A program made the translations under genes and the position numbers. Below the pieces are notes generated by a model. That model was given only the letters and a program-made list of their open reading frames with translations. It was not told where the DNA came from and did not search any database. 64,000 nucleotides of DNA from Bacteroidia bacterium (GTDB taxonomy: Bacteria; Bacteroidota; Bacteroidia; Flavobacteriales_D; Cryomorphaceae), in the NCBI GenBank assembly GCA_030427905.1, contig JAUICL010000001.1, positions 62,001 to 126,000 of the forward strand, read 5' to 3'. Shown here piece after piece: positions 1 to 64,000 of the stretch (positions within the stretch are counted from its first letter, which is position 1; each line of letters starts with the position of its first letter).

Positions 1-1483
1 GAGCAAGCGCTTTGTTGAACGTACTTTCACCAGCCATATTTTTGATAGCTGAGCTGTAGTCACCGTTCTGAATATCGACGATACCCATGTTGTAGTTCAC
101 CTCATCGCCAGCACCGGCAGCGCTTTCATAAAGGCTCATCGCTTTTGAGCGGTCACCATTCAAGCGAGCAATAATACCCATATTGTTATTCGAAACTGGG
201 TTTTCGTTCATGCTATTAGCCTTATCGAACAATGAGCTAGCTTGCGAAAGTTCATTCTTCATCAAATGAATAACACCCATGTTGTTGAATGCTCTATAAT
301 CTTCTGGGTAAACTTGAGAAGCCTTTTGGTAGAACGAATATTGCTCGTTCATGTCAGTAGTCAAAGTTGCTGCGTAAAGCATCTCTTCAAGGCTAAGGGT
401 ATCAGCGTTTGCTGATCTTGCCAAAGCAATGATCTCATCATCAGAGCGCCCCATGATGTCATAGTTTACAGTGATTTGAGAGCGACGTAGCTCAGGAAGG
501 ATCTCCTTAGCAATCTCTGTGTAAGTAGCTGCCAAGTTTCTGATCTCTTCTTCTCTTTTCGTTACATCAGAGTACATTTCAAGAATTCGAAGAATCAATT
601 CTTTGTCTTCGATTTCTGAAGCTTGCATTTTTTCTTTGAAACCATCCCAGTCTTCACCTTTTGGAACCAAGTTAAAGAATGCATCTGCATCGTACTCCAT
701 TTTGTTTCGCTTCATGATGTTTGAAACTGCTTTCTTCGCGCTTGCAGCACGCTCATCAGCCAAGTTCTCATTGATTGAGATCTCACCTTCTGGAGATGCA
801 TAAGCTTCGATAGACGATCCTTTGAACATGTAATCTTCATTGCTAGCATACTCATCGATCATAGCCTTCAACTCTTTCATGTCCTCATCGCGCAGTTCAG
901 ATGAACGCACTACAGAAGAGTTAACAAGGTAGTTGATCACAGCATAAGCTTCGTGAGAAGTAACGCGTTGGAATTCATCTTTTGCGATAATTGCCATATC
1001 ATCGCTCATCATGAGATAAGGCGTTGTGATAACTCCATCAGCCAATTTGAAAGGCTCGAATGCCTTTTCTTTATTCCCTTGCTTACCAAGAATATTGATA
1101 ATCAATTCTGAGTTTTCCATGGCTGGAGTGTACGCAACTTTGTCGCTGTACGACACGTTTTTACCAGCTTCAAAAGGAATTACTGTGGCATTGCCAGCAG
1201 CATCTTCTCCTTGAAATGCAACCATTTCGTAAGGAGTAGAACCACCTTCATAAGTCAATGTAGGAGTAACTTCGATCATCGCTTTCTTTCCGAAGTATTT
1301 CGGAGGGAAAGTCCCACTAATGTTAACTGCTACACTATCGCCTCTAACGATAAGCGGATTCGGATCCAACTTATAATTGACGTTCTCGGCATTTTTTGCC
1401 ATTTTCCCGATACCTCCACAGGCGGCCACTAAAACACCTGCAAGTGCCATCAAGACTAATGCTTTCAGATTTGAGAGCTTCAT
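1..1483 (-). CDS. OmpA/TPR-type lipoprotein, 3' end cut by window edge
   Basis: The frame is open from the ATG at 1483 down to the window edge (494 codons, no stop), so the C-terminus is missing. It starts with a lipoprotein signal: a short basic/hydrophobic stretch ending in LVAAC, with the cysteine as likely lipidation site. The middle contains an OmpA-like peptidoglycan-binding signature (IEAYASPEGEI, then NENLADERAASAKKAV). The C-terminal part has TPR-like repeats (for example YRAFNNMGVIHLMKNELSQA and similar NNMGI and YNMGI units). I infer an outer-membrane lipoprotein with cell-wall contact and protein-protein interaction repeats. It lies 115 bases after the dNK gene on the same strand. 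The exact role is unknown. Confidence 0.85.
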   Translation of the reverse strand, partial: MKLSNLKALVLMALAGVLVAACGGIGKMAKNAENVNYKLDPNPLIVRGDSVAVNISGTFPPKYFGKKAMIEVTPTLTYEGGSTPYEMVAFQGEDAAGNATVIPFEAGKNVSYSDKVAYTPAMENSELIINILGKQGNKEKAFEPFKLADGVITTPYLMMSDDMAIIAKDEFQRVTSHEAYAVINYLVNSSVVRSSELRDEDMKELKAMIDEYASNEDYMFKGSSIEAYASPEGEISINENLADERAASAKKAVSNIMKRNKMEYDADAFFNLVPKGEDWDGFKEKMQASEIEDKELILRILEMYSDVTKREEEIRNLAATYTEIAKEILPELRRSQITVNYDIMGRSDDEIIALARSANADTLSLEEMLYAATLTTDMNEQYSFYQKASQVYPEDYRAFNNMGVIHLMKNELSQASSLFDKANSMNENPVSNNNMGIIARLNGDRSKAMSLYESAAGAGDEVNYNMGIVDIQNGDYSSAIKNMAGESTFNKALA

Positions 1484-1598
1484 TCGTTTCTTGTTTTTTG
1501 AAAGGGTATAATAGGTTGTTAAAATAACGCTGCAATAATACGTATAGTTTTTTAGATTGAGAAAGGAGAGCCACTATTTTAGGGGATTTCTGGCGTCT

Positions 1599-2234
1599 CT
1601 ATACTTTCATGCGGTGAAGTCCAACACTCAGTTCACTTTCCACTATAGAGAGTATCGACTTAAAATCATTCGCCGATTTTACGAAATCTACTTCCGACGT
1701 ATCTAATATCAACGTGCGCATGTGCTCGTTTTGCTTCCTGAGTGAGTCGAGATACTGGCCTTGAACGCGATCCAAATACTCATAAGAAATCTCCATTTCA
1801 TAAGCTCTTCCACGCTTCTTTATATTCTCCAAAAGCTTCTCTACAGGCAGGTACAAATACACGAGCAAATCTGGCTTCGGCACTGTTTGAAACATGATAT
1901 CGTATAAGTCGCGAAACAACTTGTACTCGTCCTGAGCTAAATTGGCGCTCGCAAAAATCAAAGACTTGGTTAGGAAATAATCCGATACAGTTCTTTTGCC
2001 AAATAAGTCGGGGTTCAGGTTTTGCTGCTTAATTTGCTGAAATCGGTCAGCTAGAAAAGAAAGTTCTAATGGGAAGGCGAATCGCTCAGGCTCCTTGTAG
2101 AATTTCGGTAAAAAGGTGTTGTCTTCAAACTCTTCAAGCAATAAGTTAGCGCCGTAGTGCTCTGACATCATCGTAGCAAGGCTCGTTTTGCCAGCACCTA
2201 TGGTACCTTCTATTGCAATGTAATTGTGCTTCAT
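1599..2234 (-). CDS. deoxynucleoside kinase (first of two paralogues)
   Basis: A 211-residue P-loop kinase of the deoxynucleoside kinase family, which phosphorylates salvaged deoxynucleosides in the cytoplasm. The Walker A motif is EGTIGAGKTS near residue 8. A lid-like RGRAYE segment near residue 140 and the acidic LLLEEF and DRFQQ motifs fit the dAK/dGK group. The frame extends further upstream, but the ATG at 2234 gives the normal N-terminus and overlaps the folK stop as ATGA, suggesting translational coupling. Substrate preference cannot be read from sequence. The second paralogue is at 7921-8538. Confidence 0.9.
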   Translation of the reverse strand: MKHNYIAIEGTIGAGKTSLATMMSEHYGANLLLEEFEDNTFLPKFYKEPERFAFPLELSFLADRFQQIKQQNLNPDLFGKRTVSDYFLTKSLIFASANLAQDEYKLFRDLYDIMFQTVPKPDLLVYLYLPVEKLLENIKKRGRAYEMEISYEYLDRVQGQYLDSLRKQNEHMRTLILDTSEVDFVKSANDFKSILSIVESELSVGLHRMKV

Positions 2235-2740
2235 GAATACTTCTTGATTTCCGAATCGTCTGGACACCGTTCCAAAAGCTGAGCAGCACTTCTATGAAGC
2301 TCGGGGTGCGGAAAGTCGGGAAGAATTTCCACTAAAGGAACGAGCACAAATTTACGAAGTTGAAGTCTAGGATGTGGAATTATTAAATCATGAGAATGAA
2401 GAATAGTATCACCAAAAAACAAGATGTCAATATCTAATGTCCGCGCTTCGTAGTTGTCCGATACTCGACTTACCACCCTCCCAGCTGCCGACTCAATGGC
2501 TTTTATCTCTTTGAACAGTAAGGATGGGGTCAAGCTGGTTTTCAACACCACCACCTGGTTCAAATATGACTTCGAATCTTCGTAGCCCCACGCTGGAGTC
2601 TCATATAAACTCGAAGTACGAGTCACCTTGCCCAAATTACTCAAGTGCTCAACCGCCATTTTCAAGAACCCTTCACGGTCACCGAGGTTTGTTCCCAGAC
2701 CTAAAATTGCGTCGATTTGATTGTCCATTTCAGCTTCCAT
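2231..2740 (-). CDS. folK: 2-amino-4-hydroxy-6-hydroxymethyldihydropteridine pyrophosphokinase
   Basis: HPPK transfers pyrophosphate from ATP to the pterin in folate synthesis. The start (LGLGTNLGDR), the central SSLYETPAWG and the signature RTLDIDILFFGD followed by IPHPRLQLR are typical, and 169 residues is the usual size. The start is either the ATG at 2740, preceded by AGGA, or an in-frame ATG four codons later; I kept the first. It is followed by a dNK gene with a 4-base overlap, giving a folate/nucleotide operon. folA and thyA lie elsewhere in the window. Confidence 0.95.
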   Translation of the reverse strand: MEAEMDNQIDAILGLGTNLGDREGFLKMAVEHLSNLGKVTRTSSLYETPAWGYEDSKSYLNQVVVLKTSLTPSLLFKEIKAIESAAGRVVSRVSDNYEARTLDIDILFFGDTILHSHDLIIPHPRLQLRKFVLVPLVEILPDFPHPELHRSAAQLLERCPDDSEIKKYS

Positions 2741-2824
2741 TCCTAATAACTATTCACCACTGATGTAATCCGTTTATCAATTAGCAGGGCGAAGGTGTAC
2801 TTTTAGCCTAAATTATAAAGCAGA

Positions 2825-4639
2825 ATGAAGCAATTTTTCAAATTCATGTTTGCGAGCATGCTCGGTACGGCCATCACTTTGATCGGGATGACCATCATCA
2901 TGTTCGCTATTTTCTTTGGGGTAGTAGGCTCCATGTTTAGCGACTTTGACAAAAGTAAGCAGGTTACTCAAGTTGACTCAAACTCCATACTCCACATCAA
3001 ATTTGAAGACCCGATTGTAGATCGTGGTAGCAACGAAGATGTCAAAATTGACTTTGGTCCATTCTCAGCCACTACGAAGATGGGTCTCGATAAGATCAAG
3101 GAAAATCTTGAGAAAGCAAAAAACGACAAAAAGATAGAGGGAATCTTTCTCGATGTGAGCTATATCCCATCCGGCTTAGCTAGTCTGGATGAAATTAGAA
3201 CGGCGCTTATCGACTTCAAAGAGTCGGGAAAATGGATCGTGAGCTATTCTGAGATGTACACGCAAAAAGCGTATTACTTAGCATCTACCGCTGATGAAAT
3301 CTACATCTACCCTGAAGGATCCTTAGATTTTAAGGGCCTGAGTGTAAGTTCAACTTTCTATAAAGGTCTGTTCGAAAAACTAGAAATTGAACCACAAATC
3401 ATCAGAGGTTCGAATAACAAGTATAAGAGTGCGGTAGAGCCCTACTTCCTTGAAGAAATGAGTCAAGCCAATAGAGCTCAGACTGAAAAATGGTCGGGTA
3501 GCATTTGGAACACGATGCTTGCCAATATATCAGCCACTCGAAATATTACTCCTGAAAAACTACAGGAAATAGCCGATAACTATAGCATTCAGCAAGCGAG
3601 TGATGCAGTAGATCACGGTTTGGCTACAGCAACGGTCTACTACGATGAAGTGATTGACATTCTGGCTGAGAAAGTTGGCGCTGAAGATGACGACGAAATT
3701 GCCCTAGTCGATTTTAAGAAGTATTTCAGAAGTGCAAAACCAAAAAGAAAGAAAGGTGAGACGCCAAGCTACAAAAAGCCGAAGATCGCTGTAGTATACG
3801 CTACCGGCCAGATTATAAGCGGCGAAGGTGATGAAGAAATCATTGGAAGCGAAACCGTAGCGAAAGCCATTCGCGATGCGCGTCAAGATACATCAGTAAA
3901 AGCGATTGTGCTGCGTGTAAACTCTCCAGGTGGAAGTGCTTTGGCGAGCGACGTAATCTGGCGGGAGTCAGTCCTTGCCAAAGAAGCAAAACCATTTATT
4001 GTAAGTATGGGGAATGTAGCCGCTTCTGGTGGGTACTACATTAGCGCTGCTGCCGATAAAATATACGCCATGCCGAACACCATTACTGGATCGATCGGAG
4101 TATTTGGAGTCATTCCAAACCTAGAAGGTATGATGAACAACAAGCTAGGTGTCACGTTCGATGGAGTAAAAACGGCTAAGTATGCAGACTTCCCAGATGT
4201 GATGAGACCACTTTCAGACGAAGAGTTCGGTATGATTCAAGAAAGTGTGGATCAAATCTACAACACCTTCCTGAGCAGAGTAAGTCAAGGCCGAAACCTG
4301 AGCGTAGCTCAAGTAGATGAAATAGGTCAAGGCCGAGTGTGGAGTGGTGTAGATGCTTTGGAAATAGGATTGGTAGATGAACTGGGCGGCCTAGATGATG
4401 CTTTGGCTTTTGCGGCTGAGCAAGCTGAGCTGGATGACTACCGAACCAAAAACTACCCCGAACTCAAAGACCCCTTTGAAAAATTACTAGAAGACATGTA
4501 TGGCATGTCGTTTACGAAACTGATGGAATGGCAGTTTGGCGATCAAGCCGAAATGGTGAATGAAGTCAAAAACGCAGTAATGTTGAGAGATCTAGAAGGC
4601 GTACAAGCCCTCATGCCTCACCACTACATGATCAGATAA
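2825..4639 (+). CDS. sppA: signal peptide peptidase SppA, 67K type
   Basis: A membrane-anchored serine protease that degrades cleaved signal peptides. It has one N-terminal membrane segment (about residues 8-38), then two tandem S49 domains. The catalytic lysine is K201 in NKYKSAVEPY of the first domain and the nucleophile S401 in NVAASGGYY of the second, matching the Lys/Ser dyad of E. coli SppA. At 604 residues it is full length. It is single, with a terminator shared with the convergent DUF2797 gene. A weak TACTTTTA element lies at 2798-2805. Confidence 0.95.
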   Translation: MKQFFKFMFASMLGTAITLIGMTIIMFAIFFGVVGSMFSDFDKSKQVTQVDSNSILHIKFEDPIVDRGSNEDVKIDFGPFSATTKMGLDKIKENLEKAKNDKKIEGIFLDVSYIPSGLASLDEIRTALIDFKESGKWIVSYSEMYTQKAYYLASTADEIYIYPEGSLDFKGLSVSSTFYKGLFEKLEIEPQIIRGSNNKYKSAVEPYFLEEMSQANRAQTEKWSGSIWNTMLANISATRNITPEKLQEIADNYSIQQASDAVDHGLATATVYYDEVIDILAEKVGAEDDDEIALVDFKKYFRSAKPKRKKGETPSYKKPKIAVVYATGQIISGEGDEEIIGSETVAKAIRDARQDTSVKAIVLRVNSPGGSALASDVIWRESVLAKEAKPFIVSMGNVAASGGYYISAAADKIYAMPNTITGSIGVFGVIPNLEGMMNNKLGVTFDGVKTAKYADFPDVMRPLSDEEFGMIQESVDQIYNTFLSRVSQGRNLSVAQVDEIGQGRVWSGVDALEIGLVDELGGLDDALAFAAEQAELDDYRTKNYPELKDPFEKLLEDMYGMSFTKLMEWQFGDQAEMVNEVKNAVMLRDLEGVQALMPHHYMIR

Positions 4640-4665
4640 TAGCTGATTGTGCACTAGTTTTAAGA

Positions 4666-4690
4666 AAAGACGGCCGAGTGCCGTCTTTTT
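4666..4690. terminator. bidirectional terminator between sppA and DUF2797 gene
   Basis: A 9-bp stem (AAAGACGGC / GCCGTCTTT) with a 5-base loop and T-runs on both sides. It sits between two convergent stop codons and touches the DUF2797 stop. Confidence 0.8.
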
Positions 4691-5484
4691 TAGTTTAGCT
4701 CTACTTCGTATCCGCTGTACTTTCTAAGGTTGATCACCTTCTTCTCGTCCAAATACAAATACTGCCCTCGGATTCCCGTGAGCTTCGCTGCATCTCCTTT
4801 TAAATCTTCCAACTTGACCGTTGAGATTTTCTCCGGATAAGTCTCGATAGGGTAGTTGATTTCAACCAACTCAGCATCACCGACACTAAACTCACTCAGA
4901 TCATTAGGTAGAAAACTGAGCACCATATCTCGCATTGCCCGTATATCCTCATCGCCATTCTCGCCTCTGAGCATTTTTCGCCAATCTGTTCTATCAGAAA
5001 GATATTGCTTTAGCTCAACTTCGATTCTACCAGCTAGCTGCCGATATGGCACGTAAGCAATCGGTACCGCGCGCCAGGCTCCTTGATCAATCCATCGCGA
5101 TGGCACTTGTGTTTCACGGGTTACGCCTACTTTAATCGTAGCGGTCTGAGCGAGGTAAACATAATGCGGCTGGTTGTGATTGCGTTCTTCCCAATCGGGA
5201 TCTCTGCCCTTTCCCAAATGGGCTTCGCATTGCTCTGGGTTGATTATACAAGGCGCGGCTGCTGCAGATTCTGTAAAACAATTGTAGCAGAACCCTTGTC
5301 CGAAAGTTTTCTTAATACTCTTTCCGCAATTGATGCAAAAGATGCGCCCTGTCCACGACAAAACAATATCAGTTCCGATCAAAGGGTTTAAATGGGTTGA
5401 TTTCTCATTATCCAAATTCATCCAGTACTGCACAACATCATCTAGCTGTACATTCATCTTTCTCAAAACACCTTTTTTCATCAC
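4690..5484 (-). CDS. DUF2797 family zinc-ribbon protein
   Basis: A 264-residue cytoplasmic protein of the DUF2797 family, function unknown. Near residue 50 it has a zinc-ribbon-like set of cysteines (CINCGKSIKKTFGQGFCYNC), and a further cysteine-containing segment (PCIINPEQCEAHLG) follows. The middle contains YVYLAQTATIKVGVTRE, resembling a GIY-YIG-like beta strand pattern, an inference only. The start may instead be the ATG at 5457 (MNVQLDD). It is divergent from the GH3 gene, with 66 bases between the starts. Confidence 0.8.
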   Translation of the reverse strand: MMKKGVLRKMNVQLDDVVQYWMNLDNEKSTHLNPLIGTDIVLSWTGRIFCINCGKSIKKTFGQGFCYNCFTESAAAAPCIINPEQCEAHLGKGRDPDWEERNHNQPHYVYLAQTATIKVGVTRETQVPSRWIDQGAWRAVPIAYVPYRQLAGRIEVELKQYLSDRTDWRKMLRGENGDEDIRAMRDMVLSFLPNDLSEFSVGDAELVEINYPIETYPEKISTVKLEDLKGDAAKLTGIRGQYLYLDEKKVINLRKYSGYEVELN

Positions 5485-5550
5485 TGCGAAATCAAATTCA
5501 ACTATCTTGGTTATTTATTTTAGTTAACTTCAGATTCGGTCTTCGAAGAT

Positions 5551-7068
5551 ATGGCACTTAATTCAGTATTCACTTGGTTTATGAAGAAGAGATTTCATCA
5601 GATCGAACTCTTCATGAAATACCCCATCGAAGTGCAGGGGGACGTATTTGGCAAGCTCCTTGAAATGGGCGTACACACCGAGTGGGGCCTTGATCACAAA
5701 TACAACTCCATTCAGTCAGTACGAGATTTCAAGAACAGAGTACCGCTACAGACTTACGAAGACATCAAGCCTTATGTAGAACGACTCAAGGCTGGAGAAC
5801 AAAAATTGCTCTGGCCGACTGATATTTCGTGGTTTGCCAAATCGTCGGGTACCACGAGTGCCAAAAGCAAATTTATTCCCGTGAGCCGAGAAGCGCTTGA
5901 GAATTGTCATTTCAAAAGTGGAAAAGACATGTTGGCCATGTATAGCCACAATCATCCAGAAAACAAGGTTTACAAGGGTAAGTCTCTGGTATTAGGTGGA
6001 AGCAGCCAAATCAACGAACTAAGAAAGGATTCTTACTACGGCGATCTATCGGCGATTATCATCAACAACCTACCAATATGGGTGGAGATAAAGCGCATCC
6101 CTGACCGGCAAATTGCCTTAATGGATGGATGGGAAGAAAAAATTGAAAAGATGGCCCAAAGTGTGAAAGACCAGGATGTATCCAATATCGCTGGCGTTCC
6201 TTCATGGACTTTGGTGCTTTTGAAAAGGGTATTGGAAATCACAGGAAAATCGGATATCGCAGACGTGTGGCCCAATCTCGAATTGTACATGCATGGTGGC
6301 GTAAGTTTCAAGCCTTATAAAGATCAATTTAGACACATCATTTCCAATCCAGGAATGCATTACTACGAAACCTATAACGCAAGTGAAGGGTTTTTTGGCA
6401 TTCAGGATAGGGCTCGAGCAGAAGATATGCTGCTCATGTTGGATTATGGCATTTTCTACGAGTTTATTCCGCTCGAAAATGCAGATGAAGAGCAGCCTTC
6501 AACCGTAGCCCTAGAAGATGTTGAGATTGGAAAAGTTTACGAGCTTGTGATATCGACTAATGGAGGACTGTGGCGGTACCGACTAGGAGATACAGTGGCA
6601 TTCACATCCAAATCGCCCTTCCGAATAAAGGTCATGGGGCGCACCAAGCATTTTATCAATGCCTTTGGTGAAGAATTGATCATTGACAATGCCGAAGCTG
6701 CCCTACAATACGCTACCAGAGAATGTCCTTGTAGCGTTACCGACTACACTGCTGGCCCTATCTACATGACGAATTCTTCGCAAGGTGGGCATGAATGGTT
6801 GATCGAGTTTGACAGCGAACCAGAAGACATCGATGCCTTTACCCGCGCATTTGATCAAGGATTGAAAAACGTGAACAGCGATTATGAAGCCAAGCGCACA
6901 GGCGACCTAACCCTGCGTCCGCCACTCATTCAGATTATGCCAAAAGGTAGTTTTTACAACTGGATGAAAGCAAAAGGTAAGTTGGGCGGTCAACACAAGG
7001 TGCCACGCCTTTCAAACAACAGACAGTTTATAGACGAAATAAAAAGCTCGATGCTGGAGTTAATGTAA
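5551..7068 (+). CDS. GH3-family acyl-adenylate/amidosynthetase-like protein
   Basis: A 505-residue member of the GH3 family (plant auxin/jasmonate amidosynthetases and bacterial homologues), within the ANL adenylating superfamily. The ATP-binding P-loop motif SSGTTSAKSKFIPVS lies near residue 93. YYETYNASEGFFGIQD (near 271) and LWRYRLGDTVAF (near 343) match the other adenylation motifs. Plants conjugate amino acids to carboxylic hormones with this fold; the bacterial substrate is unknown. The next gene starts one base after its stop, so the two are probably cotranscribed. Confidence 0.88.
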   Translation: MALNSVFTWFMKKRFHQIELFMKYPIEVQGDVFGKLLEMGVHTEWGLDHKYNSIQSVRDFKNRVPLQTYEDIKPYVERLKAGEQKLLWPTDISWFAKSSGTTSAKSKFIPVSREALENCHFKSGKDMLAMYSHNHPENKVYKGKSLVLGGSSQINELRKDSYYGDLSAIIINNLPIWVEIKRIPDRQIALMDGWEEKIEKMAQSVKDQDVSNIAGVPSWTLVLLKRVLEITGKSDIADVWPNLELYMHGGVSFKPYKDQFRHIISNPGMHYYETYNASEGFFGIQDRARAEDMLLMLDYGIFYEFIPLENADEEQPSTVALEDVEIGKVYELVISTNGGLWRYRLGDTVAFTSKSPFRIKVMGRTKHFINAFGEELIIDNAEAALQYATRECPCSVTDYTAGPIYMTNSSQGGHEWLIEFDSEPEDIDAFTRAFDQGLKNVNSDYEAKRTGDLTLRPPLIQIMPKGSFYNWMKAKGKLGGQHKVPRLSNNRQFIDEIKSSMLELM

Positions 7069-7069
7069 T

Positions 7070-7864
7070 ATGACTTTAAGAGCTTTTGTCATTTTAATAA
7101 GTCTGGTTCCTTCTTTTCTGCAGGCTCAAAGTGAGTGGGTCGAAGAATTTAAAATAGTAGGCGGCTCTGATTTTATCGCTACCGATGTTCTCGAAAACAT
7201 CTATCGTGTAGATCAAACAGAGCTCTACAAATACGATAGTCAAGGTAAATTTCAGTTTCGGTATAGCGACAAACAGTTAGGGGTGATCACTTCAATAGAT
7301 GCGACTTATCCCCTGCGACCATTAGTGCTCTATGCGGACCTAAATTATGTTATCCTTCTGGACAACACATTGAGCAATAACCGTGGTAACATAAATCTTG
7401 TCAACCACGGTATAGGTCTGGCCATGACCGCATGCTCATCTGTTCAAAATCACTTTTGGTTTTACGATGCAATGCAGTTTGCTTTGATTCGCACCAACGA
7501 AAATTTCACCCAAGTTTCTACGAGTGGAAATCTGTCCCAAATTCTTGGGATTGACCTAAACCCAAATTTCATGGTGGAATTTGCCAATCGCGTTTACCTC
7601 AACAATCCCGAAACCGGAATTTTAGTTTTCGATATATTCGGAACTTATATCAAAACGATACCCATAACGGGCTTGGATCAATTTCAAGTGTTTGAAGACG
7701 AGATCGTTTATTTTGAGAATCACAAACTCTTCCAATACAACACGAAATTATTTCAAGCTCGAGAAATCGAAATAAACCCCAATGCCGAAAATGCTTATTT
7801 CTGGAAGGACCGCATAATTTTAGATTGTCCCAAGGAAGTTATCGTTCTCAAAAAGACTCTGTAA
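7070..7864 (+). CDS. exported protein of unknown function
   Basis: 264 residues with a clear Sec signal peptide (residues 1-19, ending FLQAQ). The rest is beta-rich with short repeating hydrophobic/aromatic strands (for example YKYDSQGKFQFRYSD, GILVFDIFGTYIKTI), suggesting a beta-propeller-like periplasmic or secreted protein. That is inferred from strand pattern, not from a recognised domain. It follows the GH3 gene after one base and precedes the promoter of the dNK gene. Similar proteins seem common in Bacteroidota, but I cannot name a function. Confidence 0.75.
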   Translation: MTLRAFVILISLVPSFLQAQSEWVEEFKIVGGSDFIATDVLENIYRVDQTELYKYDSQGKFQFRYSDKQLGVITSIDATYPLRPLVLYADLNYVILLDNTLSNNRGNINLVNHGIGLAMTACSSVQNHFWFYDAMQFALIRTNENFTQVSTSGNLSQILGIDLNPNFMVEFANRVYLNNPETGILVFDIFGTYIKTIPITGLDQFQVFEDEIVYFENHKLFQYNTKLFQAREIEINPNAENAYFWKDRIILDCPKEVIVLKKTL

Positions 7865-7873
7865 ATTCAGGGC

Positions 7874-7901
7874 TTGAGAAAAGGCAATATTTGTACTTTT
7901 G
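7874..7901 (+). promoter_or_regulatory. Bacteroidota-type promoter of the second dNK gene
   Basis: TTG at 7874-7876, a 17-base spacer and TACTTTTG at 7894-7901 match the TTG/TAnnTTTG consensus of the primary Bacteroidota sigma factor. Transcription would start about 12 bases before the dNK ATG. Confidence 0.65.
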
Positions 7902-7920
7902 GCCGATACAATTTTAAAGC

Positions 7921-8538
7921 ATGCACGTAGCCGTAGCAGGAAATATAGGTTCAGGAAAAACCACCTTAACCGAGCTTTTAGGAAAGCACTACAAATGGGA
8001 ATGTCAATTTGAAGACGTTGAAGAGAATCCATACCTCATGGACTTTTATGAAGACATGCAGCGATGGTCTTTCAATCTGCAGATCTACTTCCTCAACAGC
8101 CGTTTCAATCAAATAGTAGAGATTAGAGAAGGAAATAAAAATGTGATTCAAGACCGTACCATCTATGAAGATGCCTACATCTTTGCGCCCAACCTTCACA
8201 GTATGGGCTTGATGACCACCCGGGATTTTGAGAACTATTTTTCGCTGTTCAACTCTATGGAAAAGTTTATCCAGGCACCCGATTTGCTAATCTACTTGCG
8301 GGCTAGTGTACCTGCCTTGGTCAACAACATCCAAAAGCGAGGAAGGGACTACGAAGAAGCTATCCGTCTAGACTATTTAAAAAGACTGAACGAGCGTTAC
8401 GAAGCGTGGATTTCTACTTACGATAAAGGAAAGATTCTCGTTATTGACGTTGACAACAACGCCTTCCATGAAAATGCCGAAGATCTTGGAAAAATCATAA
8501 GCGGTATTGAGGGAGAGATTCACGGATTGTTTGACTAG
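7921..8538 (+). CDS. deoxynucleoside kinase (second paralogue)
   Basis: A 205-residue deoxynucleoside kinase with Walker A GNIGSGKTT at residues 7-15, the catalytic/substrate motif DRTIYEDAYIFA near residue 79, and a lid RGRDYEEAI near 140. DRTIYED is the better conserved form of the DRS motif; the paralogue at 1599-2234 has TVSDYFLTKS there, so the two probably differ in substrate preference. It has its own promoter and a strong terminator. It is the salvage counterpart to the NupC transporter and ThyA encoded downstream. Confidence 0.9.
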   Translation: MHVAVAGNIGSGKTTLTELLGKHYKWECQFEDVEENPYLMDFYEDMQRWSFNLQIYFLNSRFNQIVEIREGNKNVIQDRTIYEDAYIFAPNLHSMGLMTTRDFENYFSLFNSMEKFIQAPDLLIYLRASVPALVNNIQKRGRDYEEAIRLDYLKRLNERYEAWISTYDKGKILVIDVDNNAFHENAEDLGKIISGIEGEIHGLFD

Positions 8539-8557
8539 AATTATTCGAAACTTAAGT

Positions 8558-8602
8558 CCATTAAAAAAGGCATCTAACTGAGTCAGATGCCTTTTTTAAT
8601 GG
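8558..8602. terminator. strong bidirectional terminator between dNK and hppA
   Basis: A perfect 18-bp inverted repeat (8558-8575 with 8585-8602) with a 9-base loop. Runs of six A and six T within the arms allow it to serve both convergent genes. Confidence 0.88.
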
Positions 8603-8618
8603 TTTTAATTCTTTAAAA

Positions 8619-11366
8619 TCAAAGTTTGATCTCGAAAGCTATATTCACTTCGTTGTCGATAGCCTTATCTCCCAAATCTTTGAAGAAATTATCCGAACGG
8701 TATCGAATGTCGTAGTTTGTGCGATCGAACTCAAAGCTCCCAACAATCATCGGACGACCTTCTTTCGATGTCACTCTATAGATTCCTTTCACAACATTGC
8801 TTACACCTTTCATCTCAAGGTTTCCCTTGAATGAGTTGATTCCGTCGGCTCCCAGCTCAGATTCATTTACCACAAGTTTTGCAGTTGGAAACTTCGCTAC
8901 ATCAAAGAAGTCAGGACTCTTTAGGTGACCAACTAGATTTGCGTTATTTTCTGGATCTTTGATATCCGTAACCGTGATAGAATTCATATCAATCGTAAGC
9001 TCAGCCATTTTTACATGATTTGAGCTTAGAGCAATTTGACCAGTTACATTTACATTTCCTGTGTGCTGACCAGTTACTTTCTTCCCTAACCAAGTAGCAG
9101 TGGTGTTCTTTTGATTGATATCGAACTGACCATTGATCACTTCAACATCTTCAACTTGCATTTGCTCTTCGGTCTGCTCAGTTGTAGTAGCATTGTCACC
9201 TTCAGCATGAGCCGGATCGCTGTGTCCACCTAAGATTGGGGCAATAACCAATCCTACCAAACACGTCAACTTGATCAAGATGTTCATTGATGGGCCCGAA
9301 GTATCCTTGAATGGATCACCAACCGTATCTCCAGTTACCGCAGCTTTGTGAGCATCAGATCCTTTGTAAGTCATTTCTCCATTGATCTCAACACCAGCTT
9401 CAAAAGACTTTTTAGCGTTATCCCAAGCACCACCGGCATTGTTTTGGAAGATAGCCCACATAACTCCAGACACACATACTCCAGCCATGTATCCACCTAG
9501 TGGTTCAGCTCCAAATACAAGCCCGATAATAATCGGCGTGATGATGGTGATCAGGCCGGGAAGGATCATTTCTTTAAGGGCAGCTTTAGTCGAAATATCT
9601 ACACATTTTGCGTACTCAGGAGTCCCTTTACCTTCCATAATACCAGGAATTTCGCGAAACTGACGTCGCACCTCTTGAACCATTTCCATTGCCGCTTTAC
9701 CAACCGATTGCATAGCCAGAGCAGAGAAGATAACAGGTATCATCCCTCCTACGAAAAGCATCGCAAGTACATCAGCTTTAAAAATGTTGATTCCATCGAT
9801 TCCCGTGAATGTAACGTAGGCCGCGAAAAGCGCAAGTGCAGTCAAGGCTGCAGAAGCAATAGCAAACCCTTTTCCTACAGCTGCGGTCGTGTTTCCAACT
9901 GAATCCAAAATGTCAGTACGCTCTCTTACGTGATCGTCAAGTTCGCTCATCTCAGCTACTCCACCAGCATTGTCAGCTATCGGGCCAAATGCGTCTATAG
10001 CAAGCTGCATGGCTGTAGTGGCCATCATAGCTGAAGCGGCAAGCGCTACACCGTAGAATCCTGCAAGGGCATATGAACCATAGATAGCGGCTGCGAAAAG
10101 AATAACCGAAAGGAATGTAGATTTCATTCCGACCGCAAGACCAGCAATGATGTTTGTTGCTGCTCCTGTTGATGAGTTTTGTACGATGTCCAAAACTGGC
10201 TTCTTACCAAGACTAGTAAAGTATGCTGTAACCATTGAGATCAAAGCACCTACGGCCAATCCAATACAAGCCGAGTAGAATACATTAATTGATGCTACTT
10301 CTCTTGCTCCTTCTCCAAAGAAATTCATGGTAAGTACATCGGGAAGCATCCAGTCTATCAAGAAGTAACTTGCTACTAGCGTCAAGATAATCGACACCCA
10401 GTTTCCAGTATCAAGCGCTTTTTGAACTTGAGCTTCTTTAGCGTCGTTGTCTTTAATGCGAACCAAGAATGTACCAATGATAGAAGCAAACACTCCAACA
10501 CCAGCAATTACAAGTGGAAGAAGGATTGGCCCCATATTATTGAAAGCATCCGTGTACTGCGACACAGAAGACATATCTCTGATGATGTAGTTTCCTAGAA
10601 CCATGGCTGCCAAAACAGTAGCTACATAAGAACCAAAAAGGTCAGCTCCCATTCCTGCCACATCACCTACGTTATCTCCAACGTTGTCGGCAATAGTGGC
10701 TGGGTTTCGTGGATCATCTTCTGGAATACCAGCTTCAACCTTACCAACCAAGTCGGCTCCAACGTCTGCAGCTTTTGTATAAATCCCACCACCTACTCTA
10801 GCGAAAAGGGCAATGGACTCAGCTCCAAGTGAGAAACCTGCGAGCGTTTCCAATACGATGGTCATATCCATGTAGAAGTCTCCACCTTCAGTCATAAACT
10901 GACCGAGGAAGAACCAGAAAAGTAAGCTCAATCCAAGTACCGCCAATCCGGCAACGCCAAGACCCATTACTGTACCACCTCCAAAAGACACTTTCAAAGC
11001 ATTTGGAAGACTTGTCTTAGCTGCTTCAGCAGTTCGTGCGTTGGCCTCAGTGGCAATACGCATTCCGATGTTTCCAGCCAATGCTGAGAATATTGCACCA
11101 ATTACAAATGCTGGTATAATCATCCAGCTCGTGGTCTCAACTACTTGAGATATTCCGAAAAGTGCAGCCGAAGCTATCAGTACAAATACGAGTAGCAATC
11201 TGTACTCAGCTCCAAGAAATGCCAAAGCACCTTCTTTAATAGCTTTTGAGATTTCTTGCATCTTTCCGCTTCCAGCGTCCTGACTCTTTACCCATCTGGC
11301 TTTTACAGCCATAACAATAAGGCCAACAACTGCTAGAAGTGGCGCAACCAACATTATATTATTCAT
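8619..11366 (-). CDS. hppA: membrane pyrophosphatase (Na+/H+-pumping) fused to a C-terminal YceI domain
   Basis: Residues 1 to about 712 form a complete membrane-integral pyrophosphatase, which pumps Na+ or H+ using PPi hydrolysis. It is highly hydrophobic, with the PPi-binding signature [19 protein letters not shown] at 217-235. NTTAAVGKG at 492-500 has Ala495 and Gly498 where K+-independent enzymes have Lys and Thr, so it is predicted to be K+-dependent. After an acidic linker (about 713-737), residues 738-915 form a YceI-like lipid-binding beta-barrel ([19 protein letters not shown], then [11 protein letters not shown] and [15 protein letters not shown]). The frame is continuous. In known structures the pump's C-terminus is extracytoplasmic, which would place YceI in the periplasm, its normal location. 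See findings. Confidence 0.93.
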
Positions 11367-11397
11367 CTGAAATAATTTTACTTCTCAATTTGGGGGG

Positions 11398-11428
11398 CAA
11401 AAATAGACTTTTTGTCCTATTAGCACAA
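11398..11428 (-). promoter_or_regulatory. promoter of hppA-yceI fusion gene
   Basis: On the minus strand TTG (11428-11426), a 20-base spacer, then TATTTTTG (11405-11398): a full consensus match about 30 bases before the ATG. Confidence 0.7.
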
Positions 11429-11459
11429 TCAAATTGAAACTGAGCGAAAAAGGAAACGA

Positions 11460-12443
11460 TTATTTAACCGCATAAGAGACTTCCTTAACCGCCTTCACAA
11501 CACGTTCTACATTGGGAAGAGACTCTTCTATAAGTGGGATAGCAAAAGCAAAAGGTGTGTCTGCCATCACAACTCGCTGAACAGGAGCATCTAGAAAGTC
11601 GAATGCCAATCGCTGCACACGGTGAGAAATCTCAGAAGAAATTGAAGCTACCGGCCAACTTTCTTCAATAACCACCAATCGATTCGTTTTCTTAACACTT
11701 TCTATAATGGTATCAATATCTAGCGGACGGATTGTTCTAAGGTCAATCACTTCGGCACTGATTCCTTCTTTTTCCAGCTCAGCCGCCGCAGCGTGTACTA
11801 CTTTCATGATTTTCCCAAAACCTACAAGAGTTACATCATCACCTTTCTTCTTGACATCAGCCTTCCCGATCGGAATAATGAACTCGCCTTCTGGAACTTC
11901 TCCTTTGTCACCGTACATCTTTTCTGACTCCATTACCAGAACAGGATCGTCATCTCTGATCGCCGCCTTTAAAAGTCCTTTTGCATCATATGGATTGGCA
12001 GGGGTAACCACTTTGAGTCCAGGCACATGAGCATACATGCTCTCGAAACTTTGTGAGTGAGTAGCCGCCAATTGACCAGCTGTTCCATTCGGCCCACGAA
12101 ATACGATAGGCGCTCCATATTGTCCTCCACTCATTTGCAACATTTTCGCCGCACAGTTTATTATCTGATCGGCAGCAAGAATGGCGAAATTCCAAGTCAT
12201 GAACTCTACAATTGGACGCAAACCATTCATGGCAGCCCCTACTGCAATACCTGCGAATCCCAATTCTGCAATTGGTGTATCAATCACCCTTTTGGCTCCG
12301 AATTCATCGAGCATTCCTTTACTCGCTTTGTACGCTCCATTATACTCAGCTACTTCTTCACCAAGTAAAAATACGCGATCATCGCGACGCATCTCTTCGC
12401 TCATCGCTTCGCAAACGGCTTCTCTGAATTGAATTTCTCTCAT
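11460..12443 (-). CDS. pdhB: pyruvate dehydrogenase E1 component, beta subunit
   Basis: 327 residues, the usual size of the separate E1-beta subunit of pyruvate (or branched-chain 2-oxo acid) dehydrogenase. It forms the thiamine diphosphate-dependent E1 heterotetramer in the cytoplasm. Typical motifs are FLLGEEVAEYNGAYK, DTPIAELGFAGIAVGAAMNG, MTWNFAILAADQI and the C-terminal transketolase segment VIDLRTIRPLD. Pyruvate specificity is inferred from the closeness to Bacteroidota PdhB. The alpha subunit and E2 are not in the window, so the complex genes are dispersed. It has its own promoter. Confidence 0.9.
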   Translation of the reverse strand: MREIQFREAVCEAMSEEMRRDDRVFLLGEEVAEYNGAYKASKGMLDEFGAKRVIDTPIAELGFAGIAVGAAMNGLRPIVEFMTWNFAILAADQIINCAAKMLQMSGGQYGAPIVFRGPNGTAGQLAATHSQSFESMYAHVPGLKVVTPANPYDAKGLLKAAIRDDDPVLVMESEKMYGDKGEVPEGEFIIPIGKADVKKKGDDVTLVGFGKIMKVVHAAAAELEKEGISAEVIDLRTIRPLDIDTIIESVKKTNRLVVIEESWPVASISSEISHRVQRLAFDFLDAPVQRVVMADTPFAFAIPLIEESLPNVERVVKAVKEVSYAVK

Positions 12444-12466
12444 AGGACCTATTTGTTAAGGAGCGC

Positions 12467-12499
12467 CAAAAATAGGAATTTATCCCCATGTACTAACAA
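12467..12499 (-). promoter_or_regulatory. promoter of pdhB
   Basis: Minus-strand TTG (12499-12497), a 22-base spacer, then TATTTTTG (12474-12467), about 24 bases before the pdhB ATG. It faces away from the etfB promoter region. Confidence 0.65.
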
Positions 12500-12612
12500 T
12501 GACCTGTACTTAAATGGTGCCGCCCACAAACTCGGCCAAAGCTTTGGTGAATTTAGTATGCATGCATAACTTTGGGATTGAAAATCCTCGTAAAACATTG
12601 CCTTTTAAGTCT

Positions 12613-12620
12613 TACTTTTG
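12613..12620 (+). promoter_or_regulatory. -7 promoter element of etfBA
   Basis: TACTTTTG matches TAnnTTTG and lies 33 bases before the etfB ATG. A TTG at 12598-12600 is too close for the usual spacing, so only the -7 element is supported. Confidence 0.45.
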
Positions 12621-12652
12621 ACGGCAAATTCGGAGAGAATAAATTAGAAACC

Positions 12653-13393
12653 ATGAAGATATTAGTATGTATCAGTAAAGCCCCGGATACGACAACCAAG
12701 ATTAGCTTTACTGACAACGACACAAAATTTAATGAAGATAAGGTTCAATTTATTGTAAATCCCTACGATGAGTGGTACGCTCTCGTTAGAGGAATTGAGC
12801 TGAAAGAAGCAACGGGTGGCACAGTCACTACAATTACCGTAGGTGGTGCTGATCACGATCCGATTATTCGAAAAGCATTGGCCATAGGTGCTGACGGCGC
12901 TGTAAGAGTAAATGCAGCGAACAGCGACGCATTCTTTGTAGCGGATCAAATTGCAAACTATGCCAAAGCCAATGGGTTTGACCTTGTACTAACCGGAAAG
13001 GAAACTATCAATTACAATGGTTCTCAAGTAGGTGCAATGGTCGCTGAATTGATGAACTTACCATATGTTTCGATTGCGAGCAAACTCGATATTGATGGCT
13101 CCAATGCCAAAATTGAGCGAGATGTGCAAGGCGGAGTGGAAGTTGTAACTGGTAGCCTACCTATGGTAATCAGCTGTGCGAAAGGAATGGCTGAGCAGCG
13201 AATCCCAAACATGCGTGGTATCATGGCTGCCAGAACTAAACCGCTTGAAGTAGTAGAGCCAAGCGAGTCAGCCAACCTTACAAAGGTGGTGGGATATGAA
13301 CTGCCGGCGGAAAAAGGAGCTGTAAAAATGATCGATCCTGAAAACATGGGCGAACTCGTATCACTTCTACACAACGAAGCAAAAGTAATTTAA
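12653..13393 (+). CDS. etfB: electron transfer flavoprotein, beta subunit
   Basis: 246 residues when started at the ATG at 12653 (MKILVCISKAPDTTTKI). The frame is open further upstream, but that part overlaps the promoter. EtfB binds AMP and, with EtfA, passes electrons from acyl-CoA dehydrogenases to the respiratory chain. Family features are VNPYDEWYALVRGIELKE, the VLTGKETINYNGSQVGAMVAELM loop region (residues about 106-128) and GMAEQRIPNMRGIMAARTKP near the C-terminus. It is followed after 20 bases by etfA. Confidence 0.93.
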   Translation: MKILVCISKAPDTTTKISFTDNDTKFNEDKVQFIVNPYDEWYALVRGIELKEATGGTVTTITVGGADHDPIIRKALAIGADGAVRVNAANSDAFFVADQIANYAKANGFDLVLTGKETINYNGSQVGAMVAELMNLPYVSIASKLDIDGSNAKIERDVQGGVEVVTGSLPMVISCAKGMAEQRIPNMRGIMAARTKPLEVVEPSESANLTKVVGYELPAEKGAVKMIDPENMGELVSLLHNEAKVI

Positions 13394-13413
13394 GAACTGT
13401 AAAAATCAGAGAG

Positions 13414-14382
13414 ATGTCAGTACTCGTATTCGCAGACGCGGCACACGGAAAAATAGTTAAAGCGACCCACGAAGCAATTTGCTACGGAAAGGCGATCGCC
13501 GACAAAATGGGATCTAGTGTTACCGTTCTTACTTACGGAAATGTAGATCAATCTGCGCTTGAAGGACTCGGTGCCTTTGGCGCATCAAAAGTATTGGTTC
13601 ATCGCGGCATAGAGCACGTAGATGACGAAGTGATGACAAAATTGCTTGCTGAAACTGCGGGAAGCGAAAACGCCAAAGTCATCGTATTTGCATTTGACAC
13701 ATCAGGTAAAAGCATTGCCCCTCGCCTATCAGCCCGCCTTAAAGCTGGTTTGGTAGCTGGTGCAACGACTATCCCTGAAATCGATGGAGCTAAGTTTACC
13801 ATCAAGAAGAATGTTTTCTCAGGAAAGGCGATTGCCAAGTTTGAAGTAGAGACAGAGCAGAAGATTATTTCTCTCCTACCAAATAGCATCCCAGTAACCA
13901 ATGATGGAGGATCGGCATCAGTAGAAGAACTGAACACACCTGTTGATCAAGGACGCATTTCAGTTCAAGAATTTAAGGCTGAAGGTGGAGATGGAATTCC
14001 ACTTCCTGAAGCAGAATTGGTCGTATCGGCTGGACGTGGTTTGAAAGGCCCTGAAAACTGGGGAATAGTAGAAGACCTAGCCAACGAACTTGGAGCTGCC
14101 ACGGCATGCTCTAGACCAGTAGCTGATATAGGGTGGAGACCACACCACGAGCACGTCGGTCAAACAGGAGTTGCCATCAGACCTAACCTGTACATAGCTG
14201 CAGGAATCTCAGGTGCCATCCAGCATTTGGCAGGTGTGAATGGCTCAAAAACCATCGTGGTCATCAACACAGATCCAGAAGCTCCTTTCTTTAAGGCAGC
14301 CGATTACGGCATAGTAGGAGATGCCTTCGAAGTCCTTCCAAGACTAACCGAAGCAGTAAAAAAGTTTAAGAGCGCCAACTAA
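13414..14382 (+). CDS. etfA: electron transfer flavoprotein, alpha subunit
   Basis: 322 residues, full length. EtfA carries the redox FAD of the ETF heterodimer. The C-terminal FAD domain shows [40 protein letters not shown], and the signature [20 protein letters not shown] followed by [20 protein letters not shown]. It is the second gene of the etfBA operon and is followed by two terminators. Confidence 0.95.
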
Positions 14383-14401
14383 GGTTTACTAACCTTTTTT
14401 T
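14381..14401 (+). terminator. first terminator after etfA
   Basis: A short stem AAGGTT / AACCTT with loop TACT, immediately followed by a run of T. It begins within the etfA stop codon. Confidence 0.6.
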
Positions 14402-14429
14402 GGTATACTCGAGCAGTTTTTGCAAATTC

Positions 14430-14460
14430 ATAGGAGCCTCTTTCGAGAGGCTCCTATTTT
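14430..14460 (+). terminator. second terminator after etfA, UUCG tetraloop
   Basis: A perfect 12-bp stem (14430-14441 with 14446-14457) closed by a TTCG tetraloop and followed by TTT. It isolates etfBA from the downstream genes. Confidence 0.82.
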
Positions 14461-14493
14461 AATGCTCGCGGAAAAGGATACCTGAGAGAACGG

Positions 14494-15084
14494 ATGGAAA
14501 AAATAGAGCTCAAAGTTGTTGGACTTTCATACAGCCAGACTCAAACTGGCGCATATGCGTTGATTCTAAAAGAGAAATCAGGTAACAGAAGGCTACCCAT
14601 TATTATTGGAGGAGCAGAAGCACAAGCCATCGCCATCCCCTTGGAAAAAATGACTCCAAGCCGCCCACTAACCCACGACCTTTTCGTCAGTTTTTTCGAT
14701 GACTTCAATATCGACTTGAAGGAAATCATTATCTACAACCTAGTTGAAGGCATATTCTTTGCTAAGCTAATTTGCCACCAAGATGGTGAAGATGTTGAAA
14801 TAGACGCCCGATCGAGCGATGCCGTTGCCATAGCCTTGAGGAAGGAAAAGCCCATCTTCACTTATGACTTTATCCTTGGGTCGGCTGGAATTGTGATTGA
14901 TGAAGAAGAAGTTGATGCAGAAAATGCGGATGAAGAACTGTCGTTAGAAGAACTTCCCGCAGCAGCGCATCAAACTAGCTCTATTGAAGAGTTAGAAAAA
15001 GAACTTGAAGTAGCACTCGAAAACGAGAATTATGAAAAGGCATCTAAGCTTCGAGACCAAATCAATAAGCTCAAGAATCAATAG
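14494..15084 (+). CDS. bifunctional nuclease domain protein with C-terminal UVR motif
   Basis: 196 residues. The first 140 or so form a bifunctional nuclease (BFN, DUF151) domain: RRLPIIIGGAEAQAIAI, PLTHDLF and DARSSDAVAIALR are typical. The last 35 form a UvrB/UvrC-type helical motif (ELEKELEVALENENYEKASK, then LRDQI) after an acidic linker. Plant and bacterial BFN proteins have reported RNase/DNase activity, but the bacterial role is unclear. The nupC gene begins 6 bases after it. Confidence 0.88.
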   Translation: MEKIELKVVGLSYSQTQTGAYALILKEKSGNRRLPIIIGGAEAQAIAIPLEKMTPSRPLTHDLFVSFFDDFNIDLKEIIIYNLVEGIFFAKLICHQDGEDVEIDARSSDAVAIALRKEKPIFTYDFILGSAGIVIDEEEVDAENADEELSLEELPAAAHQTSSIEELEKELEVALENENYEKASKLRDQINKLKNQ

Positions 15085-15090
15085 ATATTC

Positions 15091-16467
15091 GTGAGCCGAG
15101 CAATCGCCATATTAACGGGACTTCTCCTAATTCCAATTTACTCTTCGGCTTCACCAGAATTCATCCAACCTTCTCCCAGTATTCTTGGCATTTTACGTGG
15201 CCTTTTGGGAATTGGAGTTTTAGTTTGCATAGGTTGGCTTGTTAGCGAAAACCGAAAATCGATCTCCTGGTCTCTGGTTTTTAAAGGCCTTTTCCTACAG
15301 ATTCTCCTAGCCATTCTCATTTTAGAAGTCCCGATATTTAGAGATGTTTTCACCTTTTTAAGCAAAGGATTTGTCAAGATTATTTCATTCACCGATTTCG
15401 GGTCTGATTTTCTCTTTGGAAGTTTTATCACTGGCGAAGTAGCAGTAGGAAACATCAACTTTGCCTTTCGGGTTTTACCAACCATTATATTCTTTTCAGC
15501 TTTATCGGCACTTCTCTATCACTGGGGCATCCTACAAAAAGTAGTTTACGGCTTTGCGTGGCTCATGAAAAGGACACTTAAACTATCTGGAGCTGAGAGC
15601 TTAGCGGCGGCTGGAAATATTTTTCTCGGTCAAACCGAATCACCTCTCCTTATCAAGCCCTTTTTGAAAACCATGACAAGGAGCGAAATGATGTGTTTGA
15701 TGACTGGAGGTATGGCCACCATTGCAGGAGGTGTCTTGGCTTCATATATCGGGTTTCTGGGAGGTGCAAGTGAAGCGCAGCGACTACTTTTCGCAGAACA
15801 CTTATTAACGGCATCGATTATGTCGGCACCAGCAGCAGTAGTAGCAGCAAAATTACTCGTGCCCGAAAAGGAGAATTACAACAAGGAGCTTAGTCTCGCA
15901 AAACGCACAGAAGGTTCTAATGCTTTAGAAGCCATTGCACATGGAACTACTGATGGCATCAAACTAGCCGTTAACGTTGCGGCTATGCTACTCGTTTTTA
16001 CCGCGTTTGTGTACATGGCGAATTACATTTCGGGCGATCTGATTGGACGATACACAGGGCTGAATGAATTGATCGCTTCCAATACGGTCTATGAGAAATT
16101 CACCTTAGAATTTATTATTGGTTATCTCTTTGCACCGATTGCCTGGATACTTGGGGTTCCATCAGCCGACATTGTTGCCGTTGGCCAGCTATTAGGAGAA
16201 AAAACCATTCTCAACGAATTTTACGCCTATGTCACTCTTGGCAAAATGAAGGAAAGCGGAGTTTTCGAAAACCCGAAGTCCATGATTATGGCCACCTATG
16301 TACTTTGTGGTTTTGCCAATATAGCATCCATTGGTATACAGATTGGTGGTATTGGAGCTTTGGCTCCCACGCGAAAGGGGCTCCTTTCAAAACTCGGTTT
16401 CAAAGCACTAATCGGAGGCACTTTAGCTTCTCTGTTTACCGCCGCTTTGATCGGAATGTTTTACTAA
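15091..16467 (+). CDS. nupC: NupC-type concentrative nucleoside transporter
   Basis: A 458-residue inner-membrane nucleoside/cation symporter. It starts at GTG 15091; there is no better ATG nearby. After a signal-like first segment come about ten membrane helices. CNT landmarks are GNIFLGQTESPLLIKPFL (around residue 173, nucleoside-binding loop), MTGGMATIAGGVLASYIGFL (around 204) and YVLCGFANIASIGIQIGGIG (around 408). Its position before thyA-folA and the presence of two dNKs suggest nucleoside salvage. Confidence 0.92.
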   Translation: MSRAIAILTGLLLIPIYSSASPEFIQPSPSILGILRGLLGIGVLVCIGWLVSENRKSISWSLVFKGLFLQILLAILILEVPIFRDVFTFLSKGFVKIISFTDFGSDFLFGSFITGEVAVGNINFAFRVLPTIIFFSALSALLYHWGILQKVVYGFAWLMKRTLKLSGAESLAAAGNIFLGQTESPLLIKPFLKTMTRSEMMCLMTGGMATIAGGVLASYIGFLGGASEAQRLLFAEHLLTASIMSAPAAVVAAKLLVPEKENYNKELSLAKRTEGSNALEAIAHGTTDGIKLAVNVAAMLLVFTAFVYMANYISGDLIGRYTGLNELIASNTVYEKFTLEFIIGYLFAPIAWILGVPSADIVAVGQLLGEKTILNEFYAYVTLGKMKESGVFENPKSMIMATYVLCGFANIASIGIQIGGIGALAPTRKGLLSKLGFKALIGGTLASLFTAALIGMFY

Positions 16468-16526
16468 GGTTTTTCACTAGGGCGCCCATCTTTTCAACAA
16501 GTCAATGAAAGGTCTTTGACGTTCGT

Positions 16527-16534
16527 TACTTTTG
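16527..16534 (+). promoter_or_regulatory. -7 promoter element of thyA-folA
   Basis: TACTTTTG, 18 bases before the thyA ATG. A correctly spaced TTG is not present. It argues against using in-frame start codons upstream of 16552. Confidence 0.45.
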
Positions 16535-16551
16535 TACCAAACCGCATTTTC

Positions 16552-17346
16552 ATGAAAGCATATCTGGATTTACTAAGGTATATCAAAGAAGAAGGAGTTG
16601 ACAAACCAGACCGCACAGGAACGGGGATTCGAAGTGTATTTGGGCATCAATTGCGATTTGATTTGCAGGCAGGATTTCCCTTGGTAACCACGAAAAAGGT
16701 TCACCTAAAAAGCATAATTCACGAACTACTTTGGTTTTTGAAAGGTGATACCAACATTGCCTATCTAAAAGAAAATGGCGTGCGTATCTGGGATGAATGG
16801 GCCGATGAAAACGGTGACCTTGGTCCTGTGTATGGCTATCAGTGGAGAAGCTGGCCAAAACCCGATGGTGGCCACGTAGACCAAATTTCGAAACTCATCG
16901 ATGGGATCAAGAATAATCCGAATAGCAGGAGGCACATTGTAAGCGCTTGGAACCCCGCTTTAGTTGATGAAATGGCGCTCCCGCCGTGCCACAGTCTTTT
17001 TCAGTTTTATGTAGCCGACGGAAAGCTTTCTTGCCAACTGTATCAACGCAGCGCAGACATGTTTCTTGGTGTACCGTTCAATATAGCCAGTTACGCGCTT
17101 TTAACTCTAATGATTGCTCAGGTATGTGACTTGGAGCCAGGTGACTTCGTTCACACATTTGGCGATGCACATATCTACCTCAATCATTTTGATCAGGTGG
17201 AGGAGCAATTGAGCAGAGATACCCGATCTCTTCCGTCCATGAAACTAAACCCAGACGTAAAGGATATTTTCTCGTTTAAGTTTGAAGACTTTACATTAGA
17301 AAACTACGATCCGCATCCCACCATTAAAGCACCTGTAGCTGTATAA
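16552..17346 (+). CDS. thyA: thymidylate synthase
   Basis: 264 residues from the ATG at 16552, exactly the E. coli ThyA length. It methylates dUMP to dTMP with methylene-tetrahydrofolate. The catalytic cysteine is C146 in [32 protein letters not shown] and [13 protein letters not shown] are the folate/dUMP contacts. Its stop overlaps the folA start by one base (TAATG), pairing the dihydrofolate producer with the reductase. Confidence 0.97.
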
Positions 17347-17846
17347 TGACTGTAGCGATTATAGCCGCTGTCGCGAAAAACAACGTGATCGGCAAAGACA
17401 ATGATCTAATCTGGGATCTTCCAGACGATATGAAGTTTTTCACATCAATGACTAAGGGAAAGCCAGTCATTATGGGAAGAAAAAACTATGATTCCATTCC
17501 CGAAAAGTATCGACCACTTCCTGGCAGAAGAAATATTGTGATCACTAGAAAGACTGACTTTGACGCTCCTGAGTGCGATGTGGTCAACAGTATTGAAAGC
17601 GCCTTGAAACTAGTCGAGAACGAGGAGCTAGTCTTCATTATTGGTGGTGGCCAGATTTATGAGTTGGCACTTGAAAAAAACGTAGTGGACCTGATGTATC
17701 TCACTGAAATTGATGCCGAATTTGACGGTGATGCATTTTTTCCGGACTTTGACAAAGCTGAGTGGGAAGAAGAAGTAATCGATACACACTCCAAGGATGA
17801 AAGACATGCCTATCCATTCGTTTTCAAATCATTTAGAAAAAAGTAG
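17346..17846 (+). CDS. folA: dihydrofolate reductase
   Basis: 166 residues, full-length DHFR, which regenerates tetrahydrofolate with NADPH. Motifs are IAAVAKNNVIGKDNDLIWDL (residues 5-24), GKPVIMGRKNYDSIP and VFIIGGGQIYELAL. It is translationally coupled to thyA by a one-base overlap. Confidence 0.96.
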   Translation: MTVAIIAAVAKNNVIGKDNDLIWDLPDDMKFFTSMTKGKPVIMGRKNYDSIPEKYRPLPGRRNIVITRKTDFDAPECDVVNSIESALKLVENEELVFIIGGGQIYELALEKNVVDLMYLTEIDAEFDGDAFFPDFDKAEWEEEVIDTHSKDERHAYPFVFKSFRKK

Positions 17847-17963
17847 GTTCAAGAGACAACTTTTTCAAACCTTTTATCGTTTCTAAGCTACTGTTTAACA
17901 TTATTTAAGGCCGTTTATCCAATTAATGTCCAAAAAGATTCTTGAAACCCCTATATTCAGCCT

Positions 17964-18554
17964 GTGAAAAAGCATTTGAGCCATATCGTATTTTTAGCCT
18001 TTAGCGCTGCATTGTTGGTCTCGGCCACAGTGTTGACTCTAGATGGCTGGAACGACGAACTCAACGAATCGAAGTGTTCGAAGTCGAACGAGAATTTGTT
18101 TGAGACGGAAACGATGCCTGTTGCGCTGGATACAGCCAAGTTTTTCATGGATAATTCTTGCTACGAGTATTGTCAATTTGAGCAAACTGAAGAAGAAGGT
18201 CTCAAAAAAGACAAACTCAGCAGAACAATTGTAAAGGTCGAAAACAGCTCCGGTGAATTTGAAGAGTTGGACAACAACTCGATTAAATCCCTTCCACCAA
18301 ATGCATCAGTAAATCTGATGATTGAAAAATACACAGTAGAAAGAAACACTGGAAAAGACCACCCGAAGTTTTACGTGACCGTTGAATCGTTCAATACGAC
18401 GATCGAGCGAACCAAATTACCAGATTTCAAAATTGAAGAATCAGACAAAGTAGATGCTTCACTGAGCCTGGAACAGCTAGACTTGCTCAAAGAGTGGTGC
18501 GAAAATGGAACACCTGTAGAATTTTGCAAAGAGTCGTCATCGCGACCGTTATAA
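17964..18554 (+). CDS. exported or membrane-anchored hypothetical protein
   Basis: 196 residues starting at GTG 17964, with an N-terminal basic/hydrophobic segment (KKHLSHIVFLAFSAALLVSA) that can be a signal peptide or anchor. The rest is hydrophilic and acidic with four cysteines (C38, C67, C71 and near the C-terminus). No family recognised. It stands alone: 117 bases after folA and 57 before the next gene, with no clear promoter or terminator seen. Confidence 0.65.
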   Translation: MKKHLSHIVFLAFSAALLVSATVLTLDGWNDELNESKCSKSNENLFETETMPVALDTAKFFMDNSCYEYCQFEQTEEEGLKKDKLSRTIVKVENSSGEFEELDNNSIKSLPPNASVNLMIEKYTVERNTGKDHPKFYVTVESFNTTIERTKLPDFKIEESDKVDASLSLEQLDLLKEWCENGTPVEFCKESSSRPL

Positions 18555-18585
18555 TACTTTAGCACTCCCCAATCACTTTAGCTCT

Positions 18586-18593
18586 TATATTTG
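18586..18593 (+). promoter_or_regulatory. -7 promoter element of the PIG-L deacetylase operon
   Basis: TATATTTG matches TAnnTTTG and lies 18 bases before the ATG at 18612. The -33 element is weak (TTTA around 18558). Confidence 0.5.
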
Positions 18594-18611
18594 TTTCGAA
18601 ATAACGAGAAT

Positions 18612-21110
18612 ATGAGAGTTCTTCTTACAGCCATCATGGCTGTTTTTGTTTTTACAGCAAAGGGGCAATTCCCCAACCGTGTGACTTCGTCAGACATTTA
18701 CCACGACCTTCAAAAAACGGAATCAGACGTCAGAGTGCTCTACGTAGCCGCTCACCCCGATGATGAAAACACTAGGCTTATCTCTTACTTTGAAAATGCC
18801 GAGCATTTCAGGACGGCCTACTTGTCTCTAACAAGAGGAGACGGCGGACAAAACCTGATAGGAACTGAGATCGGACCCGCCATTGGGGTACTGAGAACGC
18901 AAGAACTGCTAGCTGCCCGAAGTGTAGATGGAGGAGAGCAGTTTTTCACCCGCGCTGTAGATTTCGGTTACTCCAAGTCGTCGGAAGAAACGTTTGAGAA
19001 GTGGGAACAAGACATTATTCTAGGTGATGTGGTATGGGCAATCCGAAAATTTCGACCGCATTTGATTGTCACTCGATTTCCACCAACTAATTACGCTGGT
19101 CATGGCCACCACAAAGCCAGTGCTATCCTGGCCGAAGAAGCTTTTGATCTTGCTGGCGACCCCACCGCATTTCCTGATCAGCTTGATTTAGTGAGTGTAT
19201 GGACTCCAAAATCTATGTATCACAATACGAGTACGTGGTGGGTAAAAACGCTTGATGAAGATTATAAAAAAGGTGATGATCTTATCCGATTTGATGTGGG
19301 CTTGTTCAATCCAGTAATAGGAGAGTCATACGCGCAGATAGCCGCCCGCAGTAGGAGCCAGCACAGGAGCCAAGGATTCGGGTCTGATTATCCTGATGGG
19401 ACACAAATCGAGTATCTATCTTATGTAAAAGGAGTGAAATTCGACCCTAAGAATATTGATATCAATGCCCTGAGTCAAGATTGGGAAGACTCCAAGCTAA
19501 AAGAAGTACATCAGAAGATTATAGATGTCATTTCGAAATTTGACTATAAGTCACCAGAATCTGCCATCGACGAACTTGTAGAAATTGCTAAGTATCTAAA
19601 AACAGCCCCGCCAACTCCTTTCGTTGAGCAAAAAACCAAAGAAGTCCAAGAGCTTATTCTGCAGTGCCTGAATTTGGAAATGACACTCGATTTCGAGAAA
19701 AGATACCTCGTAAAAGCTTCGTCAAACTCGGCGAGATTGCGGATCACCAATCCAAGTGTTCATCCATTAAAAGTTCAATCTGCAACGTATGGGACCAACA
19801 CATGGACTTTCGACGATATACTTGCAGATAATCAAACACTCTCAGAAGAGCTTCTTTTTGAGATTCCAGCAAATGCCGAATTCAGCAATCCGTATTGGCT
19901 AAATGAACCTTTTGAAGGCACTTATCAGGTGGCCAACAGAGAAGATATTGGCAAACCTGAGAATGACCCAGCTCTCTTTGCTGATCTCGAACTGGAAATA
20001 AACGATTACGCTTTCACATATCAGCTGCCTGGATATCAAAAAACGGTTGATCTAGCTCGAGGCGTCATTTTCACTCCAGTAAATGTCGTACCCGGAGTTA
20101 ATTTCAACTTTTCAGAGAACGTTCTGATTGCAACGGACTCGGGCAGCAAACGCATTTCTGTCACGGTCACATCACACAAAGCCAATGTGAGTGGAGTGGT
20201 TAGAATCCAGCTCCCAAATGGGTGGACTTGTGAGCCCTGCACGCATAATCTCTCGTTTGATGAAGCTGAAACGACTAAACTCATTTCATTTGATGTTCGC
20301 GCTGGTGAGAATAGTACTTCTGGTACAGCCTCGTTGAGCTGGAGTACCGAAAAACGCGAAGTCACAGCCCTAAGCCTGCAGGAAATTGAGTATGAACACA
20401 TTCCATCACAAATCATTTTATCGCCTTCGAGTATACAACTCGAAGCCATACCGCTTGATCGAGGGGGTGTAAATCTGATTGGGTATATCGAAGGACCTGG
20501 AGATGATGTGGTGAAATACCTACGGGCGGCGGGCTACACAGTTGAAGTTATTCAACCCGATGATCTGCTAAATGCTGAAATGCTGCATAAGTACGATGCC
20601 ATCGTAACTGGAATTCGAGCTTATAATACCCGAGAAGACTTGGCTTCGGCAAATGGGATTCTGAACGATTACGTAGCTGCCGGAGGGACTTGGGTAGTTC
20701 AATACCAAACTTCTCGCGGTTTGAAAACAGATAAAATAGGACCTTTCGATTTTGAGCTTTCGCGCGAACGCGTAACCGATGAGTTTGCCGCGCCTAAGCT
20801 TTTGAATGGTGAACATCGCGTATTCATATACCCCAACACGATCCATTCCAAAGACTGGGATGGCTGGGTTCAAGAACGTGGTCTTTACTTTGCTGGCGAA
20901 TGGGCTTCTGAACTAGAACCACTTATTGCCTGGAATGATCCTGATGAGCCAGAGCGCAAAGGTGGATTACTCATTGGAGATTTTGGCGAAGGTCATTTTG
21001 TATACACAGGTATTTCGTTCTTCAGAGAGTTACCCGCAGGTGTGCCAGGAGCCTATCGCCTGCTGGCTAATATTCTTTCACTAAGCAAAGATTCATCGGA
21101 CAATGACTGA
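18612..21110 (+). CDS. secreted PIG-L/LmbE-family deacetylase with C-terminal amidotransferase-like domain
   Basis: 832 residues from the ATG at 18612. A Sec signal peptide (about 1-18, ending FTAKGQ) directs it to the periplasm or outside. Residues about 40-260 form a PIG-L/LmbE zinc deacetylase, with Zn ligands in VAAHPDDEN and in GHGHHKAS. The middle is beta-sandwich-like. The last 220 residues resemble a ThuA/class-I-glutamine-amidotransferase-like fold (YDAIVTGIRAYNT, GDFGEGHFVYTGISFFREL). The substrate is probably an N-acetylated sugar. It is followed, with overlaps, by a membrane microprotein and a sodium:solute symporter, suggesting coupled breakdown and uptake. Confidence 0.88.
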   Translation: MRVLLTAIMAVFVFTAKGQFPNRVTSSDIYHDLQKTESDVRVLYVAAHPDDENTRLISYFENAEHFRTAYLSLTRGDGGQNLIGTEIGPAIGVLRTQELLAARSVDGGEQFFTRAVDFGYSKSSEETFEKWEQDIILGDVVWAIRKFRPHLIVTRFPPTNYAGHGHHKASAILAEEAFDLAGDPTAFPDQLDLVSVWTPKSMYHNTSTWWVKTLDEDYKKGDDLIRFDVGLFNPVIGESYAQIAARSRSQHRSQGFGSDYPDGTQIEYLSYVKGVKFDPKNIDINALSQDWEDSKLKEVHQKIIDVISKFDYKSPESAIDELVEIAKYLKTAPPTPFVEQKTKEVQELILQCLNLEMTLDFEKRYLVKASSNSARLRITNPSVHPLKVQSATYGTNTWTFDDILADNQTLSEELLFEIPANAEFSNPYWLNEPFEGTYQVANREDIGKPENDPALFADLELEINDYAFTYQLPGYQKTVDLARGVIFTPVNVVPGVNFNFSENVLIATDSGSKRISVTVTSHKANVSGVVRIQLPNGWTCEPCTHNLSFDEAETTKLISFDVRAGENSTSGTASLSWSTEKREVTALSLQEIEYEHIPSQIILSPSSIQLEAIPLDRGGVNLIGYIEGPGDDVVKYLRAAGYTVEVIQPDDLLNAEMLHKYDAIVTGIRAYNTREDLASANGILNDYVAAGGTWVVQYQTSRGLKTDKIGPFDFELSRERVTDEFAAPKLLNGEHRVFIYPNTIHSKDWDGWVQERGLYFAGEWASELEPLIAWNDPDEPERKGGLLIGDFGEGHFVYTGISFFRELPAGVPGAYRLLANILSLSKDSSDND

Positions 21111-21216
21111 TGGAAATGAAAAAAAAGTGAAATGGCCTTTAGTCTATGCTATTGTCCTTTCGTGGATGGTCGCTTTTAGCTTGATTATGTACCAATTTTC
21201 GAGACTGACAGTATGA
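21103..21216 (+). CDS. 37-residue single-helix membrane microprotein
   Basis: An ORF from ATG 21103 to TGA 21214-21216. It overlaps the end of the deacetylase gene by 8 bases and the symporter start by 4 (ATGA). The product has a charged start (MTDGNEKKVKW), one hydrophobic helix of about 19 residues (PLVYAIVLSWMVAFSLIMY) and a short tail (QFSRLTV). Without this gene the symporter would be 102 bases from the deacetylase; with it, three genes are tightly coupled. Small partner subunits are known for some SSS transporters, so it may be an accessory subunit (inference). Confidence 0.72.
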   Translation: MTDGNEKKVKWPLVYAIVLSWMVAFSLIMYQFSRLTV

Positions 21217-22916
21217 GTGTATTAGACTATATCGTCATGCTTTCTACCTTGCTTTTAATAGTGGGGTATGGGACGTATCAAACGCGCAAATCAAAAAACA
21301 TTGAAGGCTATTTTTTGGGCGACAATCGCTTAAAGTGGGGTACTATTGGCCTATCAGTCATGGCCACGCAAGCCAGTGCTATCACATTCTTGAGTACCCC
21401 AGGGCTCGCGTACGAATCGGGAATGGCATTTGTGCAGAACTACCTAGGACTTCCTATCGCTCTGATCGTGGTATCAGCCGTATTTGTACCCATTTATTAT
21501 AAGCTCAAAGTATACACAGCCTACGAATACTTAGAGCAACGATTCAACATCGAAAGCAGGTTGCTGGCGGCCTTTCTTTTTCTGGTACAACGCGGACTAG
21601 CAGCTGGTATCACGATTTATGCGCCAGCTATCGTCCTGTCTTCTGTCCTCGGTTGGAATTTGAACGCGACAATACTTTTCGTTGGGGTCCTTGTCATTAT
21701 TTACACCGTGTCGGGAGGTAGCAAGGCAGTGAGTTTAACTCAAAAGTGGCAAATGGCCGTAATACTCATTGGTATGGCCATTGCGTTTGGGACGATCATC
21801 CATGGCCTGCCCGACGATGTCGGACTATGGAACAGCTTAAAAATAGCAGGGAAAGCGGGAAAAACAGAAGCGATCAACTTCTCCCTTTTCACCAATGAGC
21901 GGTACACCTTCTGGTCGGGAATACTCGGCGGATTTTTTTTAGCGCTCTCTTATTTTGGAACAGATCAGTCTCAGGTGCAGCGTTATCTGGGTGGAAGCTC
22001 AGTACGAGAAAGCAGAATGGGGCTCATGTTCAACGCCATTTTGAAAATTCCAATGCAGTTTTTCATTCTGCTGACTGGGGTTCTCGTGTTCATGTTTTTC
22101 CAATTTCAAGAACACGACGTACTATTTGATAGTACAACTCTCTCGAGACTGGAGAATACTGAGTACAAAGAAGAATTAGCTGCAAATAGAGAAGCACACT
22201 ATGAGAACCACCGTTCTAAAAAGGCGGCAGCATATGAACTTTCTGAAGCGCTCAACACCGAAAATCAAGAATTGATTGATGAACGAGCTGCAGAATATAA
22301 TGAGCTTCGGCTACAAGGGGTTGAGCTGCGGGACAACACCAAGGAAATGGTCATGCAAGCCTTCCCCGACAATTCGAGTCGCGATTCTGACTATGTCTTT
22401 ATCTCGTATGTTCTAGGTTTTATGCCAGCAGGTTTAGTAGGCCTTCTTTTAGCTGTGATCATTTCAGCCGCTATGTCGAGCACAGCGGGTGAACTAAATG
22501 CCCTCGGGTCTACTACTTCTATAGATTTTTACAAACGAGTGTTCAAGCAAAATCAGAGTGAAGAACACTATGTAAAAGCTTCAAAATGGTTAACGGCAGG
22601 ATGGGGTGTACTTGCCATTCTTTTTGCGCTGTACGCCAACCTATTTGAAAACCTTATTGAGGCTGTAAACATTCTTGGTAGCATATTCTACGGAACTATT
22701 TTGGGGATTTTCCTTACGGCCTTCTTCTTGAAGGTCGTGCAAGGGCGAGCTGTATTTGTTTCCGCCATTTTGGTCCAAGTTGGAATCTTTTTCATCTTCT
22801 TTCTGTTCGACGATAAGATCTCTTATTTGTATTACAACGTGATTGGATGTCTCGGAGTCATGTTGATTTCCATTATTCTGAATAATGTATTACCAAAAAG
22901 AAAAGCCTCGGCATAG
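21213..22916 (+). CDS. sodium:solute symporter (SSS family)
   Basis: 567 residues with about 13-14 membrane helices. SSS features include YFLGDNRLKWGTIGLSVMAT near the N-terminus, SQVQRYLGGSSVRESRMGLM (about 252) and the helix AAMSSTAGELNALGSTTSID (about 422). Between helices at about residues 298 and 393 sits an unusual hydrophilic, strongly helical insertion of about 95 residues rich in Glu, Lys and Arg. The substrate is not predictable; the operon suggests a product of the secreted PIG-L deacetylase. Confidence 0.9.
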   Translation: MSVLDYIVMLSTLLLIVGYGTYQTRKSKNIEGYFLGDNRLKWGTIGLSVMATQASAITFLSTPGLAYESGMAFVQNYLGLPIALIVVSAVFVPIYYKLKVYTAYEYLEQRFNIESRLLAAFLFLVQRGLAAGITIYAPAIVLSSVLGWNLNATILFVGVLVIIYTVSGGSKAVSLTQKWQMAVILIGMAIAFGTIIHGLPDDVGLWNSLKIAGKAGKTEAINFSLFTNERYTFWSGILGGFFLALSYFGTDQSQVQRYLGGSSVRESRMGLMFNAILKIPMQFFILLTGVLVFMFFQFQEHDVLFDSTTLSRLENTEYKEELAANREAHYENHRSKKAAAYELSEALNTENQELIDERAAEYNELRLQGVELRDNTKEMVMQAFPDNSSRDSDYVFISYVLGFMPAGLVGLLLAVIISAAMSSTAGELNALGSTTSIDFYKRVFKQNQSEEHYVKASKWLTAGWGVLAILFALYANLFENLIEAVNILGSIFYGTILGIFLTAFFLKVVQGRAVFVSAILVQVGIFFIFFLFDDKISYLYYNVIGCLGVMLISIILNNVLPKRKASA

Positions 22917-22927
22917 GCCGAGGCTTT
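22902..22927. terminator. terminator at the symporter end
   Basis: An 11-bp stem (22902-22912 with 22917-22927), loop ATAG, overlapping the symporter stop codon. T-rich on both sides, so it may also stop the convergent DUF2911 transcript. Confidence 0.75.
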
Positions 22928-22951
22928 ATTCTCATTGGAGAGTACTTTAAA

Positions 22952-23788
22952 TTACTTACCGCCCAATTCAGCGATTAGTTTTTTATTAAGGTCGATGTAA
23001 GGCTGGTAGCTTGCTTTTTCAGCAAGTTCCATAGATTGCTTGGCGGTTGCAATCGCCTTATCCTTGTCTCCATTCATTTTGTAGGCCTTAGCCAAAGTGT
23101 GGACGTTCCAGAATTTCTTCTCTAGCTCTACAGACTTCTCTGCCATTTCAACAGCTTTTTCGCCATTCTCTTGCTCGAGGTAGAAGTTAGCTACAGAATT
23201 GTAAACGCGGTATTCACCCGAATACTCTTCTAACTTGCTCTTCATGTTATCCAGAACTGCTGTTTCAGTTGAAACGGTAATTGGAACAACAAAGCTACGG
23301 TCAGCCCACTCCATTTTTAACTCTGAACCTGTTGATGTTGTGTTCTGAAAGGTGAAGATCAATCTTTCTACGTTTTGACCTTTTGTAGCTGGAAAGTCAG
23401 TTACAAACTGACCAATATTCAAGTTCTCATCGTAGCTTCCTGTACCACCTTGATCGGTGTTTCTGTTCAGGATTACTCCAATTTTTCCGTCAGACGGGAT
23501 AGTAAATAGTGCGTAGCTACCAGCACTCACGCTCATATCACCAAACTTACAATCTTGACTAAAAGAAATAACTGTAGCCATATTCGCTCCAGTTCTCCAG
23601 AGTTTGTCAAATGGCACGAGGTCTCCGAAGATCTCGCGTCCCTTTACTCCTGGGCTGCTGTATTCAACTTCAATCTCATTGAGTCCTACCATTTGGTACG
23701 TTTTAGCTAAAGGGCTAGGCTGTGGAAAATCCTGAGCGTATGTGCTCAAACCGAATGCAACGAATGCAATTAAGAGTAATTTCTTCAT
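22952..23788 (-). CDS. exported DUF2911 protein with TPR-like C-terminus
   Basis: 278 residues from ATG 23788. The signal peptide (MKKLLLIAFVAFGLSTYAQ) is clear. The DUF2911 domain follows (VEYSSPGVKGREIFGDLVPF, then LWRTGANMATVISF). The last 90 residues are helical TPR-like repeats (NGEKAVEMAEKSVELEKKFW, KAYKMNGDKDKAIATAK). It is common and often multicopy in Bacteroidota, with unknown function; probably periplasmic. The gene is 22 bases downstream of clpX. Confidence 0.86.
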   Translation of the reverse strand: MKKLLLIAFVAFGLSTYAQDFPQPSPLAKTYQMVGLNEIEVEYSSPGVKGREIFGDLVPFDKLWRTGANMATVISFSQDCKFGDMSVSAGSYALFTIPSDGKIGVILNRNTDQGGTGSYDENLNIGQFVTDFPATKGQNVERLIFTFQNTTSTGSELKMEWADRSFVVPITVSTETAVLDNMKSKLEEYSGEYRVYNSVANFYLEQENGEKAVEMAEKSVELEKKFWNVHTLAKAYKMNGDKDKAIATAKQSMELAEKASYQPYIDLNKKLIAELGGK

Positions 23789-23810
23789 CTTTAATTTATG
23801 GTTTAAAATA

Positions 23811-25052
23811 TTAGGCAACCTTCAGTTGTGAAAGTTTTGATTTATTAAACTTCTCTTCAGCGTACTGGAGAGTAACATTAAACTCTTTTAATTCAGACTG
23901 TGAAGGCAATTCAAACATCAAATCTGTGAGAATGGCTTCGCAAATTGATCTCAATCCACGGGCACCCAGCTTGTATTCGATCGCTCTATCTACAATAAAA
24001 TCAAGCACATCCTTATCGAATGAGAGCTTAACTCCATCCATATCAAATAGCTTAACATACTGTTTGATAAGCGCATTTTTCGGCTCCGTAATGATCCTGC
24101 GAAGTGTATCTCGATCAAGTGGATTCAGGTAACTCAACACCGGGAATCGGCCGATGAGTTCTGGAATCAACCCATAAGACTTCAGGTCAGCGGGACTCAC
24201 GTATTGAAGCATATTATCCCGATCAAACAAGGCACTTTCTTGGCTAGAGCTATATCCGATCGTAGTTGTTTTAACTCTACGTTCAATAAGTGGCTGGATA
24301 CCGTCGAAAGCACCACCGCAGATGAACAGAATGTTTCTCGTATTGATTTGGATAAGCTTCTGCTCCGGGTGCTTTCTTCCACCTTGTGGTGGAACATTCA
24401 CATCCGACCCTTCAAGTAATTTCAAAAGCGCCTGCTGAACCCCTTCTCCACTAACATCTCGTGTTATGCTCGCATTGTCGCTTTTGCGCGCTATCTTATC
24501 GATCTCATCTACAAAAACAATTCCTCGCTCGGCCTTAGACACGTCGTAATCGGCGGCTTGAAGTAGGCGAGTGAGAATACTCTCGACATCTTCACCTACG
24601 TAACCCGCTTCTGTGAGAATGGTGGCATCGGCGATGCAGAACGGTACGTTCAACATTCTCGCAATTGTTTTTGCGAGGAGCGTCTTACCTGTACCCGTTT
24701 CACCGACCAAAACGATATTGGATTTTTCAATCTCAACTTCGTCATGAGTACTCGATGGCTTCTGGAGCAAACGCTTGTAGTGATTGTAGACCGCTACGCT
24801 CAACACCCGTTTAGCCTCGTCCTGACCTATCACATAATTGTCTACATAGGCCTTTATCTCCTCGGGCTTCTGTAATACGAGACTCGACTCAATTTCGTGC
24901 TGAGCATTTTGAGCTAGCTCTTCTTTGATTATACTTTCAGCCTGAGAAATGCAGCTGTCGCAGATATGTCCTGTTACACCTGCGATCAGTACATTCACTT
25001 CACTTTTTCCCCTTCCGCAAAAGGAGCACTTTATTTCCTTCTTCTCAGACAT
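23811..25052 (-). CDS. clpX: ATP-dependent Clp protease ATP-binding subunit ClpX
   Basis: 413 residues. The N-terminal C4 zinc-binding domain has CSFCGRG and HICDSC. Walker A is GETGTGKT, Walker B GIVFVDEIDKIA, and sensor/pore motifs include EAGYVGEDVE (pore loop) and ELIGRFPV (the IGF-type ClpP-contact region). ClpX unfolds tagged proteins into ClpP. It lies 16 bases downstream of clpP, as in the conserved tig-clpP-clpX order. Confidence 0.97.
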   Translation of the reverse strand: MSEKKEIKCSFCGRGKSEVNVLIAGVTGHICDSCISQAESIIKEELAQNAQHEIESSLVLQKPEEIKAYVDNYVIGQDEAKRVLSVAVYNHYKRLLQKPSSTHDEVEIEKSNIVLVGETGTGKTLLAKTIARMLNVPFCIADATILTEAGYVGEDVESILTRLLQAADYDVSKAERGIVFVDEIDKIARKSDNASITRDVSGEGVQQALLKLLEGSDVNVPPQGGRKHPEQKLIQINTRNILFICGGAFDGIQPLIERRVKTTTIGYSSSQESALFDRDNMLQYVSPADLKSYGLIPELIGRFPVLSYLNPLDRDTLRRIITEPKNALIKQYVKLFDMDGVKLSFDKDVLDFIVDRAIEYKLGARGLRSICEAILTDLMFELPSQSELKEFNVTLQYAEEKFNKSKLSQLKVA

Positions 25053-25068
25053 CTATCTTCTCTGAAAA

Positions 25069-25737
25069 TTATCCTTTTGGATTTCTGACTAGTACTTCGT
25101 CGATCATACCGTATGCCTTCGCTTCATCAGCTGTCATCCAGTAATCTCGATCGCTATCTTCATTCACTTTATCGTAGGTCTGCCCACTGTGGTTGGCAAT
25201 GATATCGTACAACTCCTTTTTGAGTTTCAAGATTTCACGAGCGGTAATTTCGATATCTGAAGCTTGACCTTGAGCTCCACCAAGTGGCTGGTGAATCATG
25301 ACTCTAGAGTGCTTCAGGGCCGTGCGTTTTCCCGTTTGACCAGCACATAAAAGGACGGCTCCCATTGAAGCGGCCATTCCAGTACAGATCGTGGCTACAT
25401 CTGGAGTGATGTATTGCATGGTATCGTAAATACCGAGTCCTGCATAAACTGAACCACCTGGAGAATTCAAATAAATCTGAATGTCTTTTTTCGGGTCAAC
25501 GCTTTCCAAAAACAAAAGCTGAGCCTGAATGATATTGGCTACCTGGTCATCGATTCCCGTGCCCAAGAAAATGATGCGATCCATCATCAATCGTGAGAAC
25601 ACATCCATCTGAGCAACGTTCAATTGGCGCTCTTCTATAATATAAGGCGTAAGACCTTTTACGTAGTCGTTGAGATACATGCTATTGATCCCTCTGTGGC
25701 CAATGGCATACTTCTCGAATTCTGATCTTTTTGTCAT
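25069..25737 (-). CDS. clpP: ATP-dependent Clp protease proteolytic subunit
   Basis: 222 residues, the tetradecameric serine protease core. The catalytic triad is Ser124 ([11 protein letters not shown]), His149 (VMIHQPLGG) and Asp198 (DRDYWMT). A 20-30 residue N-terminal extension resembles the propeptide found in Bacteroidota ClpP. It lies between tig and clpX. A small hairpin (25768-25773 with 25779-25784) covers the tig stop upstream. Confidence 0.97.
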
Positions 25738-25777
25738 TTCGTTACATTGAATTTGTAGTGAAAACTAGGGATATATT

Positions 25778-27130
25778 TTATCCCTGAGAAGCTAACTCTA
25801 CAAATTTATCATAACTCACTTCTTTATCCTTTACCGAAGCGTTATTTCGAACGAAATCTACCAACTTTTCATCGTAGATCATGTCGTATACCTTACGTCC
25901 TTCGTCTTGATTCGAAAGAACTTTCATCGCACCTTCAGTCAATTCTTTGTCTTCAGGGGCAGGCATACCGTACTGAGCGTACTGGCTCGCAAGAAGTGTT
26001 TTCGTTTTTTCTACTACTTCTTCTTGTTTCACCTCGATTGCCTTTGAAGAAAGCAGGCTATTGAAAATCAATTGCCACTGAAGGCCCTTACTGTATTGCT
26101 CGTAGTCGCGTTCTACTTCTTCAGCCGTAATTGGCTTTTCATTGGTCATTTGAATCCACTTCTTCAAGAATGCATCCGGAAGTGAAGGATTGTATTGCTC
26201 AATGAGCTTGTTGGTAATATCTCTTTTGAAAAGCTGATCGCTATCCTGAGCAAATCCGTTCTCCAAATCTTCTTTGATTTTAGCTCTGAATTCTTCTTCG
26301 CTCTTCACATTGCCCTCTCCAAAGAGTTTATCAAAAAACTCCTGATTCACTTCAGCAGGCTCCATGTGCTTAATCTCTCTCACTATAAACTTCACATTGC
26401 CCGCTAGGTGATGAACAGCTTCGTGGCTTACTCCAAGCATGCGCGCAAGATCATCATGATCGCGAGAAACTTTGTGCGGATCTACGACCTTCTCGTCACC
26501 TACTTTGGCACCCGTGAAAACTTTCTGAACATCTTTATCCATTCCATCAAGCGAAATAGTACTCTGGTTCATAATTCCACCAGCTTTCACTTCATCATTT
26601 TCATCCAGCTCAACGAAATCTCCAACGAGTAGGTCAGATTTCCCAGCTTTCTCAACATCTGAAAGCTTCCCATAGCGACGCGCAATTTCTGCGACTTGCT
26701 TGTCAATCAGCATATCGTCTACTTTGATGGTATTGTAATCAAATTTGTTCTTCTTGTTGATTTTCACTTCCAATTCTGGAGCCAATCCCAACTCGTACAC
26801 AAATTCGAAATCAGAAGGATTATCCCAGTCACCTTTCTCTTCGTGAGAATCCGATGGGATTGGGCTACCCAACACTTGAAGTTTATTTTCTGAAATATAG
26901 CCTTGAATACTATCGTTCAAAAGGCGGTTCAATTCATCGGCAAGAAGTGACTTTCCATAGCGCTTTTTCACAATACCCATAGGTACTTTTCCTTCTCTAA
27001 AACCAGGCATGCTCACTTGCTTGCGATAGTTCTTAAGTGCTTGGTCAAATTTTGAAGCGTAATCTTCGGTTCCGATTTTGATTTTCAACAACGCATTTTG
27101 AGCGTCGACATTTTCCTGTGTAATCTGCAT
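25778..27130 (-). CDS. tig: trigger factor (ribosome-associated chaperone)
   Basis: 450 residues. The ribosome-binding N-domain carries the signature MPGFREGKVPMGIVKKRYG (about residues 41-59). A divergent central PPIase domain and a long helical C-terminal domain follow. Trigger factor binds nascent chains at the exit tunnel. It heads the tig-clpP-clpX cluster. The central domain is poorly conserved, as usual in Bacteroidota. Confidence 0.93.
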   Translation of the reverse strand: MQITQENVDAQNALLKIKIGTEDYASKFDQALKNYRKQVSMPGFREGKVPMGIVKKRYGKSLLADELNRLLNDSIQGYISENKLQVLGSPIPSDSHEEKGDWDNPSDFEFVYELGLAPELEVKINKKNKFDYNTIKVDDMLIDKQVAEIARRYGKLSDVEKAGKSDLLVGDFVELDENDEVKAGGIMNQSTISLDGMDKDVQKVFTGAKVGDEKVVDPHKVSRDHDDLARMLGVSHEAVHHLAGNVKFIVREIKHMEPAEVNQEFFDKLFGEGNVKSEEEFRAKIKEDLENGFAQDSDQLFKRDITNKLIEQYNPSLPDAFLKKWIQMTNEKPITAEEVERDYEQYSKGLQWQLIFNSLLSSKAIEVKQEEVVEKTKTLLASQYAQYGMPAPEDKELTEGAMKVLSNQDEGRKVYDMIYDEKLVDFVRNNASVKDKEVSYDKFVELASQG

Positions 27131-27177
27131 AAATACAAGTCATTAAGCCATCATCAGAAGGCCTGATTTTGGGGTCG

Positions 27178-27204
27178 CAAATATACGGTATTTTTCAGAA
27201 ACAA
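27178..27204 (-). promoter_or_regulatory. promoter of tig-clpP(-clpX)
   Basis: Minus-strand TTG (27204-27202), a 16-base spacer, then TATATTTG (27185-27178), about 48 bases before the tig ATG. The spacer is one base shorter than usual. Confidence 0.6.
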
Positions 27205-27221
27205 TTTCGGAAGGAAAGGGA

Positions 27222-27246
27222 ATAAAAAAAGGCCCCGTTGGGGCCT
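27222..27246 (-). terminator. terminator after tRNA-Leu
   Basis: On the minus strand, stem AGGCCCC / GGGGCCT with a 3-base loop followed by seven T. It begins only 5 bases after the tRNA 3' end. Confidence 0.85.
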
Positions 27247-27250
27247 CTTG

Positions 27251-27332
27251 TGCGGATGGAGGGACTCGAACCCACACACCTCTCGGCACTAGATCCTAAG
27301 TCTAGCGTGTCTACCAATTTCACCACATCCGC
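27251..27332 (-). tRNA. tRNA-Leu (anticodon TAG)
   Basis: An 82-base class II tRNA. The acceptor arms GCGGATG / CATCCGC match, with discriminator A. The anticodon stem CTAGA / TCTAG holds loop CTTAGGA, so the anticodon is TAG (reads CUA). The long variable arm (TGCCGAGAGGTG) and the T-arm GGTTCGAGTCCC are normal. CCA is not encoded. Confidence 0.97.
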
Positions 27333-27355
27333 GTGGCTTTCGGTAAAAGCGTGCG

Positions 27356-27384
27356 CAAAGATAATGAGTTAATCTTATTCACAA
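27356..27384 (-). promoter_or_regulatory. promoter of tRNA-Leu
   Basis: Minus-strand TTG (27384-27382), an 18-base spacer, then TATCTTTG (27363-27356), about 24 bases before the tRNA. Confidence 0.7.
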
Positions 27385-27401
27385 AACTATTTTTTAGATC
27401 A

Positions 27402-27433
27402 TTGCAGATTTGGACATGCAAGCCTTACCTTCG
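27402..27433 (+). promoter_or_regulatory. promoter of flavin reductase gene
   Basis: TTG at 27402-27404, a 21-base spacer, then TACCTTCG at 27426-27433 (one mismatch to TAnnTTTG). It supports translation from the ATG at 27449. Confidence 0.5.
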
Positions 27434-27448
27434 CAAAAAAAAGAATCG

Positions 27449-28342
27449 ATGAGGAGTTTCGACCCAAAAGATTTGAAAGTGCCCGTGTTACATGGACTTC
27501 TGCTCGGTACAATTGGTCCAAGACCTATTGCATTTGCCAGTACGGTAAACGATGCTGGAATTCCCAATCTGGCCCCTTTCAGCTTTTTCAATGTCTTCAG
27601 TGCCAATCCGCCCATTCTAATTTTCTCGCCAGCGAGACGCGGAAGAGACAACACCACGAAACACACGTACGAAAACGCGAAGTTAAATCGTGAAGTAGTC
27701 ATTAATGTTGTAGACTATGCTATGGTTCAGCAAATGTCGCTCGCTAGCACGGAGTATCCAGAAGGAACCAATGAGTTTATCAAGTCGGGCTTTACAATGG
27801 TCGATAGCGAAACCGTGCGACCTCCGCGCGTTGCTGAGTCGCCTGCGCAGTTTGAGTGCAAAGTAAATGATGTAGTTGAACTCGGAGCCAACGGTGGGGC
27901 TGGGAATCTCATCATTTGTGAAGTTACCAAGCTACACATTCGAGAAGATCTGCTTTCAGAAGATCTCAAGGTCGATCAAACCAAGATTGACACCGTAGCG
28001 CGGATGGGAGGAAACTGGTATAGTAGGGCTCATGGCGAAGCTTTGTTTGAAGTTGAAAAGCCACTACAAAAATTGGGCATTGGAGTCGATCAAATTCCGG
28101 AAGACATCCGAAATAGTCGTATCTTAACGGGCAATGATCTCGGTAAGCTCGGAAACGTGGAAACGATGCCGAATGAGACGGATGTGAACGACTTTAAGCT
28201 CACCGAACTCAGCGATCTTTTTGTAGAATACGAAGATCAAGCAACCAAACTTGAAGAACTCTTGCACCAAAAGGCCAAAAATTATCTTGACCAAGGTGAA
28301 GTGAATGAAGCTTGGATGACCTTATTAAGTTTTAATAATTAA
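27449..28342 (+). CDS. flavin reductase-like FMN-binding protein
   Basis: 297 residues from ATG 27449 (MRSFDPKDL); in-frame codons further upstream lie in the promoter. The flavin reductase/flavoredoxin split-barrel domain shows GTIGPRPIAFASTVNDAG, LAPFSFFNVFSANPPILIFS and VINVVDYAMVQQM, as in the FMN-binding, NAD(P)H-dependent family. The last 90 residues form a helical extension typical of Bacteroidota homologues. The redox partner is unknown. It is followed by a DUF3127 gene after 10 bases. Confidence 0.88.
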   Translation: MRSFDPKDLKVPVLHGLLLGTIGPRPIAFASTVNDAGIPNLAPFSFFNVFSANPPILIFSPARRGRDNTTKHTYENAKLNREVVINVVDYAMVQQMSLASTEYPEGTNEFIKSGFTMVDSETVRPPRVAESPAQFECKVNDVVELGANGGAGNLIICEVTKLHIREDLLSEDLKVDQTKIDTVARMGGNWYSRAHGEALFEVEKPLQKLGIGVDQIPEDIRNSRILTGNDLGKLGNVETMPNETDVNDFKLTELSDLFVEYEDQATKLEELLHQKAKNYLDQGEVNEAWMTLLSFNN

Positions 28343-28352
28343 AGAATACAGT

Positions 28353-28724
28353 ATGTTTTCAATCAACGGAAAACTCGTCGTTAAGAACGACACACAGCAA
28401 ATTACCGATACGTTCAAGAAGCGTGAATTCGTCATTAGCGACGAAGGGAGCCAATACCCTCAGGAGATCTCCTTTCAACTCGTTCAAGATAAGTGCGATT
28501 TGATCGACGCGTACGATATTGGGCAGGAGATCAAAGTAAACTTTAACATTCGCGGTCGCCGCTGGGAAAACCCAAAGACCAAAGAAGTGAAGTTCTTCAA
28601 TAGCCTTGATGCATGGCGCATTGAGTCTGCTGGTCAAGAAAGTCCTTCTAATGATTTGCCACCACTTCCAAATTCGGAACCTGCGAATATTGGGATGGAT
28701 GAAAGCGACGACCTACCCTTCTAA
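28353..28724 (+). CDS. DUF3127 protein (OB-fold-like)
   Basis: 123 residues. The DUF3127 domain (SINGKLVVKNDTQQITDTFK, KREFVISDE, KVNFNIRGRRW) is predicted to be an OB fold. The C-terminus is acidic and ends MDESDDLPF, resembling the acidic DDLPF tail of single-stranded DNA-binding proteins. I infer a possible nucleic-acid-binding role; the family is uncharacterised as far as I know. It is between the flavin reductase and the AtoE gene, within one likely transcript. Confidence 0.85.
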   Translation: MFSINGKLVVKNDTQQITDTFKKREFVISDEGSQYPQEISFQLVQDKCDLIDAYDIGQEIKVNFNIRGRRWENPKTKEVKFFNSLDAWRIESAGQESPSNDLPPLPNSEPANIGMDESDDLPF

Positions 28725-28730
28725 TTTGGA

Positions 28731-30137
28731 ATGAGCGGTCAAACGCCAAGAACATTTTCAGAAAAATTCGAACGAGTTTTTCATCAAATTTTACCGAGCC
28801 CCTTTACCCTTGCGGTGGGGCTCACTTTTTTCGTTTTACTTCTTGCCCTTTTCTTCTTCAAACCGTCGGAGAGCTCCTTTGGCGCCCATACCTTAAATGT
28901 AGTGGGCTATTGGTCTGACGGCATCTGGAAAGCACCTTTGCTCGTCTTTGCTTACCAGATGATGTTGATTCTGGTTTTGGGTCATGTCATAGCCTTATCA
29001 CCACCGGCTGAGCGCTTCATATCACTCGCTACAAAGCATTGTACATCTACACCTAAGGCAGCCGCAATTGTGACCTTTGTGTGTGTCGCTCTCGGTTTTA
29101 TCAATTGGGGGCTCACGCTAATTTTTGGTGCCGTTTTCGCTAGAAAAGTAGCCGAAAACGCAACCAGAAAAGGACTCAAGATCAATTACCCTTTGATTGC
29201 AGCTTGTGGCTACACCGGCATGATGGTTTGGCATGGTGGACTTTCAGGGAGTTCAGTAATCAAGGCAGCCGAACCAGGTCACCTTTCCGATCTGGTAGCC
29301 GGCCGGATGGGTGAACTACATCTCTCACTCTCCAATGTGGTAAGCTTCAGCGAAACAGTTTTCTCACCAATGAATATTTCAGCGAGCATAGCCTTGTTGA
29401 TCGTTCTGCCTTTTGGAGCATATGCACTTGGAAAAAATAGCCCAAGCACACGCGTGTACATCTCCCATCAAAAGCCGGCACGCCATTCAGAGATAAAGCT
29501 CGGATGGGCAGAAAAGTTTGACTACAAGTGGTATCCATCCTTCTTTCTTGGTCTTGTGGCTTTAGTGGCCGCAGTGATCATTGCCTCTAATTCGGTTTTG
29601 AATGGGAATTACAATTTCATCAACCCCAATTTCATCAATCTGACATTGCTTGGACTAGGGCTAATTCTACATGGCAGCTTAGCTCATTTTGCTGGGGCCG
29701 TGGAAGAAGCTATTAAAGGTGCGGCGAGCATTTTGATTCAGTTCCCCTTGTATTTTGGCATACTCGGTGTAATGCAAAACGCCGGTATTGTTGCGGAAAT
29801 ATCGCAGTTCTTCGTCTCCATTTCGAGTAGCTTCACCTATCCGATTTGGACCTTTCTAAGCGCTGGGTTTGTCAATATCCTGGTGCCAAGCGGTGGTGGC
29901 CAATGGATGGTACAAGGCCCTATTATCATCGAAGCGTCGCAAGAACTCAATTTGCCACTTGGAAAGAGCATTATGGCCATGGCCTATGGCGATCAAATCA
30001 CCAACATGCTGCAGCCGTTTTGGGCGCTCCCACTCTTATCTATTACTGGATTGAAAGCTCGAGACATTTTGCCGTACACCTTGTACTTTATGGTAATTGG
30101 CATACTGATCTTTGGAATTGCTTTGATTTTCTTTTAG
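28731..30137 (+). CDS. atoE: short-chain fatty acid transporter, AtoE/TIGR00366 family
   Basis: 468 residues, about 12 membrane helices. Family features are GFINWGLTLIFGAVFARKVA (about 118), GYTGMMVWHGGLSGSS (about 163) and the C-terminal FVNILVPSGGGQWMVQGP (about 379) with GDQITNMLQPFWALPLL. AtoE-like proteins carry short-chain fatty acids across the inner membrane; the substrate is inferred from the family. Its stop overlaps by 4 bases the stop of the convergent ABC permease gene. Confidence 0.9.
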   Translation: MSGQTPRTFSEKFERVFHQILPSPFTLAVGLTFFVLLLALFFFKPSESSFGAHTLNVVGYWSDGIWKAPLLVFAYQMMLILVLGHVIALSPPAERFISLATKHCTSTPKAAAIVTFVCVALGFINWGLTLIFGAVFARKVAENATRKGLKINYPLIAACGYTGMMVWHGGLSGSSVIKAAEPGHLSDLVAGRMGELHLSLSNVVSFSETVFSPMNISASIALLIVLPFGAYALGKNSPSTRVYISHQKPARHSEIKLGWAEKFDYKWYPSFFLGLVALVAAVIIASNSVLNGNYNFINPNFINLTLLGLGLILHGSLAHFAGAVEEAIKGAASILIQFPLYFGILGVMQNAGIVAEISQFFVSISSSFTYPIWTFLSAGFVNILVPSGGGQWMVQGPIIIEASQELNLPLGKSIMAMAYGDQITNMLQPFWALPLLSITGLKARDILPYTLYFMVIGILIFGIALIFF

Positions 30138-31345
30138 GCCGAGCGCGTGTCTAAACTGTCTCGGAGACCGCTTCCAATCAACATGAACGAGAGGACCAAC
30201 ATCAGGATACAAAGCCCAGGTAGTATAGCCAGGTAGGCCATATCAGTGGTGATGTACGTGTAATGCTCTTTGATCATTTGACCCCAAGAAGGTGTGGGTA
30301 TTTGTGCTCCAATTCCCAGGAAGCTCAGCCCAGCTTCGAGTAGAATAGCTGAAGCAAAATTAGCAGCCGAAACGACGATGACCGGCCCCATAATATTTGG
30401 CAGAATGTGTTTGAAAATAATTCGCGCAGGGCGATATCCGAGTGCCTTTGCTGCTTCCACGTACTCCAAATTTCTCGCCGATAAAACCTGCCCCCGTACT
30501 ACTCTGGCCACTTCCACCCACATGGTCATTCCCACTGCGATAAAAACCTGGACAAAGCCTTTTCCTAGTGCAAAAGTGATGGCAATGACTAGAAGTAATG
30601 TCGGAATAGACCAAATCACATTGATTAGCCATGTGATAACATCATCGATCCATCCACCATAGTACCCTGCCAATGCACCGAGACCAATGCCAAGGACTAA
30701 TGAGATGAAGACCGATATGAAGCCCACCGAGAGAGACACGATAGTACCTGCCATTAATCTACTCAAGAGGTCACGACCAAACTTATCTGTACCCAACCAA
30801 TACGTTCGCTTAACTAAAGAGCCACTTTCTACTTGCGATCTCAACTCGGAAGTGGTGCGCTCAATCACATCTCCAGAAACCAGCGTAATCTGATGAATGC
30901 CATTCTCTGAATTCACGCCCTCAATGGAGTACAAAACATCGGCTAAATGTATTTGGAAGGGTCTTCCCGCTATGGAATCATTGCCCGAGTACTGAAAGCC
31001 ACGAATGGAGTCATTCGAAAACTGATAAGCGTACACCGGTAAAAAATTGTAAGGTTCATCTTTTCCACCGAAAAACAACTGAGCAAAAAAACCAGGGGCT
31101 GAATAGGTATGATTCTTTTGAACTTCAATTCCTTCTATTTCAAAGCCGATTGGCTTCTTCGAAAGTGCGAGAGCCTGACTATTTGCATCTACAGATGAGT
31201 CAGGCCGGAGAAGGCTTCCCAAAATTGCGATCACCGTGGCAAGTGCTATGATCGAAAGACCAAATACGGCAAGCTTGTTTTGCTTAAACCGAGCCCAGGC
31301 CATTTGCGATGGCGACAAACCGTCAAGTACTATTTTCTTTTTCAC
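30134..31345 (-). CDS. ABC transporter permease, DppC/OppC type
   Basis: 403 residues starting at GTG 31345, which overlaps the glycosyltransferase stop as GTGA. An in-frame start further upstream would lie deep inside that gene. One N-terminal helix (about 31-53) is followed by a large periplasmic domain of about 130 residues, then the DppC-type permease core with GTDKFGRDLLSRLMAG and the EAA loop EYVEAAKALGYRPARIIFKH. It probably belongs to a peptide-type importer whose other subunits are elsewhere. Confidence 0.88.
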   Translation of the reverse strand: MKKKIVLDGLSPSQMAWARFKQNKLAVFGLSIIALATVIAILGSLLRPDSSVDANSQALALSKKPIGFEIEGIEVQKNHTYSAPGFFAQLFFGGKDEPYNFLPVYAYQFSNDSIRGFQYSGNDSIAGRPFQIHLADVLYSIEGVNSENGIHQITLVSGDVIERTTSELRSQVESGSLVKRTYWLGTDKFGRDLLSRLMAGTIVSLSVGFISVFISLVLGIGLGALAGYYGGWIDDVITWLINVIWSIPTLLLVIAITFALGKGFVQVFIAVGMTMWVEVARVVRGQVLSARNLEYVEAAKALGYRPARIIFKHILPNIMGPVIVVSAANFASAILLEAGLSFLGIGAQIPTPSWGQMIKEHYTYITTDMAYLAILPGLCILMLVLSFMLIGSGLRDSLDTRSA

Positions 31346-32406
31346 CGCCAATCTGGCCTTCGGGTTAAAATTGCAATTAGGAGCATGAAAAGATAAAACG
31401 GGTATATCAGCATAAACAGCGGTACATAACCCAATAAATCGCTTCGGTATAAAACGCGAACCGCCTTGATTGAGATGAACCCCAACACAACCCACATTCC
31501 TATTGTGGTCGAAAGTAATACATCCGCATCACTCTTCAAGGCGAGCAGAAGCATAATTGGAAGCCCGAGAATAACGATCGCAGATAAAATGGTCACCGCT
31601 TTAAACCAAATCGATTCCACTTTGGGTGACTTACCGGCCCAACGTACACGCTGATTAAACAGGATCTTCAAACTATTCGGAAATCCAACAGGTACGGGTT
31701 TGTCGATTCTTACGACTCCTAAGGATTTAGAACCCCACTTCTTTTGAATCGCTATCATCAGAAACATATCATCACCACTAGCGAGCTCCCAATCATCACG
31801 ATCTTGGACTGTGTCTAAAAAGGCTTGTTTTGAGTAGATGAGAGCGGCCCCATTTGAGAGGAGTGGTCTGCCCCGTTTCATAGATTCTAGACCAATAAAA
31901 TGAAGAACGGAAAATTCGACATCGAAGAATTTACGAATCAGCCCTCTACCTTTGCTCGGACTCAATGGTACGAGACTAAACAATTCATTCTCGCTTCGCT
32001 CCCATAAGTCAAACTTTACTCCACCCAAGTCCAAATCAGCATCACATTGGAAGATAATTGAATTGGAAGCGCGCTCAACTCCATTCTTGATAGCGAATTT
32101 TTTTCCCTTCTCCTTCTGAGCAATTACGACAATAGATTCTGGTATGGTCAACTCTTCCCACCAGACCGTGCTGGAGTGATCATCCACCAAAATCACTTCG
32201 AGCCCAGGACTTCTTTGGCAAAGAAGTTCGATTTCTTGTAGAAGTGTTGGAAGTCGCGACATCTCATTTCTAACAGGAATGACGATAGTGACATCACGAC
32301 TTAAAGGCGTCTTAGTTGAGTATTTCCATTTTTGAAAAAGGATTCGATACAAGCATTGTACATATACGGCGAGTATGATCACCCAAAGTATACTTACAAA
32401 AATCAC
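31342..32406 (-). CDS. membrane glycosyltransferase family 2
   Basis: 354 residues starting at GTG 32406, overlapping the upstream stop as GTGA. An N-terminal helix precedes a GT-A catalytic domain: VTIVIPVRNEMSRLPTLLQE, VILVDDHSS, a DxD-like FQCDADLDL, and ASGDDMFLMIA with the later QKKWGSK and QRVRW (QxxRW motif of processive GT2). Three C-terminal helices follow. It probably transfers a sugar to a lipid at the inner membrane. It is next to a flippase-like gene. Confidence 0.88.
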   Translation of the reverse strand: MIFVSILWVIILAVYVQCLYRILFQKWKYSTKTPLSRDVTIVIPVRNEMSRLPTLLQEIELLCQRSPGLEVILVDDHSSTVWWEELTIPESIVVIAQKEKGKKFAIKNGVERASNSIIFQCDADLDLGGVKFDLWERSENELFSLVPLSPSKGRGLIRKFFDVEFSVLHFIGLESMKRGRPLLSNGAALIYSKQAFLDTVQDRDDWELASGDDMFLMIAIQKKWGSKSLGVVRIDKPVPVGFPNSLKILFNQRVRWAGKSPKVESIWFKAVTILSAIVILGLPIMLLLALKSDADVLLSTTIGMWVVLGFISIKAVRVLYRSDLLGYVPLFMLIYPFYLFMLLIAILTRRPDWR

Positions 32407-33335
32407 CTTGAGTACGCTTTCCGAAGTTCAGAACGAAAGAAAATCTGCGAGCCAACTACGGCTGGAACGGCCACATTTACCAACCAAACCAATACAGTAG
32501 CCGCAGCTGCCAGCCACGGCTCTCCCATGGAAGGCCCAAGGAGCCAAACTGCAATCAATTCCCGAGACCCTAATTCACCTAGCGCCGTAAAGGGCACGAT
32601 AGACTGAAGAAGGTAGAGTGATGCGATCCCAGCGAATAAAAGGCTCATATCTCCCTCATACCCAAAATACAAGAAAGATAGGCTTAACTGGGCGCTGAAA
32701 ACTCCATATCGCAATACAGCCCAGAAAAGGGCCTTCAACCCTTGCAAAAGTTCTAAAGTCCTGATCGAATCTATTGCTTTGTCATAAAAGCTTTGAATGG
32801 AAGAATAAAGCCTTTTTCTAAAAAGTAAAAAACCAGCAAGCCCGATTCCTAGGCATAGAATGACCGTTTGGTTTAACTGAAACTCACCTAGCGTATCGGG
32901 TTTAAAACAAGCTAAGCCGATGACTCCAAAAAACACCGTTACGGTTCCTTGAAAACTACCACTTAAAAAAGTAGCCATGGTGGCTGCGATACGATCTGAC
33001 TTCGGCACCACTTGTACTCTTCCCAAAAAATCTCCTAGCCTGTTTGGTGACACAAATGCCGTGACAGCCCCCATCAACACCCCTTTAACGGCGATACGCA
33101 TTGAGATCTTCGGCAAGAACACACGCCACTTCAGAGATTCTAAAAGCAGATTGGCGGGCCAAAGAATAACAACCATGAACAGGTAGATGGCATTTTGGTG
33201 AAACATATCGCCGAGTCTATCCGCAATACCCTGCAAGGACTGTCCGCTCAAAAACAAGACATAGGCCAATGCCACAAATGGCAAGATTAACTTTAAGAGT
33301 CGTATGGCTCGTTGCTTGATGCGGGTTTTATACAT
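32403..33335 (-). CDS. flippase-like membrane protein (LPG synthase TM/UPF0104 family)
   Basis: 310 residues from ATG 33335 (MYKTRIKQ). An in-frame start further upstream would overlap ruvC. About 8 helices with the family landmarks LLLESLKWRVFLPKISMR, SPNRLGDFLGRVQ (about 93) and FTALGELGSRELIAVWLLG (about 250). The family includes putative glycolipid flippases. Overlap with the GT2 gene suggests synthesis and transport of one lipid-linked product. It is divergent from ruvC, with 19 bases between starts. Confidence 0.85.
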   Translation of the reverse strand: MYKTRIKQRAIRLLKLILPFVALAYVLFLSGQSLQGIADRLGDMFHQNAIYLFMVVILWPANLLLESLKWRVFLPKISMRIAVKGVLMGAVTAFVSPNRLGDFLGRVQVVPKSDRIAATMATFLSGSFQGTVTVFFGVIGLACFKPDTLGEFQLNQTVILCLGIGLAGFLLFRKRLYSSIQSFYDKAIDSIRTLELLQGLKALFWAVLRYGVFSAQLSLSFLYFGYEGDMSLLFAGIASLYLLQSIVPFTALGELGSRELIAVWLLGPSMGEPWLAAAATVLVWLVNVAVPAVVGSQIFFRSELRKAYSR

Positions 33336-33338
33336 TTG
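33312..33338 (+). promoter_or_regulatory. promoter of ruvC
   Basis: TTG at 33312-33314, a 16-base spacer, and TACATTTG at 33331-33338. It overlaps the start of the divergent flippase-like gene and leaves a leader of about 10 bases before the ruvC start. Confidence 0.55.
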
Positions 33339-33354
33339 ACGTAAAGGTATAAGA

Positions 33355-33909
33355 TTGGCGTCAGAACGAATCATTTTAGGAATAGATCCTGGTACCACAG
33401 TGATGGGCTACGGAGTGATATCTGTTGAAAAGGGGAAGTTACAACTCGTTTGTCACGGGATTCTACGCCTTGAAAAGATCAATGACCACGGAACCAAGCT
33501 CAAAAGAATTTTCGAAAAAGTGATCAGTCTTGCCGATCAATACCATCCAGACGAGCTAGCCATCGAAGCTCCATTTTTTGGTAAGAATGTACAGTCGATG
33601 TTGAAACTAGGGCGCGCACAGGGCGTAGCTATTGCCGCTGCACTTCACCGCGAAATACCTTATACCGAGTATGCACCAAAGCGTATCAAGCAATCGATAA
33701 CGGGAAATGGAAATGCCAGCAAGGAACAAGTGGCCAGAATGGTCCAATCACTGCTAAAGATGAAGGAAATCCCAGAGTTTCTGGATGCAACCGATGGATT
33801 GGCGGCGGCGGTTTGCCATAGCTTTCAAGGAGATCGCAACACGACTACCGATTCTTACAGCAGTTGGAAGGGGTTTCTTTCAAAAAACCCGGGTCGCAAA
33901 ATTCGTTGA
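33355..33909 (+). CDS. ruvC: crossover junction endodeoxyribonuclease RuvC
   Basis: 184 residues, Holliday junction resolvase. The start is TTG 33355, preceded by AAAGGT. The four acidic active-site residues are D11 (GIDPGT), E71 (AIEAPFF), D144 and D147 ([14 protein letters not shown]). Length is normal. Its stop directly abuts the stop of the convergent HIT gene. Confidence 0.95.
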
Positions 33910-34299
33910 TCAGGCCTTCCGAATAGCTTCAGCTACGGCAGCCATTTCATCATTGCTAAGCGTCAATTTAGGCTTAGCAAAATTCATATCAGAGACAACA
34001 TCCATAGGGATGAGATGAATATGTGTATGTGGTACTTCTAGACCGATAACTGACACGCCAATACGTTCACACGGAATCACCTTCTTCACTTTCACAGCCA
34101 CTTTTTTAGCAAAGACAATAAGTTCAGCTAGACCTTGGTCTTCCATATCGAAAATATAGTCTACTTCCAATTTTGGTACTACCAAGGTGTGGCCCTTTCT
34201 CAATGGGCTTATGTCTAGAAAAGCGATATGCTTATCGTCTTCGGCAACTATATGCCCGGGGATTTCTTTATTGATGATTTTCGTGAAAATTGACGCCAT
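33910..34299 (-). CDS. HIT-family nucleotide hydrolase
   Basis: 129 residues. The HIT motif is VPHTHIHLIP near the C-terminus, with the early IVAEDDKHIAFLDISPL and GHTLVVPKLEVDYIFD. Such proteins hydrolyse AMP-linked nucleotides (Hint group). It is 3 bases downstream of greA, in one operon. Confidence 0.93.
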   Translation of the reverse strand: MASIFTKIINKEIPGHIVAEDDKHIAFLDISPLRKGHTLVVPKLEVDYIFDMEDQGLAELIVFAKKVAVKVKKVIPCERIGVSVIGLEVPHTHIHLIPMDVVSDMNFAKPKLTLSNDEMAAVAEAIRKA

Positions 34300-34302
34300 C
34301 TC

Positions 34303-34776
34303 CTAACGGGTAATGCTCAAAATTTCAAACTTAACCAACCCTGATGGAATCTGGATCTCAGCTATATCACCAACTGATTTTCCAAGAATACCTTTTCCAA
34401 TAGGAGAATCTACCGATAGCTTTTGGGCTTTCAGGTCAGCTTCATTTTCGGCAACCAATTGGTACTTCATCACTCTGCCGTTAGCCGTGTTCTTAATTTC
34501 CACCTTGCTTAAGATAAAAGCCTTGGAAGTATCCATCTGGCTTTCATCAACAATACGAGCATTAGCGATCACCGTCTCAAGCTTCGCAATACGTGCTTCA
34601 AGGAGCCCTTGGGCTTCTTTAGCAGCATCATACTCAGCATTTTCAGACAAGTCACCTTTATCTCTCGCTTCAGCTATCTGCTTCGAAATAGAAGGTCGCT
34701 CCACAGACTTCATGTGCTGTAGCTCACTCTTCAACTTCTTCAATCCTTCTTCTGTGTAGTAATTTATCTGTGACAT
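34303..34776 (-). CDS. greA: transcription elongation factor GreA
   Basis: 157 residues from ATG 34776 (MSQINYY), matching the family. It has the N-terminal coiled coil with ARDKGDLSENAEYDAAKEAQ (tip residues D, E) and the C-terminal FKBP-like domain with SPIGKGILGKSVGDIAEI. GreA stimulates transcript cleavage by stalled RNA polymerase. It is followed by the HIT gene. Confidence 0.96.
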   Translation of the reverse strand: MSQINYYTEEGLKKLKSELQHMKSVERPSISKQIAEARDKGDLSENAEYDAAKEAQGLLEARIAKLETVIANARIVDESQMDTSKAFILSKVEIKNTANGRVMKYQLVAENEADLKAQKLSVDSPIGKGILGKSVGDIAEIQIPSGLVKFEILSITR

Positions 34777-34800
34777 CGTTTTTAGGTAATGGTATATGTC

Positions 34801-34831
34801 AAAAAAGAGAAAACCCAAAAAGGGCTTTCTC
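34801..34831 (-). terminator. terminator of the TonB/secreted/PorV operon
   Basis: On the minus strand a 10-bp stem (GAGAAAGCCC / GGGTTTTCTC, one G-U pair), loop of five T, then six T. It lies between the PorV/PorQ gene stop and greA. Confidence 0.78.
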
Positions 34832-34866
34832 AATTTCTAATACAAAGATATAATAAGTTAAATACC

Positions 34867-35934
34867 TTATTCAGCTCTTCCTAAATGAATTCTAGCTCCA
34901 ATAGCATGCGTTCCATCAAATGGATCAGAAGCTCTGTATCCGTAGTCTAGACTCACTCTTGACTTTTTATCTCCGAATTCTAATTCAACTCCGGCACCAG
35001 CTGCAAATCCCGTGTATGCAATTCTACGGTCATCAGCATTTCCGATATTCTCCTCATAATGATAACCCGCTCTCAAGTACACTAGCTTCTTGAAAGAGTA
35101 TACCACTCCCAGCTTATAATTATCATTCGAAAAAGAATTGGCGATAAAGGCTCCGTGAGCTGTGAGATCGTGGTCTTCTGCTAGAATGAAGTCATAGCTA
35201 AACCCGATTGAAACCAATGAAGGAAGCTCATAACTCTCAGAACGAAACTCAGAAGTGAGAACATAATCTCCCCCTGGGGCAGTTGACTGGAAGCTAAAAC
35301 CATCTCCGCTGTAGGCCATAGTCGGTCCAACATTCTTCAATGAAATTCCAAACTTCACTTGATCTCTAGCTCCTGTAACATACTTAATACCTGCATCAAA
35401 TGCCACTCCGTTGGCTTTCAAGTCAGAGATGCTCTCGTTAACGATTTTCACCGTAATACCTCCATAGATACTGTTCGAGAAAGCCTTTGCATAGGATAGA
35501 CCAATATTAACCATGCTTACGTTAAAAGTGGTCCCATCACCATCTGGCGTTTCAGTGGTAGTACGTCGAATATCTCCAAAATTGTATGAACTGATACTCA
35601 ATCCAATCGCCCCTGTTTCACCAAGGCGCTGTGCGAGCCCGAAAGTATTGACTCCGACATCAGAACCTGAGAGGTAATTCATGTGAGTAAAGGCCACTTC
35701 TGTAGATTTCACAAAAGCCAATCCCCCAACATTCTGGAACATAGATTCAACAGGGCTAGCGTCGGCTTGGTTTGCACCTGCAACACCATTACTGCGAACC
35801 CATGGGTTTACTAATAATTGCATCCCACCGGCAGAACCAGCACGGTCTGGATTTCCAGCAAATACCGGAGAAACCATCGACACTGTAAGCAGCAGTGCAA
35901 CACTTTGGAAGATTGATCTAGCAATATATTTCAT
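34867..35934 (-). CDS. PorV/PorQ-family outer-membrane protein
   Basis: 355 residues with a signal peptide (1-26, ending SPVFAG). It is a FadL-like beta-barrel of the PorV/PorQ (UPF0164) family: VNPWVRSNGVAGANQADASP, VESMFQNVGGLAFVKSTEVA and repeated amphipathic strands ending in GAGVELEFG and IGARIHLG. PorV in Porphyromonas is the T9SS shuttle for cargo. It sits directly downstream of a large C-terminal-sorting-domain protein, suggesting it handles that partner. It is the last gene of a three-gene operon. Confidence 0.87.
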   Translation of the reverse strand: MKYIARSIFQSVALLLTVSMVSPVFAGNPDRAGSAGGMQLLVNPWVRSNGVAGANQADASPVESMFQNVGGLAFVKSTEVAFTHMNYLSGSDVGVNTFGLAQRLGETGAIGLSISSYNFGDIRRTTTETPDGDGTTFNVSMVNIGLSYAKAFSNSIYGGITVKIVNESISDLKANGVAFDAGIKYVTGARDQVKFGISLKNVGPTMAYSGDGFSFQSTAPGGDYVLTSEFRSESYELPSLVSIGFSYDFILAEDHDLTAHGAFIANSFSNDNYKLGVVYSFKKLVYLRAGYHYEENIGNADDRRIAYTGFAAGAGVELEFGDKKSRVSLDYGYRASDPFDGTHAIGARIHLGRAE

Positions 35935-35968
35935 ATGTCTACTATTGATCTCTTTGATTGTTCAAGAA

Positions 35969-38900
35969 TTAGAAGTTTCGCAAGTCCGTAGGACGTGTAG
36001 CTGCGAAGAATTTAAGGACTCTCTCACCCAAACCTGGAGCCTGCACATGGACTAAGTACAATCCACCACTAATTGGGATAAAGAATTCATTCTGTAAGTT
36101 CCACTCTAGGAAAGTATCCGGGTTGTCTTTTTCAAGCACTCGAATAAGCGTTCCATTGATTGTAAAGATTTGAATCTTACACTCAGGTGGAAGGTTTACA
36201 AACTTAACTCTGTTGTCAACACGACTAGTTTCATAAGCCGAGTATGCATAGTACGGATTAGGTACGATATCGATCAAGTCAAGTGCATCTTTAGCAGCTG
36301 ATGTCACATTCGTACTTGTCTCGCGACCTTCTGTGGTAAATTCATAAGAAGGATACCAGTAGTTTTCACTCAAGTCGTAATTAGAATCGGCAGGCACATA
36401 AGGGAATGAACCTTCTCCTAACTCGTCCTTAAGGGTCGCATAAGGCATGTACGGCTTTGCAACACTTGCACTAAATCTCAATTCACCTGGAACTAGACCT
36501 TCTTCAGGCGATAAGTACTCAGCACCTCCTAGTATCGGGAACGCTACCCAATCAAAGGCTCTATATGAATTTCTGATCTGACTAGTCGAACCTTTGGTGG
36601 CTTCATATACAGATTGTCCATGGTCATACATAGGTATAAACTCTTCATCATCACGGCTCAGAGCTCTATTTCTAAATATGTAGATGTAGTGCTCTCCACC
36701 AAACACTTGCTGTGCAAATGAACCTGTACCAGCTTGAATACGAGATGATGGGTTCCAAAGCATATCGCGACCATTGTCACTAGCTAGATATGAATTTTCA
36801 CCAAATGCCATATTCAAACGTTCACCGGTTTCTGGGTTAATAGCAAAACCTGGGAACCACCCCATACCGAATGACTTGCCAAGCAGGTCTTCAGCAGTTT
36901 GGATCTCTGGATATTGTGCTGTCACCAACTCCAAGAAATCATCAAGCTCACCATCGTCTTCCAACTCATCCAAGTCCTCTTGAGTCAATACTTGCTCACC
37001 ATTCATGGTACATTCTGCAATATTGGCCCCTTCTTGCAGTTGGTTTCGACCGTTCTTATCTACAGATAGAGCTCCACGAAGATCCATCTTAGACACTCCT
37101 AGTTGAGCAAAAGAAGGTTCTGATTGCATTTCGTATACCGGAACACGACTCCATCTCTCCTTATCAGGAGTAATGAAGACTTCGCAAGACCCAACTACCG
37201 TCAAGTCTCTTGATTCGTTTGTAGTTTGAGCCGCTGCTCCACGCGTAAATGGCGCTGGCCCACAATCATATCCTGCAACCAATCGTGCTGGCGCTAACGT
37301 ACCACTTACTACATCTTCAAAGATCTGAGCATCGTCAACGTTTGGATAGTCATTGAATACAAATGGGTCAATAGTTGTACCATCAGCCAAGAAGTAACAT
37401 GGGCTCTCTGAATTATCATCTTGATCTTCGACAATAATTCCAGAACGAATCCAGTTAAAGAATGTATTCCCTTCTTGGTCAGGAACACCACTTAACCATC
37501 CATCAGGACCTGAGATATACTCGATAGAGGAGTTCAACAAGTCTGGGTAGTATGCCAATAAATTGGCGTTAGCATTAACTACATCGTACTCATATTGACC
37601 AATTTCAACTGAGATTCCGTACTCAGGAACAATTTGCTCATTAGCAACTTCAATTGTTGTTTCACTCCAAATAGTGTCTTCGACATTATTCATATCTACC
37701 ATATACCAACGGGCATCATTGAAGTCTCCTTCGTACCCACCTCCGGTAGCCAACTGGTTGTAGAAATTCAATTTGAACCGCGCAGGTCTCACGTTTAATG
37801 GGTCTACAACTTTTACGTTGATTGGCCCTTGACCTGGTTCGTATACCACTACGTCAGCTTTATATGGTTCACTTTCCATAATAGCATCGATACTCTCGTC
37901 GGTAATTCTCAAAGCGTTTCCACCATTTCCAGCACCTTCTAATCTTGTAACTGGAACACCATCTCCATACTCAGCTGTGAACACAGTCCCAAACTCCTCT
38001 GGTACAGGCTTGTGCGGAATTACAGTGATTTCAGTGATCTCACCTGTTGCACTTGCACGACCTCTCAAGAATGGGAAGGCCTGACCAGTCAGTACATCTG
38101 GATCTGGATTGTATGGCTCATACTCATTGTAGGCGTAGGCTACAGCCAAGAAATAGTATTTCTTAAAGTTGATCAAACGCGTATCTCCTTGAGCAAATTG
38201 ATCGGTCGTGATACGGATTGAGTGGCTTATTCCCTCATTGGCTCCATTCACTTTTTCCTTCGGAACAGGCAATCCAATTTGTTCATCGAATTCGTAATTG
38301 ACAATCTGGGCAATCGGTGCTCCATTTTCGTCAACATCTCTGATATCACATTGGAATACCAAACGAGCAAGAGATGATTCTTCCAAGTCAGCAACAGAAA
38401 CTTCAGAATTTTTCAATTGGTAAACTTGGTACCCTTGGAATCGGTAGTATTGATCATTTGGCTCACCATCCACATTTGTTTCTGGAATGGTAGGGTCTAG
38501 TTCAATATAGCCTTCTCCTACGTTGTTGCTCAAAGGACTTGTATTACGCAAGTACAGAATAATTTCCTTATCCAATTCTTGAGCAGTAAGATCTGGAGCA
38601 TCCGGGCCATCTAGAAGTCGGAAACAGTTCTCAAACAATGATTGGGCTTTGTCATCAGCTTGACGCAATTGCAGAACCGATGCGAATGGACCTCCTGACT
38701 GAGCGCGTGCATACACAACTCCAACAGTAATATTGTTAAACTCTCCCGGTTCTAGAATAAATGGTCCGGCTGATTGAACAAATCGTCTATCGGCAGCTTC
38801 GTTACCTTCATTTTCTTCAGTCCAACCACCTGCTACACCATATGCTGGATCAACACCATCTGTACCCCAGTTTAAAGGGTCTGTATCTCCTGGGAACATG

Positions 38901-40324
38901 AAATCAGCTTCCAGACAGGATTGACAAGTTGGATTATATCCAGTTCCCCCATGAGTCATAGGTACTCCATTTCTCCATATACCACGCATCATGTTGTAGT
39001 AGTGAACAGCAATTTGCGGGTCTTGAGTAGGTGCAGGACCTGTAGAGTTGTTATGGAAAAGGAATCGTCTCATACCAAAACGCTCATTATCGATAATCGT
39101 ATCTGGTTCGGCATCTTCTGGATTGAAGTACCCAATACCATTCAAGGCCTCGCCATCACCAATTCCGTAATTGTTGTTGATACCATCAGGATCTTGGTAA
39201 GGACCCTCAAAGAAGTCTACTCCAATCGCGGGTGGCTGGTCTCCATATCCCGGGCCACTTGTAGATCCACCATCGAAATTCGTTCCATTGTATGAGTAAC
39301 CCAGACCACGCATTACATCACAACCGATAAAGTCATCGTTTGCATTCCCAAGGTCAGTATCAACCCATTGAGCGAAATATGTATTCTCCAAGTTCAATGA
39401 ACCACGGTTTATCAATACGTAGTTCGCGAAAGTCATGTTGTTGATCTCATCATTGGTATTGAACCCAAACATTTGTGCCTGGATTTCCATTCCAATTGGC
39501 TCACCTTGAGACTCTGTGTGAACGTTTCCTTTGTCGTTAAACACCCAGTACATGGTGAAGTCACCAAACAATGGAACTGGATCCGTAACCAAACGCGTAC
39601 GACAGTCAATTTCTTGATCAAGGTCGTAAAGCGGGTAGTCACCCTGCTCTGGCTCGTAGAAATCTGGCGTTGTTAAAATGTCTCCTGTTTCAGGATCTCT
39701 TAAATCTGCAAAGGGAGCTATGTTGGCACTTTGTCCTAGTCCGACATCGCCATGAGCTGGCCAATCCAGAATTTCTTGAGGAATGCTGTAACCATTTTCA
39801 AACAATGGATCTGTACTCGGATCTACACCCTGGTTGACAAGAGTAAAGTAGTACCGGTGTGTTTCAACCATCTGACGAGACATCATAAAGAATGTATCCC
39901 AGAGGGTACAGGTTTCTGGTTCGATAGATGCCGCTCCATCAGTAGTTAGCGGACCAGGCCAGAAATCATTACCATTCTGTCTGAAACGAACTGCAGCGAG
40001 TTTCAAATTTCCTGCAGGGTCAACTCCTCCCATCCACAATGCTCCTGCGAAAATGGCGTGATTACCTTCATTAGCAGGTACCTCGTAATACGGAAGTCCA
40101 TTACCCCGGTCATACCACGTGTTTCCTCCTGTTTCTGCAGAAGTCCGTACGTTGTTGACGTAGAATTCAGTTAGTGTCTGCGCAGGTGAACAACTCGCTG
40201 CCTTGGCTCTAACTCCCGAACGGGAATCGTTTGCCTTAGGACCAAGGTATTCTCTAGCACTGATGTGACTTACGCTGGCTGTGAGCAGAGCTAAGCAAAG
40301 TACACTGTATCGAAACACTCTCAT
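35969..40324 (-). CDS. giant secreted protein with T9SS-like C-terminal domain
   Basis: 1451 residues, with a signal peptide (about 1-23, ending HISARE). The mature protein has many Asp/Asn/Gly-rich segments, tryptophan- and tyrosine-rich strands, and several cysteines, but no enzyme domain I recognise. The last 100 residues (from about DIVPNPYYAYSAYE) resemble a type A T9SS sorting domain: ECKIQIFTINGTLIRVLEK, LEWNLQN and GGLYLVHVQAPG. The 9-residue tail after KFFAA is unusual. It lies between a TonB receptor (31-base gap) and a PorV/PorQ gene (34-base gap). Confidence 0.85.
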   Translation of the reverse strand: MRVFRYSVLCLALLTASVSHISAREYLGPKANDSRSGVRAKAASCSPAQTLTEFYVNNVRTSAETGGNTWYDRGNGLPYYEVPANEGNHAIFAGALWMGGVDPAGNLKLAAVRFRQNGNDFWPGPLTTDGAASIEPETCTLWDTFFMMSRQMVETHRYYFTLVNQGVDPSTDPLFENGYSIPQEILDWPAHGDVGLGQSANIAPFADLRDPETGDILTTPDFYEPEQGDYPLYDLDQEIDCRTRLVTDPVPLFGDFTMYWVFNDKGNVHTESQGEPIGMEIQAQMFGFNTNDEINNMTFANYVLINRGSLNLENTYFAQWVDTDLGNANDDFIGCDVMRGLGYSYNGTNFDGGSTSGPGYGDQPPAIGVDFFEGPYQDPDGINNNYGIGDGEALNGIGYFNPEDAEPDTIIDNERFGMRRFLFHNNSTGPAPTQDPQIAVHYYNMMRGIWRNGVPMTHGGTGYNPTCQSCLEADFMFPGDTDPLNWGTDGVDPAYGVAGGWTEENEGNEAADRRFVQSAGPFILEPGEFNNITVGVVYARAQSGGPFASVLQLRQADDKAQSLFENCFRLLDGPDAPDLTAQELDKEIILYLRNTSPLSNNVGEGYIELDPTIPETNVDGEPNDQYYRFQGYQVYQLKNSEVSVADLEESSLARLVFQCDIRDVDENGAPIAQIVNYEFDEQIGLPVPKEKVNGANEGISHSIRITTDQFAQGDTRLINFKKYYFLAVAYAYNEYEPYNPDPDVLTGQAFPFLRGRASATGEITEITVIPHKPVPEEFGTVFTAEYGDGVPVTRLEGAGNGGNALRITDESIDAIMESEPYKADVVVYEPGQGPINVKVVDPLNVRPARFKLNFYNQLATGGGYEGDFNDARWYMVDMNNVEDTIWSETTIEVANEQIVPEYGISVEIGQYEYDVVNANANLLAYYPDLLNSSIEYISGPDGWLSGVPDQEGNTFFNWIRSGIIVEDQDDNSESPCYFLADGTTIDPFVFNDYPNVDDAQIFEDVVSGTLAPARLVAGYDCGPAPFTRGAAAQTTNESRDLTVVGSCEVFITPDKERWSRVPVYEMQSEPSFAQLGVSKMDLRGALSVDKNGRNQLQEGANIAECTMNGEQVLTQEDLDELEDDGELDDFLELVTAQYPEIQTAEDLLGKSFGMGWFPGFAINPETGERLNMAFGENSYLASDNGRDMLWNPSSRIQAGTGSFAQQVFGGEHYIYIFRNRALSRDDEEFIPMYDHGQSVYEATKGSTSQIRNSYRAFDWVAFPILGGAEYLSPEEGLVPGELRFSASVAKPYMPYATLKDELGEGSFPYVPADSNYDLSENYWYPSYEFTTEGRETSTNVTSAAKDALDLIDIVPNPYYAYSAYETSRVDNRVKFVNLPPECKIQIFTINGTLIRVLEKDNPDTFLEWNLQNEFFIPISGGLYLVHVQAPGLGERVLKFFAATRPTDLRNF

Positions 40325-40355
40325 AGGTTATAAATATTACTGATAAAAGTTCTAA

Positions 40356-43300
40356 TTAAAAGTCTAGTCTTACACCCAACTGAATAGTACGTGGTGAAGA
40401 ATAATTATATGGTGAGTTAGCTTTTAACGCATACATGTCACGGAAAGCCTGTGGGTCTAGTTGAGACTCAATAGCAGGCTGGAATTGAGGAGCACTCAAG
40501 TATCCATCATCATCTGCGTTACCTGTGTATCGGTAAACTCCGATAATATTTTGTGTATCCAATACGTTATTAACCAATAAGTACACATTCAAGAAGGCTT
40601 GCTTTTGCTTCTCTCCTTCTTTACCAATGTTCAGCGTCCAAGACTTATCAATCTGTGCGTTTACAGTGAAAAGCCATGGAATCCGTGAACCATTGATTGT
40701 TCCCTCAAGCTGTGGCGTTCCACCACCATTGATCAAAAGATCTCCAGTTGCAATTTGTTGTCTTGAATAAGGCGTACCTGAACCAAGGTTACCCACAATG
40801 TTAAGACCTGCGTTTGCAAAAATCTGAGAGTTACCAATTACAGGACCATTGTAGTCTTTTCCTGATCCGTATCGGTAATCAAAAGTAGTTATAAGAACGT
40901 GTCTCTGATCTCGGTTAGTTGGGAAGATTACACGAAGGTTTGGCTCTCCTGAGTTAACCAAGTTCAAAGAAGATCCTGCACTAGATCCAGTCGCTTCAGC
41001 AAACTGTAGGGTATATGCCGCTCTCAAACTAATATTTCCAGTTCTTCTTAAGTCGTACGTCAACGTAAGACCCTTCGTCGTACCAAAGTCAAAGTTGTCA
41101 TAAGTAGTATAAGTTACTGGGAATGCCTCGAGCAATCTTCTCGCAGCAATCTCATCTCGCGTTTCACGGTAGAAGGCTGCAATTTTAAGCGAAGAGCTTC
41201 TCGAAAGTACTTGCTGGAATCCTAATTCGTAATCAACTGTACGCGTTGGCTTCAAATTAGGGTTACTGATGGCCGTACTACCCAAGTTCTGCAAGAACAA
41301 GTAGCTTGTAGGATCTAGAATATTCTGTCCTGTAGGACGCTGAGTCAAGATGTCGTAGTGAGCAAAGAATACAGCCTCGTCTGAAATTGGGAAAGAGAAT
41401 GCAATACGCGGCATCACGTTGATCTGTGGCTCGTAGTCTTCGAAAGCATCTGAGTTCAAATCTTCACCAACCGCATTCGGGTCTCTCAATAACGGTGCAA
41501 TACCTGAAGCGGTACGAATAGCACGTGGGTCAGAAATTTCTACCCCCTGCGCATTGTACCACGTATTTCCATCGCGGTAACCATTGATTGCTGTAGGGTT
41601 TTGCAAGTCATTCACGTACACTACCCAGTCTCCATCTACGTTCGATGGGTGCTCTGAAAGAGCCGGGGTGTCACTTCCTCTGGTATCATCCACTGTCATG
41701 GCATCTCCAACTACGAAAGGATCTTTCAATACCGCCTGGTTTGCATCAAAACGGTCAACACGGAGCCCTACGTTGAAAATGATATCATCAAAGGCGAACT
41801 TGTCCATGATGTAACCCGCGATATATACAGGCTCAAAAGCACCAATTGGTCTCGTTTTATTTCCATTCTCATCCACTTCATTGAAGAAGTCATTGATTGA
41901 AGGTCTAACCCCTGTTAATTTCTCTCCTGTGTGATCATACCCGTAAAAAGAAACCAAGGCGTTGTTACCCTCTCTCAAAAGTTCGTCTGCGCTAAACATT
42001 TCTAGCTCGAAAATTTCTGGATCCAGGGCATCAACATAGATAATATCACTTCCATTTGGGTCAAGCCCAAGGGTTGATCGCAAGTTTCTGTCAAAAGTGG
42101 CTTGTTCACCTAGTGATATCAGGCGGTCGTATGTATAGTACGTATTACCGTTTATGACTTGCTGGGTCGGATCAGAATCAAAATCGAGCTGCTGTAGGTG
42201 TTGGTTAGTTAACTGTCTGGCTTGTGTCCAAAGACCTGTAGGTCCAACAGAAAAGTTCCGCTGTGTGTATTGCTCAAACTCAAACCCAACGGTTAAAGCA
42301 TGATCACCTATATCGGCAGACCCTGAAGCTGTTACACGAAATTGGTTCTGCTCAAAAGTTTGATAGGAATTGTAAGGATTACCTACTGGAGAGTACAGGT
42401 TGTAAACATCTGGAGCAACTTGTCCATTAATAAGTCCACCGGCAGATTGAATATCATCGGTAGATCGAACACTCAGACCAAGCTCGTCGTAGTATCTATA
42501 GAGAGCAGAAGTATAAGAAGCAAGTTCATTATTCACTTCACTAGCTGTAAAATTCGTTTCTAATTCTCTGAATCCGTTGTGGTAGTATCCGAATGCCGAT
42601 GTATCTGAACGGAAGCCATAGTTTGGCACTTCTACGGTTTCAAATTTACCTACGTAACCATAGTTAAACAGATTCTCTTGATGCGTTGGGTCCCATTGTT
42701 TGTAACGACGCTGACTGTAATCAACCATCACACTGTAGTAGGCATTCTTAATTAGCCCTTCATTCTCAGTGTCATTTCCTCCCAATCTGTGTGTAAAACG
42801 ACCAAACGCTCTCCATGTATTGTCAATTGACTCTCCGTTGTTAGGTGCATTGAATAGGCTGTTGTTGTATGAATTGATATTGTCCTTAACCCAGTCGAAG
42901 GTACCTCCGAAGGAAAGATCCATATTGTCTGCAGTAGCAACATCGAGCTTGGCCGTAGCCGAAATCCCTTGTTGTCTATCATTTTGTCTAGCCGGTACCT
43001 CTTCCCAGTCGTCTGAATCTAGAAATTCCGCATTTGGATTTCCTTGTATAGTTGGGGTTATGATTGATGCATTAACAGGATTTCCATTTTCATCAATATA
43101 AACATCTTGGGTAATGATGGCAGATTGTCCATTATTGACAAACTGCATAGGATCTGAAATCAGTCGATCGCGTACATCTTCCTTAATTCGGTACTGATGC
43201 GTCGTTGGGCGATTGTCCATAAAGTTTCTGTAGTTGGCGGAAACCAAGAACCCTAAGATGGGTCTTTCTTTATTTCCTTCAGCATCTTTCTTCCAAAGAA

Positions 43301-44102
43301 GTGGACCAGATAAAATTCCTTCAATTTGTGTTTGAGAGTATCGGTCAAGACCAATACCATCTCCGTCTTCATTTGCGAATCCTGAAGTCAAGACATCAAT
43401 ACCTCCAAAGAACTGGCGTGTTGCACCACGCGTGGTAATCGAAATAATTCCCCCTGTTGCATCACCATAGTTTGCTGGAATACCCCCAGTCAGTACAGAA
43501 ACTTCTTCGATTGCTGCCTTTGGGAGGTTTGTTGATCCGCGAACCTTAATACCATCTATATAGTAAAAGGTATTTCCTTCACGCGCACCACGGATTGAAA
43601 CTTCTCCAGTAGACGTTTCTTGAACTCCACCAACTGTTGATGCGATAGAAGTGGCTGAACGACCTGGCATCTTGGTGATATCTTCTCGAGTAACTGTACC
43701 ACCAGTCGAACCACCATCCTTATCAATAAGTGGGACTTCGTACTCGACTACTTCAAACTCTTCAAGCTTGATTCCCGAATCCATTTGGATATCAAGGAAT
43801 GTAATCTTATCAGAGTTTACTCGAACTCCAGCGATCTTTTTTGAGTTGTACCCTACATAAGATACCAATACATCATAAGTTCCAGGTGGAATAGGTTTGA
43901 TGGTATAAGCTCCATCAAAATCAGTAGCACCTCCGGCTACTTGAGCTCCTCCGTTCTGAAGAACAATGTTCACGAACGGCAATGGCTCGCCAGTTCCGCT
44001 GTCAGTCAATTTACCTTTAAGCGTACCAGAACCCACTTGGGCATATAACGATGTTGTAGCAGCTAGGAAGAATATTCCCAGAAGGTAGAGATTTCGCAAC
44101 AT
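40356..44102 (-). CDS. large TonB-dependent receptor with N-terminal carboxypeptidase-like domain
   Basis: 1248 residues from ATG 44102 (a TTG 27 bases upstream is less likely). Signal peptide about 1-22 (ending TSLYAQ), then a carboxypeptidase-regulatory-like domain (GTLKGKLTDSGTGEPLPFVN, YDVLVSYVGYNSKKI), a plug (GRSATSIASTVGGVQE, SIRGAREGNTFYYIDGIKV) and a beta-barrel ending in aromatic F (TIQLGVRLDF). It imports or handles a ligand at the outer membrane; the substrate is unknown. It heads the operon with the giant secreted and PorV/PorQ genes. Confidence 0.92.
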   Translation of the reverse strand: MLRNLYLLGIFFLAATTSLYAQVGSGTLKGKLTDSGTGEPLPFVNIVLQNGGAQVAGGATDFDGAYTIKPIPPGTYDVLVSYVGYNSKKIAGVRVNSDKITFLDIQMDSGIKLEEFEVVEYEVPLIDKDGGSTGGTVTREDITKMPGRSATSIASTVGGVQETSTGEVSIRGAREGNTFYYIDGIKVRGSTNLPKAAIEEVSVLTGGIPANYGDATGGIISITTRGATRQFFGGIDVLTSGFANEDGDGIGLDRYSQTQIEGILSGPLLWKKDAEGNKERPILGFLVSANYRNFMDNRPTTHQYRIKEDVRDRLISDPMQFVNNGQSAIITQDVYIDENGNPVNASIITPTIQGNPNAEFLDSDDWEEVPARQNDRQQGISATAKLDVATADNMDLSFGGTFDWVKDNINSYNNSLFNAPNNGESIDNTWRAFGRFTHRLGGNDTENEGLIKNAYYSVMVDYSQRRYKQWDPTHQENLFNYGYVGKFETVEVPNYGFRSDTSAFGYYHNGFRELETNFTASEVNNELASYTSALYRYYDELGLSVRSTDDIQSAGGLINGQVAPDVYNLYSPVGNPYNSYQTFEQNQFRVTASGSADIGDHALTVGFEFEQYTQRNFSVGPTGLWTQARQLTNQHLQQLDFDSDPTQQVINGNTYYTYDRLISLGEQATFDRNLRSTLGLDPNGSDIIYVDALDPEIFELEMFSADELLREGNNALVSFYGYDHTGEKLTGVRPSINDFFNEVDENGNKTRPIGAFEPVYIAGYIMDKFAFDDIIFNVGLRVDRFDANQAVLKDPFVVGDAMTVDDTRGSDTPALSEHPSNVDGDWVVYVNDLQNPTAINGYRDGNTWYNAQGVEISDPRAIRTASGIAPLLRDPNAVGEDLNSDAFEDYEPQINVMPRIAFSFPISDEAVFFAHYDILTQRPTGQNILDPTSYLFLQNLGSTAISNPNLKPTRTVDYELGFQQVLSRSSSLKIAAFYRETRDEIAARRLLEAFPVTYTTYDNFDFGTTKGLTLTYDLRRTGNISLRAAYTLQFAEATGSSAGSSLNLVNSGEPNLRVIFPTNRDQRHVLITTFDYRYGSGKDYNGPVIGNSQIFANAGLNIVGNLGSGTPYSRQQIATGDLLINGGGTPQLEGTINGSRIPWLFTVNAQIDKSWTLNIGKEGEKQKQAFLNVYLLVNNVLDTQNIIGVYRYTGNADDDGYLSAPQFQPAIESQLDPQAFRDMYALKANSPYNYSSPRTIQLGVRLDF

Positions 44103-44145
44103 ATAAGACAGTTTACGTTTTTTTAACAATTTCGCAACAAGGCCG

Positions 44146-44173
44146 TAAATATATAGTTTTTTGATTCACCCAA
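44146..44173 (-). promoter_or_regulatory. promoter of the TonB/secreted/PorV operon
   Basis: Minus-strand TTG (44173-44171), a 17-base spacer, and TATATTTA (44153-44146), one mismatch to the -7 consensus, about 43 bases before the ATG. Confidence 0.55.
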
Positions 44174-44372
44174 CCAAGACATGTTCAACTTGGAGTGTGA
44201 AAGAAATAATGCAAACAATTACAATCCTAAATCACAGCAATGATTTTTCGCAAGCATAGGTGACTCAATTTGAATATTGTACGACCGAATCACATTGTAA
44301 AGTTAAGGACAGTTCTTTCGAAAACCACACTTCACACCGATAGGAAATTTCAATTCTTAACATGTCAGAGAT
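44154..44372. other. intergenic stretch without visible gene
   Basis: About 220 A+T-rich bases between the operon promoter and the lysine-rich gene. I see no ORF with coding character, no RNA gene and no clear terminator. Confidence 0.5.
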
Positions 44373-44693
44373 TCACTTTCGCTTTTGCTTTTTTGTGAAC
44401 AGCCTTTTTAGAAAAGAATCCTGATGCTTGCCCTTTTTGATTCGCTTCATCCGCTTCTTATTCTGCTTCATGCGCTTCTGAGTAGCTTTATCCTGGATTT
44501 TCTTATGCTTTTCGCGATCAGCATTTAAGGCCTCTTGCTCCACTTTTGCTTGATCGTTTTGCTTTTTAATAAATTCCTTCTGCTGTTTTTTTGGGGACTT
44601 CGGCTTTTTCTGCTTTTGAGCATGCAAGTCTCCACCAAATGCCAAAGCCAAAACCGTGAGAAGAATAATGATTGTACTTTTGCGTTTACTCAT
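44373..44693 (-). CDS. small exported lysine-rich protein
   Basis: 106 residues from ATG 44693. After a signal peptide (MSKRKSTIIILLTVLALAFG, cleavage after HAQ) the mature part is very basic: long runs of K, R and Q (KQKKPKSPKKQQKEF; KRMKQNKKRMKRIKKGK), mostly helical. The signal peptide argues against a cytoplasmic histone-like protein. It may bind nucleic acid or acidic polymers outside the inner membrane (inference). It is divergent from the lipoprotein gene, with 20 bases between the starts. Confidence 0.7.
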   Translation of the reverse strand: MSKRKSTIIILLTVLALAFGGDLHAQKQKKPKSPKKQQKEFIKKQNDQAKVEQEALNADREKHKKIQDKATQKRMKQNKKRMKRIKKGKHQDSFLKRLFTKKQKRK

Positions 44694-44713
44694 GTCAGGC
44701 AAAAATAAATTGA

Positions 44714-45148
44714 ATGAATAGATTGCCAAGCCTTATACTCGGATCTCTCATTGTACTCTTTTTATATAATTGCAAAGGAGATGATGATGGCGATATCCAG
44801 GTGCCACGCATTGCAACTGATATCACCATCAATCTAAACTTACCTCAATATAGTCCATTGAACAATCCCGGAAGCTGGGCGTACGTAGAAGGTGGCTCTC
44901 GTGGAATTGTCGTTTACCGATTGAGTTCTACTGATTTTACCGCATTCGACAGGCACTGTACGTATAATGTTCAGGAGCTTTGTCAGATTTCATTTTTGGA
45001 AGCGACTATCTTCGAAGATGCAGAATGCTGTGGATCCACATTCGAAATTGTAAGCGGTACTCCCGTTTCTGGACCGGCAGAAGCGGCCTTACAGTATTTC
45101 AATACTCAGTTTAATCCTAACGCAAATTTGCTAAGGATATACAATTAA
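44714..45148 (+). CDS. small lipoprotein with cysteine-rich Rieske-like middle
   Basis: 144 residues. The lipobox LYNC is at residues 17-20, so C20 is lipidated; acidic DDDGD follows. The middle contains RHCTYNVQELCQI and AECCGSTFEIVSG, spaced like C-H...C-x2-H-type Rieske ligands but with incomplete histidines (only one His is visible), so metal binding is uncertain. It may be a degenerate Rieske-like fold. The ATG at 44714 has no long leader. A bidirectional terminator follows. Confidence 0.7.
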   Translation: MNRLPSLILGSLIVLFLYNCKGDDDGDIQVPRIATDITINLNLPQYSPLNNPGSWAYVEGGSRGIVVYRLSSTDFTAFDRHCTYNVQELCQISFLEATIFEDAECCGSTFEIVSGTPVSGPAEAALQYFNTQFNPNANLLRIYN

Positions 45149-45179
45149 AAAGCCCTTAACTAAACAAGTCAAGGGCTTT
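45149..45179. terminator. bidirectional terminator between lipoprotein gene and ahcY
   Basis: A 9-bp stem AAAGCCCTT / AAGGGCTTT around a 13-base loop, with A- and T-runs on the flanks, between two convergent stops. Confidence 0.78.
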
Positions 45180-45201
45180 GATTTATCGTTAATCCGTTTT
45201 A

Positions 45202-46518
45202 TTAGTAACGGTAGAACTCAGGCTTGTATGGTCCTTCTACATCTACACCGATATAAGCGGCCTGATCTGCACTTAGTTCATCTAACTCTACGCCAATTTT
45301 TGCCAAGTGTAGTTTAGCCACTTTCTCATCGAGGTGTTTTGGAAGCGTGTAAACTTCGTTCTTGTAATTCTCGCTATTGTTCCAAAGCTCAAGCTGAGCC
45401 AAAGTTTGGTTTGTAAATGAGTTTGACATTACAAAAGATGGGTGACCTGTAGCACAACCAAGGTTTACCAATCTACCTTCTGCTAGAAGGATGATGTCGT
45501 TTCCATTCACGTTGTACATATCCACCTGTGGTTTGATCTCCACTTTAGAATCACCGTGGTTGTTGTTCAACCAAGCTACGTCGATCTCATTATCGAAGTG
45601 ACCGATGTTACAAACGATCGTCTTGTCCTTCATCTTGCTGAAGTGCTCACCTGTAATAATGTCTTTATTACCCGTAGCAGTAACAACGATGTCAACTTCT
45701 TGAACGGCATCGACCATTTTCTTCACTTCGAACCCGTCCATAGCTGCTTGAAGCGCACAGATAGGATCTACTTCTGTAACAATAACACGAGCTCCAGCAC
45801 CGCGAAGTGAAGCTGCAGAACCTTTTCCAACATCACCGTAACCGGCAACAACAGCTACTTTACCTGCCATCATTACATCAGTAGCTCTGCGGATTGCATC
45901 TACTAGCGACTCTTTACATCCGTACTTGTTATCAAACTTCGATTTGGTAACTGAGTCATTTACATTAATCGCAGGCATTACCAACGTACCGTTCTTCATG
46001 CGCTCATACAAGCGGTGAACTCCAGTAGTCGTTTCTTCAGAAAGTCCTTTGATTCCAGCAGCTAGCTCTGGGTAACGATCGAAAACCATATTTGTAAGAT
46101 CTCCACCATCGTCAAGGATCATATTCAAAGGCTTTCCATCCTGGAAGAACAAGGTTTGCTCAATACACCAGTCAAATTCTTCTTCTGTCAATCCTTTCCA
46201 TGCGTATACAGGAATTCCGGCAGCAGCAATTGCAGCAGCGGCATGATCTTGTGTCGAGAAGATGTTGCAGCTCGACCAAGTCACCTCAGCACCAAGCTCT
46301 ACAAGCGTTTCGATAAGAACAGCCGTTTGGATAGTCATGTGAAGACATCCCGCTATTCGCGCACCGGCTAGTGGCTTGCTTGCACCGTACTCTTCACGAA
46401 GTGACATCAAACCGGGCATTTCAGCTTCGGCCAGTTTAATTTCCTTTCTCCCCCACTCAGCAAGATTGATGTCTTTTACTTTATAAGGCAATCTTTTTGT
46501 TTCAGTTGAATTGCTCAT
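45202..46518 (-). CDS. ahcY: adenosylhomocysteinase
   Basis: 438 residues. It hydrolyses S-adenosylhomocysteine to adenosine and homocysteine, completing the SAM cycle with MetK (60790-62055). The NAD-binding motif is [20 protein letters not shown] and the active-site region [16 protein letters not shown] with [15 protein letters not shown]. The C-terminus KPEFYRY is the typical NAD-contacting tail (Lys, Tyr). It is a single gene with its own -7 element. Confidence 0.97.
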
Positions 46519-46544
46519 GTATTGATCTATTTAATTTTCGAGCG

Positions 46545-46552
46545 CAAAGATA
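46545..46552 (-). promoter_or_regulatory. -7 promoter element of ahcY
   Basis: Minus-strand TATCTTTG (46552-46545), a full match, about 26 bases before the ahcY ATG. No properly spaced TTG. Confidence 0.5.
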
Positions 46553-46610
46553 CGAATTCAATATCAGAATGGAAGTCTGAGCTGTCCTACTTTCAATATC
46601 TTAGCGCCAT

Positions 46611-47243
46611 ATGCCGTTGCAATTTTATAAGTCATTCACGGGAGGCGACATTGCCGTATGGGAATCTACGGAGTCCGACGCTTTTTTTACCAAAGAATTG
46701 GAAGCCCACGCCTTCGACTTAAGCCCGCTAGAAAACATTCACCACACAGAAAAGAAAACCCAGTGGTTAGCCTCGAGGTATTTGCTTTGCGAGATGTTTC
46801 CCTCCGCCATACAGTCGTACCAGCAGAGTAAGCCTACCTTGTGGAACGGACCCAGCCTATCTTTTAGCCATTCAAAAAATATGGTAGGGGTGCTTTTAAG
46901 TGAGTCTCCTGCTGGGCTAGACCTTCAATGGAACGACCCGAAGCTCTTGAAACTTGCCACAAAATTCACCGACCCGACAGAAGTTGAACGGCTCCATTTC
47001 AATTCAGATCTCGATACGCTCTGCCTGATTTGGGCAGTCAAAGAATCGGTTTTCAAACTGTTTGGGACTGAGTTACCTTTCAAGAATATTCAGATTAACT
47101 CCTTTGACACAATAGATGACAAGGTGGACGTGGAAGTTTTGAGAAAAGGAATAAACTACAAGATTTCTCTCGGGGTCGAATTCATTAAAGGATTCACCTT
47201 GGCCTATGTAATGGAAACATCTAAATTTGGCCCAGAACCTTGA
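46611..47243 (+). CDS. 4'-phosphopantetheinyl transferase superfamily protein
   Basis: 210 residues. PPTases attach phosphopantetheine to carrier proteins. The magnesium-binding motif is AGLDLQWND (family form G-[IV]-D-x-E), here with Gln instead of the usual Glu, and the second motif is WAVKESVFKLFG (W-x-x-K-E-x-x-x-K). The early LASRYLLCEM and LSFSHSKN also fit the family. The stop overlaps the next start (TTGA). A Gln at the metal site is unusual but may still support activity. Confidence 0.85.
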   Translation: MPLQFYKSFTGGDIAVWESTESDAFFTKELEAHAFDLSPLENIHHTEKKTQWLASRYLLCEMFPSAIQSYQQSKPTLWNGPSLSFSHSKNMVGVLLSESPAGLDLQWNDPKLLKLATKFTDPTEVERLHFNSDLDTLCLIWAVKESVFKLFGTELPFKNIQINSFDTIDDKVDVEVLRKGINYKISLGVEFIKGFTLAYVMETSKFGPEP

Positions 47244-47974
47244 GCGTACTTGACGACATATCTGAAGCGAGAAAATCTGGCAAGACCCAATTAGCCCAAC
47301 TCATTGACCCTGATCAAATCCAAGACTTTGACCACTTGGCCGATATTGCCCAACGGGCTGAAGATTCTGGGGTCAATCACCTTTTCTTTGGCGGGAGTTT
47401 AGTCACTCAGAAAATGGAATTTGACATTGTTCAAGCCCTGAAAAAGATCACAAGCATACCTGTGACTTTGTTTCCTTCTTCACCTAGCCAGATTGATGAA
47501 AGTGCTGACGCCCTTTTATTCCTTTCACTCCTAAGTGGTCGCAACCCAGAGTACTTGATAGGGCATCACGTTACTGCCGCGCCACTGCTCAAAAATTCGA
47601 GTTTAGAAGTAATCCCAACTGGATATATCCTAGTAGGTTGTGGTGAACCAACCACCGCTGAGTATGTGAGCCACTCCTTTCCAATCCCATACAAAAAGGA
47701 TGAAATAGCAGCCAGCACGGCGCTTGCAGGGCAATTGCTTGGGATGAAAATGATCTACCTGGATGGTGGTAGCGGAGCAGAAAAACCGATCTCTGAGTCG
47801 ATGATCGCTACCGTAAGAGCCTGGATAGACACGCCATTGGTGGTAGGCGGTGGAATCAGGACCCCCGAAGATGCCAAAAGAGCTGCTAATGCTGGAGCCG
47901 ATCTGATCGTAGTAGGCAATCACGCCGAAAAATACCCTAACTTTCTGGCCGAGTTAAAAGCACAAATGGGATAG
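47240..47974 (+). CDS. geranylgeranylglyceryl phosphate synthase-like protein (PcrB/GGGPS)
   Basis: 244 residues from TTG 47240. A TIM-barrel prenyltransferase: TQLAQLIDPDQIQDF, GVNHLFFGGSLVTQ, VTLFPSSPSQI, EVIPTGYILVGCGEPTTA and the phosphate-binding VVGGGIRTPEDAKRAANAG. It transfers a polyprenyl group to glycerol-1-phosphate. Flavobacterial homologues are known to be active with geranylgeranyl diphosphate. The product's use in Bacteroidota is unclear. It is coupled to the PPTase gene, and the ThiE-like gene starts at the next base after its stop. Confidence 0.9.
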   Translation: MSVLDDISEARKSGKTQLAQLIDPDQIQDFDHLADIAQRAEDSGVNHLFFGGSLVTQKMEFDIVQALKKITSIPVTLFPSSPSQIDESADALLFLSLLSGRNPEYLIGHHVTAAPLLKNSSLEVIPTGYILVGCGEPTTAEYVSHSFPIPYKKDEIAASTALAGQLLGMKMIYLDGGSGAEKPISESMIATVRAWIDTPLVVGGGIRTPEDAKRAANAGADLIVVGNHAEKYPNFLAELKAQMG

Positions 47975-48598
47975 ATGGAAATCATTGTTGTTTCGAGTAC
48001 ACACGAAGAGCCACAAGAAGTTGGCGAAATAGTACAAATGTTTGAAATGGGGCTGAAGTACTTTCACGTTCACAAACCCAAGCTCAACAGAAAACAGCTC
48101 ATTGAGTACCTGGATCAATTTCCAGAAGAATACCGCAGCAAGCTTGTACTTCACTCCTATCATGGTCTGGCTTTTAAAATGAAACTCGGAGGAATACACC
48201 TCACCAGAAAACACCGCAAGAGAAGTAAACTATACTTTGCCAGGCTGTGGGTACGACGAAAACTCAACCCAGATTTGGTCGTTTCTCGTTCTTTCCACAA
48301 ACTTTCTGATCTCACAAATGACAAGCGGCGCTACACCTACGCGTTTCTGAGCCCTGTATTCGACAGCATCTCGCATAGTACCCTTTCTGCTGGGTTTAGC
48401 AAGCGAGCCCTTCTGATTGTTATCCCCCAAGCCAGGCAACCTGTTTATGCTATGGGTGGAATTTCTGAGGAAAAGTTCGACTATATCCACAAACACGGTT
48501 TTGATGGAATGGCTTTACATGGAACAGTTTGGGAGGGAAAAATCCCTCCCAGCGCTGTATTCAGATCGGCTTTCGAGAAAGCCATTCAAATCAGATAA
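47975..48598 (+). CDS. divergent thiamine phosphate synthase-like protein
   Basis: 207 residues with the ThiE/TenI fold. Equivalents of the ThiE motifs are changed: FHVHKPKL in place of the usual YQFREK region, LHSYHGLA in place of the NDD region, and YAFLSPVFDSISHST in place of the GPIYPT-TK loop, so several catalytic residues including the loop lysine are absent. PVYAMGGIS and GMALHGTVWEG keep the C-terminal phosphate region. It may be a TenI-like or altered thiamine phosphate synthase. Its stop faces the TPP-regulated TonB receptor gene. Confidence 0.75.
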   Translation: MEIIVVSSTHEEPQEVGEIVQMFEMGLKYFHVHKPKLNRKQLIEYLDQFPEEYRSKLVLHSYHGLAFKMKLGGIHLTRKHRKRSKLYFARLWVRRKLNPDLVVSRSFHKLSDLTNDKRRYTYAFLSPVFDSISHSTLSAGFSKRALLIVIPQARQPVYAMGGISEEKFDYIHKHGFDGMALHGTVWEGKIPPSAVFRSAFEKAIQIR

Positions 48599-48603
48599 TT
48601 GTC

Positions 48604-51033
48604 TTAGAACATTAAGTTGAGACCGAGCAAGAAGTTTGTACCCGCCTGTGGGTAGTAAAAATTCTCGATGATTACCTCATCGCTCGTCCACGTGTCATTG
48701 TAGGTATACCCATTAGATGAGTATTCCTCATTAAAGATGTTGTTGATGAGTAAATTCACTTCGATTCGCTTAAAGATCACATCATAGATATTGTAGGCGA
48801 TTCGGAAATCATTAACGAGGTAGGCATCAATTTGCTTTCGGCTACTCTGCGTATTATCCAAATACTGATCGCCTACGTATTTCGAAATCAAGTTTAGCTC
48901 AAGGTTTTTGAGCGGTGTCCATAAAATGCGGCTAGCTCCAATGATACTCGGACTAAAACTGATATCTGTATCAGTGTATTCTATTCGATCATCACCTACA
49001 AATTCGGTGAACTCTTGAATTTTGTTCTGGCTGAAGGTTGCGTTCAAGTTCCACGATAGAGTGCTGTTGAAAGCATAGGTAGCTTCGAGCTCTATACCGG
49101 CGCGGTAGCTATTACCAACATTTTCTCGAATGATTGCCCCAACATCATTAAGCTCTCCTGTGGCCACGAGCTGATTAGAGTAAGCCATGTAATACCCATT
49201 GGCGTTAAACAACAATTTTCCACCAGCGTAACTATATCCAAGCTCAACATTAGTCAACTGCTCAGCTTCAGGAACTTCACCATCATTGGCGTCCAGATAA
49301 TCTCCACGAACAGGCTCGCGGCTACCCATTCCGGCATAGGCGTATACCGAGCTTTTCTCATTCAAACGGTAGCGGGCTCCCACTTTTGGGTTGAAGAATA
49401 AAAAGTCGTCATCGATATCAATCGGGCTTTGATCATCGTCAATTCCTTGAGACTCATAGCGGATGCTTCTTACTTGAAGGTCCCCCATAAAGCCCCAGTC
49501 ACCTGTATTCCATTCCCATTTCAAGAAGGTATTGATATCATCTTTGTCGCCATAAGAGAAGTAATACTGATCTAAGTGATCAATGTCTTGAGAATACTCA
49601 GCCCAGACAATCTCTCCAAAGTGATCTCCTCTATAAAAATGAGCGGCACCACCCCAGGTGAGTTTATGTCCACTCTTGTCGTACTTCAAAGCAAATGTTC
49701 CACCGTAGTAGTCATTGTCCAACCATCTTCTTCGAATAATATCTGAACTCGAAATAGTGTCCATTCCAATGATTTGATCACTCAAACCGTAACCATCGAA
49801 TGAATCATCGGGCTTGTATTCTTCGAAATACCCCGCCCCATCGGTGTAGTGCCCTGCCATGGTCAATTCCAGATTCGGATTTATCTCCTGGATCCAGTGG
49901 AGCTGGTAGAAGTCCTGAGAGTAATCGTCTACTTGATTTTGGTACGTGTAGTAATTATACGTTCTTCCTGAATTAAGCAGGTTTGCACGATCGGCGTCAG
50001 AAAGGTAATTCCGATCTGCAAAATCGTTCATCTCATCCACATCACCTTTCACGCGCGACTCGGGTGTTCCATACCAACTTTGATAAGTTCGCTCGTGCCC
50101 ACCAAGGGTCAAGGCTTTGATCACTGTTTTCTCACCGTAGTATCCAGCTTGGAAAAAGTAGCTATTTAAGTTGCTCGCTGCCCGATCGATGTATCCATCA
50201 GACTGGATATGCGAAAGGCGGCCTTCAACAGCAAAACCATTCTCCATTCTTCCAGAAGAATACTGAGCGGTATGCTTCTGGGTATTGAAGGAACCGAAGC
50301 TATTTGAAATCAACCCTTTTGGCTCATCGTCAACCACACTTGTCTCAAGATTGATAGAAGCACCAAAAGCCCCAGAGCCATTGGTGGAAGAACCCAAACC
50401 ACGCTGAATCTGCACACCCGAAAGACTGGTAGCTAAATCGGGCGTGTTCACCCAAAATACGCCATGTCCTTCCGGGTCGTTCATCGGGATTCCGTTGAGC
50501 GTTACATTGATCCGAGTTTGATCACTTCCACGTATGCGGAGGCCAGTATAACCCACTCCAGCACCAGCATCGCTCGTGGTAACCATTGATGGTGTCCACT
50601 TGAGTAGCACAGGAATATCCTGACCCAAATTCAAGTCTTCAATTTCTTTCTTTTCAATGTTTTTTGCAGTGACTGGCGCTTCGCGAGAAACCCGTGTGGC
50701 TTCTACCACCACTTCGTCGGTCATAAAAGGACTTGGTTTAAGAACGACATCGATCTCTACTGGACTTGCTCCTACTTCTACCAATTGGGAGTAATCTTCA
50801 TACCCAATAAAGGACACTGTAAAATCGTATTCGCCTGGCTTAAGCTTACCTGAAGCATAACGACCATCAGACTGTGAAAAAGTGGATTTCAGGGTTTTAT
50901 TGACCACAATATGCGCTCCCGAGAGCGGGTTTCCATCTTGATCAATTACTTTCCCGTTGATTTCGCCTTGGGCTAGAGCTTGCCCAACGCTGATTGCGAT
51001 CAGAAAAATCGCGGCTTTGATTTTGAATAACAT
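48604..51033 (-). CDS. TonB-dependent receptor under TPP riboswitch (predicted thiamine uptake)
   Basis: 809 residues. Signal peptide about 1-21 (ending GQALAQ), a carboxypeptidase-like domain (INGKVIDQDGNPLSGAHIVV), a plug (LLKWTPSMVTTSDAGAGVGY, LRIRGSDQTRINVTLNGIPM) and a beta-barrel ending LLGLNLMF with a terminal aromatic. A TPP riboswitch lies in its leader, so it is predicted to import thiamine or a precursor when TPP is low. Neighbouring NadR-like kinase and YkoF-like genes support this. Confidence 0.93.
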   Translation of the reverse strand: MLFKIKAAIFLIAISVGQALAQGEINGKVIDQDGNPLSGAHIVVNKTLKSTFSQSDGRYASGKLKPGEYDFTVSFIGYEDYSQLVEVGASPVEIDVVLKPSPFMTDEVVVEATRVSREAPVTAKNIEKKEIEDLNLGQDIPVLLKWTPSMVTTSDAGAGVGYTGLRIRGSDQTRINVTLNGIPMNDPEGHGVFWVNTPDLATSLSGVQIQRGLGSSTNGSGAFGASINLETSVVDDEPKGLISNSFGSFNTQKHTAQYSSGRMENGFAVEGRLSHIQSDGYIDRAASNLNSYFFQAGYYGEKTVIKALTLGGHERTYQSWYGTPESRVKGDVDEMNDFADRNYLSDADRANLLNSGRTYNYYTYQNQVDDYSQDFYQLHWIQEINPNLELTMAGHYTDGAGYFEEYKPDDSFDGYGLSDQIIGMDTISSSDIIRRRWLDNDYYGGTFALKYDKSGHKLTWGGAAHFYRGDHFGEIVWAEYSQDIDHLDQYYFSYGDKDDINTFLKWEWNTGDWGFMGDLQVRSIRYESQGIDDDQSPIDIDDDFLFFNPKVGARYRLNEKSSVYAYAGMGSREPVRGDYLDANDGEVPEAEQLTNVELGYSYAGGKLLFNANGYYMAYSNQLVATGELNDVGAIIRENVGNSYRAGIELEATYAFNSTLSWNLNATFSQNKIQEFTEFVGDDRIEYTDTDISFSPSIIGASRILWTPLKNLELNLISKYVGDQYLDNTQSSRKQIDAYLVNDFRIAYNIYDVIFKRIEVNLLINNIFNEEYSSNGYTYNDTWTSDEVIIENFYYPQAGTNFLLGLNLMF

Positions 51034-51090
51034 ATAACTGAATTAAATAGTTAAGGCAGCCGCTTCAGGGAAAAGCGACAAATCCAACTA

Positions 51091-51219
51091 ATTTTCTCCC
51101 TACGCCGGTACTAACCGGATCAGGTGTACAACCCATTCAGAAAATGGTTGTAGGGTATAATCTCAGCCGCTCAATTAATTCTCGTTCGAATCTTGAACAG
51201 GCACCCCTGTGAGACGCCG
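51091..51219 (-). ncRNA. TPP (THI-box) riboswitch
   Basis: On the minus strand the element shows the conserved pieces in order: CAGGGGTGCC (about 51211-51202), GCTGAGATTATACCC, then ACACCTGATCCGGTTAG followed by TACCGGCGTAGGGA. These are the TPP-binding THI-box cores. A P3 extension and a stem of about 10 bp (TACAACC paired with GGTTGTA) fill the variable arms. It begins at the predicted transcription start and ends about 57 bases before the receptor ATG. Confidence 0.95.
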
Positions 51220-51249
51220 CAAAGGTAGATGTAAAATTGATTTTGCCAA
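51220..51249 (-). promoter_or_regulatory. promoter of the TPP-riboswitch transcript
   Basis: Minus-strand TTG (51249-51247), a 19-base spacer, TACCTTTG (51227-51220), a full consensus match placing the start at the riboswitch 5' end. Confidence 0.75.
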
Positions 51250-51258
51250 CGGAGTAGG

Positions 51259-51771
51259 TTACAAAACCCCAGAAATTAGCTCAAGGGCGTTTTGAAAGCG
51301 TTGATTGCCTTGACCTTTTACTACTGCATAAGGCCGTCCAAGTACCTTGAGTTCCTTCTCGTAAGTGTCAAAAATGGCCTTTCGTCCCTCCCAATCGGGA
51401 ATGGATCTCAGCGGATCGGGCTCCCAAGGTAAGTCGGGGTAACAGAGTAAGGTGAAATCATAGTGTCGGTTTTTCCAAGCAGAATGAATGAAAGGCGACA
51501 CCTTGCCGTATACTACTTCCGCCCATACTTTCACCACGATGGTCTCGGTATCGCAGACCAGAAATTCATCGTTTTCAAATTGATCTTCCCGGCGGAGTTG
51601 TTCTGTTAGAATCACGTCCAAATCTTCGTAAACCACATCTCGGTTTATCGTCGGAATGTACTCTCTGGCATATTCTGAAACGTAGCCACAACTGAGCTGA
51701 TCGGCGAGCCAAGGCGTAAGGGCAGATTTCCCAGAAGACTCAGGACCAATGATCGCGATTTTAATCGGCAT
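51259..51771 (-). CDS. NadR-like ATP-binding protein (AAA_28 kinase family)
   Basis: 170 residues. Walker A is GPESSGKSAL at residues 9-18, as in the kinase domain of NadR. EYAREYIPTI, FLVCDTETIVVKVWAE (Walker B-like) and CYPDLPWEPDPLR also match that kinase family. The TPP context and the YkoF-like neighbour suggest a thiamine- or HMP-related kinase instead of nicotinamide riboside (inference). It overlaps the YkoF-like gene by 11 bases. Confidence 0.82.
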   Translation of the reverse strand: MPIKIAIIGPESSGKSALTPWLADQLSCGYVSEYAREYIPTINRDVVYEDLDVILTEQLRREDQFENDEFLVCDTETIVVKVWAEVVYGKVSPFIHSAWKNRHYDFTLLCYPDLPWEPDPLRSIPDWEGRKAIFDTYEKELKVLGRPYAVVKGQGNQRFQNALELISGVL

Positions 51772-52033
51772 CCTTAAGCTGGTAGTCCAAGTCGAGCTCT
51801 CCCGGAAGGATCTTTTGGATAAAAGCCGCTTTCACACCTTCTTCATAGGTCTCAGCGATACACTCCTGCACCCAATCCATCAAGGACTCAATCTCGCCAG
51901 TAGCTTGGGTGCTCATCGCGTTGGTTTTGTAATTGAACTCATCGTTAGAAAGTAAGACTTTCAAAAAATCCTTCACTTGAGACTTATAGTCTTCGTGAAG
52001 TGGATACATGGTAATTTCTAGTGTAATCGTCAT
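51761..52033 (-). CDS. YkoF-like thiamine/HMP-binding domain protein
   Basis: 90 residues. The strand-turn pattern MTITLEITMYPLHEDYKSQV (1-20), then TNAMSTQATGEIESLMDWVQ and VKAAFIQKILPG, resembles the YkoF/MTH1187 family, whose members bind thiamine or its pyrimidine. Match strength is moderate. It ends within the NadR-like gene. Together with the TPP-controlled receptor it indicates thiamine handling. Confidence 0.7.
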   Translation of the reverse strand: MTITLEITMYPLHEDYKSQVKDFLKVLLSNDEFNYKTNAMSTQATGEIESLMDWVQECIAETYEEGVKAAFIQKILPGELDLDYQLKDAD

Positions 52034-52035
52034 AG

Positions 52036-52578
52036 TTATTCGCAGTTGCAGGGGGCGTTGAAGTAAAAGGTAATATAAGGATACCGCTCCTCGAGTTCGT
52101 CTTGCTTTTCTTTGGAAAGTCCCGTATGTCGCATATCTACCGTCTCTATTTGCCCCATGTATTCAGGTAAATCGTAGACATTGGTACGGGTGAGAATCAA
52201 GGTTTTCAGAGCGGGTAAATCGCCGATCCAGCTGGGCAGTTCAAAGATCTCGGACCCCGTAAAATCTAATGTCTCTACGAACACAGCTTCTTTGAGCGAT
52301 TCGGGCACCGTGCGCATCGAACAAGTAAAAAAACTAATCTCCTTAAGTGTTTCGTTGTTCAAAGCACATTCGGGCAGCTCGGGAAACTTCCATTGATTCA
52401 GTTTTAATGAAGTCAAATTTGGGCAATCGCAAACGTCCATTAGGCGGGCTCTCTTCTTGTACTTGACGCTGAAATGACCAGATTTACCGATCTGCGAACA
52501 ATCACTTTGGGCAAGAGTCGGTGAGAAACTAATCAACAGCCCCCAAACGATCAAGAATCTGAGTCGCTCGATCTGCAT
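52036..52578 (-). CDS. exported leucine-rich repeat protein
   Basis: 180 residues from ATG 52578, which lies 50 bases inside the 3' end of ribF. This start gives a signal peptide (MQIERLRFLIVWGLLISFSP, cleavage after TLAQ). The body holds leucine-rich repeats (CPNLTSLKLNQWKFPELPEC, FVETLDFTGSEIFELPSWIG, ALKTLILTRTNVYDLPEYMG) flanked by cysteine pairs, likely disulfides at the ends (CDC, CNC). It probably binds a partner in the periplasm or outside. It ends two bases before the YkoF-like gene. Confidence 0.78.
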   Translation of the reverse strand: MQIERLRFLIVWGLLISFSPTLAQSDCSQIGKSGHFSVKYKKRARLMDVCDCPNLTSLKLNQWKFPELPECALNNETLKEISFFTCSMRTVPESLKEAVFVETLDFTGSEIFELPSWIGDLPALKTLILTRTNVYDLPEYMGQIETVDMRHTGLSKEKQDELEERYPYITFYFNAPCNCE

Positions 52579-53476
52579 CGATATCAAGTTGTTCCTTAAG
52601 CTGATTAACATTTTCAAATTTGACTTCTTTACGAAGGTTCTGAATAAAACTCACTTCTACCTTCTTTCCGTAAATCGTTTGGTCGAAATTAAAGATGTGT
52701 ACTTCGAGTTTGGACTCTTCCTGCTCCGAAACGGTGGGTCTGCGACCAATATTTGCCATTCCGCCATAAACCTGTCCATCTATCCGAACGCGACAGGCAT
52801 ACACCCCGTTTCCAGGAATCAGTTTCAGCTCGTCGTTCAATGCAATATTGGCCGTCGGATAATCTATGGTTCTACCGATCTGCGCTCCATTGGTCACTTC
52901 ACCAGAGACCATATAGGTGTAGCCAAGATACTCATTGGCGGTCGTGACATCACCTTCCATGAGTGCTCTGCGTATTTTCGTAGAACTGACATTGACATCA
53001 TCAATTTCTTGTGCTGGTATTTCTTTCACCCGAAACCCATGAGCTGGCGCAAGCGCCTTTAGGTTTTCGAGATTCCCCTCTCTGTTTCGGCCAAAGTGAT
53101 GATCATAGCCAATTACTAGCTCGCTCACATCTAGCGAACCGACTAATATTTCCGTCACATAATCGAGAGCTGTAGTTCGACTAAACTCTCTCGAAAAGGG
53201 GTGGATAATCAAGTGATCGATACCCGTCTTCTCAAGCCTATCTATTTTCTCTTCGAGCGTATTGAGAAGTTTTAAATCCGAACTATCAGGAAACAAAACC
53301 AGGCGCGGATGCGGCCAAAAAGTTAGTAGAACGGACTCGTATGAATCTTTCTTCGCTTCGTCTTTGATGGTGTTCAGGAGGGTTTGATGGCCTATGTGAA
53401 CTCCGTCAAAAGTACCTACTGTAACGACTGCCTTAGAACTCGAAGTATATTCTGACAGATTGTGGTAAACTTTCAC
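52529..53476 (-). CDS. ribF: bifunctional riboflavin kinase/FAD synthetase
   Basis: 315 residues. The N-terminal nucleotidyltransferase domain shows VTVGTFDGVHIGHQTLL (HxGH motif), GYDHHFGRNREGN and SSTKIRRAL. The C-terminal riboflavin kinase domain shows GRTIDYPTANI and GNGVYACRVRIDG. It makes FMN and FAD, used by EtfA, flavin reductase and others. The 3' end overlaps the LRR gene. Confidence 0.96.
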   Translation of the reverse strand: MKVYHNLSEYTSSSKAVVTVGTFDGVHIGHQTLLNTIKDEAKKDSYESVLLTFWPHPRLVLFPDSSDLKLLNTLEEKIDRLEKTGIDHLIIHPFSREFSRTTALDYVTEILVGSLDVSELVIGYDHHFGRNREGNLENLKALAPAHGFRVKEIPAQEIDDVNVSSTKIRRALMEGDVTTANEYLGYTYMVSGEVTNGAQIGRTIDYPTANIALNDELKLIPGNGVYACRVRIDGQVYGGMANIGRRPTVSEQEESKLEVHIFNFDQTIYGKKVEVSFIQNLRKEVKFENVNQLKEQLDIDADRATQILDRLGAVD

Positions 53477-53571
53477 TCGCTTATGGGTCTTAGAGAATCG
53501 CGATTCGACGCTATTTTAGCGCGTTTTAGCAGCCTTATCGATTTCTGCTTCAAAATTAGGAAATAAAAATA

Positions 53572-53581
53572 AGACAACACG

Positions 53582-53587
<6 letters not shown>
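53572..53587. promoter_or_regulatory. palindrome overlapping the atpD promoter -33 element
   Basis: A perfect inverted repeat with 7-base arms AGACAAC / GTTGTCT around AC. The TTG (-33) at 53582-53584 lies inside its right arm, so it could be an operator. No regulator is known. Confidence 0.35.
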
Positions 53588-55163
<1,576 letters not shown>

Positions 55164-55165
55164 TT

Positions 55166-55399
55166 ATGATCGTTGATATCATCACTCCAGACAACTCTCT
55201 ATTTTCAGGCGAAGCATCATCTGTGATTGTACCTGGAATTGATGGTAGTCTCGGAATATTAGAAAATCACGCACCACTTATTTCTGCTTTGAAAAAGGGA
55301 GAAGTGAAAGTGACGACACCCAAAGGCGATGAGCTTTTTGAAATTAACGGTGGCGTTGCCGAAGTGGTCAACAACAAGGTGATTATTCTCGCAGAGTAA
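55166..55399 (+). CDS. atpC: F-type ATP synthase subunit epsilon, short form
   Basis: 77 residues, starting 2 bases after atpD. It covers only the N-terminal beta-sandwich (TPDNSLFSGEASSVIVPGID, SLGILENHAPLISALKKGEV, FEINGGVAEVVNNKVIILAE). The C-terminal two-helix domain, which in E. coli inhibits ATP hydrolysis, is missing, as is usual for Bacteroidota. A strong terminator follows. Confidence 0.95.
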   Translation: MIVDIITPDNSLFSGEASSVIVPGIDGSLGILENHAPLISALKKGEVKVTTPKGDELFEINGGVAEVVNNKVIILAE

Positions 55400-55420
55400 G
55401 AACCTTTTCGTTACAAACTT

Positions 55421-55454
55421 AAACCGCCTTGATGTACATCAGGGCGGTTTTTTT
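55421..55454 (+). terminator. terminator of atpDC
   Basis: Arms AAACCGCC / GGCGGTTT extend into TGAT / ATCA across a T-G pair, with loop GTAC, followed by seven T. Confidence 0.85.
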
Positions 55455-55458
55455 ACGT

Positions 55459-55489
55459 AAAAAAACTGCCCTGACAAAAGCCAGGGCAG
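55459..55489 (-). terminator. minus-strand-oriented hairpin with no minus gene nearby
   Basis: Arms CTGCCCTG / CAGGGCAG around an 8-base loop; on the minus strand they are followed by seven T, the form of a terminator. No minus-strand gene lies upstream of it within the intergenic space. See findings. Confidence 0.5.
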
Positions 55490-55660
55490 AAGTTGAGTGA
55501 GGATAATATTTGATTAAGGGAATTGAAAATTCCAAATACATTACGGTGCTGCTCAACGCATTGTTTCATTTCATTCTAAATTTTTAGAATCACTAGTCAA
55601 GGTGTACCTTTGACAATTACGGGTTTCAACAAAAGACCAACTTGAAAAGCGACGAATAGC
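55490..55660. other. structured intergenic region before maeB
   Basis: No ORF. Contains a hairpin GGAATT / AATTCC with loop GAA (55519-55533), an inverted repeat ATTCTAAA / TTTAGAAT (55573-55590), and a maeB -7 element TACCTTTG (55605-55612). Confidence 0.5.
55605..55612 (+). promoter_or_regulatory. -7 promoter element of maeB
   Basis: TACCTTTG matches the TAnnTTTG consensus 49 bases before the maeB ATG. The -33 region overlaps the inverted repeat at 55573-55590. Confidence 0.5.
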
Positions 55661-57943
55661 ATGACTGCACAGGATAAAAAAAAGAAGATTAGAAAATCGG
55701 ACATACTGGAATACCACGAAGGGAAAAGACCCGGAAAAATAGAAGTGGTACCGACCAAACCATCCAATAGTCAGCGCGACTTGTCGATTGCCTATTCACC
55801 AGGAGTAGCTGAACCTTGTCTCGAAATTCAAGCCAACCCAGAAGATGCCTACAAATACACCGCTAAAGCAAATTTGGTGGCCGTAATCTCAAATGGTACA
55901 GCCGTCCTAGGCTTAGGCGATATTGGAGCCTTGGCTTCCAAGCCAGTGATGGAAGGGAAAGGAGTTCTATTCAAGATTTTTGCTGATATCGATGTCTTCG
56001 ACATTGAGCTAGACACTAACGACGTCGAAAAATTTATCGAAACGGTTAAAATCATGGCGCCAACCTTTGGTGGGATCAACCTGGAAGACATCAAAGCGCC
56101 AGATTGTTTTGAAATCGAACGTCGCCTTCGAGATGAACTCGACATTCCAGTAATGCACGACGACCAGCATGGTACCGCTATTATTACTGGAGCTGCCCTA
56201 CTCAACGCCATTGAGCTAAACGGTAAAGCAATAGATGAGCTAAAAGTGGTTTTCAATGGAGCTGGTGCCAGCGCCATTTCTTGTGCTTCGCTGTACTTGG
56301 CTTTAGGGGTTAAACCCGAAAATCTACTCATGCTCGACAGCAAAGGTGTGATTTCAACGAGTAGAGAAGATCTGAACGATCAGAAACGAAAATTTGCTCG
56401 TGACACCGATTTGAAAACGCTACCCGAAGCTATGGTAGGTGCTGATGTTTTTGTTGGCTTGTCGAAAGGTGGGGTCGTAAGTAAGGAAATGGTGAAAAGC
56501 ATGGCCAATGACCCAATCGTCTTTGCCCTTGCGAATCCAGATCCAGAGATTGCCTACCGCGACGCGCGAGCGGCTCGAAAAGACATCATCATGGCCACAG
56601 GTCGATCAGACCACCCAAATATGGTCAACAACGTACTCGGCTTTCCGTATATATTCCGTGGTGCTCTGGATGTGCGCGCTACAGCAATCAACGAAGAGAT
56701 GAAACTCGCAGCTGTACGTGCAATCGCCAATCTGGCCAAGGAGCCCGTTCCAGAAGTAGTCAATCTAGCCTACAACCAACGCGACTTGGCTTTTGGGCGA
56801 GACTATATCATCCCAAAACCTTTTGACCCGAGGCTAATCGCTACCGTAGCTCCTGCTATAGCTCAAGCAGCTATGGACTCTGGCGTAGCACAACACCCCA
56901 TAACCAACTGGGACATGTACAGAGACAATTTGCTCTCAAAACTTGGACGCGATGATAAATTCATCAGGCTTGCTATGGAGAAAGCGAAAGCAGATCCGAG
57001 AAAAATAGTCTTCACCGATGGGGAGACGTACAAGGTTCTCAAGGCTGCTCAGATTTTAGCTGACGACGGAATTGCACACCCCATAGTTCTTGGACGTAAG
57101 CGACGAGTTGAAGCGCTCGTCGATAAGTACAGCCTCACGCTGGATGGTATTGAAGTGATCGACATCGAAGAAGATCAAGATAAACTTGAAGAATATACTT
57201 CGGCTTTCTACGAAGCTCGCAAGCGAAAAGGGGTGACTGAATATGAAGCTTGGAAGCATATGCGAACGCGTGGATATTATGGTTCCATGATGGTGAAGCA
57301 AGGTGAAGCTGATGCTATCCTTACCGGACTTTCTCTAAAATATCCTGCAGCGATCAAGCCATTATTGGAGACAATTGGTCGCGCTGAAGATGTCACGAAT
57401 AGTGCAGGAATCTATATTCTCTTGACCAAGAATGGCCCGCTTGTGTTGGCTGATACTACGATCAACACGGACCCGACTGTTGAAGAAATTGTAGAGATCA
57501 CGATCAGTACAGCAGAAGCCGTAAGACGAATGAGTCTTGAGCCAAAAATCGCACTGCTGAGCTACTCAAACTTCGGCTCGCATAAGAGTGACACACCGAC
57601 AAAAATGCGCGAGGCTACGGCCATCATTAAAAAGCGAAGACCTGACCTGATCGTGGATGGTGAAATGCAGGCCAATTTTGCCATGGATAATGAACTCCTT
57701 GCGGAGGTATTCCCGTTTAGTGATTTGGTGGGCAAAAAACCAAACGTTCTCATATTCCCTGGCTTGGCTTCTGGAAATATTGCCTACAAACTACTTCAGT
57801 CGAATGGAGTTGGTGAAGCCATTGGGCCGATTCTAATTGGTCTCGACAAAAGCGCTCACGTACTTCAAATTGGAAGTAGCGTTAGGGAAATTGTAAACAT
57901 GGCCACAATAGCCGTAGTGGATGCGCAGACCCGCTCTAAGTAA
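55661..57943 (+). CDS. maeB: NADP-dependent malic enzyme with phosphotransacetylase-like domain
   Basis: 760 residues. Residues 1 to about 420 are the malic enzyme (AYSPGVAEPCLEI, GTAVLGLGDIGALASKPVME, MHDDQHGTAIITGAALLNAI, NAD(P)-binding VFNGAGASAISCASLYLALG), making pyruvate and CO2 from malate. About 430-760 is a PTA-like domain (FTDGETYKVLKAAQILADDG, FPGLASGNIAYKLLQ, then IGPILIGLDKSAHVLQ), usually regulatory in MaeB and not catalytic. This fused form is standard. It converges with mazG with 3 bases between stops. Confidence 0.95.
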   Translation: MTAQDKKKKIRKSDILEYHEGKRPGKIEVVPTKPSNSQRDLSIAYSPGVAEPCLEIQANPEDAYKYTAKANLVAVISNGTAVLGLGDIGALASKPVMEGKGVLFKIFADIDVFDIELDTNDVEKFIETVKIMAPTFGGINLEDIKAPDCFEIERRLRDELDIPVMHDDQHGTAIITGAALLNAIELNGKAIDELKVVFNGAGASAISCASLYLALGVKPENLLMLDSKGVISTSREDLNDQKRKFARDTDLKTLPEAMVGADVFVGLSKGGVVSKEMVKSMANDPIVFALANPDPEIAYRDARAARKDIIMATGRSDHPNMVNNVLGFPYIFRGALDVRATAINEEMKLAAVRAIANLAKEPVPEVVNLAYNQRDLAFGRDYIIPKPFDPRLIATVAPAIAQAAMDSGVAQHPITNWDMYRDNLLSKLGRDDKFIRLAMEKAKADPRKIVFTDGETYKVLKAAQILADDGIAHPIVLGRKRRVEALVDKYSLTLDGIEVIDIEEDQDKLEEYTSAFYEARKRKGVTEYEAWKHMRTRGYYGSMMVKQGEADAILTGLSLKYPAAIKPLLETIGRAEDVTNSAGIYILLTKNGPLVLADTTINTDPTVEEIVEITISTAEAVRRMSLEPKIALLSYSNFGSHKSDTPTKMREATAIIKKRRPDLIVDGEMQANFAMDNELLAEVFPFSDLVGKKPNVLIFPGLASGNIAYKLLQSNGVGEAIGPILIGLDKSAHVLQIGSSVREIVNMATIAVVDAQTRSK

Positions 57944-57946
57944 GAC

Positions 57947-58270
57947 CTAGAGCTTCGGATTGTTTTTATGCCTTTCGGAGTCGCGTTGGGTCTTCTTGGC
58001 GATGTTTCGCTGAATGGCATCTTCGAGGTCAACTCCGGTTTGATTAGCGAGGCAAACGAGTACCCAGAGCACATCGGCTAGCTCATCGCCGAGATCTTTG
58101 TTCTTGTCAGATTCCTTTTCGGATTGCTCGCCGTATCGACGTGCTATGATTCTTGCCACTTCACCGACTTCTTCGGTGAGCATGGCCATATTGGTCAATT
58201 CGTTGAAATATCTGACACCGATGGTCTTGATCCATTGATCTACTTCGGTTTGGAGTTCTTTGATCTCCAT
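57947..58270 (-). CDS. MazG-like nucleotide pyrophosphohydrolase
   Basis: 107 residues from ATG 58270 (MEIKELQTEV); an in-frame codon upstream lies inside dtd. The MazG/iMazG motifs TEEVGEVARII (EExxE) and LGDELADVLWVLVCLAN (ExxD) are present. It likely hydrolyses noncanonical or excess NTP or dNTP. Third gene of an rsgA-dtd-mazG operon (1-base gap). Confidence 0.9.
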   Translation of the reverse strand: MEIKELQTEVDQWIKTIGVRYFNELTNMAMLTEEVGEVARIIARRYGEQSEKESDKNKDLGDELADVLWVLVCLANQTGVDLEDAIQRNIAKKTQRDSERHKNNPKL

Positions 58271-58271
58271 G

Positions 58272-58724
58272 CTATTCTTTGTTATGTGTGTCGATAATGA
58301 TGGTGACAGGCCCATCGTTTACAAGGCTTACTTTCATATCCGCACCAAACTCCCCCGACTGAACTTCTCCCTTGATTTCATTATTCAGGCGATTCATAAA
58401 TGCTTCGTACAGTGGAATGGCCTTATCGGGTTTTGCCGCGTGGATAAAGGAAGGTCTCGTTCCTTTTTTGGTCTTAGCGTGAAGTGTAAACTGACTAATG
58501 ACCAAAACATCGCCTGATACATCATCGAGTGCTAGGTTCATTCGGTCATCGCTATCGCTAAAAATGCGGAGAGTTGCCACTTTCCGCACAAGCCAATCCA
58601 CATCTTCGATCTCATCGTTTTCAGACACTCCCAGCAGAATCAAGTACCCGTGATTGATACTTGATTTTACCTCTCCACCTATTTCTACTGACGCTTGTGA
58701 AACGCGCTGAATCACTGCCTTCAT
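58272..58724 (-). CDS. dtd: D-aminoacyl-tRNA deacylase
   Basis: 150 residues, full length. DTD removes D-amino acids from tRNA. Key motifs are ISQFTLHA (SQFTL) and the substrate-pocket loop GTRPSFIHAAKP (the usual GxxPSF form) with NDGPVTIIID at the C-terminus. Its start overlaps the rsgA stop by one base. Confidence 0.95.
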   Translation of the reverse strand: MKAVIQRVSQASVEIGGEVKSSINHGYLILLGVSENDEIEDVDWLVRKVATLRIFSDSDDRMNLALDDVSGDVLVISQFTLHAKTKKGTRPSFIHAAKPDKAIPLYEAFMNRLNNEIKGEVQSGEFGADMKVSLVNDGPVTIIIDTHNKE

Positions 58725-59647
58725 TACCTATAATTGTTATTGAAATCTTCCTGATACATATTCAAGTAGCTCTTGTACCTTGACTCGGCAACTTCGCCTG
58801 TCTCAAGAGCCTTTTTCACCGCACAGCCCGGTTCATTCACATGCAGACAGTTGTGAAATTTACATTCAGGAAGCAATCTTCTCATCTCAGGGAAATACCC
58901 CGCCAACTCATCTTGATCAATATCTACGATGCCAAACCCTCTGATTCCAGGAGTATCAACAATGTATCCACCAGCGGCCAACTTAAACATTTCTGCAAAG
59001 GTGGTTGTGTGCTGTCCCGTTTCATGGGCTTCAGAAATATCACCCACCCGCAAGTCGAGCGATTGATCTATGGTATTGATCAAAGTAGACTTACCCACGC
59101 CAGAATGTCCTGAGAGCAAGGAGATTTTTCCGATGATGATCTTCTCGAACTCATCCAACCCTTCTCCCGTTTCGGCCGAGGTCAACACCACTTGATAATC
59201 GATATCGCGATAAACTTGAGCAAAGCTTTCCAAAATTTCTCGCTCTTCCTTTTCGAGGAGATCTACCTTGTTGAAAGCAATGACTACGGGAATGTGAAAG
59301 GCCTCGGCCGCAACGCAGAATCGATCGATAAATGTTGGGAAGGTCATCGGGCTCTTAATGGTAGCCACAAGGATGGCTTGGTCTAGGTTGGCCGCGATGA
59401 TATGGCTCTCCTTGCTCAGGTTCACCGATTTCCGAACGATATAATTCTTTCGATCATGGATTTTTTCAATGAAATAATCATCATCGACTTGCTTGAGCTC
59501 CACCAGATCTCCAACCGCAACCGGGTTTGTCGATCGAATCTTTTTCTTCCGAAACTTGCCAGGCATGCGGCATTCAACGAGCTCTCCCGACTCAGTTTCA
59601 ACGGAGTACCAGCTCCCGGTACTTCTTATTACCCGACCATTTATCAT
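58724..59647 (-). CDS. rsgA: ribosome small-subunit assembly GTPase RsgA
   Basis: 307 residues from ATG 59647 (MINGRVIRSTGS). The frame continues upstream without a family match. OB fold at the N-terminus, circularly permuted GTPase with NKVDLL (G4), TSAETGEGLD (G5), GHSGVGKSTL (G1) and DTPGIRGFG (G3), then the C-terminal zinc motif (C-x5-H-x-C pattern CKFHNCLH and PGCAV). It matures the 30S subunit. It is the first gene of the rsgA-dtd-mazG operon. Confidence 0.96.
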   Translation of the reverse strand: MINGRVIRSTGSWYSVETESGELVECRMPGKFRKKKIRSTNPVAVGDLVELKQVDDDYFIEKIHDRKNYIVRKSVNLSKESHIIAANLDQAILVATIKSPMTFPTFIDRFCVAAEAFHIPVVIAFNKVDLLEKEEREILESFAQVYRDIDYQVVLTSAETGEGLDEFEKIIIGKISLLSGHSGVGKSTLINTIDQSLDLRVGDISEAHETGQHTTTFAEMFKLAAGGYIVDTPGIRGFGIVDIDQDELAGYFPEMRRLLPECKFHNCLHVNEPGCAVKKALETGEVAESRYKSYLNMYQEDFNNNYR

Positions 59648-59736
59648 CCAAAAAGCGAAGTTAGTATAATTCAAGTCCATCCAAATAGACTAGCCTCCGA
59701 ATAGGGATAGAAATTGACTAAATTCGCTCATTCATT

Positions 59737-60639
59737 ATGTCGATAGAAGTTCAGTCAGTAACCAAGTACTACAAGGCACAAGCGGCCTTAAACGATGTTA
59801 GCTTTAAAGCAAACAAGGGAGAAATTGTAGGCTTCCTGGGGCCGAATGGTGCTGGAAAGTCAACAATGATGAAAATTATCACATGTTACATTAAGCCTAC
59901 TAGCGGCGATGTGAAAGTATGTGATTTGGATATTTTCGAAGACTCTCTGAAAATCAGGAAAAAAGTAGGCTACTTACCTGAGACCAACCCACTTTACCCA
60001 GAAATGTACATAAGAGAATATCTGCGTTTTGTGGCTGGTGTATACGGCATAAAGAATAAGAAAGAGCGTGTAGAGGAGATGATCGCTTTGGTGGGGCTTG
60101 AGCGTGAAAGTCATAAGCGCATCAGAGAACTCTCAAAAGGATACAAACAGCGTGTAGGTATTGCTCAAGCCTTGATTCACGATCCAGAAGTGGTGATTTT
60201 AGATGAGCCTACTTCAGGCCTTGATCCAAACCAATTGGATGAAATCAGAGCTCTAATCAGACGAATTGGGAAAGAAAAAACGGTACTCTTGAGCACCCAC
60301 ATCATGCAAGAAGTAGAAGCTATTTGCGATCGGGTAGTCATCATTAAATTGGGAGAAATAGTCGCTGACAGTCCCGTTTCTGAATTGAAAATTGCCAAGG
60401 ATGCTGACATCTACCTACTGCGAATCAGTACGGCACTTGACCCAGCCAAAATAAAAGGGCTACCAGGAGTTGAGAAGGTGGAAACGATTCGCAAAGGATC
60501 CTACCGAATTACAGCTTCAAAAGGCAGCGGGATTGGCACCAAGCTCACAGAGTTGACACGTGAATTAGGAGCTGAAATCGAAGAGTTTAAAAAGGAAGAA
60601 ATAAGCTTAGAAAACATCTTCAAATCCCTCACAAAATAA
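59737..60639 (+). CDS. gldA: gliding motility-associated ABC transporter ATP-binding protein GldA
   Basis: 300 residues. ABC ATPase: Walker A GFLGPNGAGKSTMMK, signature ELSKGYKQRVGIAQAL, Walker B VVILDEPTSGLDPNQL, followed by the Bacteroidota GldA-type C-terminal extension. GldA with GldF/GldG forms an ABC transporter required for gliding in Flavobacterium johnsoniae. gldF and gldG are not in the window. The region 59648-59736 separates it from the divergent rsgA, with no strong promoter seen. Confidence 0.88.
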   Translation: MSIEVQSVTKYYKAQAALNDVSFKANKGEIVGFLGPNGAGKSTMMKIITCYIKPTSGDVKVCDLDIFEDSLKIRKKVGYLPETNPLYPEMYIREYLRFVAGVYGIKNKKERVEEMIALVGLERESHKRIRELSKGYKQRVGIAQALIHDPEVVILDEPTSGLDPNQLDEIRALIRRIGKEKTVLLSTHIMQEVEAICDRVVIIKLGEIVADSPVSELKIAKDADIYLLRISTALDPAKIKGLPGVEKVETIRKGSYRITASKGSGIGTKLTELTRELGAEIEEFKKEEISLENIFKSLTK

Positions 60640-60665
60640 ACCTACAGACCGCATTGTATTTTTCC

Positions 60666-60673
60666 TAAATTTG
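60666..60673 (+). promoter_or_regulatory. -7 promoter element of metK
   Basis: TAAATTTG, a full match, placing transcription start at about 60680, exactly where the structured leader begins. No spaced TTG. Confidence 0.5.
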
Positions 60674-60678
60674 TCGCG

Positions 60679-60754
60679 CTCAAGTGGAAAGATTTGGCTC
60701 TTGCAACCACGGTAAAAAATGCTAAAACGCATTCTTGTCCCCTTCCCACCTGAG
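60679..60754 (+). ncRNA. candidate SAM-sensing riboswitch in metK leader
   Basis: The ends form a 13-bp helix, CTCAAGTGGAAAG (60679-60691) with CTTCCCACCTGAG (60742-60754), with only two A-C mismatches. Enclosed are GATTTGGCTC, TTGCAACC, GGTAAAAAATGCTAAAACG and a small hairpin AATGC / GCATT. GCAACC followed by TGCTAA is the core order of SAM-I (S-box) riboswitches, but the standard P2 arm is missing, so it would be a compact variant. Position between promoter and metK fits. Identity is inferred. Confidence 0.6.
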
Positions 60755-60789
60755 TCCTATTAAAGATTGTAAAAACTAAAGCTAATTAT

Positions 60790-62055
60790 ATGCCTTATTC
60801 ATTCACTTCTGAGTCTGTATCTGAAGGACATCCAGATAAAATTGCCGATCAAATTTCAGATGCCATTCTGGATAATTTTATCGCTTTCGATCCGTACTCA
60901 AAAGTAGCATGTGAAACCTTGGTGACGACAGGACAAGTCGTACTAGCTGGTGAGATTAAATCTTCTACTTATGTGGATGTGCAGCGAGTTGCTAGAGAAG
61001 TGATCAATAAAATCGGATACACCAAAGGTGAGTACATGTTTGAAGGCGACTCATGTGGTGTACTAAGTGCGCTTCACGAGCAGAGCCCTGACATTAACCG
61101 TGGTGTAGACCGTGGTAATGCTGAAGATCAAGGTGCAGGTGACCAGGGAATGATGTTTGGATTTGCCAGCAATGAAACCGAAAACCACATGCCACTTGCT
61201 CTCGATTTGTCTCATAGACTCTTGATCGAGTTGGCTAAGCTGCGTCGCGAGATGAAAGACATCACGTATTTGCGTCCAGATGCAAAGGCTCAGGTTACGA
61301 TTGAATATTCTGACGATCACGTTCCACAAAAAATTGAATCGATTGTCCTTTCTACTCAGCACGATGAATTCATTGCTCCAAGTGCTACGAGCGAAGAAGA
61401 AATGTGCGCGAAGATCAAAAAGGATATTGTTGAGATTCTCATTCCTCGAGTGGTAGCTCAGCTACCAGCCAATATTCAGGCTCTTTTTACAGATGAAATC
61501 AAGTACCACATCAATCCAACCGGAAAATTCGTTATCGGTGGGCCGCACGGAGATGCTGGATTGACAGGAAGAAAGATCATCGTTGACACATACGGTGGAA
61601 AAGGTGCACACGGTGGTGGGGCATTCTCTGGAAAAGACCCAAGTAAAGTAGACCGATCTGCCGCTTATGCAGCTCGCCATATGGCCAAAAATCTTGTTGC
61701 AGCAGGAATTGCAGATCAGATTCTTGTTCAAGTATCTTACGCTATTGGTGTTGTAGAGCCTATGGGTGTATTTGTCGACACGTACGGTACGGCAAAGGTT
61801 GATATGAATGACAGTCAGATTGCTGAAGTGGTGAAAACAATCTTTGACCTGCGTCCCGGAATCATTGAGCGCGACCTTGGTCTAAGAGCTCCAATTTACA
61901 GTGAAACTGCTGCCTATGGACATATGGGTAAAGCTCCTCAGAAAGTGGTAAAACGATTCAATAACGGAATCGAAGAAAAAGAAGTTGAAGTTGAACTTTT
62001 CACATGGGAAAAGCTCAATCGAGTAGATGACATCAAAGCAGCCTTTAATCTTTAA
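60790..62055 (+). CDS. metK: S-adenosylmethionine synthetase
   Basis: 421 residues. MetK makes SAM from methionine and ATP. Signatures: [30 protein letters not shown] and [20 protein letters not shown]. All catalytic segments are intact; length is slightly above the E. coli enzyme. Expression probably responds to the leader structure. It converges with der through a shared terminator. Confidence 0.97.
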
Positions 62056-62065
62056 GGCTGCTTTT
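62035..62065. terminator. bidirectional terminator between metK and der
   Basis: Stem AAAGCAGCCTT / AAGGCTGCTTT around an 8-base loop, including the metK stop, with A/T runs on either side. Confidence 0.8.
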
Positions 62066-63368
62066 ACTTTTTCCTAAAGAACAATTTGACCGGGACTCCT
62101 TCTAAATTGAAGTGACGTCGGAGTTGGTTCTCCAAGTAACGCTTGTACGGATCCTTGATGTATTGCGGTAAATTGCAGTAAAATGCAAATGCCGGCCTAT
62201 GCGTAGGCAACTGCATCACGTACTTGATTTTAATGAACTTTCCTTTGTAGCTCGGCGGTGGATTATTGTCGAGAATTGGTTGGAATACCTCGTTCAGCTT
62301 TGAAGTTGAGATTCTAGTCGAAATACTGTCATACACATCCATCGCCTTTTCAACTGCCTTGTGAATACGCTGCTTAGTCATAGCGCTGGTGAAGATGATC
62401 GGCACGTCGGTAAAGGGAGCAATACGCTCTTTAATTTCCGCTTCAAACTCCTTCATAGTCTTAGCGTCTTTCTCCACCAAATCCCATTTATTGATCAGAA
62501 TCACAATCCCGCGACTGTTCTTCTCGATCATGTAAAAAATGTTCAGGTCTTGCTTCTGGATTCCCTCCGTAGCATCGATCATCAGAATACAGACGTCACT
62601 TTCCTCAATACTTCGAATAGAACGAAGTACTGAGTAGTACTCAACGTCTTCGTGTACTTTGCTCTTCTTACGAATTCCCGCTGTATCAACAAGGAAGAAG
62701 TCAAACCCAAAAGACTGATATCTGGTCAAAAGAGCGTCTCGTGTCGTACCAGCGCTATTGTTTACGATGTTTCGCTCTTCACCAAGCAAGGCGTTTATGA
62801 AGGAAGATTTTCCAACATTCGGCTTACCGACAACGGCTATTTTTGGAATTTCCAGATCGGGAATCTCTTCTCTGTTCGGAAAGGTTTTGACCAAGGCATC
62901 GAGCAGGTCTCCCGTACCACCACCATTGGTCGCCGAAATACAGTACACCTCGCCCATTCCAAGGCTATAGAACTCACTCGCCGGAAGAATTCGATCATTG
63001 GTATCCACTTTATTGGAAACGACCAAAACAGGCTTATCTGTGCGGCGCAAGAGCTCGGCGATGGCCGTATCGTGATCGGCTATTCCCGTTGTAACATCCA
63101 CCAAGAAAAGAATGGAAGTGGCTTCGTCAATAGCAAGCTCAACTTGCTTCTTGATTTCGTCTTCGAATACATCATCCGAATTGACGGTGTATCCACCTGT
63201 ATCGATAACGGAGAATTCAACTCCTGTCCACTCCGCTTTTCCGTAGTGACGATCGCGTGTCACCCCACTGGTGGGATCTACGATCGCATCTCTTCGCTCA
63301 GTGAGTCTATTGAATAATGTCGACTTACCAACATTTGGTCGTCCTACTATTGCAACAATGTTTGCCAT
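62064..63368 (-). CDS. der: ribosome-associated GTPase Der (EngA)
   Basis: 434 residues with two tandem GTPase domains: [12 protein letters not shown] (G1, residue 8), DTGGYT, NKVDTND; second [12 protein letters not shown] (G1), [19 protein letters not shown]. The C-terminal KH-like domain ends [10 protein letters not shown]. Der supports 50S subunit assembly. It is one base downstream of the era stop, forming an era-der operon. Confidence 0.97.
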
Positions 63369-63369
63369 T

Positions 63370-64000
63370 TTAATGCTTGTATCCGAACGCTTTAAGTCGG
63401 CGATCTTTATTTCGCCAATCTTCGTCGACTTTAACGTAAAGTTCTAAAAATACTTTCTGGTCGATAAACTTTTCGAGAAGTTCTCTTGCTTCCGTTCCTA
63501 CCTTTTTGAGCTTCGACCCTTTGTGGCCTATGATGATACCCTTTTGAGTCTTTCGCGACACATAGATTACGGCCGATACTCGAGTAATATCAGGCTCTTC
63601 CTTGTAGCTTTCGATTTCGACTTCTACCGAGTAAGGAATTTCCTTCTGGTAATTTTCCAGGATGCGCTCGCGAATAATCTCACTCGCAAAGAATCGCATC
63701 GGTTTATCTGTCAAAGCGTCCTTATCGTAGTATGGCGGTGCTTCTGGGAGCAATTCGAGAATTCGGTCGCTCAAAGAATCCACTCCCAATCGTTCTAGGG
63801 CAGAAATCTCAAAAATCTCTGCTTTCGGAAAGTGAGAATGAAGTGATTCGCGTGCAGTTCGCACCCGTTCTTCATCGGCCGCATCTACTTTATTAATTGC
63901 GATCAAAAAGGGAATATCTAGATGCTCTAAGGCTCGATCGAAGCCAAAAAACTCCAAGTTCTTGTCGAAAACATCGATAATCAAGAGCATCACATCGGCG
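63370..64000 (-). CDS. era: GTPase Era, 5' end cut by window edge
   Basis: The reading frame continues past the window end ([10 protein letters not shown] is readable at the very edge), so the N-terminal G1 and G2 region is missing. Visible are the NKVD motif ([14 protein letters not shown]), the G5-like [11 protein letters not shown], the linker [12 protein letters not shown] and the KH domain ([34 protein letters not shown]). Era binds 16S rRNA in 30S maturation. It is followed by der. Confidence 0.95.

Follow-up and report, generated by a model that had tools for sequence, protein, structure and literature searches.

A 37-residue membrane protein, encoded directly upstream of an SSS-family symporter gene in the 64,000-nucleotide stretch of Bacteroidia bacterium DNA analysed here (the window), is quite probably a translated, single-helix inner-membrane accessory subunit of that symporter. 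Judged from cross-genome comparison, the microprotein open reading frame (ORF) is a real gene. The accessory subunit that an earlier note on this DNA had suggested remains the best explanation of its pairing with the symporter; binding itself is deduced from the pattern, with a small coevolving patch as the one direct hint.

The ORF begins with an ATG at 21103 and ends with a TGA at 21216 on the forward strand, and its 37-aa product is MTDGNEKKVKWPLVYAIVLSWMVAFSLIMYQFSRLTV. Its start overlaps by 8 nt (21103-21110) the 3' end of the upstream operon gene, which encodes a PIG-L/LmbE-type deacetylase of 839 aa (18591-21110, forward strand; Pfam PF02585, 1.7e-11). Its stop codon overlaps the start of the symporter gene (21213-22916, forward strand, 567 aa; Pfam SSF, 4e-40; NCBIfam TIGR00813, 1e-70) by 4 nt in an ATGA at 21213-21216, an arrangement likely to couple translation of the two proteins. 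If the ORF is disregarded, a gap of 102 nt (21111-21212) separates the deacetylase and symporter genes. The product has a single hydrophobic segment, at about residues 13-32, and a charged N-terminal end. The bounds, both overlaps and the filled gap given in the earlier note proved exact, and its description of a hydrophobic helix with charged ends agreed with this segment and with the charge read at the N-terminal end. Short ORFs are abundant in this genome, with 97 ORFs of at least 30 aa overlapping one 11-kb stretch in the ORF listing, so the ORF is weak evidence when seen in one genome, and the case for a gene rests on comparison across genomes.

In a first survey, 60 related genomes were searched with the symporter and 30 genomes were matched. 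All but one of the loci with a readable 5' side had, between the deacetylase and the symporter, an ORF whose product of 32-47 aa contained one hydrophobic helix; in nearly every case it overlapped the symporter start in an ATGA. A profile (A1) built from 28 microprotein members of this survey matched an ORF in 41 of the 100 genomes searched from the order and in 72 of the 296 from the phylum, and at the loci fetched for these matches the ORF was, almost without exception, directly upstream of the same symporter. Seventy-one of the 72 microprotein-bearing genomes of the phylum also contained the symporter, compared with 114 of the 296 overall (Fisher test, 8e-37, a value that ignores kinship). 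A diverged copy was present at many of the symporter loci that the profile did not match.

The final count took in 316 distinct loci of homologous symporters, each readable for at least 150 nt upstream. A matching ORF was located directly upstream in 298 of them (about 94%), comprising 297 that were scored and one diverged copy (L168), and position, strand, size and a W-x3-Y-helix pattern were shared by the 298. Members of the family are 33-48 aa long with one hydrophobic helix, and the named carriers include Flavobacterium, Tenacibaculum, Polaribacter, Pontibacter, Algoriphagus and Marivirga. In a second phylum, that of a Chthoniobacterales metagenome-assembled genome (MAG), the symporter was present in 11 of 145 genomes; the ORF was upstream in all 11, with the 4-nt overlap in 10. 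The microprotein was also found in MAGs labelled Opitutales, Deltaproteobacteria and Myxococcales, where binning errors in a single MAG are possible. Across these genomes the recurrence of the ORF is far beyond chance, and its steady genetic linkage to an SSS gene (298/316 loci, and 11/11 in the second phylum) is as expected of an SSS accessory subunit. Loss of the start, frame or hydrophobic pattern in close relatives with the same operon, which the earlier note had named as the outcome that would speak against the ORF, was not seen among seven same-family relatives: all seven kept these features, six as read beside the symporter and one (G002) in a copy matched by the profile on another contig. 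Nearly all relatives outside the family kept them as well.

Selection was apparent on the encoded protein. In an estimate from 53 independent pairs of closely related loci, dN/dS was 0.20 in the microprotein frame versus 1.12 and 1.82 in the other two frames, so that the codon-substitution test proposed earlier returned purifying selection in the microprotein frame only. Within the membrane helix (codons 11-36, 21133-21210, forward strand), conservation had a period of 100 degrees (permutation P = 1e-4), and the conserved residues fell on one face, at positions 11, 15, 18, 22, 26, 29, 33, and 36. The consensus residues at these positions are W, Y, V, L, I, F, T, and F, and those in the window are W, Y, V, M, S, M, S, and T; W11 is retained in 94% of members and Y15 in 97%. 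The sum of lysine and arginine was higher in the N-terminal flank than in the C-terminal flank in 265 of the 294 members and lower in 2 of the 294, and the predicted topology is therefore N-in, C-out.

These patterns bear on the possibility that the ORF is a leader cistron which only feeds ribosomes to the symporter start, by coupling or by bringing the mRNA to the membrane, and whose peptide has no function of its own. Such a role would fit the exact 4-nt ATGA overlap, found in 158 of the 297 called loci, but many members have no overlap (Flavobacterium-type loci, for example, have short gaps instead), the encoded protein itself shows purifying selection and is conserved along one side of its helix, and the ORF persists away from the symporter in three genomes (G372, G151, and G197). 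A functionless leader is thus quite improbable.

Two genes flank the microprotein, and because the upstream gene varies and other SSS genes of this genome are without the ORF, its partner is, on these genomic comparisons, the symporter rather than the deacetylase. In the upstream DNA of the four other SSS loci of the same genome, no convincing microprotein match was found. The deacetylase is a usual but not constant neighbor: among the 179 ORF-carrying loci for which 1.4 kb or more of upstream sequence was available, it was adjacent in 138, further off in 15, and absent nearby in 26. The 138 adjacent cases would suit a membrane subunit or anchor of the PIG-L deacetylase, but where the deacetylase is separated or absent the ORF is still beside the symporter, as it is at some loci with visible gene insertions upstream of the microprotein, which makes this assignment very improbable. 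Both the leader cistron and the deacetylase as partner are thus disfavored by the way selection acts on the ORF and by the constancy of its symporter neighbor. The deacetylase itself has a signal-like N-terminal segment, and its PIG-L match is limited to residues 50-184 of 839, the remainder being without a Pfam match.

An intact microprotein distant from the symporter was found in the three genomes named above, which argues for function in trans. In G372 (L095, contig C78, at about 15 kb), the intact microprotein and the symporter share a contig but lie about 108 kb apart; in the sister genome G380 the two are adjacent as usual. In G197 and G151 (L177 and L179), the microprotein is approximately 15 kb from the symporter, next to a gene judged by eye to be WbqC-like and a convergent anion-transporter-like gene. 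Fifteen loci contained the symporter with no ORF nearby (L032, L139, L156/L160/L163, L291/L293, L326/L342, L333/L380/L381/L383, L368, and L385). Several lineages therefore keep the symporter after loss of the microprotein, which indicates that the microprotein is auxiliary rather than strictly required. At one locus (L101; G126, contig C19, 30500-33400), the microprotein ORF is intact and the reading frame of the adjoining symporter is interrupted soon after it begins; the three other sampled members of that genus have the symporter and not the microprotein.

Both the losses with symporter retained and the rare relocations would also fit a small membrane regulator that acts transiently on the symporter, for example by affecting its turnover by FtsH, with no stable subunit formed; MgtR and MgtU act in this way on Mg2+ transporters (review PMC10710835). 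Near-constant adjacency suggests co-production, however, and the conserved face, like the coevolving patch, points to stable contact, so that a purely transient regulator is unlikely. No natural fusion of microprotein and symporter was found among the symporter loci. Long open frames upstream of some symporters were rejected as fusions, being out-of-frame readings, and an open frame of 822 residues in G651 (L364, contig C78) was rejected since it represents a symporter with a long acidic C-terminal extension.

An AlphaFold2 model of the symporter (pLDDT 83.8, pTM 0.82) aligned with the sialic acid symporter SiaT (5nva) over 468 residues (VIA Z 42.0, rmsd 2.7) and with the SGLT2-MAP17 structure (8hez) over 485 residues (Z 36.9, rmsd 2.7), and NIS and SMCT1 also matched it structurally. 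The profile match and the LeuT-type fold place the symporter in the SSS family (PF00474). The alignment to SGLT2 stops at about SGLT2 residue 555, and there is no further C-terminal helix in the symporter.

Coevolution between the two proteins was analyzed by mean-field DCA of a paired alignment of 294 members, with an effective number of about 200. The strongest inter-protein pairs (symporter residue first) were 218-32 and 220-33, and 220-32 was fifth; in a tree-based co-change test, 220-33 ranked 9 and 220-32 ranked 53 of 21,762. The top observed DCA score, 10.7, was above the maximum of 9.7 in nine simulations of independent evolution on the same tree, and the placement of three of the top five pairs in one small patch was seen in 0 of the 9, although nine simulations are few and the one patch carries the signal. 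Both sides of the patch (218-220 and 32-33) are predicted to be periplasmic, which is suggestive of a periplasmic contact between symporter and microprotein. Other top inter-protein pairs (276-21 and 85-18), as well as a TM0 pattern in a DCA with 206 sequences, were rejected because they fell within simulated noise or had no co-change support.

Translation, coupling, binding and an effect on transport are the steps that we infer for the accessory subunit. The microprotein would be translated first, and the overlap of its stop codon with the symporter start would allow both chains to be made together. Its short charged tail would remain in the cytoplasm, with the helix spanning the membrane and the short C-terminal end in the periplasm. 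The one conserved face of the helix would pack on the outside of the 13-helix symporter, plausibly with contact at the periplasmic TM5-TM6 loop near symporter residues 218-220. The likely role would be to aid the folding, stability, membrane level or activity of the symporter, as MAP17 does for SGLT2, and the microprotein would not be part of the transport pathway itself.

Pfam, NCBIfam and PDB sequence searches with the microprotein gave chance-level matches only. Pfam profiles, including DUF485 and DUF997, had no match to the 28 microprotein members at E 0.1; no match to DUF4212/Na_symport_sm (PF13937, TIGR03647) was found among these members, nor was PF13937 found in the genome of the window. 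A PDB chain profile search gave two chance-level matches, neither of them MAP17, with a 38-position profile that is weak for remote homology. Searches of annotated plasmids for microprotein copies gave no match, and no bacterial single-helix SSS partner was found in the open-licence papers searched. The family therefore appears to be absent from the protein-family libraries searched and distinct from DUF4212, DUF485 and DUF997; the expectation that it would be missed thus holds with respect to such libraries, in which no Pfam or NCBIfam model matches the microprotein.

Small membrane proteins are encoded beside several other SSS symporters. DUF4212 (TIGR03647) is a small membrane subunit encoded beside the VC_2705-type symporter gene. 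Its first helix loosely resembles that of the microprotein (a YW+xN pattern), but it is about 77 aa long with a GFxLGFWFAQQGS segment, whereas the microprotein family, of 33-48 aa with one hydrophobic helix, is without the GFWFAQQGS segment; homology to the first helix, plausible by eye, was rejected at an hhalign profile-profile probability of 2.1%. YjcH (DUF485) and YhdT (DUF997), encoded beside the SSS symporter genes for ActP and PanF, respectively, are both larger than the microprotein. AcrZ, MgtS, MgtR and MgtU, small bacterial membrane modulators of transporters, are like the microprotein in size, membrane location and action on a transporter, but they belong with other transporter families and are not described in the review as fixed SSS operon partners (PMC10710835). 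MAP17 (PDZK1IP1), an accessory subunit of human SGLT2 and SGLT1, is reported to enhance surface expression and uptake by SGLT2 and docks on TM13 of SGLT2 (PMC10203128). The likeness is that of a small membrane partner of an SSS-fold transporter, SGLT2 being a structural relative of the symporter described here; no sequence relation between MAP17 and the microprotein was detected. TM13 has no equivalent helix in this symporter, and the docking site would therefore have to differ from that of MAP17.

On balance, we lean towards regarding the microprotein as an unlisted single-helix subunit family, near-universal in one SSS clade (in Bacteroidota and at least one other phylum), which would be a bacterial counterpart of the SGLT2-MAP17 pair that docks elsewhere and probably arose independently. 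The effect of MAP17 on SGLT2 has been argued between surface level and activity, and the bacterial pair would offer a simple system in which to study how a subunit of one helix affects an SSS transporter. Where the microprotein was left out, structures and assays of this SSS clade may be incomplete, and the microprotein adds a conserved family to those that the searched libraries contain. The symporter also has a charged helical hairpin of approximately 90 residues (window 22110-22380, residues about 300-390) in a predicted periplasmic loop before TM8. Its helices, at 319-349 and 352-383, were modeled with pLDDT mostly above 90, and given that the SiaT alignment covers 468 of the 567 symporter residues, the hairpin may be a clade-specific insertion.
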